Below, piece by piece: positions 1-42,313 of a DNA stretch of 42,313 bases. The translations under genes and the position numbers were made by a program. The stretch covers positions 1 through 42,313 of the forward strand of contig CALDCK010000129.1 of NCBI GenBank assembly GCA_937937315.1. Reading direction: 5' to 3'. The number at the start of each line of letters is the position of its first letter. Within the stretch, counting starts at the first letter, position 1. Source of the stretch: an uncultured bacterium. Its GTDB lineage: Bacteria > Myxococcota_A > UBA9160 > SMWR01. Under the pieces are notes generated by a model. That model was not told the origin of the DNA, ran no database searches, and saw only the letters and a list, made by a program, of their open reading frames with translations.

Positions 1-2
1 AG

Positions 3-2717
3 ATCGCCAGCATCTCCACCCGCATCACGGAAATCGGCGCAGGCCCCGAGATTCGCGACCTGACGCTCCCCGAGCTGCGGCTCTGGCGCCCCCTCTTCGA
101 CGAGGTCCGCTACTTCCCCTACACGAAGTTCCAGGTCCGCCAGGGCCACTTCGAAGCCGACGGCAAGGAGTTCGTCGGAGACGTCGTGTTCAAGGGCCAC
201 GCGGCCCTGCGCTCCGGCGAGGTCGCGAAGTTCTCTGCGAGCCCCGCCGTCCGCTGGCGGCTCCTCACTGGCGCGGACCCGGCAAAGCGCGAGAGCTGGC
301 GAATCGTCGAGTGGCGAACCGGATCCATGACCCGGATCGATGCGCCCCGTGACCTGTTCAGGGAGGTCCTCACCGAGGCGCTTCCCCGCGAAGCCGAGCT
401 CACGCGCGCTCGCACGTCGGTCCACGAACGACTCGTCTCCCAGGACGTGCTCGCCCGCCGAAGCAGCCAGAAGTTCGAAGCGCCCTACGAGATGTTCGCG
501 CATACGGCGGTCAGCCAGCACCCCGCGGTCGCCGTCGTCGACGTCGATCGTGACGGCTTCGACGACGTCTACGTCACGGTGCGCTGGGGACGGAACCAGT
601 TCCTCCACAATCGGGGGGACGGCACCTTCGAGGAGCGGGCCGCGGACCTGGGCCTCGACGTCGACTCCTTCTCCAACGCCGCCCTCTTCGCCGACTTCGA
701 CAACGACGGAGACGCGGACCTCTTCGTCGGCCGCTCCCTGGCGCCCAGCCTCTACCTGGTGAACGAGGACGGGCGCTTCGTGGACCGCTCCGCGACGCTC
801 ATCGAAGGACGCATCCCGGAGATGGTCTCCTCCCTCAGCGCGGTGGACTACGACCGCGACGGGCTCCTCGACCTCTACGCCTCGACCTACGCCGTCCAGC
901 TACCTCTCGAGTGGATCCGCAAGCACCTCGACCCGGTCGACTTCGAGCGCTTCGTGGACCGGGTGAGGAACCAGGACGAGAACCCCTTCCTCGATGTCAG
1001 CGGCCCGCCCAACGTGCTGCTCCGCAACGCCGGCGGCGGGCGCTTCGAGGTCGTTCGGGACACCGGTGACCTCGCGGTCATGCGCAACACCTATCAGGCG
1101 ACCTGGTCCGACTACGACGGCGACGGCGACGCCGACGTCTACATCGCGAACGACTTCGCGCCCGACAACATGATCCGGAACGACGGCGAAGGCCGGTTCG
1201 TCGACGTCTCCCGGGAGACGGGGATCCTCGAGGCGGGCTTCGGGATGGGTGCAGCCTGGGGCGACTACGATCGCGACGGCCGCCAGGATCTCTACGTCAC
1301 CAACATGTACAGCAAGGCCGGGAGCCGCATTACCGGCCGGCTCGACTACCTGGACACCGGATTCGGACAGGCGGCGCGGGGCAACTACCTCTATCGCAAC
1401 CAGCCCGACGGGCTCCAGCGCGTGTCGGGAAGCAGCGGTGACGACCTGCGGGTCGAACGGGCCGGGTGGGCCTGGGGCACCCAGTTCTTCGACGCCGACA
1501 ACGACGGGTTCCTCGACCTCTTCGCCCTGGCGGGCTTCTACACCGCCCCGAAGGAGGTCGAACACATCGGGGACACCTGAAGCCTCTGGTGGCGCACGGT
1601 CGTGCGCACGGACGAGCGGACTCCACGCGAGCGGGACTTCGATCCCAGCATGACCGATCCCTACGCCCACGTGAGCGAAGGCTTCTCCCTGAGCGGCCAC
1701 GAGCGCAACGTGCTCTTCTTGAATCGCCGGGGAGAGCAGTTCGACGATGTCTCGGGTGTCTCGGGTGTGAATCATCCCGCCGACGGCCGGTCGACGGCAC
1801 TGCTCGACTACGATCGCGACGGCTGGCAGGACCTCGTGGTGGTGAACGCGAACGCTCCTCTGCTCCAGCTATTCCGCAACGAGATCGGCGAGCTGCCCGC
1901 GCGGGTCGGAACGCCGAGCTCGGTGCTCGCCCTTCGCTTCGAGGGAGGCAACCGCAGCGCAACCGCCTCTCCGGAGCTCTCCCCCCGCGACGGCTATGGA
2001 GCGATCGCCGAGGTCGAGCTGCCCGACGCGACCCTCGTGCGCGAACACCGCGCCGGCGAGGGCTTCGCCGCCCAGAACAGCGCGACCCAGCTCGTGGGCC
2101 TGGGCGATGTCGAGTCCGTGAAGGCGCTCCGGGTGCGCTGGCCCTCGGGCCGCACCCAGGAGATCGGCCCGATCGCTGCCGGGTCCCAGGTCACCGTCTA
2201 CGAGGACGCCAGCCATTCGCCGGATGGGCGGGGCTTCCGGGTCGAGCCGTATCGCGCGGCGGGCCTCGCCCAGGCCGCGTCGCACCGGGCCGAACGCCGT
2301 GCCGACCCGCGACGGCTCGAGTTCACGACGAAGATCGACGACGAGGCCCCGCTGCGGATCGTCACCACCATGGCCACCTGGTGCGACAGCTGCAAGGGCG
2401 AGCTGCCTCAGCTGGCGAAGCTCCGGGAGACCTTCGCGGCGGATCAGGTCGCCCTCGTGGCCGTGCCCGTGGACGAAGACGACGATCGCGCCAAGCTCGA
2501 GGCCTACGAGCGCGAGTACGAGCCGGCCTACGCGCTGCTGAAGGACCTCTCGGAGCCCGAGATCGAGCGCGTGCGACGCGTCGTGATCGACGACCTCCAC
2601 ATCGACGCACTGCCGGCGGCGATCGCGACGGATGCCGAGGGGCGCGTGCTCCGGACGATGTGGGAGGTGCCGTCGGTCTCGGAGGTGAAGGCCCTCCTGT
2701 CCGAGCTGACGTCGTGA
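3..2717 (+). CDS. FG-GAP/VCBS repeat protein with ASPIC-UnbV domain and C-terminal thioredoxin-like domain; candidate selenoprotein with in-frame TGA at 1578-1580 (5' end outside window)
   Basis: ORFs 186-1580 and 1602-2717 are in the same frame, separated only by TGA 1578-1580. Upstream frame is open to the window edge. Repeated DxDxDGxxD motifs (DVDRDGFDDVYV, DYDGDGDADVYI, DYDRDGWQDLVV) lie on both sides of the TGA. ASPIC-UnbV signature LRVRWPSGRTQEI. Trx motif TMATWCDSCKGELPQL. Confidence 0.85.
1589..1609 (+). promoter_or_regulatory. Candidate bacterial SECIS hairpin immediately downstream of TGA 1578-1580
   Basis: GCGCAC(1592-1597)-GGTC-GTGCGC(1602-1607): perfect 6-bp stem, extendable by 2 bp (1589-1590 with 1608-1609) across a bulged G. 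Apical loop GGUC starts 17 nt after the TGA. Confidence 0.65.
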
Positions 2718-3181
2718 AGCTCCCGAGCGGCGCCCGTTCCCGGGCACGACTCGGCGCGCTGGGCGCCGCCCTCTTCGCGCTCGGCGCCTGTGGAGACTCC
2801 GACGGGCCGCCAGGGGCACGCCTCGTCGCCGAGGATTCGCGCTATCGGGTGACCCTCGCCCGGGCCGGCTCGTCCGGCCCCGACACCGCGGAGCTGCATC
2901 TGCGGGTCGAGCCGACCAACGGCTGGCACATCGCTCCCGAGGCCCCGGCGCGGCTCCGCTTCGCGGAGCAGCCCGGCCTGCACTGGGACCCGGCCGAGCT
3001 CTCGAGCGAGGAGACGGGCCATATCGACGCGGACGGGCTGGAGTTCGGGACCACACTCCGGATGGAGGCTGGCGGCCCGACCGACGCCCGGGCCCACCTC
3101 AAGTTCGGCATCTGCGAGGGCCCGAAGGAGAAGTGCGTGATCGTCCGGCGCGACCTGGAGCTTCCACTCTCCGGCAGCTGA
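2714..3181 (+). CDS. Lipoprotein resembling DsbD N-terminal / thiol-disulfide interchange domain
   Basis: GTG start overlaps the preceding stop (GTGA). Lipobox-like LFALGACGDS. VEPTNGWHIAPEAP...GICEGPKEKCVIVRRDLELPL resembles DsbD-N type sequences. Confidence 0.7.
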   Translation: MKLPSGARSRARLGALGAALFALGACGDSDGPPGARLVAEDSRYRVTLARAGSSGPDTAELHLRVEPTNGWHIAPEAPARLRFAEQPGLHWDPAELSSEETGHIDADGLEFGTTLRMEAGGPTDARAHLKFGICEGPKEKCVIVRRDLELPLSGS

Positions 3182-3187
3182 GACGGG

Positions 3188-3796
3188 TCAGGCGCGATCG
3201 ATCAGGGCGTCGTAGGAGCCCGCGCTGAACCCGGTGAGGACGCGGCCGCCCACGTCGATCACCGGAATGCTCCGGCTCCCGGTCCTGCGCAGCAGCTCGG
3301 CGGCGACGGCGGGGGCGTCCACGTCGCGCTCCTCGTAGTCGATGCCCTTTCGCGAGAGATAGCGCTTCGCCTTGCGACAGGCTCCGCACCACTCGGCGGA
3401 GTAGAGCACGACCTGCGGGCCCGCGGCGACGGCGGGGGCGCTCACCCTGCGAACGCCTTCGGTCCGTGCGACCTGGGTTCGCCGCGCCCGGGCCGCATCG
3501 CCGGGCGTGAGCGGCGGCGGAACGTCGAGCTTCACGAAGCCGACGGTCTTGCGCCAGCGCTCGGGAACGTCCTCGAGGACCTCGACGAAGCGCACCCGTC
3601 CGCGCTCGTCCACGAACTGATAGTAGAGTCGCGTCGCGCTGCCCTCTTCCTCGAGGCTCTCCCAGCCCTCGGGACGCTCGGCGACGACCTCGCCGGGCGC
3701 GCCCTCGCTGTCGGAGAGCACCGTCGTGGCGTCGCAGGCCACGAACAGGACTGCGGACACCAGCAGTGCGGGGATGGAGCGGAGGTCGTGGAGCAT
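3188..3796 (-). CDS. Lipoprotein with DUF4124-like region and glutaredoxin domain
   Basis: MLHDLRSIPALLVSAVLFVACDATT lipoprotein signal. Grx motif VVLYSAEWCGACRKAKRYLSRKGIDYEERDVD...GSRSIPVIDVGGRVLTGF. Confidence 0.8.
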   Translation of the reverse strand: MLHDLRSIPALLVSAVLFVACDATTVLSDSEGAPGEVVAERPEGWESLEEEGSATRLYYQFVDERGRVRFVEVLEDVPERWRKTVGFVKLDVPPPLTPGDAARARRTQVARTEGVRRVSAPAVAAGPQVVLYSAEWCGACRKAKRYLSRKGIDYEERDVDAPAVAAELLRRTGSRSIPVIDVGGRVLTGFSAGSYDALIDRA

Positions 3797-4237
3797 GGCC
3801 CCCCATCGTCCGGTCGAAGGGGCGACTGGACCGCGCGCCGCCTCAAGACCCGCGACCGCGGCTCCGATGCGCGAGAGGTGCGGGCTCGCCGACTTCGACC
3901 CATCACCTGCGCAGCCCTCATCGCCGCCCTCGGCCTTGCGGAGGGCCATCCGGTGCGCGCCGAAGGCACTTCCTGCGACCTCCCCGCGAACGTTCCCGTC
4001 TCCCTCATCGTCCTCCAGTCCGAGCGGAAGGTGCAGGAGCTCGCGGCGAGCGTGCGCAATGCCTCGATCGTTCGAGGCGATCGGGAGACCGTGATCTTCG
4101 ACGACGGACGCGTCATCACCGCGGACGTCTCCGCGGCGGGAGATCACCTGAACGAGCTGGGCTGGGGCAATCGCCGCATCGAGTTCGCGGTCAGCTTTCC
4201 CCGACGCCGCAGGCTTCCCAAGCGCGCCGTCGGCTGA
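3788..4237 (+). CDS. Hypothetical secreted protein
   Basis: ORF with signal-peptide-like stretch (ITCAALIAALGLAEGHPVRAEG); a later start near 3882 is possible. Confidence 0.5.
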   Translation: MEHGPPSSGRRGDWTARRLKTRDRGSDAREVRARRLRPITCAALIAALGLAEGHPVRAEGTSCDLPANVPVSLIVLQSERKVQELAASVRNASIVRGDRETVIFDDGRVITADVSAAGDHLNELGWGNRRIEFAVSFPRRRRLPKRAVG

Positions 4238-4381
4238 GGCTGACCCGCGCGCCCGTGTGGCGCGCATCCTCTACCCGCACGCTCGTCGCGCAGGCCTCGA
4301 CCCGGTCCCGAAGAGGAGGCCGCGCGGCTCCATGCACGCCCGGGTGCGGGCGCCGTCTCCCGGCGAGGCCACGAGTCGCGG

Positions 4382-4849
4382 CTAGTCGCTCTCCTCACCG
4401 CGACCGGACAGAGCGGCCATGACGTCCTGGCGGGCCTCCTCGAGCTCTGCGAAGGCCTCGGAGAGGCGCTCGAGGGCCTCCTTCCAGTGATCGGTGCTGG
4501 CGGTGGCCAGGTCGTCGAGCTCGTGCTGCGCCTTCCGGTGCGCGCTCCGGGCGCGGTCCGTGGCCGCCTCCAGGCGCTCCTCGGCCGCCTCGTTGAGCCC
4601 TCCGGAAGACTCCTCGATCTCCCGGCTGGTCTCCTCCAGCTCGCGATCGACGGCATCGAGGGTCTTGCGCGCCCGTTTCTCGATGGCCCGCTTCTGCTCC
4701 CCCGCGTAGTCGGCGGCGGCGTTCAGCGCCTCGCCCACCTCCTTCTGCAGCTCCATGGCCGGGTCCTCGTTCCCGTCGCCGCAACCCACGGCCAGCGCGG
4801 CCAGGACCCCGACGACGAGCCAGCCCCGCCTGCGCACGCCGCCGCTCAC
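4382..4849 (-). CDS. Small coiled-coil lipoprotein, unknown function
   Basis: Lipobox VLAALAVGCGDG followed by Glu/Arg/Ala-rich helix. Confidence 0.7.
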   Translation of the reverse strand: MSGGVRRRGWLVVGVLAALAVGCGDGNEDPAMELQKEVGEALNAAADYAGEQKRAIEKRARKTLDAVDRELEETSREIEESSGGLNEAAEERLEAATDRARSAHRKAQHELDDLATASTDHWKEALERLSEAFAELEEARQDVMAALSGRGEESD

Positions 4850-5298
4850 TTTTCCTCGGCCTGGACCGTGAGCACCGGGCAGGGAGATCGACGAAGCGTA
4901 CGCTCGGTCACGCTCCCGAGAAATGCATGGGCGATTCCGGTTCGGCCGTGGGTGCCCATGAGGATCAGGTCGGCGCCGAGCTCCGTCGCGATCTCCCGGA
5001 TCTTCCCGTCCACCGTGCCGCCCTCAGCCACCTGGATCTTCACCTCGACCCCGCCGCCGAGCCCCTCGACGATCTCGCGCAGGGACTTCAGTACCCCCTC
5101 GCGGATCTCGTTCACGTTCACGATGGCAGCGGCCCCCGCCCCCTCGAAGGGGGGATAGGCGTAGAGAGGCGCCTGGATGACGTGGACCAGGTGGATCTCG
5201 GCGCCCAGACGGCCGGCCAGGTCCAGGGCTGTGTCCAGCGCCGCCCGGGCGTGATCCGAGAAGTCGTAGGGGACGACGAAGGTTCGGTACTCGCTCAT
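4846..5298 (-). CDS. Universal stress protein (UspA family)
   Basis: VVPYDFSDHARAALDTALDLA...GADLILMGTHGRTGIAHAFLGSVTERTLRRSPCPVLTV is the canonical Usp signature. Confidence 0.93.
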   Translation of the reverse strand: MSEYRTFVVPYDFSDHARAALDTALDLAGRLGAEIHLVHVIQAPLYAYPPFEGAGAAAIVNVNEIREGVLKSLREIVEGLGGGVEVKIQVAEGGTVDGKIREIATELGADLILMGTHGRTGIAHAFLGSVTERTLRRSPCPVLTVQAEEK

Positions 5299-6257
5299 GG
5301 AAATCTCCTCGGAGTCCGGGGTAAGGACGAGAGGGCGTGTAGCGTAGCGGCTGGAAGCCCACTCGCCTCGATGGCGTCCAGGTCGTGGGAAACGAGCACG
5401 GTGACGTCTGGCCGAGCGTCGAGATCCCGGAGCCAGAGGCGCACCTCCTCGAGCCGACCCCGTGCCTCGGGCACGATGAATAAGCTGTAGACGAGCGGCT
5501 TTGGGCGGTTCTCCCGCAGGTTCGCCATGAAGTTGCTGACGTCCCCGGCCAGGACCCAGGTGCGCCCCCGGACTCGGGCGAAGAACAGGGTGCTGCCCGG
5601 CGTGTGACCGGCGCCGGCCACGACCAGGAGCCCGGGAAAGCCGGGCACCGGGTAGAGGGGCCCGCCCGAGAGCCGCTGGCGGCGCACGCAGTCCGCCGCG
5701 TCGAGGTGCGGCGCGGAGAAGGAGGTGGTGAAGTTGCCCCGCTCGGCCTGCCATGGGGTCTGGAAGAGGGGCAGCGGGCGACCCAGGGCCGCACACAGCC
5801 CGGGCAGACCGCCGGTGTGATCGTTGTGGAGGTGGGTGAAGGCCACGCCGCGGATCCTTCGGGTCGCCGCACCGAGCTGCTCCGCCACCGAGCCGTGGAC
5901 GTCGATCGGATCCGATCCGAAGGCCAGCTCGGTCATGCGTCCGAAGGCGATGGCCTGCTCCCGCTCCATGCCTGCATCCACGAGGAAGCTCCGCCCGTCG
6001 TCCCATTCCAGGAGGAAGGCGACGTGGCCGAGGGTGGCCGGGCCCTCCCCGGACTGGCTCGCCGTCTCGACGTAGGCGATGCGCGCCGGTCCTTCGGCCA
6101 CGGCGAGCTCGCCGGCGAGAGCCGTCCACTCGGGCAGGGGGGGCGTCACCCGGCCGATCTCGATGTGGGCCTCGACGAGGAAGGCGGCCGCGATCAGGAG
6201 GAGGACGAGGAGTGTCCCCCCCAGCCCCAACGCGAGGATGCGAAGCGCCCGACCCAT
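5295..6257 (-). CDS. MBL-fold metallo-hydrolase, membrane anchored
   Basis: THLHNDHTGGLPGL metal-binding motif; N-terminal TM segment; GHTPGSTLFF and VLAGD motifs. Confidence 0.88.
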   Translation of the reverse strand: MGRALRILALGLGGTLLVLLLIAAAFLVEAHIEIGRVTPPLPEWTALAGELAVAEGPARIAYVETASQSGEGPATLGHVAFLLEWDDGRSFLVDAGMEREQAIAFGRMTELAFGSDPIDVHGSVAEQLGAATRRIRGVAFTHLHNDHTGGLPGLCAALGRPLPLFQTPWQAERGNFTTSFSAPHLDAADCVRRQRLSGGPLYPVPGFPGLLVVAGAGHTPGSTLFFARVRGRTWVLAGDVSNFMANLRENRPKPLVYSLFIVPEARGRLEEVRLWLRDLDARPDVTVLVSHDLDAIEASGLPAATLHALSSLPRTPRRFP

Positions 6258-6351
6258 CTCCGCCTCCCGTCCGGTCCGGCTCGCGCTATCGGCGCCGCGA
6301 CCCGACCGGCGTTAGGATCCGCTCCGCGAATACCCTACCAGGAGAACATCG

Positions 6352-6747
6352 ATGGCCAAAGCGGGTGATTCCGAGCGTCGCCGACGCGGTGCGGAACGGA
6401 TGAAGGAGGTGTACGCCGGCGACGTGATCGTTCCGCCGCCGGGGATGGCCTTCGCCGACGTCATGCTCGAGCAGCTATTCGCCGAGGTGTGGACCCGCGA
6501 GGAGCTCCCGATCCGCGACCGGCGCCTGCTGATCATGGGCATCATCGCCGAGAAGGGCGAGCCCACCACCTTCGGGATCCAGGCGAAGGCCGCGCTGAAG
6601 CGCGAAGAGCTCACGCCGACCCAGCTTCGCGAGCTGCTGCTGATGATCGCCCAGTACGCCGGCTATCCGCGTGCGGCGGCCCTGGTCGGCGTGATCGAGC
6701 AGACGATCGCCGCCTTCGAGAAGGAGAGCGCGGCGAGCGACGGCTGA
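6352..6747 (+). CDS. Carboxymuconolactone decarboxylase / AhpD-like family protein
   Basis: CMD-like pattern RDRRLLIMGIIAEKGEPTTFGIQAKAALKREELTPTQLRELLLMIAQYAGYPRAAALV. Confidence 0.85.
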   Translation: MAKAGDSERRRRGAERMKEVYAGDVIVPPPGMAFADVMLEQLFAEVWTREELPIRDRRLLIMGIIAEKGEPTTFGIQAKAALKREELTPTQLRELLLMIAQYAGYPRAAALVGVIEQTIAAFEKESAASDG

Positions 6748-6781
6748 GCGGGGTCGGAGCGCGCCCCGAGAACCGGCGAGG

Positions 6782-8248
6782 TCAGGCCGCCGAGAACCTC
6801 CCTGCGGCGTGACGCCCGGCGCGTCGTCCGAAGAAGCTCGACTCCCCGATGCACGTGCCGCTCGAGTAGCCCGTGCCGTCCTGGGCGATGTTCGAGGCGC
6901 AGGCGCCGGCCGCGTACAGGCCGGAGATCGAACCGCCGTCCTCGCCGAGCACCTCCCCATCGATCGAGACCCGGAGCCCGCCCAGGGTAAAGCCCACGAA
7001 GGGATTCTTCCCCAGCGAGGCATCGAGGGCGGCAAAGGGCGGCGTCTCGAGGGCCCGCAGCCACTTCGCGCCCTTGTGGAAGTCCGGATCCTCTCCCTTC
7101 GCGGCGTTCGCGTTATAGCGGCGCATCGTCTCCTGGAGGGCTCCCCCGGGCAGACCGAGGTCGCGCTCCATCGCGACGAAGTCCTCCCAGGCGTCGATCA
7201 CGTCGTAGCCCCCGAACTCGGGCCGGCCGAAGATCGCATCGTCGACCACCAGGTACGCAACGCCCCCGGGCTGCGCCGCGGTCAGTATGCTGGCCCGGGA
7301 GTGGTAGGAGTCCTCGGCCACATAGCGCTCGCCGTTCCGATTCACGAGCACGCCCTTGATCAGGCTCTCCGGCGGGTAGTAGGGACAGGTGACGAGGGCC
7401 CCGTCCATGTGGAGAGCGACGCCGCCGGCCAGGAGACCGAGCTGGATCCCGGCGCCGTCGTCATGGGGAGTGGTCTGCTTGTAGACGCGTTCGTCCGCCA
7501 GCAGCGGGCAGTGTCTCGCGAGCATCTCGGCGTTGCCGGTGAAGTGGCCCGTCGCGAGCACGACTCCCCGGCCTGCACGGACGTGGCGCATCTCGTCGAA
7601 GCTGCGGTAGCGCACGCCTGCGATCCGGCCCTCGCCGTCGCGGATCAGCGCCTGCACCGCCGCGTCGCACACGATGCGGACGCCGAGCTCCTCCGCCCGC
7701 TTCGTCAGGCACGCGATCAGCTTCGCCCCGCCCTGCTCACCCACCTGGGCCACCTTGTGGCCCCTTGGCGCCGGCTTCGCCCGATCGCGATAGGGCCACA
7801 CCTCTTCGTTGCCCGACCAGATCAGGCACTCGTCGGTGGGCTGGAGCACGTGCTTGCCCGGGTACATGCTGTCGTTGAAGGGAACGCCCTGAGCGACGAG
7901 CCAGTCGAAGTGAGCGGTGCTCTGGTCACAGTAGAGGCGGATCTTCTCCGGGTCGGGATCCGGTGTGACGGCCAGGAGATACGCCTCCATGTCTTCGACC
8001 GTGTCCTCCACGCCCACGGCCTTCTGGACCCGGGTGCCGCCGCCCAGATAGACGTGTCCGGCCGCGCTGAGGGTGATGCCCCCGCCCCCGCTGGCGCGTT
8101 CGAGCACGAGAACGTCCGCACCGGCGGAACGCGCCTCGATGGCCGCGCACAGGCCCGCCACTCCGCAGCCGACGATGACGACGTCGGCCTCGGCGTCCCA
8201 GTCGGCGCGCCCATCCGCCGACGCGATCTCGTAGCCGTCTGCGCTCAT
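6782..8248 (-). CDS. FAD-dependent oxidoreductase, 3-ketosteroid dehydrogenase / fumarate-reductase flavoprotein-like
   Basis: DVVIVGCGVAGLCAAIEARSAGADVLVLERA dinucleotide-binding motif; GRGVVLATGHFTGN; C-terminal GGLRVSIDGEVL...GLYAAGACASN. Confidence 0.88.
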   Translation of the reverse strand: MSADGYEIASADGRADWDAEADVVIVGCGVAGLCAAIEARSAGADVLVLERASGGGGITLSAAGHVYLGGGTRVQKAVGVEDTVEDMEAYLLAVTPDPDPEKIRLYCDQSTAHFDWLVAQGVPFNDSMYPGKHVLQPTDECLIWSGNEEVWPYRDRAKPAPRGHKVAQVGEQGGAKLIACLTKRAEELGVRIVCDAAVQALIRDGEGRIAGVRYRSFDEMRHVRAGRGVVLATGHFTGNAEMLARHCPLLADERVYKQTTPHDDGAGIQLGLLAGGVALHMDGALVTCPYYPPESLIKGVLVNRNGERYVAEDSYHSRASILTAAQPGGVAYLVVDDAIFGRPEFGGYDVIDAWEDFVAMERDLGLPGGALQETMRRYNANAAKGEDPDFHKGAKWLRALETPPFAALDASLGKNPFVGFTLGGLRVSIDGEVLGEDGGSISGLYAAGACASNIAQDGTGYSSGTCIGESSFFGRRAGRHAAGRFSAA

Positions 8249-8360
8249 CGTCACGCTCCCCGTGGCTCGGGCGCGCACGAGAGCGCGACCGAACGAGTTC
8301 TAGCATCGCCCCCGGCGCGCCGCCGTTGCATCCGCGGCGACCTCCAACCACACTGCCCGC

Positions 8361-9719
8361 GTGTCCTTCGACCGCACCCGGCTCTCGGTGCCCTGGCAGC
8401 GCGCCTTCGACTACGTCGAGGAGCGGGTGGGAGGCCGCATCGTCGCGGGTGAGCGCCAGGCGCGCTGGAGGCCCGCCTGGTTCCTCGAAGTCGAGCGCGG
8501 CGGCGAGACCCTGCCGATCTACTTCCGTGGCGCCCGCGCCGAGGCCGAGCGCGGCGTCGACCAGCTCCGCCACGAGCACACCTGTCTCGAGCTGCTCGCG
8601 AAGCACGGCATCCCGGTTCCCCGGGTCCACGGCTTCTGTCCCGACCCCGAAGGCATCGTGATGGACCGGGCGCCGGGGCGCTTCGACCTCTCGACCGCCG
8701 AGGACGAAGCGGAGCGCGTCGCCGTGCGCAACCACTACATGGAGATCCTGGCCCGGATCCACGCCCTTCCCACGGCGGACTTCGAGGCGGCGGGAATGCG
8801 GCGGCCGCGCACGGCCCGAGAGCTGGCCCTCGGCGACCTCGAGGGCTGGGTCCGCGCCTATCGCCAGGCGAAGAGCCGCCCCGAGCCCGTCATCGAGTTC
8901 GCACTGGACTGGCTCATGCGCCACGTGCCGGCGGGGCGTGAACGGGCGAGCTTCGTGCTGGGAGACGCGGGGCAGTTCCTGTTCGACCGCGGCCGCGTCA
9001 CGGCGGTCATCGACGTCGAGCTCGCCTACGTGGGAGACCCGGCCGCCGATCTCGGGGCCCTGCTCTCGCGGGATCTCAGCGAGCCCCTCGGCGACCTCGA
9101 CCACGCCCTGCGCCACTACGAGGCGGTGAGCGGCGAGGCGGTCGACCGGGACGCCGTCCACTACCACGCGATCCGCTTCGGAATGGTGACGCCTCTCGCC
9201 ACCGCAGCCGTGGTCGCGCGGCCGCCTCCAGTCGCGGACTACGTGCAGTACCTGGTGTGGTCCCTGGTCTTCGCCCGCTGCCCCCTCGAGATCGTCGCCC
9301 ACCTCGAGGGCGTGACGATCGAGCCGCCCACCCTTCCCGAGGAAGAGGAGTCTCCCTTCGCCGTGGCCCACGAAGCCCTGGGCGACCGCCTCGCCGCCCT
9401 CGAGCGCGGCGAGGGCTTCGGGCGCTACCAGGTAGACGCCGTCGAGCGCCTCGCGACGGCTCTCCGCCGCGGGGACCGCTTCGGCCGCCGGGTGCTCGCG
9501 GCCGATCTCGACGAGGCCGCGGAGCTCCTGGGTCATCGCCCCGCCGGTGAGCGCGAGCGCGACCTCGCCCTCGAGACCCTCGTGTCCGAGAACGAAGGCG
9601 AGCGCGACGCCGATCTGCTCCGGTACCTCGTCCGCCGCCTGAAGCGTCAGGAGCTCATCCTCGCGCCGGTGATGCGGGAGCTCGCGGATGCGCGCATGCA
9701 GATCCTCTGCCCGGCCTGA
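8361..9719 (+). CDS. APH-family phosphotransferase
   Basis: VLGDAGQFLFDRGRVTAVIDVELAYVGDPAADLG resembles the APH catalytic and DFG-like region. Confidence 0.8.
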   Translation: MSFDRTRLSVPWQRAFDYVEERVGGRIVAGERQARWRPAWFLEVERGGETLPIYFRGARAEAERGVDQLRHEHTCLELLAKHGIPVPRVHGFCPDPEGIVMDRAPGRFDLSTAEDEAERVAVRNHYMEILARIHALPTADFEAAGMRRPRTARELALGDLEGWVRAYRQAKSRPEPVIEFALDWLMRHVPAGRERASFVLGDAGQFLFDRGRVTAVIDVELAYVGDPAADLGALLSRDLSEPLGDLDHALRHYEAVSGEAVDRDAVHYHAIRFGMVTPLATAAVVARPPPVADYVQYLVWSLVFARCPLEIVAHLEGVTIEPPTLPEEEESPFAVAHEALGDRLAALERGEGFGRYQVDAVERLATALRRGDRFGRRVLAADLDEAAELLGHRPAGERERDLALETLVSENEGERDADLLRYLVRRLKRQELILAPVMRELADARMQILCPA

Positions 9720-9768
9720 GGCGCCCCGGCCCCTTGGGTCGGACCCGCGATCGGCCGATCGGGTCTTC

Positions 9769-10512
9769 ATGCCGGTCAGCCCGCTCGCGACGCCCTTCCG
9801 CCAACGCTTCGCTCACGCCCGGGCCCTCGACATCGAGGCGCAGCTGGGCGAGTGCGCGGACTACCTCCAGCACCCCGAGATCCTGGTGATGGAGTTCCTC
9901 GAGTCCTACCACCAGATCGAGCGCGAGTGGAGCCCCAAGGCCTCGCTGCGCCAGGAGGACGACGGCGGCGAGCTGGTCCTCGAGCCCTTCTACGAGTCCC
10001 TCGAGCTGCACGTGCGCGGCGCCAGCCGGGAGGACGAGCGCCTGGTGTGCGTCTCGGGCTCCCTCTCGCCCCTGCCCACGGACGGTCATCCAGCCCTCTC
10101 GGGCCAGGGCCTCGACTTCGTGGGGCAACGCGTAGGCACCTCGAGCCGGATCGTGATGGGCGTGGCCCAGGCCTCGAAGGAAGAGACCCCCTACGTGATG
10201 CTGATCCGCGCACTCAACTGCCTGGCCGAGCTCTCGCCCCCCCTGCGCGTGCTCCAGCTGGGCAACGAAGTCCTCCACGACTCCGTTCCCGAGGACGCCC
10301 GCTTCGACCTCACCCTCGGCGTCACCGAGCTCGAACCGAGCGAGACGTGGACGGCGGTGGGCGAGCTCACGCGCGATCTCGCGGAGGTGTTCAAGCGCCG
10401 GATCTCTGCGGAGGCGCAGTTCTCCGACTGGATCGGCTGGATCGACTGCGCGGAGATCGAGCTCGGCGCCAGCGACGGAGTGACGACCCTCAGACGCCTC
10501 TGGCGCGTCTAG
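9769..10512 (+). CDS. Hypothetical protein
   Basis: Long ORF from ATG 9769, collinear with the upstream phosphotransferase; no family recognised. Confidence 0.65.
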   Translation: MPVSPLATPFRQRFAHARALDIEAQLGECADYLQHPEILVMEFLESYHQIEREWSPKASLRQEDDGGELVLEPFYESLELHVRGASREDERLVCVSGSLSPLPTDGHPALSGQGLDFVGQRVGTSSRIVMGVAQASKEETPYVMLIRALNCLAELSPPLRVLQLGNEVLHDSVPEDARFDLTLGVTELEPSETWTAVGELTRDLAEVFKRRISAEAQFSDWIGWIDCAEIELGASDGVTTLRRLWRV

Positions 10513-11828
10513 ACTCCCTGGCCGCCGTCGCGTCGTGAAGCGGCGCGACGCGCCCGACGCAGCGCGCGCTGCAGCTCCGCGGTGTGGATCTGGCAGTTTC
10601 CGAAAGGCAGCTCGAGCACCGGCACCGTCGCCCGATCGATCACCCGACGCGAGGGCCAGATCGCCTCCCCCGCCAGGAAGGGCGCCACGAAGCGCATCTG
10701 CTGCTCGGCCCGGGGCCAGATCGAGCAGACCGCTTGCATGACTCCGACGACGAAGAGACTCTCGTGCCGCGGGTGCCGGACGCCCCACGCCAGGCGGAGC
10801 CCATCGCGCTCGAGCTCGGGGACGCTCTCCCGCAGGAACGGGAACGAGAGCCGATAGCCGGTGGCGACGACGATCGCGTCGATTCGCTCGGTGCTGCCGT
10901 CGACGAACTCCACCCCGGCGCCGCGCAGCCGACGCACCCCGGGCTTCGGCTGGATCGCTCCGCTGCGACAGCGTTCGAGCACGTGGTCGTTCAGCACCAC
11001 CCGCTTCTCGAGGGGATTCGCCGGTACCGGGGGCAGCCCCACCTCCTCGGGGCGTGGGAGCGCCGCAGTGATTCGGGCGAGGACGCGCGGAAACGCCCGC
11101 TCGAAGAAGGGGCGGCGCAGGGGCGGGGGGAGCCAGCGCAGCGGGCCCGTCAATGGGTCCGACGGATGGGGGACGGAGACGGGCACCCGGGGAAGGATCG
11201 TCTGTCCGCTCCGCGCGGACAGGAAGACCCGGCCCGCAGCCCCCTGCTCCGAGAGCTCCACAGCGAGCTCGCAGGCGGTGACCCCGAGCCCGATCACCAA
11301 CACGTTCCGCCCGCGACTGTCGATCGGATGCTGTGGATCCCGGTAGTCCTTCGCGTGGATCATGGGCCCATCGAAGTCCCCCTCGAGCTCGGGCCATCGC
11401 GGGTCCCACAGGTTTCCGGTCGCCACCACGAGCGCGTCGTGAACGACCCGCTCTCCCGAATCGAGTTCGAGCTCCCAGCGACCCTCCGCGGTCGGCGTGG
11501 CGCGCTCGACGCGGGTCGAGAGCCGGAGATGGGGGTCGAGCCCGAAGTGCGCGGCGTAGCGCGAGAACCACTCCGCCATCTGTTCGTGGCTCGGATACTC
11601 CGGATAGTCCTCCGGCAGCGCGTAGTCCGTGAAGCGGCTCATCGCCTTGTGGGTGTTCGTACGCAGAGACCGGTAGGCGGCGGAGGTCCCGCTCGAGTTC
11701 TCGAACACCCAATGCCCGCCGACCCGATCGCCGGCCTCGTAGCCGACGAAGGGAATCCGCCACTCCGAGAGCGTCTTGCAGGCGACCAGTCCACACGGAC
11801 CCGCACCGATCACGCCGACCGACGGCAT
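10509..11828 (-). CDS. Flavin-containing monooxygenase
   Basis: VGVIGAGPCGLVACKTL FAD site; VLVIGLGVTACELAVELSEQ NADP site; DAIVVATGYRLSFPF. Confidence 0.9.
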   Translation of the reverse strand: MPSVGVIGAGPCGLVACKTLSEWRIPFVGYEAGDRVGGHWVFENSSGTSAAYRSLRTNTHKAMSRFTDYALPEDYPEYPSHEQMAEWFSRYAAHFGLDPHLRLSTRVERATPTAEGRWELELDSGERVVHDALVVATGNLWDPRWPELEGDFDGPMIHAKDYRDPQHPIDSRGRNVLVIGLGVTACELAVELSEQGAAGRVFLSARSGQTILPRVPVSVPHPSDPLTGPLRWLPPPLRRPFFERAFPRVLARITAALPRPEEVGLPPVPANPLEKRVVLNDHVLERCRSGAIQPKPGVRRLRGAGVEFVDGSTERIDAIVVATGYRLSFPFLRESVPELERDGLRLAWGVRHPRHESLFVVGVMQAVCSIWPRAEQQMRFVAPFLAGEAIWPSRRVIDRATVPVLELPFGNCQIHTAELQRALRRARRAASRRDGGQGV

Positions 11829-11971
11829 TCCAGCCCTTTCCACGTCTCGGAACGATGAACCCCCTCGCGCGCGACCCAGAACCCGGGAGGTCTCATGATA
11901 AACTCGACGCCACCTTTCCTGAGCGATCTCACCGCGACCGCCTGGACCGTTTCGAAGGAGCGCCGACAGCC

Positions 11972-13483
11972 ATGTACACCATCGCGGATCCGCTCGCCCA
12001 CGCCCATCGCAACACACCCGATCGGCTGGCCACGGTTTGCGGCGAGACACGGCACACCTACGCGCAGCTCTGGTCCCGCTGCCGCCGGCTCGGAGCGGCC
12101 CTCACCGCCGCCGGTATCGAGGTCGGAGACCGGGTGGCGATCCTGGCCGACAACAGTCACACCTACATCGAGGTCTACGCCGGAGTTCCGGCATCGGGCC
12201 GCGTCGTGGTTCCGCTGAACACGCGACACGCGGAGCCCGAGCTGCTCTACGCCCTCGAAGACTCGGGGTCCCGCATCCTGCTGACCGACCGCGAGCCCGG
12301 AAGGCTGGCAGACCCGGTCGAGCGGGTCGTACGCATCCCCGACGAGTACGAGGCCTGGATCGCAGGCGGGGACGAGATCGACCTCGGAAAGGGGATCGAT
12401 GAAGAGACGCTGGCGGGACTCTTCTACACCGGCGGAACCACCGGGGTCTCCAAGGGCGTGATGCTCACCCATCGCAACCTGATCGCGAACACCTTCCAAT
12501 GGATGGCCCGCGTGCTCTACGACAGCAGCGACGTCATGCTCGTCATGGCGCCGCTCTTCCACGCCGCCGGCTCGAATTGCGTCCTCGCCAACATCTGGAC
12601 CGGTGGCGCCCAGGTCCTCCTTCCGGGCTTCACGGCCGCCGCCGCCCTGGACCTGATCGAAGCCGAGGCCTGCACGGCAACCCTCGGCGTGCCAACCATG
12701 CTCGCGGCGATTGCGGAGGAGCAGCAGACCCGTGCCCGCGACACGAGCTCTCTGCGCTGGGTCGCCCACGGCGGATCGCCCATCGCGAGCGAGGTGCTGC
12801 GCCGCGTTCACCAGGCGATCCCCTCCGCCGAGCTGATCGAAGTCTACGGCGCGACGGAGCTCTCCCCCCTCGCAACGGTGCAACGCCACGAAGAGGCCCT
12901 GATCGACACGGAGCGCGTGCGATCCTGCGGCCAGCCCCTGCCGGGGGTCGAGGTCCGGATCGCAGCCGAAGACGGACGCGCCCTCCCGACGGGGACGGTC
13001 GGTGAGGTGACCGTGCGCGCGCCCACGGTGATGCGAGGCTACTGGGGGAAGGAGGAGCAGACCGCCTCGGCGCTGCGCGACGGCTACTACTGGACGGGCG
13101 ACCTCGGCTACCTGGACGACGAGGGATTCCTGTTCCTGGTCGACCGCTCGAAGGACATGATCGTGTCCGGCGGAGAGAACGTGTACTCGACCGAGGTCGA
13201 GGAGGTGCTCTTCGAGCACCCGGCCGTGCTCGAGGCCGCTGTCTTCGGTGTGCCAGACGAAAAGTGGGGCGAGGCGGTGTGGGCCGCGGTCCAGCTTCGC
13301 GAGGGCGAGTCCGTCGACGTCGAGACGCTGATCCGCTTCTGCCGCGAGCGCCTCGGGGGATACAAGGTCCCGAAGGGCATCGATCTCCACGCGGAGCCGC
13401 TGCCCAAGTCGGGGCCCGGGAAGTTCCTGAAGCGCAAGCTTCGCGAGCCCTACTGGGAAGGCCGGGATCGCGCTGTGAACTGA
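11972..13483 (+). CDS. Acyl-CoA synthetase (AMP-binding enzyme)
   Basis: LFYTGGTTGVSKGVMLTHRNL; EVYGATELSP; GYYWTGDLGYLDDEGFLFLVDRSKDMIVSGGENVYSTEVE. Confidence 0.95.
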   Translation: MYTIADPLAHAHRNTPDRLATVCGETRHTYAQLWSRCRRLGAALTAAGIEVGDRVAILADNSHTYIEVYAGVPASGRVVVPLNTRHAEPELLYALEDSGSRILLTDREPGRLADPVERVVRIPDEYEAWIAGGDEIDLGKGIDEETLAGLFYTGGTTGVSKGVMLTHRNLIANTFQWMARVLYDSSDVMLVMAPLFHAAGSNCVLANIWTGGAQVLLPGFTAAAALDLIEAEACTATLGVPTMLAAIAEEQQTRARDTSSLRWVAHGGSPIASEVLRRVHQAIPSAELIEVYGATELSPLATVQRHEEALIDTERVRSCGQPLPGVEVRIAAEDGRALPTGTVGEVTVRAPTVMRGYWGKEEQTASALRDGYYWTGDLGYLDDEGFLFLVDRSKDMIVSGGENVYSTEVEEVLFEHPAVLEAAVFGVPDEKWGEAVWAAVQLREGESVDVETLIRFCRERLGGYKVPKGIDLHAEPLPKSGPGKFLKRKLREPYWEGRDRAVN

Positions 13484-13531
13484 GACCGGAGAGTCCCGTC
13501 TCGCGGAGCCTCGCGTCCGACTCCCTTCCGC

Positions 13532-13792
13532 TCAGGGCGCCGTCGGGAAGACTCGCCGGCCGCGCACCTTCGCCACCTCTGCATCCAGCTCGCCGATGGT
13601 GTGAAGGCGTCGGACGACGGCATCCTCGAGGATCACCCCGGTGCTGCGCTCGATGGCCTCCGCCAGCTCGAAGAGGTCGAGCGGATCGAGCCCCACTTCC
13701 TCGAGGGTGGTGCCGGAAGAAAGCTCCCCGGGCGAGATTCCGAACTCCCGCACGAGCAGATCGGAAAGCCACCGACTCACGGTGTCTCTCAT
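13532..13792 (-). CDS. Acyl carrier protein-like protein lacking the conserved phosphopantetheine serine
   Basis: ACP-like helix II region EEVGLDPLDLFELAEAIERSTGV; the expected DSL motif is DPL (CCG codon, complement of 13682-13684). Confidence 0.65.
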   Translation of the reverse strand: MRDTVSRWLSDLLVREFGISPGELSSGTTLEEVGLDPLDLFELAEAIERSTGVILEDAVVRRLHTIGELDAEVAKVRGRRVFPTAP

Positions 13793-13856
13793 CCTGAGCC
13801 CTCCCGGCGACGACCCGCTCCTGGGACGATTCGCTTCCGTGCGGGATCGCCGCCTC

Positions 13857-13940
13857 CTACTCGACTGCGATCTGCTTCGGCTTCGCCGCCTCGCCGCGGG
13901 GCACTTCAATCCTCAGGACGCCGTCGGGGAGCGCTTCCGG
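13857..13940 (-). pseudogene. Hsp20/alpha-crystallin C-terminal remnant
   Basis: Reverse-complement frame reads PEALPDGVLRIEVPRGEAAKPKQIAVE*, matching the C-terminal beta9/IXI-tail style of Hsp20. No recognisable upstream alpha-crystallin sequence in frame. Confidence 0.5.
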
Positions 13941-14253
13941 CCATCGAAGACACGATGGCTGAGGCCCGGAAGGCCCCTCGCTTCACGACACCCGAACGGA
14001 TCCCAACGGGCGACCTCTGTCGGTGGTTTCCTGCCCGTCCCCCCCTCCTTCGCGGCGCGACCGCTGCACACTGCCGGCGAGCGTTCTGCTCGTGCGACTT
14101 CGGCCTGTCCTCGTAACCGGTGCAACCGCCGTGCCGAGCGGTCAGCGCACGTCCTCGGCGCCCATCCTGCGGGGAGACGACACGCAAAGGTGTGCCGGAA
14201 CGACCCAGGGCCGTGGGCACGGTCCATGCACTACTCGGGCTCGAGGTTCTGCA

Positions 14254-14814
14254 ATGCCCGATACGTCCAAACGCCCGGCCGAGGTGGCGCGTCTAGAGGC
14301 GCTCTTCCGCACCCATCCCGCCTGGCGTGAGGCGGCCCGCCACATCCGCGACGACGCGAGCAGCGACGTCCACTTCAGCTCCCAGGAGGGAAAGGTGTGG
14401 CATCTCGTCCGGGTGGAGGGCGAGACCCTGCTGCTCGACGGCCCCTCGCCAGATCCGGACTTCGCCTTCGGCTTCAACCCCGCCGCAGTCGATCGGCTCG
14501 CCGCGGTCGAAGGTGGCGTCGGTGCGTTCGCCGTCGAGCTGTTCCAGCTGATCACCGAGACGGATCCCGCGAAGCGGATCGGGTTCCGCATCGCGACGTC
14601 CTTCCCGCAGCTCGTGCGCAAGGGCTACCTGACCCTCCTCGCCTCCGGCGGGCTACGCGTGCTCGCCTTTGGCGCGTCGCGCGGCATCCGCACGCTCAGC
14701 GACCTGCGGACGCTCGTCGAACAGGTCCGCTCGCCCGTCCCCGAGGCCTGGGAGACCCGGACCGACGACACCGATACCGCGAAGAAGGCCAGTCGTTCAC
14801 AGCCAGGACCCTAG
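14254..14814 (+). CDS. Hypothetical protein (sterol carrier-like lipid-binding domain possible)
   Basis: ORF MPDTSKRPAEVARLEALFRTHPAWREAARHIRDD...; no firm family. Confidence 0.55.
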   Translation: MPDTSKRPAEVARLEALFRTHPAWREAARHIRDDASSDVHFSSQEGKVWHLVRVEGETLLLDGPSPDPDFAFGFNPAAVDRLAAVEGGVGAFAVELFQLITETDPAKRIGFRIATSFPQLVRKGYLTLLASGGLRVLAFGASRGIRTLSDLRTLVEQVRSPVPEAWETRTDDTDTAKKASRSQPGP

Positions 14815-14823
14815 AACCCCTCT

Positions 14824-14846
14824 CCTGGGCCCCGACCGGGGCCAGG
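14824..14846 (+). terminator. Strong GC hairpin just after a stop codon, possible terminator
   Basis: CCTGGGCCCC-GACC-GGGGCCAGG (9 bp with one bulged G), 10 nt after the stop of 14254-14814; no clear T-run. Confidence 0.35.
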
Positions 14847-14977
14847 CGTCCGGGTTCGAGTCGAGGTGTGGTGTCGCAGTCACGGCTGCAGCGACGGCGA
14901 GTTCTCGCCACGAAGGCATCGTGTCGAAGGTGGGCCGCGGCTGACTCTGGGGGGTCGAGATGGGCTCTGGCGTTGCG

Positions 14978-15874
14978 CTAGACGACCTTTGCGCGGAAGA
15001 ACGCACCGGCGCGACCCAGGGCGGCCGCGGCCTCGGCAATGCCGGCGCTCGCGAGCCCCTGGAAGCCGTGGATCATCTCCGGAACGATCTCGAGCCGAAC
15101 CTCCACGCCGACGCGCCCCGCGTGGCGGGCCATCGCGAGCGCGTCGTCCCGCGTGAGATCGATCTGCCCGACCTGGAGGAAGAGCGGGGGAAGCCCGGTC
15201 AGATCGGCGTGGATCGGTGAGACACGCGGATCGCGCAGGTCTCCCCCGTCGCCGACGTAGTCGCGTCCGCGGGCGCACACGAAGTCCGCGTGGGCGAAGG
15301 GATCCGGCGCCAGCGGAGCGCGAGCCGAGTCGCCCCTCGCCTCGAGATCGAACCAGCCGCCGAGGGACACCACCGCAGCCGGTTGGGGTACGCCCTCGTC
15401 CCGCACCCGGAGCAGCGCGGCGACGGCGAGCCCTCCGCCGCAGGAGTCGCCGACGATTCCCACGTGTTCGGGCCGCACGCCCTGGGCCAGCAGCCCGCGG
15501 TACGCGCCCGCGCAGTCTTCGAGCGCGGCGGGAAAGCGATGCTCCGGTGCGAGCCGGTAGTCGACCAGCAGGACCCGCGCACCGAAGGGTCTCGCCAGCA
15601 TCTCGGCGTAGAAGAGATAGCCGTCGCCCCCGGCGGCGATGAAGGCCCCACCGTGACAGAGCACGAGCACGCGCTCCGAGTCGCGGGTTTCGGGCGTGTC
15701 GACCCAGGCGCAGCGCACACCGCCGTACTCGGTCCAGGCCACCCGGGTGCCGTCGGCGACCGGATGTCCGTGAACGGCCTCGAGCTTCTCCCGGGCCACC
15801 TCGACAGGATCCCCGGGCGCCACCAGGGGCCGGGTCATGGCGGCGACCAGGGCCTCGTACTCGCGGCTCGCCAT
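14978..15874 (-). CDS. Alpha/beta hydrolase, hormone-sensitive lipase-like
   Basis: LVLCHGGAFIAAGGDGY (HGGAF oxyanion); VGIVGDSCGGGLAVA (GDSxGG nucleophile elbow); MIHGF. Confidence 0.92.
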   Translation of the reverse strand: MASREYEALVAAMTRPLVAPGDPVEVAREKLEAVHGHPVADGTRVAWTEYGGVRCAWVDTPETRDSERVLVLCHGGAFIAAGGDGYLFYAEMLARPFGARVLLVDYRLAPEHRFPAALEDCAGAYRGLLAQGVRPEHVGIVGDSCGGGLAVAALLRVRDEGVPQPAAVVSLGGWFDLEARGDSARAPLAPDPFAHADFVCARGRDYVGDGGDLRDPRVSPIHADLTGLPPLFLQVGQIDLTRDDALAMARHAGRVGVEVRLEIVPEMIHGFQGLASAGIAEAAAALGRAGAFFRAKVV

Positions 15875-15969
15875 CTACCGTCGCACCTCGGGGTGGGATC
15901 CACCGTCGCGCGAACGTAGCAGCCCCCGCACGCGGCGAACGCGGTTGCGGCCCTGCTATCCTGATCGGC

Positions 15970-18042
15970 GTGGGGGGAGCGTGGCTGCGCGGCGGATCGC
16001 GCGGTGCGACGGTCGAGGGCGTCGTGCCGTGGCTCGTACTCCCCTTTCTGCTCGCCATCGCCTGCAACGCCCCGACGCCCCCGGCCTCCGACGTCGTGAT
16101 CGTCACCTGGGACACCGTCCGCGCGGACCACGTCGGACCCGCCGCGGCCCCCGAACGTCCCTACGCCGCTCCGTCAGCGGCACCGGCGGGGGCCAGTCCC
16201 ACACCACGCCTGGACGCACTGGCCCGCGAAGGCGTCGCCTTCCTCGAGGCACGCACGCCGGTTCCGATCACCCTTCCCGCCCACGCGTCACTCCTCACCG
16301 GCCTCTACCCGCACCATCACGGCGCGCGCGACAACGGACAGTTCCGCGTGGCCGAGTCGGCTCCGACCCTGGCCGCGCACTTCCGGGACTCCGGCTACGC
16401 CACCGGGGCCTTCGTCTCGAGCGCCGTGCTGGCCCGGGGCTTCGGCCTCGACCGCGGCTTCGACGTCTACGACGATGCGCTCACCGTCGAGACCGGCAAT
16501 CGCACCGTCGCCTCACGACGCGCGGACCAGACCGTCTCCGCAGCCCTCGGCTGGCTCGAGACCCTCCCCGACGACCGGCCGGCCTTCCTCTGGGTCCATC
16601 TCTTCGCGCCCCACCGACCCTGGCGGGCGCCCGACGCGTTCACCGACCGCTTCGATCCCTATCGGGCCGAGATCGCCTTCGCCGATGCGGAGACCGGTCG
16701 CCTCCTCGACGCCCTGTCCACGGCGGGACGCCTCGACAGCGCGCTCGTCGTCGTCACGAGCGACCACGGCGAGGGCCTCGGCGAGCATGGCGAAGGCACC
16801 CACTCGTACTTCGCCTACGACAGCACCCTGCGGGTGCCCCTGGTCTTCTGGGCGGGTCCGGACGCTGAAGTCGCCTTCGAACCCGGGGCGCGGGTCGCAG
16901 GGCCGGCGGCCCTCGTGGACGTGGCGCCCACCCTCGCGACCGCGGCGGGGGTCGGGAGCTTCCCCGCCGACGGACGTTCCCTGGCCGACGCTCTCGGCGG
17001 AGAGGCGCCGATCCCCCTGCGAGCCCTGCCCTTCGAATCCGTCGTGCCGGCTCTCGACTACGCCACGGCCCCGATCTTCGGCGTCGTGGACGTCGACGGC
17101 GAGGCCTGGATCGATGCGCCGCGGCGCGAGCGCTACGACCTGTCCCGCGACCCCGCCCAGCGCCAGAACCGCTACCGCGCCTCGGACACCGATGCGGCGG
17201 ACGCGATCTTCGGAAGCATCGAGAGGGCCTGGCCACCGGCGGCCGCTCCCATCGCCCTCGACGACGCCACCCGCAGCCAGCTCGAAGCCCTGGGCTACGC
17301 CAGCGACGCCGAAGCCGTGACCCTGGGGACGAGCGACATCGACCCGAAGGATCGGATCGCCCTCTTCGACTTCAAGAGCCTGGGTGCGGAGACGCTCGGC
17401 CTCGAGGAGACGTTGCAACGCATCGACGCCCTGCGTGCGGAGCACGGCCAGGTCCTGGCTCTGGAGCGCTTCCGCACCGACACGCTCCTGGCACTGGGGC
17501 GCAGGCGAGAGGCGATCGAGACCCTCGAAGAGGCGGTGCGTACCCATCCTGGATCCACCGCGCTGGAGCGCCGCGCCAACGCCCTCCAGCGCGAGCGCGA
17601 CGAGAAGCGCGCTCTCGCAGACACGATCGCCGCCGCACTCGAGCGCGATCCGGATCACCCGACGGCCCGGCGCGACCTCGCGCTTACCCTGCACCAGCTC
17701 GAGGACTGGAGCGAGGCGCGCTCGCTCTACGAGGACTGGCTCGACCGACATCCCGAGGACGACGCCAGCCGCGCCAATCTGGCGCGGCTGCTGGCGTCGA
17801 CTGGCGCGCCGGAGACCGCCCTCGCGAGCCTCGCGGAACGACGCTTCCAGCCCGGACACGCCGTCGAGCTCGACTGCCTGGCCGGGCGCCTTCTCGCCGA
17901 GACCCTCGAGCGCGCGCCGGAAGCCCTCGCCGCGCTCCGCAGCTGCGAGGCCGGCGGCGGCCGACTCACCGCGCGAGGTCGGGCGGTCCTGGCCGAGGCT
18001 GCGGACACGAGCGCACCGGTTCCCGCGGCCCCGGCGCCCTGA
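15970..18042 (+). CDS. Alkaline phosphatase/sulfatase superfamily protein with C-terminal TPR-like region
   Basis: DVVIVTWDTVRADHVG; PITLPAHASLLTGLYPHHHGARDNG; VVVTSDHGEGLGEHGEGTHSYFAYDSTLRVPL; helical repeat C-terminus. A GTG start at 16024 giving a lipoprotein signal is equally plausible. Confidence 0.9.
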   Translation: MGGAWLRGGSRGATVEGVVPWLVLPFLLAIACNAPTPPASDVVIVTWDTVRADHVGPAAAPERPYAAPSAAPAGASPTPRLDALAREGVAFLEARTPVPITLPAHASLLTGLYPHHHGARDNGQFRVAESAPTLAAHFRDSGYATGAFVSSAVLARGFGLDRGFDVYDDALTVETGNRTVASRRADQTVSAALGWLETLPDDRPAFLWVHLFAPHRPWRAPDAFTDRFDPYRAEIAFADAETGRLLDALSTAGRLDSALVVVTSDHGEGLGEHGEGTHSYFAYDSTLRVPLVFWAGPDAEVAFEPGARVAGPAALVDVAPTLATAAGVGSFPADGRSLADALGGEAPIPLRALPFESVVPALDYATAPIFGVVDVDGEAWIDAPRRERYDLSRDPAQRQNRYRASDTDAADAIFGSIERAWPPAAAPIALDDATRSQLEALGYASDAEAVTLGTSDIDPKDRIALFDFKSLGAETLGLEETLQRIDALRAEHGQVLALERFRTDTLLALGRRREAIETLEEAVRTHPGSTALERRANALQRERDEKRALADTIAAALERDPDHPTARRDLALTLHQLEDWSEARSLYEDWLDRHPEDDASRANLARLLASTGAPETALASLAERRFQPGHAVELDCLAGRLLAETLERAPEALAALRSCEAGGGRLTARGRAVLAEAADTSAPVPAAPAP

Positions 18043-18057
18043 CGAGAGCCTCTGCGC

Positions 18058-18792
18058 CTACAGGAGTCCGCCAGCCGGCGCCGGACGCGCACGCTGGTTG
18101 TAGAGACGTGCGCGCAGCCGCTCGATCTCCTCGGGCGTGAACTTCGCGGGATCCACCGAGAGATCCGTCCCGGCCTCCATGCCCCGCTGCACCGGGGGTC
18201 GCGCGGAGAGCTCCTCGAACCAGCGCTTGAAGTAGGGGAAGGCGTCGAGGTCCTCGCCCTGGCTCTCCCAGCCCGCGCACCACGGATAGGAGATCATGTC
18301 GGCGATGGTGTACTCGCCGCCCGCGAGGTAGCGGCGGTCGTAGAGACGGTTGTTCATCACGCCGTAGAGCCGATTCGTCTCGTCGGCGAAACGTCGCAGG
18401 GCATAGGACTGGTCGCCCTGGGAGTCCTTCAGCCGGCGGAAGTGACCAAACTCCCCGAACTTCGGGCCCTGGTTCGCCATCTGCCAGATGACCCACTGGT
18501 TCACCTCGTGGCGCTCGCGCAGCGACTGGGGGTAGAACCGATCGGCCTTCTCGGCGAGGTAGAGCATGATCGCGCCGGACTCGAAGAGCGCGATGGGGTC
18601 GCCGCCGTCGGCCGGCTCGGTATCCACGATGGCCGGCATCCGGTTGTTGGGGCTGATCGCGAGGAAGGCGTCCTTGAACTGATCCCCCTCGCCGATGCTG
18701 CACGGGACGATCCGATAGGGCATCTCACACTCTTCGAGCAGGATCGTGACCTTCTTCCCGTTGGGTGTGGGCCAGTAGTGCAGATCGATCAT
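18058..18792 (-). CDS. Glutathione S-transferase (YghU/GstB-like)
   Basis: MIDLHYWPTPNGKKVTILLEECEMPYRIVPCSIGEGDQFKDAFLAISPNNRMPAIVD...ALFESGAIMLYLAEK. Confidence 0.92.
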   Translation of the reverse strand: MIDLHYWPTPNGKKVTILLEECEMPYRIVPCSIGEGDQFKDAFLAISPNNRMPAIVDTEPADGGDPIALFESGAIMLYLAEKADRFYPQSLRERHEVNQWVIWQMANQGPKFGEFGHFRRLKDSQGDQSYALRRFADETNRLYGVMNNRLYDRRYLAGGEYTIADMISYPWCAGWESQGEDLDAFPYFKRWFEELSARPPVQRGMEAGTDLSVDPAKFTPEEIERLRARLYNQRARPAPAGGLL

Positions 18793-18878
18793 GCTTCGCC
18801 CCCGGATGCTTGGGTGAGGTCCTGCCGGATTCAATGGGCCGACCGGCGATCGGCGCGCTCGATTGTAACCCGACTGCG

Positions 18879-20765
18879 TCAGCGCCGATCCACCCAGATG
18901 GGAGAGGTCCAGGCGCGCTCCTGGATCGTGGGCGGCACCGCGTCGTCGCAGCAGGACTCCAAGCCGGCGGGGGCTCCCCCCGGAGCGCCGCAGTCCACAC
19001 CGCTCCGGTTGCACACGTACTGGCTCCAGCGGCAGCTGGGGTTCTCGACCACGCGCGCGTAGTAGACCGCCGGCTCGGTGGGATCGTGCTCCGGGTCCTC
19101 CCACACCGCACACAGCTGATTCGAGCCCACGCCGCGGGGCGTGCAGGTCGCCAGGTCCACGTCCGCCTCGGGGTTCGCGCGCCCGGCCACGTCGAGAACG
19201 CGCAGGCGGGTCTCCCCTCCCTCGAGCCAGCCCTTCACGATCTGGATGCGCTCGAGGGGAGTGCTCGGAGCCCCTGCACCGCCGGGATCGCGCAGGGCCC
19301 AGACTGCGAAACGAAGAGGAGACGCGCCGGAGGAGGACCGAAGCACGCCGCCCATGGGCACGCCCGAGGCATAGCCCCGGGCCGCGAAGTCCGGAGCGCC
19401 GCAGAGGTCCTCGGGAAGATCGAAGCCGCCGAAGAAGCGCACGAGGATGCGGGGCCCGCTCGTTCCGTAGGCCTCCCGCCGGTGCATCGCCTCGAAGAGG
19501 GCATCCCGGGAGTTCTCCTCGGCCCAGAGCACCGCGAGCCCCCCGGGATTGAAGAAGGGCATGTCCGGGAAGGCGGGGATGCCGTGGCGCGCGTTCACCA
19601 ATCCCGCCGCATGGCCGATGTGGCGATCCTCGTCCGCCATTCCCGGGGTGGCGAAGTGGGTGTCGGTCGAGCCGACGATCCCGAGCCGGAAGGGGTTCAC
19701 TCCGAGCTTTGCACCGAGGGCGAGGCCGTCCACCAGGGCATCGCGAACGTAGCTCCCGTCGGGAATGGGATCGCCCCAGGCCCGCGGCGTGGCCATCTCG
19801 GACATGATCTCGAAGGGCAGGGTCTCGAAGCTGCACAGCTCGTCCCCCGAGCCCACGCCGCACTCCGAGTCCCCCTTGTGCTGGGTGATTTCCACGAGGC
19901 GTTCGAGCCGCGCCCGGATTCGCGCCGTCCGCTCGTCGAGAGGCGAGCCATCGCTGCGGTTGGGGCCGAACATGAGTCCGCCGCTCACGTTCGAGTTGTG
20001 GGGAATGGCGAGGACGTCGCAGCGCGGCGGGCCGTCGAGACACTCGCGCTCCAGATCCTCCCAGAGACCCTCGGGCGTCGGTGTCTCCATGTAGGTCGTG
20101 GGGGAATCCTGCGCGACCTCGTTGCGGAAGATCACGTTGCGGTGGAGGTTGCGTCCGCCGGGCATGCCGGTCCACTCGTAACCGACGAAGGTGGTGAAGC
20201 GGCAGCTCGGGCTGCGATCGTAGTGCGTCTCGGCGGCGACGCGGGTCTCGCGCCAGGGGCCACGCGCCGCGTCGAGGCAGTGCTCCCCTTCCTCGCCGCA
20301 GAAGGAGTAGCGGCGCGGCCGCTCGCTCGCGTAGATGTGACCGTTCACCAGGGCGTAGCCGAGGCCGGGAAAGTGACGCACCACGCGGCAGACGATCGAT
20401 CCGTAGCCCGGCGCACCGGGGGTCTGGCAGATCTGCGTCTCGCCGAGGAGATCGCTGTGGTCGGTCACGACGGCCCAGTCGAGGGGCCGCCGCAGCGTCG
20501 CCCTGCCGCCGGCTCTCCCCTCCTCCCAGGGCGGCAGCCCGATCGGCTCCCCCTTCGCGAACCGGTAGGCGTCGTCGGGGCCCGGAAGTGTGCCCTGCCC
20601 CCAGGCGTCGAAGGAGAAGCCCGTGTGAACGTGGCTGTCGCCGAAGAAGGGCTTTCGCAGCGGGTCGTTTGCGGCACAGGCCTCACGGACCTCGCTTCGC
20701 TCGAGAGCCGCGGCGGGCGCGGCCGCGACCGACAGCGCGAGCATGACCATCAGCGCGCGCTTCAC
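18879..20765 (-). CDS. DUF3604 family secreted protein (PHP-like)
   Basis: Signal peptide then FFGDSHVHTGFSFDAWGQGT...WAVVTDHSDLLGE...IPHNSNVSGG...GIVGSTDTHFATPG. Confidence 0.9.
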   Translation of the reverse strand: MKRALMVMLALSVAAAPAAALERSEVREACAANDPLRKPFFGDSHVHTGFSFDAWGQGTLPGPDDAYRFAKGEPIGLPPWEEGRAGGRATLRRPLDWAVVTDHSDLLGETQICQTPGAPGYGSIVCRVVRHFPGLGYALVNGHIYASERPRRYSFCGEEGEHCLDAARGPWRETRVAAETHYDRSPSCRFTTFVGYEWTGMPGGRNLHRNVIFRNEVAQDSPTTYMETPTPEGLWEDLERECLDGPPRCDVLAIPHNSNVSGGLMFGPNRSDGSPLDERTARIRARLERLVEITQHKGDSECGVGSGDELCSFETLPFEIMSEMATPRAWGDPIPDGSYVRDALVDGLALGAKLGVNPFRLGIVGSTDTHFATPGMADEDRHIGHAAGLVNARHGIPAFPDMPFFNPGGLAVLWAEENSRDALFEAMHRREAYGTSGPRILVRFFGGFDLPEDLCGAPDFAARGYASGVPMGGVLRSSSGASPLRFAVWALRDPGGAGAPSTPLERIQIVKGWLEGGETRLRVLDVAGRANPEADVDLATCTPRGVGSNQLCAVWEDPEHDPTEPAVYYARVVENPSCRWSQYVCNRSGVDCGAPGGAPAGLESCCDDAVPPTIQERAWTSPIWVDRR

Positions 20766-21154
20766 GACAGCGCCTGCCACAGGTTCGAGTGGAGTCGCGT
20801 CCCCATCGGCGTGCGATAGATCGGCAGCGCCGAGGCGACTCCCAGCGCGAGGACGATCAGGGCGATCACGATCCAGCGACGGATCCTGGGAGCGAGGGCC
20901 GACGCCCCACGCGCCAGGCCCCAGGCGATGACCCAGCACCCACCGAACGCGAGCAGAGTCTGGCCCCACAGCACACCGAGGATCAACCGAACCGTCACCG
21001 ACGCTCCCTCGCTGGCCACGACCGCCGTCGCGGCCAGGGCCATCCACAACGAGCGCAGCGGCGGCGCGGGCCCATCTCCGAACAGGACGAAGGGCCAGGG
21101 CGCCGTCACCAGCAGGAGGGCGAAGAGCCAGCAGCGCGCCGCTCGAACGCTCAC
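20762..21154 (-). CDS. Small membrane protein, unknown
   Basis: Several hydrophobic segments; 4-nt stop/start overlap with the DUF3604 gene. Confidence 0.65.
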   Translation of the reverse strand: MSVRAARCWLFALLLVTAPWPFVLFGDGPAPPLRSLWMALAATAVVASEGASVTVRLILGVLWGQTLLAFGGCWVIAWGLARGASALAPRIRRWIVIALIVLALGVASALPIYRTPMGTRLHSNLWQALS

Positions 21155-21199
21155 GGGGCGACTCCGCTCAAGCCCGCCCCCGGTCTTCGGCCATTCCGG

Positions 21200-22456
21200 C
21201 TAGGGACGACGCTTGAGGCGGTAGCGGATCGGGAGATGCTTCAGGCCCACCACGAAGCTCGAGGCGATCTGCTCCGGCTCACCCGCCAGCTCCACGAACT
21301 CGAGCCGACTCGCGAGCTCGCGGAAGAGCGCCTGCTGGGAGCGACGCGCCAGGTGTGCGCCCAGGCAGAAGTGCTCGCCGATCCCGAAGCCCAGGTGCCG
21401 GTTCGGGTCGCGATCGATCCGGAAGCGGAAGGGCTCGTCGAAGACGTCCTCGTCGCGATTCGCCGAGGCGTAGAAGAGGGCCAGCGCCTCGCCTTCCCGA
21501 ATCCTCTGTCCGCCGAGCTCGACGTCCCGAGCGAGGGTGCGCTTCATGTAGTTCACAGGGGTTGCCCAGCGCACGATCTCCTCGACGGCGCTCGGAACCA
21601 GAGAAAGATCCGCCCTCAGGCGCTCGAGCTCCTCCGGATTCTCGGCCAGGGCGCGCATGCCGCCGGCCAGAGCGTTCTTCGTGGTGTCGTGCCCGGCCGT
21701 GAACGTGATGAGGTAGTAGCCGAAGGTCTCCATCGGGCCCATTGCCGCACCGTCGACCTCCGCGTTGGCAAGCACGCTGGCGAGGTCGTCTCGAGGATTC
21801 GCGCGGCGATCCTCGATGATCCGGCCGAAGAGCTGATAGAGCTCGAGTCCCAGCTCCCGAATCGCCTGATTGCGATCGACGCCCTCCCTCTGGAGCTCCG
21901 GATCGTCGGCGGCAAAGAGCTGATTGGTGAGACGCAGGATCGTGGGCTCGTCCTCCCGCGCCACGCCCAGGATGGTCGAGAGGATGCGCAGGGGATGGGC
22001 CGTCGCGACCTGCTGGGCGAAGTCACACTCGCCCTCTCCCGTTTCACCCGCCAACTCGTCCACCAGATGGCGCGCACTCTTCTCGACGGCGGCGTCGACG
22101 CGCCCCAGCGCGCGCGGCGTGAACCAGGGGCTCGCCACCTTGCGAATGCTGCGGTGCTCCGGCGGATCCATCTCGATGATGACGCGCATCGCCCCGAGTC
22201 CCTCGCCGCTCTCGCGCAGACGTCGCTGGTCGTCCCGCATCACCACGATGCCTGGAGCGTTGAGGAAGGTGTCGGGGTTCTTCGAGACGTGACAGATGTC
22301 GGCGTGGCGCGTGACCGCCCAGAAGGGCTCGTAGTCCGGCGGCTCGCAGCGGTGCACCGGCGACTCCCGCCGAAGGCGGGTCCAGGTCTCGTGGGGCGGA
22401 CCGTGCGCCCCGTAGTGGCCGGAGTCGATCAGATCGAAGCCGTCGGTGAGCGGCAT
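21200..22456 (-). CDS. Cytochrome P450
   Basis: Heme-thiolate motif FGIGEHFCLGAHLARR; I-helix TFTAGHDTTKNAL; ExxR-like FYASANRDEDVFDEPFRFRIDRDPN. Confidence 0.96.
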   Translation of the reverse strand: MPLTDGFDLIDSGHYGAHGPPHETWTRLRRESPVHRCEPPDYEPFWAVTRHADICHVSKNPDTFLNAPGIVVMRDDQRRLRESGEGLGAMRVIIEMDPPEHRSIRKVASPWFTPRALGRVDAAVEKSARHLVDELAGETGEGECDFAQQVATAHPLRILSTILGVAREDEPTILRLTNQLFAADDPELQREGVDRNQAIRELGLELYQLFGRIIEDRRANPRDDLASVLANAEVDGAAMGPMETFGYYLITFTAGHDTTKNALAGGMRALAENPEELERLRADLSLVPSAVEEIVRWATPVNYMKRTLARDVELGGQRIREGEALALFYASANRDEDVFDEPFRFRIDRDPNRHLGFGIGEHFCLGAHLARRSQQALFRELASRLEFVELAGEPEQIASSFVVGLKHLPIRYRLKRRP

Positions 22457-22694
22457 GGCGGGTCCTCGGTAGGTGGCAACGACGTCGACGGGCCCGACGA
22501 CGCGCGGGCCCGCAGGGGGCGGGTTCGACGGAGTCTAGGCGGCGCATACATCGAATTGCAAGAATGCAGACCGGTGTAAGCTCGACCCCTCCCGACCTGC
22601 AACCTCCCGGGCGAACGCGCCTTCCCGCACCGCCGCAGCGCCTGCTATTCCTGGCTGGGAGCCGGCGGAGATGCCGCGGCTGGGGAGGAGCCCG

Positions 22695-23876
22695 ATGCCC
22701 GACGACGCCGCGCGCCTCCACTCCGGCGAGGCCTGGCGCGACTGGTGCCGTCGCCTCGAGGCGACGGGGGAGCGCATTCTCGAGAGCGGGTTCCCCCAGG
22801 ATGCTCGCGGACGGGCAGAGGGTGTGCGCGCTCTCACCCGCCTGCTCGTGTACGCGACACAGATGGAGATGGAGGCGGGGGATCCGCTGCATCCGGTCCT
22901 CTATCGCTACGGGGACCCGCGAACCCAGTGGGGCGGACCGAATCCGGACAACGTATACCTGCGGGCGACCGTCGACCCGAGCCTCGCCTACCGCGTTCGC
23001 GCCGACGTGACCGGCGTTCGCGACGCGCTCTTCTCCCTCCACGAGGGCGACATGCAGCTCTCCGAGTACGGCGTCTTCAGCGAGTGCGCCCTTCACGATC
23101 TGGAGGTGCAGGACGACGGCTCCCTCGAGATCCACATCGCTCCCGACGCCCAGCCCGGCAACTGGATGCGCAGCGACCCGAAGGCCCGCCTGCTGATGAT
23201 TCGCGTCGTCGTGAGCGACTGGGAGCGCGACGTCGCGCCGTTCTTCCACATCGAGCGGATCGGGGCCGAGGGCGTACCGCCACCTCCGCCGGACGCGGCC
23301 GTGGTCGCGCGAGCCCTCGATCGCTCGGCGGCCTGGGTCGAGACGACGATTCGCTACTGGAACGACTACCTGCGCAAGGCGCGCGAGCGCGCGACGCCGA
23401 ATCGGCCATCGCCTCCTCGATCCACTCCCGGAGGCGCCGATCACATCCTCTACGGCAGCTGCTTCTTCGATCTCGCTCCGGACGAAGCCCTGCTACTCAC
23501 GTGCGAGGTTCCCGACGCGAGCTACTGGAGCTTCGCGCTCCACACGCCCGCCTGGTTCGAGTCGGGGGACTTCGCCCATCGCCAGACGAGCCTCTCGAGC
23601 CAGCAGGCCGTCGCCGACCCGGACGGGCGGCTCCGGCTCGTGCTGGCCCACGACGATCCGGGAACTCCGAACTGGATCGACACCGAGAGCCGCCGGGAGG
23701 GCCTGCTCACCTACCGATTCGTGGGCGCGCGCAGCCGTCCGGTGCCCGAGGCGCGGGTCCTGCCCCTGGACGACGTCGCCGCCGCGCTTCCAGATTTCCA
23801 TCCCCGCGTGGATCCGGCTGCGCGCCGCGCGAGCCTGGCGCGCAGGAGTGCGGCGCTGTGGAGCCGCTACCGCTGA
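22695..23876 (+). CDS. DUF1214-like domain protein
   Basis: ATG preceded by GGGGAGGAG; YGDPRTQWGGPNPDNVYLRATVD and DDPGTPNWIDTESRREGLLTYRFVGAR are typical of this family. Confidence 0.75.
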   Translation: MPDDAARLHSGEAWRDWCRRLEATGERILESGFPQDARGRAEGVRALTRLLVYATQMEMEAGDPLHPVLYRYGDPRTQWGGPNPDNVYLRATVDPSLAYRVRADVTGVRDALFSLHEGDMQLSEYGVFSECALHDLEVQDDGSLEIHIAPDAQPGNWMRSDPKARLLMIRVVVSDWERDVAPFFHIERIGAEGVPPPPPDAAVVARALDRSAAWVETTIRYWNDYLRKARERATPNRPSPPRSTPGGADHILYGSCFFDLAPDEALLLTCEVPDASYWSFALHTPAWFESGDFAHRQTSLSSQQAVADPDGRLRLVLAHDDPGTPNWIDTESRREGLLTYRFVGARSRPVPEARVLPLDDVAAALPDFHPRVDPAARRASLARRSAALWSRYR

Positions 23877-25850
23877 GACCCGTCCGACGCTCTCGGACCG
23901 GCGTCGGGGTCAGGGACGGGTCCAGGGCGCGGCGAACGGGGAATCCCGGAAGAGTCGAGCAGGAGGCCCGCGGCCTTCTCCTCCCCGGAAGAGGAGAGAT
24001 GCGTCCCGTCCGCGACGAAGTCCCCGCACGTCCAGTCGAGACCATCCTCGCGCGCCTCCAGTCCGTCGGCCCAGAGGTACGGCCCCCAACCGAGCCAGGG
24101 CGCGACGTCCGGCGCCAGGTCTCCGGCGACCGGGTCGATGCCGAGGCCCGCGTTCTGGCGGATCTGTCCCTCGACGAGCCATTTCACGGCAAAGGCCGAC
24201 TCGTAGGCGTAGGGCTCCGCCGGCAGGGATCCGGTGGCGTAGCCGCCGTAGACGGTGCTCGAGAGCAGCACGAGCCGCAGATTCGGATAACGCGCGTGGA
24301 GCTCGCGCACCCGGTCGCCGAGCTGCGCCAGCAGCGCGAAGGCATCGGCGTCCGGATCCGGGAGGCCGGTCTCGGGGCTCGCGCTCACCGGGGCGAGCCA
24401 GATCACCTGCACCTGGGCCTCGCTGAGGCCTGTCGGGGCGAGCCATTCGTCACGCACCCGATCCGCATCCGGCGCGTCGGCGCCGGTGTCATTCCCGGCG
24501 CCGTTCACCCAGACGATGTCCTTCGCCAGGCTCGGATCGACCACGGCCAGATTCGTCAAGGCCTCGAACTGCCGGCCGGCGTTCTCGGTCCCGAGCGCGA
24601 GCACGACGATCGCGCCGGCTTCGCTCACCTCGCCCACCGGGTCGAGGGGCAGCACGCGCGCCGCGTGCGCCCTGCCCTCGCCCGCATGATCCGGCGGCGG
24701 ATCGCTCGCACCCTCCGGGTAGAGACCGCCCTCGAAGCCGAGGTAGGTGCGTGTACCGAGCTGATCGAGCGGCTGGCGCCCCACCGAGACCACGGAGCAT
24801 CCGGCCGGCGCCAGGGCGTTCTCGTAGATCACGACCTCCTCGCCGCCGGCGGGCACGCGGAGCTCGTAGCGGGAGTGCTCGACGCCGTAGGCGAGCACCC
24901 GGAGCGACGCCGGCAGCTCCGCCCCGCTCCTGTTCCCCACCCGCAGCATGTAGGGTCCGAGGGCCGGCGCGACGCAGTCCACGGCCTCGGCGCTGGCCTC
25001 GAGGCCGGCGTAGGTACAGCCATCTGCCGAGGCGCGGGTGCGGTGCACGTCGTTTCCGTAGGGCGTCGTCACGGAGAGATCGAGGGCCTGCGCTGCGCTC
25101 GAATGCAGCTCGAAGCGCAGGTCGGCGCCATCGACGACGCGCGACGCCTCTTCCCCGGCGCCGACGATCGCCACCGCCGTCGCGCCGTCCACGCTCGCCC
25201 CCTCCCCGGCGTCAGCCGCCGGTTCGGCGCCGCCCAGCGCACCCCGCGCGAAGGCGCTGCCCAGGAGGAGTGCTTCGCGATCGGCACTCGCGGCGCTCAC
25301 CGCCAGGGCCGGGATGAAGATGTCGTTCGAGTAGATGGAGACCGCGTCGCCGTCGAAGGCGCGCATCGCGAGATGGTGATCGAGCTCCCCGGGCAGCTCG
25401 ATCCTCATCGAGAGCATCCCGTCGGATTCGGAAGTCAGCTGAGCGTTACGAACGACGAGTGCGGTGCCGTACACCCCCGAGCGGTTCCCGATCGAGAGCA
25501 GGTAGCCCTCGACGCCGGGCGTCCGCGAGGGGTCGCCAGCTCAGCGTGACCTCGCGCACCGTCGGAACCGGCGGTGGCGCCTCGCCGCCGCCGGCCGAGC
25601 CGTCCCCGCCCATCCCCGGGTCGGCGGGCGGGTCCTGCGGAACCGGGGCTCCCACGGGCTCTTCGGTGACCGCGGCGGCTCCGCCTCCTCCGCCGGTCTC
25701 TTCCCCGGCATCACCGCCACCACCCGAGCCTCCACTGCTGCACGCCACTCCGACGACGAGGGCCAGCAGCAGGGCCGCGGTCCGAAGCGCACGAGACGCC
25801 CCAGAAATCGGATCCCGAAGCAGCTCGATCCAGGCGCGATGCATCGACAC
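23867..25850 (-). pseudogene. Secreted lipoprotein with SGNH-like hydrolase region, interrupted by an apparent frameshift near 25540
   Basis: ORF 25446-25850 gives a lipoprotein signal (LLLALVVGVACSSGGSGGGG) and runs to TVREVTLSW. The natural continuation DPSRTPGVEGYLLSIGNRSGVYGTALVV lies in the adjacent frame and feeds ORF 23867-25474. Confidence 0.6.
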
Positions 25851-25984
25851 CTGTATCGCTCAGCCTTCCCCCTCGTGACGTGACGCGTCTCGCGTCGACG
25901 AATCGCCGTCTCGAGCCCGATCGTCGGAGAAACGCTGTTTCGCTGCGCGAATCGGCGCAGCGCGCGACGAATCCCTGCGTGGGG

Positions 25985-27001
25985 TCAGCTGCGCGACACC
26001 ATCCTCTTCACCCGAGCGTGAAGCGCATGGTGAACGGTGGGCTCGAGGTGCTCGCCGGCGACGAAGAGCAGGAACAGCGTCACCGTCGAGAGGGCATCCG
26101 AGAGTATCGCCTCTGCGCGCCGACCCTCCCGGGCTGCGGCCGTCGCCACCCGGGCCAGGACCTCGCCCGCGGGCAGATCGCCATCCGACGCGAAGGCGAC
26201 ACCGCGAAAGACCGCGGCGTGGGTGGGATCGTCCTCGAACACGCTCGCCGCAGCGCGACGCAGGGCGTCACCCGCGCCGGCTCCCTGGGCCGTCGCGAAG
26301 ATGTCACGGAACGCACCGGCAAAGGCCGCCAGCATGCGTTCGGGGGCTCCGTCTCCTTCGGCTACGCCTCGCACTCGGAGCTCGTCGAGGCGTCGGATGC
26401 CCTCCATGAGCAGGCCCTCGGCCGAGAGCCCGGGCACCGTCGGTGCTTCCTCCGCACTCTCGTCGGTGAGCAGGAAGCAGCCCTGGGACTCGAGCAGCAC
26501 GGCCTGGAAGAGCGTGATGACGTGCTCCTGGACCGCGTTCCAGAGCTCCCGCTCGGACAGGAGTCCCCGCTCCACCGCGAGCCGGCCGGCGCGGCGCCCG
26601 GAGCCCGCCTCGCGACGGACGCCATCCATCTCGGCCTGCTTCACGAGCCCCATGCGCACGATCACCTCGGAAAGCCGCTCTCCAACCCGCTCCGAGGAGG
26701 CGCCGCGCACCTCGCCGTCCTGGAAGATCACCCGGCGCGTGACCGATGCCCCGATCACCCGGAGGACGCCGCTCGCACGGCTGTGGACCACGAGGCTCAC
26801 GATCTCCGGGAAGGCCACCCGAGCGAGGTCTCCGGCGAGCAGCGCTCGCGCCGGAGGAGCCGAGGGGTCCTCGCGAGAGACGGCGAGGAGCAGACGCGCC
26901 GGGACCGAGAGCAGGGTGAAGACGCCCTCGGAGAGCCGCTCGAGCGCCTCCGGGCTCGCCTCGAGCCGGCCATCCGCTCCAACCCGGATCCATCCGGACA
27001 T
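25985..27001 (-). CDS. DUF4388 (PATAN-type) domain protein
   Basis: VHSRASGVLRVIGASVTRRVIFQDGEVRGASSERVGERLSEVIVRMGLV...LERELW-type PATAN repeat. Confidence 0.8.
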   Translation of the reverse strand: MSGWIRVGADGRLEASPEALERLSEGVFTLLSVPARLLLAVSREDPSAPPARALLAGDLARVAFPEIVSLVVHSRASGVLRVIGASVTRRVIFQDGEVRGASSERVGERLSEVIVRMGLVKQAEMDGVRREAGSGRRAGRLAVERGLLSERELWNAVQEHVITLFQAVLLESQGCFLLTDESAEEAPTVPGLSAEGLLMEGIRRLDELRVRGVAEGDGAPERMLAAFAGAFRDIFATAQGAGAGDALRRAAASVFEDDPTHAAVFRGVAFASDGDLPAGEVLARVATAAAREGRRAEAILSDALSTVTLFLLFVAGEHLEPTVHHALHARVKRMVSRS

Positions 27002-27072
27002 GCGGCCCCCTCCCAGAAGGAGGATTCGGCGCGCGCCGCTGGCCGCTTGAGATGGAGGCCGCGCAACGCTCC

Positions 27073-28887
27073 TCAGCGCGTCGCGGCGACCTCGGCGTCT
27101 CCTCGCCGCGGGTCGAGCCGCAGCAGACGCGGCATCCCCCCCTCGATCTGCCACGCCGGCGCGTTCGAGTTCGAAGTCCAGACCCGCCCCTCGGCGTCGA
27201 AGTCGATCTCCCGCGTGTAGGTCACCCGAGTCGGCAGGGGGTAGACCGTGAAGCGCTCCCCGTCCGGCTCGAAGCGGATCAGGGTGTCGCTGTTGGTGCC
27301 GCAGATCCAGACCTCACCCCGCCGGCGATCCACGTGCAGGGCGTAGGGCGTCTCACTGCCCAGGGGCTCGATCGGCAGCTCGTAGGTCTGGAACTCTCGC
27401 GTCTCCGGATCGAAGCTCGCGATCAGGCCGGAGGAGAAGCCGGGGATCCACAGGCGCCCCTTCCCGTCGAAGCGCATGCGCCGAGGCGCCGTGAAGGGCG
27501 TATCGATCATCTCGATCGAGAAGGTGTCGGGGTCGACGCGTCCGATCCGGTGCTCGTTGAGCTGGCTGAACCAGACGGCGCCGTCCGGTGCGATGTCCAC
27601 CCCATAGGGGATGGGCGCGTTGAAGCCGTCGGCTTCGGCGGCCGCGGCGCGGAGATCGACGTGCCGTCCCAGCCACAGGAAGAACGGCATCATCCGCATC
27701 GCAACCGCCTGGCCGAGGGTGCTGGAGGGAAGCCTGAGCTCCCTCGCGTCGCCAGTCATCGGGTCGAACATCCCGAGATGATTCGATGCGGCGATCGTGT
27801 ACCAGATGCGTCCGCGCGCATCGAAGCGCAGGGTGTGAGGGTAGTAGCCCTGACCCAGCTCGTGGAACGAAAACTGCTCGGTCCCGGGATCGAAGCGCGC
27901 GAGCTGATTGCCCAGGGCCAGGGTCATCCAGATCGCTCCGTCGGGAGCCACCTGGAGGGAGTGGGGGCCAACCCGGGCGTTGGAGGTTGGAACGTCCGGC
28001 GGACCCATGCGCGCGAACACCCCTCCGATCGGCAGGTCACCGCCCGGAATTTCCCAGTCTTCCCTCCCGCCATCCGGGGACGACGGATCGAGGCGGTAGA
28101 GGCGGTCCTGGCTCATGTCGACCGAGTAGATGCGACCGTCGGGGTGGACCAGCATGTCGTGCTGCATCGACGCGCGGCCACCGAGGTCCCACTCTTCGAT
28201 GATTGCGGCCCGCACCTCGGCGGGCGGCGGGGGAGCGAAGCCGGGCTTGCCCAGGTCCGCGGTCAGGGCGGCCACCGCGTGCTCCGGTGCGTAGGCCGCG
28301 TTGAACACCTCGGGAATCCGCTCGCGCAGGTCGCGTGAGACGAGCCCGCCCATACGGCCCATCAGCGCCAGCACCTTCTGCCACTCCTCGGGATCGCGGA
28401 GCCTTCGGGTCGCCAGATTGCCCTGCTGGTGGCAGTACGTGCACTGGCGCTTGAGCTCTTCGCGCTGCACCGGATCCTCGATCCGCTCGAGCACGAGCTG
28501 ATACCAGTGATTGGCGGGAAGCTGCGCCGCCACGGCCCCGGGGTCGGTCTCGCGCTCGAGGACCAGATCGAGCCATTGGCCCGACGCCAGGGAGACGTCC
28601 GTCCGCCGCAGGTCGCGCCAGCCAATGCGTCGCGCGCGGATGATCGCCGGACCCTCGGTCTCCAAGGGCGGCATGCGGAAGCGCCCGTCGTCACCGGTGA
28701 AGACCGTCACGCCGTGGGCAGGCTCACCGCGCTGGATCGTCACCATCGCGCCGGCGATGGGTGCGCCACCGCCGTCGTGCACCCGCCCGGATACGTCCTC
28801 CACGGCCTGGGCCCCGATCGCCATGCCGAGCCCGAAGGCGGCCACGGCCCCCGCGAGCCACCGAGCCGGCTGCTGATGCCTCCTCAT
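27073..28887 (-). CDS. Secreted Vgb/NHL-like beta-propeller with carboxypeptidase-regulatory-like domain and CxxCH heme motif
   Basis: GRVHDGGGAPIAGAMVTI; KRQCTYCHQQGNLATRR; repeated APDGAIWMTLALGNQLARFDPGT / APDGAVWFSQLNEHRIGRVDPDT. Confidence 0.85.
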   Translation of the reverse strand: MRRHQQPARWLAGAVAAFGLGMAIGAQAVEDVSGRVHDGGGAPIAGAMVTIQRGEPAHGVTVFTGDDGRFRMPPLETEGPAIIRARRIGWRDLRRTDVSLASGQWLDLVLERETDPGAVAAQLPANHWYQLVLERIEDPVQREELKRQCTYCHQQGNLATRRLRDPEEWQKVLALMGRMGGLVSRDLRERIPEVFNAAYAPEHAVAALTADLGKPGFAPPPPAEVRAAIIEEWDLGGRASMQHDMLVHPDGRIYSVDMSQDRLYRLDPSSPDGGREDWEIPGGDLPIGGVFARMGPPDVPTSNARVGPHSLQVAPDGAIWMTLALGNQLARFDPGTEQFSFHELGQGYYPHTLRFDARGRIWYTIAASNHLGMFDPMTGDARELRLPSSTLGQAVAMRMMPFFLWLGRHVDLRAAAAEADGFNAPIPYGVDIAPDGAVWFSQLNEHRIGRVDPDTFSIEMIDTPFTAPRRMRFDGKGRLWIPGFSSGLIASFDPETREFQTYELPIEPLGSETPYALHVDRRRGEVWICGTNSDTLIRFEPDGERFTVYPLPTRVTYTREIDFDAEGRVWTSNSNAPAWQIEGGMPRLLRLDPRRGDAEVAATR

Positions 28888-28964
28888 GACGACCTCCTGG
28901 ATCCGCGGACAGCCCGCGCTCTCCGGGCATCCTACCCCAGTCGCCAGGCCGGAGAATCCCGGAT

Positions 28965-28982
28965 TCCCGCGCTTCCGCGGGA
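28965..28982. other. Perfect inverted repeat/hairpin in divergent intergenic region
   Basis: TCCCGCG-CTTC-CGCGGGA, 7-bp perfect stem with CUUC loop, between divergent genes 27073-28887(-) and 29086-30897(+). Confidence 0.4.
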
Positions 28983-29085
28983 GGATGGAAGTGACCCCTG
29001 CCGACTCCTGAAGTCTCGGGCCTCACCTGCCGCGCTTCAAGCGCCCGTCGCGCACGGCCGATGTTCCGAGGGCAGGCCCTCGGCG

Positions 29086-30897
29086 ATGTGCGCCGAGCTC
29101 CCGGAGATCACCGTGTCCGCTCAGGAACGCGAAAGCCCCGCAGTCGATCCGCAGGTTCGCGTTCTCCTGATCGGGGGAAGCGAAGCGGACGCGAGCGCGA
29201 TCGGGAGCCTGCTCGGTGAGTCCCAGGCCCTCGCCTTCGAGCTCCTCCACGAGCGGAAGCTGCCGGCGTCGGACGAGCTGCCCGAGAGCGACCTGGTGCT
29301 CCTGTCCGTCCCGGCCGACGCATCCCCGCAGCTTCCCATGATCTCCCAGGTCCGATCCGCCGCGCCGAACGCGCCCCTGGTCGTCATCGGAGAGCTAGAC
29401 GAGGAGAAGCTCGCCCTGCGATCGCTGCGCGAGGGTGCGTGCGGGTACCTGGTCCGCTCCGAGCTCAACGCCCGGCAACTGGTCACGACCCTGGCCGCGG
29501 CCCTCGAGAGCCGACGCATGGTCCTCCAGCTCAACATCGCGCGGGAGCACGCACGACATCTCGCCACCCACGACCAGCTCACGGGCCTCGCGAACCGCAC
29601 CCTCTTCCACGAACGCCTCACGCGCGGGATGTCCGAATCGCGTCGACGCCAACAGAAGCTCGCGGTGCTGCTCGTCGATCTCGACGGCTTCAAGTCGATC
29701 AACGACTCCCTCGGAAACGTGGTCGCCGACGGACTGCTGCGCGGCATCGCGCGGCGCATCTCCTCCTGCATCCAGGAGGTGGACGTGGCCGCCCGGCTCG
29801 GCGGCGACGAGTTCGGGATCCTGCTCTCCCAGATCGGTGAAGAGCGCGACGTGGCGGAGGTCGGACGCAGGGTGCTGGCCTCGCTCTCCGACCCCATCCA
29901 CTTCCACCAACAGTCGTCGAGCATCCGCTGCAGCATCGGCATCGCGGTATTCCCGCGCGACTCCGCCGACCCGGAGGGACTGATCAAGAAGGCGGACACC
30001 GCCATGTACCGGGCCAAGGAGAACGGTGGAAACCGCCTCGAGTTCTACACCCCGGACATGGGCTCGGCGCTCCAGCGGCGCAACGCCCTCGAGAAGCGGC
30101 TCCGCACAGCTCTCGAGGAGGATCAGCTCCGCGTCTTCTACCAGCCCCAGTTCGACCTCCCCCGCGACCGCATCATCGGCGCCGAGGCGCTCCTGCGCTG
30201 GGACCATCCCGAGCTGGGGATCGTCACGCCGGACCACTTCCTCCCGATCGCCGAGGAGTCGGGGCTCATCGTGCCGATCGGAGACTGGATCCTGAGGAAG
30301 GCGTGCAAACAGAACGCGCTCTGGAACCGCGAGGGATACCGCGGTCTGCGCGTGTCGGTGAACGTCTCCTCCCAGCAGTTCCTCGAGCCGGGCTTCGCGG
30401 ACGTCGTCCGCAGCGCCCTCGACGAGTCCGCCCTGCCGCCCGTCTCCCTCGAGCTCGAGATCACCGAGAGCAGCCTCCTCCAGGACGTCGAGGTCACGGT
30501 CAACACCCTCACCCGCCTCCGAAAGCTCGGCGTGCGCCTCGCGATCGACGACTTCGGCACCGGCTACTCCGCCCTCGCCTACCTGAAGCGTCTTCCGATC
30601 AACGTGCTCAAGATCGACCGGTCATTCGTGAACGCCCTCACGACGGATCCGGCCGATGCCACCATCACCGAGGCGATCGTGAAGCTCGCGAGCGGCCTCA
30701 ACCTCACGACGATCGCCGAAGGCGTCGAGACCGTCGACCAGCTCCTGCTACTCGGCTCCTATGGCTGCACCCGAATGCAGGGATACCTCTTCGGCAAGCC
30801 AGTTCCGCCGGAGATCTTCGAGACCTGGCTGGCCGACCCCCCCTTCCGCTGGTCCGGAAGCGAGGAGCGGGGCGAGAAGGACACCGAGGGGTCCTAG
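29086..30897 (+). CDS. Receiver-like + GGDEF + EAL domain protein (cyclic di-GMP signalling)
   Basis: ARLGGDEFGILL (intact GGDEF); IGAEALLRWDHPELG (EAL); AIDDFGTGYSALAYLKRLPINVLKIDRSFV; N-terminal RVLLIGGSEADASAIGSLL receiver-like fold. Confidence 0.95.
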   Translation: MCAELPEITVSAQERESPAVDPQVRVLLIGGSEADASAIGSLLGESQALAFELLHERKLPASDELPESDLVLLSVPADASPQLPMISQVRSAAPNAPLVVIGELDEEKLALRSLREGACGYLVRSELNARQLVTTLAAALESRRMVLQLNIAREHARHLATHDQLTGLANRTLFHERLTRGMSESRRRQQKLAVLLVDLDGFKSINDSLGNVVADGLLRGIARRISSCIQEVDVAARLGGDEFGILLSQIGEERDVAEVGRRVLASLSDPIHFHQQSSSIRCSIGIAVFPRDSADPEGLIKKADTAMYRAKENGGNRLEFYTPDMGSALQRRNALEKRLRTALEEDQLRVFYQPQFDLPRDRIIGAEALLRWDHPELGIVTPDHFLPIAEESGLIVPIGDWILRKACKQNALWNREGYRGLRVSVNVSSQQFLEPGFADVVRSALDESALPPVSLELEITESSLLQDVEVTVNTLTRLRKLGVRLAIDDFGTGYSALAYLKRLPINVLKIDRSFVNALTTDPADATITEAIVKLASGLNLTTIAEGVETVDQLLLLGSYGCTRMQGYLFGKPVPPEIFETWLADPPFRWSGSEERGEKDTEGS

Positions 30898-30904
30898 CCG
30901 GAAC

Positions 30905-32314
30905 TCAGGCGTCGGCCTCGGCGAGGATCGGCTCGAGCTGCGCCGTCAGCTCTTCGATCGCACCGCCCGCCGATTCGCCGCGGCGGAGCGACCGGAAGCT
31001 GCGCTCCAGGGCCTTCCGGCGATCATCGGGGAGTCGCTCCACCCAGCTCTCCATCCCAGACACCTCCCCCTCCGACTCCTGTCCGAGCGCCAGGGCCTCG
31101 CGGTTCGCGTGGGTCCGTCCGGCGATCCGGAGATGGTGATAGAGCGCGCGGCCGAGTACGACGTAGGGGAAGTTCACGTCGCGGGTCGGGCCGCAGCGCA
31201 ACAGTCGACCGCCGAGGGGGAGGTTGAGCACCCGGGCCCGCGCCAGACGACCGCTCGACCACCAGGCGGTCGCGCCCCCGACGGTCGCGCCGAGCAGGGT
31301 GCCGAGGAGCAGCGACGTGCCGCCGACTCCGACGTCCACCGCTCCTCCGACCACGGCCCCGCCCGCGGCCCCGGTCGCCACCAGCTGCCGGCGATTCAGC
31401 CCCCAGAAGTACCAATGTTCACTGGAGAAGAGATCCTGGTCGAGCAGCTCCACCTCGCCCTCGCGGCGCTCGATGCGATGGTGTCCGAAGACGCGCTCGA
31501 CGGCGCGGCGACCCTCCCGCTCCCGCTGGCGCAAACGATCCTCGTACTCCCGCTCCAGCGCCGACTCGTAGAAGGAAGCATTCGCGCCTACGTCGAGCCG
31601 CCGCGTCGCGCTCGACGTGAGCATGTCCACCAGCATCTCCGCAATCGCCCGGGCGACGCGAGAATGGACCCGACCCCGCTCGTCCTCGAGGGCCCGCACC
31701 GCCTCCTCGAGCGGCGCGCGCCAGGTCTCCCGCAGCTGGCCGAAGGCCCGAAGGAGCTCCAGGCGCTTCTCGAAGGGGGCGGTGAGCGCATCGAAGACCC
31801 GCACGATCTTGAAGTACTGCTCCAGGGCCGAGCGCCAGGCCGCGATGTAGTCCCCGCTTCCGATCGGGTTGATGAGCGCCATGCTCGGCTCACCCGTCCA
31901 GCGCAGGATCTCCATCTCGGCCTCGTACTCCGGGCCGTAGGGAATGGAGCCGTCCACCACGTAGAGGATGCCGGCACCCTCGAGCACCGGAGCGAGCAGC
32001 TCGCACTCGTCGTCGAAGCGTCCGGTGCCGCGGTGGGCCTCGACGAAGGCCTCCACGACGGCGCGATGCTCGGCCGCCGTCGTCTCGCGCTCGCGCATCC
32101 AGGCCAGGGCGCGGCGAGCGCGCTGGAAGCCCGGCGTGTCGATGAGGGTGTACTGCACCCGGCCATCCAGCTTCATCGGGTAGCGACGACACGCCACCGT
32201 CGTGCCGGCTTCCGGAGCGATCCGCACCGAGTCGTCCTGAGCGAGCGTCGAGACGATGCTCGACTTCCCCTTGTTCGGGTGTCCGACCACGGCGAAGAGC
32301 GGCGCGGCGCTCAC
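30905..32314 (-). CDS. GTPase with DUF3482-like C-terminus
   Basis: Walker A VVGHPNKGKSS, TLIDTPGF; glycine-rich TM segment ATGAAGGAVVGGAVDVGVGG. Confidence 0.88.
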   Translation of the reverse strand: MSAAPLFAVVGHPNKGKSSIVSTLAQDDSVRIAPEAGTTVACRRYPMKLDGRVQYTLIDTPGFQRARRALAWMRERETTAAEHRAVVEAFVEAHRGTGRFDDECELLAPVLEGAGILYVVDGSIPYGPEYEAEMEILRWTGEPSMALINPIGSGDYIAAWRSALEQYFKIVRVFDALTAPFEKRLELLRAFGQLRETWRAPLEEAVRALEDERGRVHSRVARAIAEMLVDMLTSSATRRLDVGANASFYESALEREYEDRLRQREREGRRAVERVFGHHRIERREGEVELLDQDLFSSEHWYFWGLNRRQLVATGAAGGAVVGGAVDVGVGGTSLLLGTLLGATVGGATAWWSSGRLARARVLNLPLGGRLLRCGPTRDVNFPYVVLGRALYHHLRIAGRTHANREALALGQESEGEVSGMESWVERLPDDRRKALERSFRSLRRGESAGGAIEELTAQLEPILAEADA

Positions 32315-33798
32315 TTCGCCTCCCCAGCCGGCAGGTACACCGACGTCCACGGATCCCCCAGGCGATCCACGGCGCGACGCCACTGGGAGGCGTCCGGCTC
32401 CGAGGGCGGAGCCACGTTGCCGTCCGCGGCCGCCATCAGCGGCGCGATCACGATCGCCCGTTCCTCGCCGACCGCAGCGCGCAGCTCGCCGATGAAGTCG
32501 AGGAGTTCGAGGACCGGCGGCTCCCAGGCCTTCGTCACCACGAGGACCGGCGCATCATCCACCGCCCCGGTCAGCGCTGCCATCGCGCGCGCATCGTTCT
32601 CCAGGGCGCCCTCCCCCGCCGACCCGAAGGATCGCACCTCGAGGCCCAGGGCGCGCGAAGCCGCCCGGGCGTCGGCCAGTGGGAAGCCGGACCAGACGAT
32701 GGCGTGGCAGGCCGCACCCGTCGGAAGCTCGGCCCCCACGTCCTGGAGGATCGGCCGCTGCGTCGGCCCCCCGATCTCCTCGGTTTCGGCCGCCGTCTCG
32801 ACCAGTCGGCTCTCGAGGCGATCGCGCAGGGCCATGACCCCGGGGATCCGTCGGAAGGCGCGGGCCACCGCGGCGGAGAGGCGCCAGCGTGCAAAGACGA
32901 GCAGCGCGAGGCGCGGGACGAGTCCGTAGACGAGCATGCAGGCCAGAAGGAACCGCCACCAGGGCGCGCTCTCGGCAGCCGAGTGGGATCCGATCGCGCG
33001 GAAGTACTGGGTCTGGGCGACCAGCTCCGCGGTGGGCGCCCCGCCCGGCCAGAGCGCGGACCAGGGGGCGGCGAGCCCGGACACGACACCCAGGAAGCGC
33101 TCGGGAGAAAGGTCGAGGGTGGTGGACCAGGCGAAGGCCAGATCGGTGAAGGCGACGAGGAAGAACGCAGTCGTCAGCGCACCGACGTTGAAGGAGACGC
33201 CGAACCACTGGGAGCCCGCGAGCAGCCACCACTTCTCGACCTCTCCGTAGAGCCGGTGCTGTCGCTCGAGCATGGCGCGGAGCTGCTGGCTCGCCTCGCG
33301 CAGGCGCGCGGGCAGGAAGCGCAGGCCCGCGAGACGCCAACGGCCCGGCGAGAACGCCAGGAAGGCATCTCGAAGAGGACCGAGGCCCGGGATGGCCCGC
33401 CGCAGACGCTCGGGCAGGGTCGCCAGGAGCGTCACTGCGACCAGTCCGAGCTGCAGGCCGACGAAGACCGCCAGCACGCGCACCACGTTCACCGGGTGGG
33501 TGCCGTCGTAATGGAAGAGCGCAGCGGCTGCGCCCATACCCATCCCGAGACCCAGCACCCCGAGCCCGGCTCCGAGCACTCGATTCGCCCGCTCGGCCCT
33601 CTCCCCGGGGCCGTCCGGATCGTCCGGGCGAACGCGGTCGAGCCAGGCGACCACCGCCTGCTCCGCGCCACCGGCGCCCGCCACGAGCTCTGCGGCCAGG
33701 GCCCGGTCACGCCTGCGCAGCGATTCCGGCGAACGCTTCGCGTCCTCGTCGAGCTGGTTGGCGAGGTCGACCAGCCGCGCGAGTGCGGGTCGAGTCAT
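32311..33798 (-). CDS. DUF2868-like membrane protein
   Basis: Multiple TM segments; 4-nt overlap with downstream DUF3482 GTPase, a known gene pair. Confidence 0.8.
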   Translation of the reverse strand: MTRPALARLVDLANQLDEDAKRSPESLRRRDRALAAELVAGAGGAEQAVVAWLDRVRPDDPDGPGERAERANRVLGAGLGVLGLGMGMGAAAALFHYDGTHPVNVVRVLAVFVGLQLGLVAVTLLATLPERLRRAIPGLGPLRDAFLAFSPGRWRLAGLRFLPARLREASQQLRAMLERQHRLYGEVEKWWLLAGSQWFGVSFNVGALTTAFFLVAFTDLAFAWSTTLDLSPERFLGVVSGLAAPWSALWPGGAPTAELVAQTQYFRAIGSHSAAESAPWWRFLLACMLVYGLVPRLALLVFARWRLSAAVARAFRRIPGVMALRDRLESRLVETAAETEEIGGPTQRPILQDVGAELPTGAACHAIVWSGFPLADARAASRALGLEVRSFGSAGEGALENDARAMAALTGAVDDAPVLVVTKAWEPPVLELLDFIGELRAAVGEERAIVIAPLMAAADGNVAPPSEPDASQWRRAVDRLGDPWTSVYLPAGEAK

Positions 33799-33887
33799 GA
33801 CCCTGGCCGCGGGCGCTGCTGGGGAGTCACGACCGCGGCGATCCGATCGGTGCGTCTGCGGTTTGCAGCGTCGCGGCGGAACCCGTC

Positions 33888-34964
33888 TCAGTTGTAGTCG
33901 ATGACGGACCGGATCACTTCGCCGGCCTGCATCGCTCGGAAGGCTTCGTTGACCTCGTCCAGCGCGATTCGCCGGCTGATCATTCCCTCGAGGTCGAGTT
34001 TTCCGGCCTTCCACAGGCGCAGCAGCCGGTCGAAGTCGACCCGCACGTTCGCGCTCCCGTACATCGAGCCACGCAGAGTCTTCTCCGCGTAGAAGAGCTC
34101 GAAGGCGGTGAACTCGATCTTCTGCTCCATCCGGCCCACGCCCACGACCACCGCGGTGCCGCCGCGCCGAATCGCGTCGTAGGTGGCGCGAATCGTGGTC
34201 GGGTGCCCCACGCACTCGAGCGCGTAGTCGAAGCCCTCGCCGCGGGTGATCTCCAGCTTCGCACCCTCGAGCTCGTCCGGGGTCACGCCGTGGGTGGCGC
34301 CGAACTTCTTGGCCATCTCGAGCTTCGCGGGCACGGTGTCGACAGCCACGATCTCCGCCGCGCCCGCGATGCGCGCGCCCTGGATCGCCGAAATTCCGAC
34401 GCCGCCGCAGCCGATCACGCACACCGAGGTCCCGGGCTTGATGCCGGCCGTGTTGATCGCCGCCCCGACACCGGTCGTCACGCCGCAGCCGATCAACGAG
34501 ACCACGTTGAGCGGGATGTCCTCTTCGACCTTGATCGCCGCAGCCTGGGGAACGATCATCTCCTCGGCGAAGGTCCCGCACCCGGTCATCCCGGACACGA
34601 GATTCCCATCGATCTTGAAGTGCGGCGTGATGGCCATCTGCATCATCGTCTCGCAGAGGTTCGCCTGACCGCGGAGGCACGCCCGACACAGACGACAGGC
34701 GGGCGTGAAGGAGATGATGACGTGATCACCGGCCGCCAGGTCGTCGACGCCAGCGCCGACCTCGAGCACCACGCCGGCGCCCTCATGACCGAGCACGCAG
34801 GGGGTCCCGACGGGGATCGTCCCGTTCTGCGCGGAGATGTCGGAGTGGCAGACGCCGCTCGAGACGAGCTTCACGTGCACCTCGCCAGCCCCCAGGTCGG
34901 CCAGCTCGACGTCGTCGCGCACCTCGAGGTCCTTGTTCAGTTCCGTCAGTACAGCGGCCTTCAT
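33888..34964 (-). CDS. Zinc-dependent alcohol dehydrogenase (NDMA-dependent/class III-like)
   Basis: GVCHSDISAQNG; GHEGAGVVLEVGAGV; CRLCRACLRGQANLC structural Zn; VIGCGGVGISAIQGARIAGA. Confidence 0.95.
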   Translation of the reverse strand: MKAAVLTELNKDLEVRDDVELADLGAGEVHVKLVSSGVCHSDISAQNGTIPVGTPCVLGHEGAGVVLEVGAGVDDLAAGDHVIISFTPACRLCRACLRGQANLCETMMQMAITPHFKIDGNLVSGMTGCGTFAEEMIVPQAAAIKVEEDIPLNVVSLIGCGVTTGVGAAINTAGIKPGTSVCVIGCGGVGISAIQGARIAGAAEIVAVDTVPAKLEMAKKFGATHGVTPDELEGAKLEITRGEGFDYALECVGHPTTIRATYDAIRRGGTAVVVGVGRMEQKIEFTAFELFYAEKTLRGSMYGSANVRVDFDRLLRLWKAGKLDLEGMISRRIALDEVNEAFRAMQAGEVIRSVIDYN

Positions 34965-35067
34965 CGGGGATCTCCTTCTCGGGGCAGAGCGAGCCTGGGG
35001 AAGGCGGATTGCAACACGTTCCAGCCCGCGAATCAAGGCCACGGCCCCGCCGATCGGCGCAACCGTC

Positions 35068-35823
35068 TCAGCGGGCGACGACCACGAAGGACGGGGAGTC
35101 CGGCGCAATGGGAGAGCGGTCGAAGTCCCCGAAGATCTCCACCCGGGGGAAGCCGGCCCGCGCCATCAGGTGCTCGAGCTCGTAGCGGTGGAACCAGCGC
35201 ATGACGAACTCGGCGCTCTCGCTGCCGACCGGCCTGCCCTCCCGTTGGCGCTCGTAGCGGAAGATCACCCGCATGCACTGGGTCGCACCGTCCCGGAGGA
35301 CGCGGGCCGTACGAACGACCTCGTCCCCATCGTGCACGAAGCGCAGATCCTCGGTCTCGGGCTCCTCCACGAGGGCCATGCGCTCGAGATGCGGCTTGAA
35401 GACGTCGAAGGCAAAGACCCCACACGGCGCCAGGTGGGCCCGCACTCGCGAGAGACAGCGCAGCTGGTCATCGACAGTGGCGAGATGCTGGAAGGCGCGA
35501 AAGGCCGAGTAGATCAGGTCGAAGCGCCTCGGAGCGAGATCGAAGGAGCGCATGTCGGCCGCCACCAGGGCGATGCCGGCGGGCCCCTTCGCCCGCAGGA
35601 CGTCGAGCATCTCGGGCGAGCTGTCGAGCCCGGTGCAGGCCCCTCCGTCCTCCGCGACCGCTCGAAGGACGCGGCCCGTGCCACAGCCGAGCTCGAGCAC
35701 CGCGCCTCCGGTCTCCCGGGCGAGGCCGCGGTAGAAGTCGACGTCGGGCCCCAGCGTCTCCAAGGTGGCGTAGGCCGCGTCGTAGTAGCGTGCGGTCACC
35801 GGTCCGTACTCGAGATCGCCCAT
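35068..35823 (-). CDS. Class I SAM-dependent methyltransferase
   Basis: GGAVLELGCGTGRVLRAVAEDGGACTGLDSSPEML motif I and II. Confidence 0.93.
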   Translation of the reverse strand: MGDLEYGPVTARYYDAAYATLETLGPDVDFYRGLARETGGAVLELGCGTGRVLRAVAEDGGACTGLDSSPEMLDVLRAKGPAGIALVAADMRSFDLAPRRFDLIYSAFRAFQHLATVDDQLRCLSRVRAHLAPCGVFAFDVFKPHLERMALVEEPETEDLRFVHDGDEVVRTARVLRDGATQCMRVIFRYERQREGRPVGSESAEFVMRWFHRYELEHLMARAGFPRVEIFGDFDRSPIAPDSPSFVVVAR

Positions 35824-35932
35824 GGCCGAGCCCCGTCGCGCACCGTGCGCTGCGCTCTGCACACCGCCGGGATCGGGTATCGTCGCTGTGGGGTGGCGCG
35901 CAGCCCCAGGATAACCGAGCGCGGAGGGACCC

Positions 35933-36463
35933 GTGAGCGATCGAGCCCGCGAGCAACGCGCCCTCGAACGACGGGTGGAGGCCCTCGAGGCCCGCCTCCG
36001 GGTCGTCGAGGACGTGGACGCGATCCAGCGGCTGAAGGCGCGCTACGCCCAGCTCGTCGACGCCCGCTACACCCGCGACGGCCCGAAGCCGCGGGCGGAG
36101 CTCGAGCCCATCGCGAGCGACATTGCGGCGCTCTTCTCTGACGACGCAGTCTGGGACGGAGGCGCCGGACTCGGTCTGTGCACCGGCCGCGCAGCGATCC
36201 GCGAGCGCTTCCTCGAGCCCACGCTGCACTTCTCCTGGCACTACTTCATGAAGCCCCGTATCGAGGTGAGCGGCGACGAGGCCCACGGCACCTGGGACAT
36301 CCTCTCGCCCTGCACCACCCGCGAGGGACGGGCGATGTGGATGGCCGGAGTCGAGAAGGACGAGTATGTCCGCTCGGGCGACTTCTGGCTCCACAGTCGC
36401 ATGCAGCTCGATGTAGTATTCATGGCACCCTACGAGAGGGGCTGGGCGCGAAAGCCCACCTGA
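35933..36463 (+). CDS. SnoaL-like / NTF2-fold polyketide-cyclase-type protein
   Basis: DAIQRLKARYAQLVDARYT...DIAALFSDDAVWDGGAGLGLCTGRAAIRERF. Confidence 0.85.
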   Translation: MSDRAREQRALERRVEALEARLRVVEDVDAIQRLKARYAQLVDARYTRDGPKPRAELEPIASDIAALFSDDAVWDGGAGLGLCTGRAAIRERFLEPTLHFSWHYFMKPRIEVSGDEAHGTWDILSPCTTREGRAMWMAGVEKDEYVRSGDFWLHSRMQLDVVFMAPYERGWARKPT

Positions 36464-36476
36464 GCGAGGAGACCGC

Positions 36477-37340
36477 GTGAGCGAAGCCAATCCGAGAACG
36501 GTGGACCCGTGGCGTTTCACCGGGGGATTCCTGAAGGGAGTGCTCTCTTCGCGCATCCCCGAGTCGCCCTCCTACGACCCGATCCCCTGGGCGCCAGTGG
36601 CGAAGCCCCTCGCCGATTCGAAGCTGGCCCTGCTCTCCACCGCGGGCCTCTCCATGAAGGGTGACCGCCCCTTCGACATGGACTTCGAACGCAAGAACCC
36701 GACGCGCGGAGACCCGAGCTGGCGGGCCCTTCGCGCCGACGCGAGCTCCGGGAGCGTCGAGGCCAACCACCTGCACATCGACACGGGCTACATCGCCCGC
36801 GACCTGAACGTCGCCCTGCCCCTCGATCGGGCGCGCGAGCTCGTCGCCGAAGGTCGCCTCGGCGCCCTGGCCGACACCCACTACTCCACCATGGGCTACC
36901 AGGGCAACGACACGACCAGCCAGCAGGAGCAAAGCGCGCCGGAGATCGCCGACCGCATGCGCTCCGAAGAGGTCGACCTGGCGCTGCTCGCCCCGGTCTG
37001 ACCCGACTGTTGCCGGTCCGTGGGACTGGTCGCGCGAGTGATCGAGGCCGCAGGGATCCCGACGGTCACCCTGAACATGATCTGGGCCTACCAGAACATC
37101 GTCGGGATGCCCCGGATCGCGGCGATCGAGCATCCCTTCGGAAGGCCCTACGGCGACGTCGACGACGCCGGCACCCAGCGCGCGGTGCTCGAGGCCGCCC
37201 TGTCCGTCTTCGAGACGGCCAAGGAGCCGGGAGAGATCACGCACCTGCCCTTCGTCTGGCCCGAGACGCCGAAGCAGACGAAATGGCACCCGGCGGAGCC
37301 CTCGCCCATCATCGCCCTGATCCAGAAGCGGCGCGGCTAG
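36477..37340 (+). CDS. Glycine/sarcosine/betaine reductase selenoprotein B (GrdB)-like family protein; candidate selenoprotein with in-frame TGA at 36999-37001
   Basis: ORFs 36477-37001 and 37020-37340 share one frame and are separated only by TGA. Read through: DLALLAPV-U-PDCCRSVGLVARVIEAAGIPTVTLNMIW, a Uxx(C) motif in the expected place of the family. Confidence 0.92.
37012..37030 (+). promoter_or_regulatory. Candidate bacterial SECIS hairpin downstream of TGA 36999-37001
   Basis: CCGGTCC(37013-37019)-GTG-GGACTGG(37023-37029), 7-bp stem (one G-U), extendable by a G-U pair. Apical loop GUG starts 18 nt after the TGA. Confidence 0.72.
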
Positions 37341-37467
37341 ACTCCCCGTCGCCCCTGGCCCCCACGGCGGTGCCCGGTCCGAGCCGGCCGCGATCGCCAT
37401 CACCCCCAAGATCTTCGGCGCGCCCGCCCACTCCGGCGGCCGCGTCGTTACGAAGAGGAGACCCCGC

Positions 37468-39039
37468 ATGGCGGAGCAAGGATTCTGGACCCACGCCCAG
37501 CGCAGCCCGGAGAAGCTGGCCCTGGTAGATCCCACCGGCCGCGAGTGGACGCGCGGAGATCTGCTGGCCGAGTGCAATCGGATCGTACACGGCCTGCGCG
37601 CCCTCGGCCTCGAGCGAGGAGACGCGGTGGCCGTGTGCCTGCCCAACTGTGCAGAGTTCTACACCCTCTACCTCGCGTGCCTCCAGGCGGGCTTCTACCT
37701 CACCCCGATCAACTGGCACCTGGCGGGACCCGAGGTGGCCTACATCGTCGGCGACAGCGCAGCGAAAGCCTTCATCGGCCACGAACGGGTTGCCGAGATC
37801 TGCCGCAAGGCCGTCGACGAGATCGACTTCCCGAAGGACGGACGCTTCGCCGTCGGTCGGATCGAGGGTTTCCGCCCGCTGTCGGAGCTCACCCAGGGAC
37901 AGTCGCCCGACCTGCCCGCCGACCGCTCGGCGGGCACGGTGATGAACTACACCTCCGGCACCACCGGCAAGCCGAAGGGCGTGAAGCGCCCCCTCGCACC
38001 GAAGGAGGTGGAGCCGGATCTCATCATGCAGATGATGTCCGTGGTGTGGCAGATGTTCGGCGTGAGTCCCGAGGACGACAACGTCCATCTCTGCGGCTCG
38101 CCCCTCTACCACACCGCAGTCCTGGTCTACTCGGGCAACGCTCTCCACCTCGGGCACGCGGTCGTGCTGATGGACAAGTGGGACAACGAGGGCGCGCTCC
38201 AGCTCATCGAGAAGTACCGCGTCACGACGAGCCACATGGTGCCGACCCAGTTCCATCGGCTCCTCGCTCTCCCCGAAGAGGTGCGCAACCGCTACGACGT
38301 CTCGTCGACGCGGTGCATGATCCACGCCGCCGCTCCCTGCCCGCCGGATGTGAAGCGCCGGATGATCGAGTGGTGGGGGAAGTCGATCTACGAGTACTAC
38401 GCGGCGACCGAGGGCGGCGGAACCCTCGTCACCCCGGAGGAGTGGCTGAAGTATCCGGGCACGGTGGGACGCCCCTGGCCCGGCGCCGAGATCCGCATCC
38501 TCGACGACGACGGAGGAGACATCCCGGTCGGCGAGCAGGGCACGGTCTACATGAAGCTCGGAGAGACGGCGACCTTCGAGTACAAGGGCGACTCGAAGAA
38601 GACGAAGACGAACCGGGTCGAGAAGGACGGCACCATCTACTTCACGGTCGGAGACATCGGCTACCTGAACGACGAGGGCTACCTCTTCCTCTGCGACCGC
38701 AAGATCGACATGATCATCTCCGGGGGGGCCAACATCTACCCGGCAGAGATCGAGAACGTCTTCCTCATGCACCCTAAGGTGGGCGACGTCGCCGTCTTCG
38801 GGATTCCCCACGAAGACTGGGGAGAGGAAGTGAAGGCGGTGGTCGAGCCCGCGGAGGGGGTGACGCCCGACGAGGCCCTCACGGAGGAGCTCCTCGCCTT
38901 CTGCCGTGAGAACCTCGCGAAGTTCAAGCTCCCCCGCTCGATCGACTACACGGATACCATGCCCCGGGACCCCAACGGGAAGCTCTTCAAGCGCAAGCTG
39001 CGGGACCCCTACTGGGAAGGCGTAGAGCGTGCGATCTAG
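37468..39039 (+). CDS. Acyl-CoA synthetase (AMP-binding enzyme)
   Basis: MNYTSGTTGKPKGVKRPL; YEYYAATEGGG; GDIGYLNDEGYLFLCDRKIDMIISGGANIYPAEIE. Confidence 0.95.
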   Translation: MAEQGFWTHAQRSPEKLALVDPTGREWTRGDLLAECNRIVHGLRALGLERGDAVAVCLPNCAEFYTLYLACLQAGFYLTPINWHLAGPEVAYIVGDSAAKAFIGHERVAEICRKAVDEIDFPKDGRFAVGRIEGFRPLSELTQGQSPDLPADRSAGTVMNYTSGTTGKPKGVKRPLAPKEVEPDLIMQMMSVVWQMFGVSPEDDNVHLCGSPLYHTAVLVYSGNALHLGHAVVLMDKWDNEGALQLIEKYRVTTSHMVPTQFHRLLALPEEVRNRYDVSSTRCMIHAAAPCPPDVKRRMIEWWGKSIYEYYAATEGGGTLVTPEEWLKYPGTVGRPWPGAEIRILDDDGGDIPVGEQGTVYMKLGETATFEYKGDSKKTKTNRVEKDGTIYFTVGDIGYLNDEGYLFLCDRKIDMIISGGANIYPAEIENVFLMHPKVGDVAVFGIPHEDWGEEVKAVVEPAEGVTPDEALTEELLAFCRENLAKFKLPRSIDYTDTMPRDPNGKLFKRKLRDPYWEGVERAI

Positions 39040-39075
39040 TCCGAACGCGGCCCGGACCTCGGAGGGAACGAGGCG

Positions 39076-40104
39076 GTGAGGAAGCGAGTCGAACCGGTAC
39101 ATCCGATCGCACGGGTGCGCCGCGGTGGGCCCGGACGCCGCGGAGTGCGCGGGATGGGCAGCGTCCTGCTCGCCGGCCTGGTGGCCACGTGTTTCGCTTG
39201 TGCCCACTCGAATGGCACTCTCGCAGCGGACGCCGTGACGGAGGATTCCACGCCGGCGTGTTCCGGCTGCGCCCATGCGGCGGACCCGGTCACACAGGAC
39301 CCGACGACAATGGATCCCGAGCATCCGGCGGCTCTCATCGGCAGCCCGATCGAGAGCGGCGGCGACCGCCTGAACGGCATCGCCTACCTGGCCCAGGGCC
39401 CGGGACCGCATCCGACCCTGATCCTGCTCCACGGCTACCCCGGCGAAGAGCGCAATCTCGACCTGGCCCAGGCAATCCGCCGCAGCGGCTGGAACGTCCT
39501 CTTCTTCCACTACCGCGGCGCCTGGGGAAGCGAAGGGAGCTTCTCCTTCGGCCACGCCATCGAGGACGTCGGCGCGGCGCTTCGTCTCGCAAGCTCCGAG
39601 GAATTCGCACGCAGCCACCGCGCCGATCCGGAGCGGATCGCCCTGCTCGGACACAGTATGGGCGGGTTCCTGGCGCTCATGGCGGGCAGCGAGCACGAAG
39701 AGGTCGACTGCATCGGCTCCATCGCTGGCACCAACCTCGGCGCCATGGCCGCGACGGAGCCCGAGGCGGCGGCCGTCACTGCGGCCCGTCTCGACTCCAT
39801 CAGCGGACCGATCCGCGGAACCACCGGCGCCGAGCTGGTGGCGGAGGTCGCGGCGAACGCCGCGCGCTTCGACACGACGCGGCGTGCGGCATCCCTGGCG
39901 AGCCGGCCCGTGCTGCTGGTCGCCGGCGATCGCGACCGCGTGACGCCGCCGGAGATCCACCACGACCCTCTCGAGCGCGCCCTCCTGGCCGCGGGGGCGA
40001 CGCAGCTTCGCACGCGTCGCCTCGACGCAGACCACGCCTTCTCCCCGGCGCGGATCGCCCTGGCGCGAACCGCGGTGACCTGGCTCGACGAGGCCTGTCG
40101 CTGA
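39076..40104 (+). CDS. Alpha/beta hydrolase, secreted or membrane anchored
   Basis: HPTLILLHGYPGEERNLDLAQAIRRSGWNVLFFHYRGAWGSEG; ALLGHSMGGFLAL nucleophile elbow. Confidence 0.92.
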   Translation: MRKRVEPVHPIARVRRGGPGRRGVRGMGSVLLAGLVATCFACAHSNGTLAADAVTEDSTPACSGCAHAADPVTQDPTTMDPEHPAALIGSPIESGGDRLNGIAYLAQGPGPHPTLILLHGYPGEERNLDLAQAIRRSGWNVLFFHYRGAWGSEGSFSFGHAIEDVGAALRLASSEEFARSHRADPERIALLGHSMGGFLALMAGSEHEEVDCIGSIAGTNLGAMAATEPEAAAVTAARLDSISGPIRGTTGAELVAEVAANAARFDTTRRAASLASRPVLLVAGDRDRVTPPEIHHDPLERALLAAGATQLRTRRLDADHAFSPARIALARTAVTWLDEACR

Positions 40105-40125
40105 GTCCGGGCCCTCGCCCGCGCC

Positions 40126-41223
40126 CTACGCTCCGCCCCCGGCGTCCTTGAGTCCGACCTTCTCGAAGGCGCCGATGAAGGCCTGCTCGTGGAGCCCGAA
40201 GCCCACGCGACCCTCGTACTCGAAGCGAGCGACGTGATCCACCACGCCGTACTGACCGATCTTCCCCACCTCGTCGTGGTCGAGGTCGAGCCCCTGCACC
40301 ACCAGCGGCCCCTGGTACATCCCGTGGCGCCAGTCCTGATCCATTCCGTAGCCGGTCCCGACCGCGATGAAGGCGTGGGTGAGGGGCGTGACGTCTACCT
40401 CGAAGCCCCCACCGGGCGCCTCGGGAAAGCCGATCTTCGACTTCTCGACCACCCGGGTTCCAGAGCGCAGCACGTGCTCGAACTCGGGCCGGCCGAGCCA
40501 CTCCGCCTCGCGCGCTGGATCGGACCAGACCCGCACCGCCTCTTCGAGAAGACGCTCGCCCTCGTTCGTCTCGTTCAGGATGTACAGGATCGCGTGGTCG
40601 TCGAACTGCATCGGCGAGTAGTTCCACATTCCCGTCAGCTGCCCCTCGCCCTGACGGATGCCCGGGTGCTCGGTCTCGCCCACCGGGCGGATTCCCCAGG
40701 AGCGGTCTCGCGTGCCCCACCAGCGGTCCGGCGTCACGTCGAAGTGCTCGTCGCCGACGCGGAGCGAGCCGCTCCAGCAGCCGGTCTGGGCGAAGCGCAT
40801 GGTGTCGAAGAGGACGCGCCCGTGCTTGCGCACGTACTGCCGAGGCTCCTCGAAGGCGGGAATCGCCCCCCGCCAGCGCAAATCGGCGGCGATGCCGTGC
40901 TCGGTCTCGTCGAGGACGATTCGGATCTCCTCGAGGGGCTTCAGGACCTCCACCCGGAAGGGCCCGACGCTCGTATCCATCCGGTCTCCGAGCTCCCGCG
41001 ACGCCCGTACGACCCGGTGGTGCGGGCCCCGGCGCACGCAGGCGAAGGCATCCTGCACGCCGAGATTCGGATACTGGCCGAGTCCCATCACCATGAACAG
41101 CTCGTCGCTCGAGCCGTGAAGGTTGAAGTAGTAGCGATCGTAGAAGTTTCGATCGCTGGTTCCGACGTGACGGATGGTCTCCGCGATCTGATGGACGGGG
41201 TAGTCGTCCCAGGACGAGAGCAT
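40126..41223 (-). CDS. Conserved hypothetical protein (CrtC/hydroxyneurosporene-dehydratase-like or DUF7064/7065-type)
   Basis: YYFNLHGSSDELFMVMGLGQYPNLGVQDAFACVRRG...PDRWWGTRDRSWGIRPVGE. Confidence 0.75.
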   Translation of the reverse strand: MLSSWDDYPVHQIAETIRHVGTSDRNFYDRYYFNLHGSSDELFMVMGLGQYPNLGVQDAFACVRRGPHHRVVRASRELGDRMDTSVGPFRVEVLKPLEEIRIVLDETEHGIAADLRWRGAIPAFEEPRQYVRKHGRVLFDTMRFAQTGCWSGSLRVGDEHFDVTPDRWWGTRDRSWGIRPVGETEHPGIRQGEGQLTGMWNYSPMQFDDHAILYILNETNEGERLLEEAVRVWSDPAREAEWLGRPEFEHVLRSGTRVVEKSKIGFPEAPGGGFEVDVTPLTHAFIAVGTGYGMDQDWRHGMYQGPLVVQGLDLDHDEVGKIGQYGVVDHVARFEYEGRVGFGLHEQAFIGAFEKVGLKDAGGGA

Positions 41224-41266
41224 GGTGTCTCCTTCACCCGATCGTCTCCTGCGCGATCGGAACGAA

Positions 41267-42037
41267 CTACGCGATGTGGATGCCGCCGTTCGGCGAGATC
41301 GCCTGGCCCGTGATGAAGCTTCCGTCGTCGCTCGCCAGGAAGAGCGCGAGCTCGGCGATCTCCTCGGCCGTACCGAGGCGCCCGAGGGGAGTCCCCGCGG
41401 TGAGGCCCTTCAGAATGGGCTCGGAGATCTTCCGGGTCATGGGCGTATCGATCGCGCCCGGGCAGATCGCATTCACCCGGATCTTGTGGCGGCCCAGCTC
41501 GCGAGCCAGGGAACGCGTCATTCCAAGAATGCCACCCTTCGCCGTGGCGTAGTGCACCGGTCCCAGACCGGCGAGTCCGGCAATGCTCGAGAGGTTGATG
41601 ATCGCTCCGGAGCCCGCGGGAATCATGATCTTCGCGGCCTCCCGGCTGCAGAAGAAGCTCCCGTCGAGGTGGATCGCCAGCATCAGCTTCCACGAGGCGT
41701 CGCTCATGTGGGGCAGCTGCGAGCCGGTCTCCATCAGCTTTTCGAAGGCGTCGCCCGGGGTCCGGTCCACGCCGGCGTTGTTCACGAGCACGTCGAGCCG
41801 GCCGTGGGTCTCCGCGATCCGGGAGAACATGGAGGCCACGGCGGCGGAATCCGCCACGTCGGCTGCGATCGCGAGGTGACCCCCGCCCGGCAACGCCCCC
41901 ACTGTCTCCTCGGCGCTGTCCACGGCCAGATCGTTTACGACGACCACTGCCCCCTCGCGGGCGAATACCTGCGCCATTGCACGGCCCAGTCCGGAGCCGG
42001 CGCCCGTCACGCATGCCACCCGACCGTCCAGCTTCAC
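41267..42037 (-). CDS. Short-chain dehydrogenase/reductase
   Basis: ACVTGAGSGLGRAMAQVFAREGA; VLVNNAGVD; YATAKGGILGMTRSLA (YxxxK). Confidence 0.96.
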   Translation of the reverse strand: MKLDGRVACVTGAGSGLGRAMAQVFAREGAVVVVNDLAVDSAEETVGALPGGGHLAIAADVADSAAVASMFSRIAETHGRLDVLVNNAGVDRTPGDAFEKLMETGSQLPHMSDASWKLMLAIHLDGSFFCSREAAKIMIPAGSGAIINLSSIAGLAGLGPVHYATAKGGILGMTRSLARELGRHKIRVNAICPGAIDTPMTRKISEPILKGLTAGTPLGRLGTAEEIAELALFLASDDGSFITGQAISPNGGIHIA

Positions 42038-42313
42038 GAAGTCCCTCCTCCTGCGGCACTCGCGCCGCCCTCGTTGCCCAGGAACCCTCGCACGAGTCGC
42101 ATGAACTCGTCGAGCCGGTCGTGGTGGACCCAGTGACCCGCCCCTTCCACGTTCGCGACCCGGGCGTCGGAAAAGGGCCGGACGCGTCCGTCGATCGCCG
42201 GATCGCTCGCCCAGCTCTCCGTCCCCCGCACGAGCAGCACGGGACACGCGATGCGCCTGCGCAGCTCCATCACCTCCTCCTCTCCGAGTCGGGTGGGACT
42301 GAACGCGCGGACG
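42034..42313 (-). CDS. Alpha/beta hydrolase, truncated at window edge (N-terminal part missing)
   Basis: CPVLLVRGTESWASDP...VANVEGAGHWVHHDRLDEFMRLVRGFL, the typical C-terminal half with catalytic His. Confidence 0.85.
   Translation of the reverse strand, partial: VRAFSPTRLGEEEVMELRRRIACPVLLVRGTESWASDPAIDGRVRPFSDARVANVEGAGHWVHHDRLDEFMRLVRGFLGNEGGASAAGGGTS

Follow-up and report, generated by a model that had tools for sequence, protein, structure and literature searches.

What is made from a reading frame that is broken by a single TGA codon, and what does the product do? The question is raised by a locus in a 42,313-nucleotide stretch of DNA (the window) from an uncultured bacterium, the features of which are collected in the table. 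Two open reading frames lie there in one frame, 36477–37001 (174 aa, GTG start) and 37020–37340 (106 aa if the first start codon past the TGA is taken as its beginning), and the TGA is the sole in-frame stop between them; read through, the protein terminates at the TAG at 37338–37340. The first-pass annotation of this DNA had described the two frames in just this way, and the peptide that it quoted across the junction, LLAPV-U-PDCCRSVGLVARVIEAAGIPTV, is correct; its expectation that ordinary gene callers would split the gene is supported as well. The SnoaL-like gene upstream terminates with TGA (36461–36463), so the codon doubles as a stop in this genome. Scans for promoters and terminators around the selenoprotein gene found nothing, and an Rfam scan of the window gave no match.

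Table. The selenoprotein locus and its flanks: feature, position in the window, strand and remarks.
SnoaL_4-domain gene	35933..36463	+	ends 13 nt upstream of the selenoprotein gene; neighbour common to one relative (L073) only
GAGGAG, ribosome-binding-like	36466..36471	+	5 nt 5' of the GTG start; direct sequence reading
PrdB/GrdB-family selenoprotein gene	36477..37340	+	287 aa with Sec175; GTG start, TAG stop
TGA codon = Sec175	36999..37001	+	opening residue of the U-P-D-C redox motif
SECIS-like hairpin	37012..37030	+	8-pair stem, 37012-37019 with 37023-37030
AMP-binding acyl-CoA synthetase gene	37468..39039	+	downstream, gap of 127 nt; adjacent in one relative (L073) only

Our answer, to which we give about three chances in four, is that the product is a stand-alone PrdB-like Sec/Cys redox enzyme that operates without PrdA/GrdE in an aerobic heterotroph. 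The parts of this answer differ in strength. The gene almost certainly encodes a genuine selenoprotein, to judge from the conservation described below, and that it belongs to the PrdB-like kind, orphaned from PrdA, is very likely.

Conservation of the TGA carries the first part. The codon aligned with Sec175 is TGA in all 29 sequences aligned, the window gene included; the 28 relatives among them are 44–75% identical to the read-through protein. An alignment at residue 175, for U or C, was the check that had been proposed. Close homologs on 14 of 14 independent GTDB contigs have the in-frame TGA, too. Across the phylum, homologs were found in 79 of 379 genomes, at 147 places, two of which are fragments that fall short of the TGA codon; of the 145 that do reach it, 143 have an in-frame TGA (a hand count from the table of places, the exact aligned codon having been verified in the 29 sequences and in 13 more distant paralogs). 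Since the query for this search carried Cys where the window protein has Sec, the search did not work against Cys homologs; the two TGA-less exceptions are fused PrdA–PrdB proteins with Cys, in two 12–13 Mb genomes. Because the in-frame TGA recurs at all three of these scales, the codon in the window can be taken to be neither chance nor sequencing error, the latter being a doubt that the first-pass annotation had itself raised and that the 29 of 29 aligned sequences counter.

Just 3' of the TGA, at positions 14–32 counted from its T, lies a hairpin with an apical loop of three bases, GUG (37020–37022). Loop position 1 is G in 42 of 42 sequences compared, and position 2 is U in 40. Codons +4 to +10 after the TGA fall within the gene's most codon-constrained stretch in the close clade, where excess codon identity is 0.24 over the hairpin versus 0.07 elsewhere; the codon for Gly183 is GGA in 24 of 26 sequences, while GGA makes up 14% of Gly codons elsewhere. 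The helix hardly varies in the close clade alone. With the paralogs added, it covaries: 94.6% of cells are paired, 13 cells are double-changed, and compensatory pairs of the kinds U-A/G-C/A-U and C-G/U-A occur. The covariation score is 0.313, as against 0.186 +/- 0.014 in shuffles (0 of 500) and 0.126 or less in slid controls. As a caveat, the window sequence folded by itself has a minimum-energy structure other than the conserved hairpin. By its conservation, with GU in the apical loop directly after the UGA, the hairpin looks as expected for a bacterial SECIS element, one that SelB would presumably bind. Together with the conserved TGA, it bears out the original claim that this is a real selenoprotein.

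Does the host make selenocysteine? Its genome, a metagenome assembly judged 84.5% complete, has selA (503 bits), selB (273 bits, truncated where contig C451 ends) and selD, all over cut-off. In the selD gene (L119:2178-4442, - strand), an NADH-oxidoreductase-type domain (TIGR03169) is fused to SelD. Thus the machinery that the first-pass annotation wished to see is present in its three protein genes, but selC, for tRNA-Sec, was not found in the 84.5%-complete assembly by pattern, DNA or neighbour-gene searches. The sole Rfam tRNA-Sec match over the cut-off (G000:C411:12705-12792, L017; 48.1 bits, barely above it) was rejected, ARAGORN calling it tRNA-Ser(TGA), and seven weaker matches were rejected as other tRNAs. 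A tRNA-Ser(TGA) thus passes the Rfam gathering cut-off for tRNA-Sec as a false positive, by which automated selC calling would be misled. The gene that flanks selC in relatives was located, on C441, with no tRNA there. In each of 20 relatives, a pattern search picked out a tRNA-Sec-like place, and the reversed control yielded none; ARAGORN reports tRNA-SeC in all ten of the relatives' loci checked, and Rfam agrees where checked. Given the completeness of the assembly, the absence is best read as a gap.

To which family does the protein belong? It matches PF07355, the GRDB family, at 41.7 bits (gathering cut-off 22), over the C-terminal part of the model only. The best NCBI model is that of PrdB, TIGR04483 (143.6 bits, E 6e-42), which falls short of the equivalog cut-off of 300 bits; genuine PrdB controls score 422.6 and 439. 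The GrdB model, TIGR01917, gives 61.3 bits (E 8e-17) against a cut-off of 602, and TIGR01918, for the glycine/betaine/sarcosine/D-proline selenoprotein B subfamily, gives 59.9, slightly under its cut-off of 65.45. At the active-site column, where PrdB has Sec or Cys, the protein has Sec within UxxC; Cys178 closes the motif and a further Cys179 follows directly. The PF07355 family and the UxxC motif were therefore rightly named in the first reading. 'GrdB-like' was right as to family, but the protein is nearer to PrdB than to GrdB, is PrdB-sized, and matches only the C-terminal half of GrdB. A tree places the window gene within a clade of orphan proteins (support 100/97) and genuine PrdB in a separate one (100/100), the branch of which is 2.1 changes per column long; additional paralog clades are present.

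Several of these paralogs deserve a word. The same genome carries a second, divergent PrdB-like selenoprotein, 37% identical (G000:C278:8285-8971, L092), with its own TGA, the same hairpin and a P450 gene nearby. Four other genomes (G348, G149, G305 and G125) have five or six PrdB-like places each, some perhaps fragments: an expansion of orphan PrdB-like selenoproteins in the lineage. The Cys-containing exceptions (L101:9137-11680 and L102:9083-11512, both - strand) are single-ORF PrdA–PrdB fusions near genes resembling two glycine dehydrogenase (GcvP) halves; in the profile scan, L101 scores 779 bits with PrdA TIGR04480 and 439 with PrdB TIGR04483, and L102 is near-identical to it by eye.

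No Grd or Prd partner lies near the gene, as had been noticed at the outset, and PF09338, the PrdA/GrdE family, was not found in the rest of the 84.5%-complete assembly either, while two prdA plasmids, used as positive controls, were matched. The genes on either side had also been offered as a clue to function, and this idea fails. The SnoaL_4 gene is possibly co-transcribed with the selenoprotein gene. Among 28 close loci, of which some are duplicates, no neighbour family is shared by more than 7; among 27 adjacent genes on the same strand, a given Pfam domain occurs in 3 at most; and the neighbourhoods of the distant paralogs are likewise not conserved. Because neighbours differ from genome to genome, the SnoaL and acyl-CoA synthetase genes tell us little, and we rejected the neighbourhood as a guide. 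The host is aerobic and respires oxygen, since its genome has heme-copper oxidase subunit I genes. The window also carries P450, FMO-like, acyl-CoA ligase and sulfatase genes, which fit an aerobic heterotroph, and a large DUF3604 protein (18879–20765, - strand; 536 bits).

How might such an enzyme work? In D-proline reductase, the pyruvoyl group of PrdA holds the substrate while the PrdB selenolate attacks it, and a thiol then cleaves the selenoether to leave a selenenylsulfide, in a scheme itself termed hypothetical (PMC10298544). In the window gene, SelB with Sec-tRNA would recognise the hairpin 3' of the UGA and insert Sec175, and the product would act without a pyruvoyl partner, PrdA or GrdE. 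With no PrdA there is no Schiff-base activation, so the substrate should itself be electrophilic; the selenolate of Sec175 would attack it. Attack of Cys178 (or Cys179) on the selenium would then free the product, with a selenenylsulfide left behind, and the enzyme would be regenerated by a cellular dithiol of the thioredoxin or glutathione type. This would be a PrdB-type half reaction performed in an aerobic heterotroph. A substrate unable to form a Schiff base has a precedent in fluoroacetate, for which a GrdB-related system has been proposed, albeit with a GrdE-like partner still present (PMC10838667). We consider a reductive Sec/thiol mechanism of this general kind moderately probable, and reduction of a carbon–heteroatom bond in particular only a tentative suggestion. 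The role probably lies in detoxification or in redox handling, and not in a Stickland fermentation that yields energy. More speculative still is the thought that the stand-alone PrdB-like clan of aerobic Myxococcota-type bacteria, with as many as six places in one genome, might represent Sec-based carbon–heteroatom cleavage without a pyruvoyl subunit, a new aerobic activity derived from the Stickland reductases.

The strongest competitor is a general thiol or selenol oxidoreductase, or a peroxidase-like antioxidant acting on peroxides, disulfides or mixed disulfides, that merely borrows the PrdB fold. Thiol-dependent redox selenoproteins typically have a UxxC(C) motif, and PrdB is listed among them in PMC1088965; the host is aerobic, and the copies are scattered and have no operon partners. 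The AlphaFold2 model is confident (pLDDT 93), yet a PDB search with it found no match at E <= 0.001, thioredoxin-like folds included. PDB sequence searches returned nothing significant, and PHROGs nothing. Genuine PrdB and the window protein, moreover, share Asp79, His98 and Asp109, which suggests that a pocket for a small molecule has been kept. We regard the antioxidant as possible, and as the less probable choice. The chemistry of the stand-alone PrdB-like enzyme is drawn from PrdB because the fold model has no PDB match and the literature searched holds no biochemical study of any orphan of the PrdB-like kind.

Could the protein instead be an ordinary subunit of a reductase for D-proline or another amino acid, with a pyruvoyl partner that is unassembled or too divergent to see? 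PrdB is the best curated match, UxxC and other residues are common to both, and the genome is, after all, incomplete. One relative does have a full-length PF09338 (GrdE-like) gene (G323:C348:4509-5726, L114); it contains an in-frame TAG and could be a pseudogene or contamination. Against this, PF09338 is absent from the other 19 of 20 relatives, including all 13 of at least 90% completeness and at most 5% contamination; the score is half the PrdB cut-off, where genuine PrdB reaches 423–439 bits and occupies its own long-branched clade; and real D-proline reductase does occur in this phylum, as the PrdA–PrdB fusion with Cys. We think this reading improbable. As for the TGA being a true stop or an error in a decaying pseudogene, the lack of selC in this one assembly speaks for it, and it is refuted, with a negligible chance left to it, by the TGA that every aligned relative has at this codon, by the conserved protein sequence before and after it, and by the covarying hairpin that follows directly.

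If the stand-alone PrdB-like enzyme is the right reading, how unusual is it? Less so than the first-pass annotation implied. Ocean surveys since 2005 find PrdB-type UxxC selenoproteins abundant (PMC1088965, PMC2398784, PMC9402790), and in open-ocean surveys they rank among the most abundant (PMC1088965, PMC2398784): 42 genes in one study (PMC1088965), 235 Sec and 110 Cys forms in another (PMC2398784), and 6.4% of selenoprotein genes in a third (PMC9402790). The passages covered of these papers contain no analysis of partners or neighbourhoods of PrdB-type selenoproteins, and a literature search on selenoproteins of Myxococcota found none. The window protein is thus a member, in a defined subfamily, of a kind already known; what the present data add is its orphan status, the covariation of its SECIS, and the observation that Cys forms are all but absent from the lineage. 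These proteins, so abundant in seawater, carry the name of an anaerobic clostridial enzyme. In one lineage, at least, the partner without which D-proline reductase cannot work is missing, the subfamilies are distinct, and Sec is almost universal in proteins that standard gene callers would split, so the label 'proline reductase' is probably wrong for them. They amount to a common selenoenzyme class of aerobes.

Set beside known systems, the window protein resembles the ocean PrdB-type selenoproteins (surface-water abundant and mostly Sec) in UxxC and at the level of the family. GrdB, GrdF and GrdH (TIGR01917, NF040794, NF040795; PF07355) match it in their C-terminal half and share UxxC, but much more weakly (E about 1e-16); the first 200 profile positions are missing from the window protein, as is a GrdE-type partner. 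A 'glycine/sarcosine/betaine reductase selenoprotein B family protein' of aerobic Alphaproteobacteria (Roseomonas, L108) likewise stands alone in an aerobe, but is CxxC, with Cys in place of Sec, 29% identical and on a very long branch; on its plasmid, that gene (L108:4887-5795) directly adjoins one for SelO. Closest is PrdB itself, a subunit of the enzyme that converts D-proline to 5-aminovalerate. The annotated PrdB of Terrisporobacter, Peptoclostridium and Ligilactobacillus plasmids is homologous over roughly residues 31–261 (31–36% identity), and its TGA, at residue 151, aligns with residue 175 here. PrdB has a PrdA-type partner, whereas the window protein has none in the assembly. The window protein also differs in its additional N-terminal part, with VDPWRFxG, in an insertion around FERxxPxxG, and in the TKWHPAEPSPII tail at its C-terminus. 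Around the selenocysteine, PrdB reads TAG-U-GTCHRS and the window protein APV-U-PDCCRS—UGTCH in the one and UPDCC in the other, with UxxC common to both.
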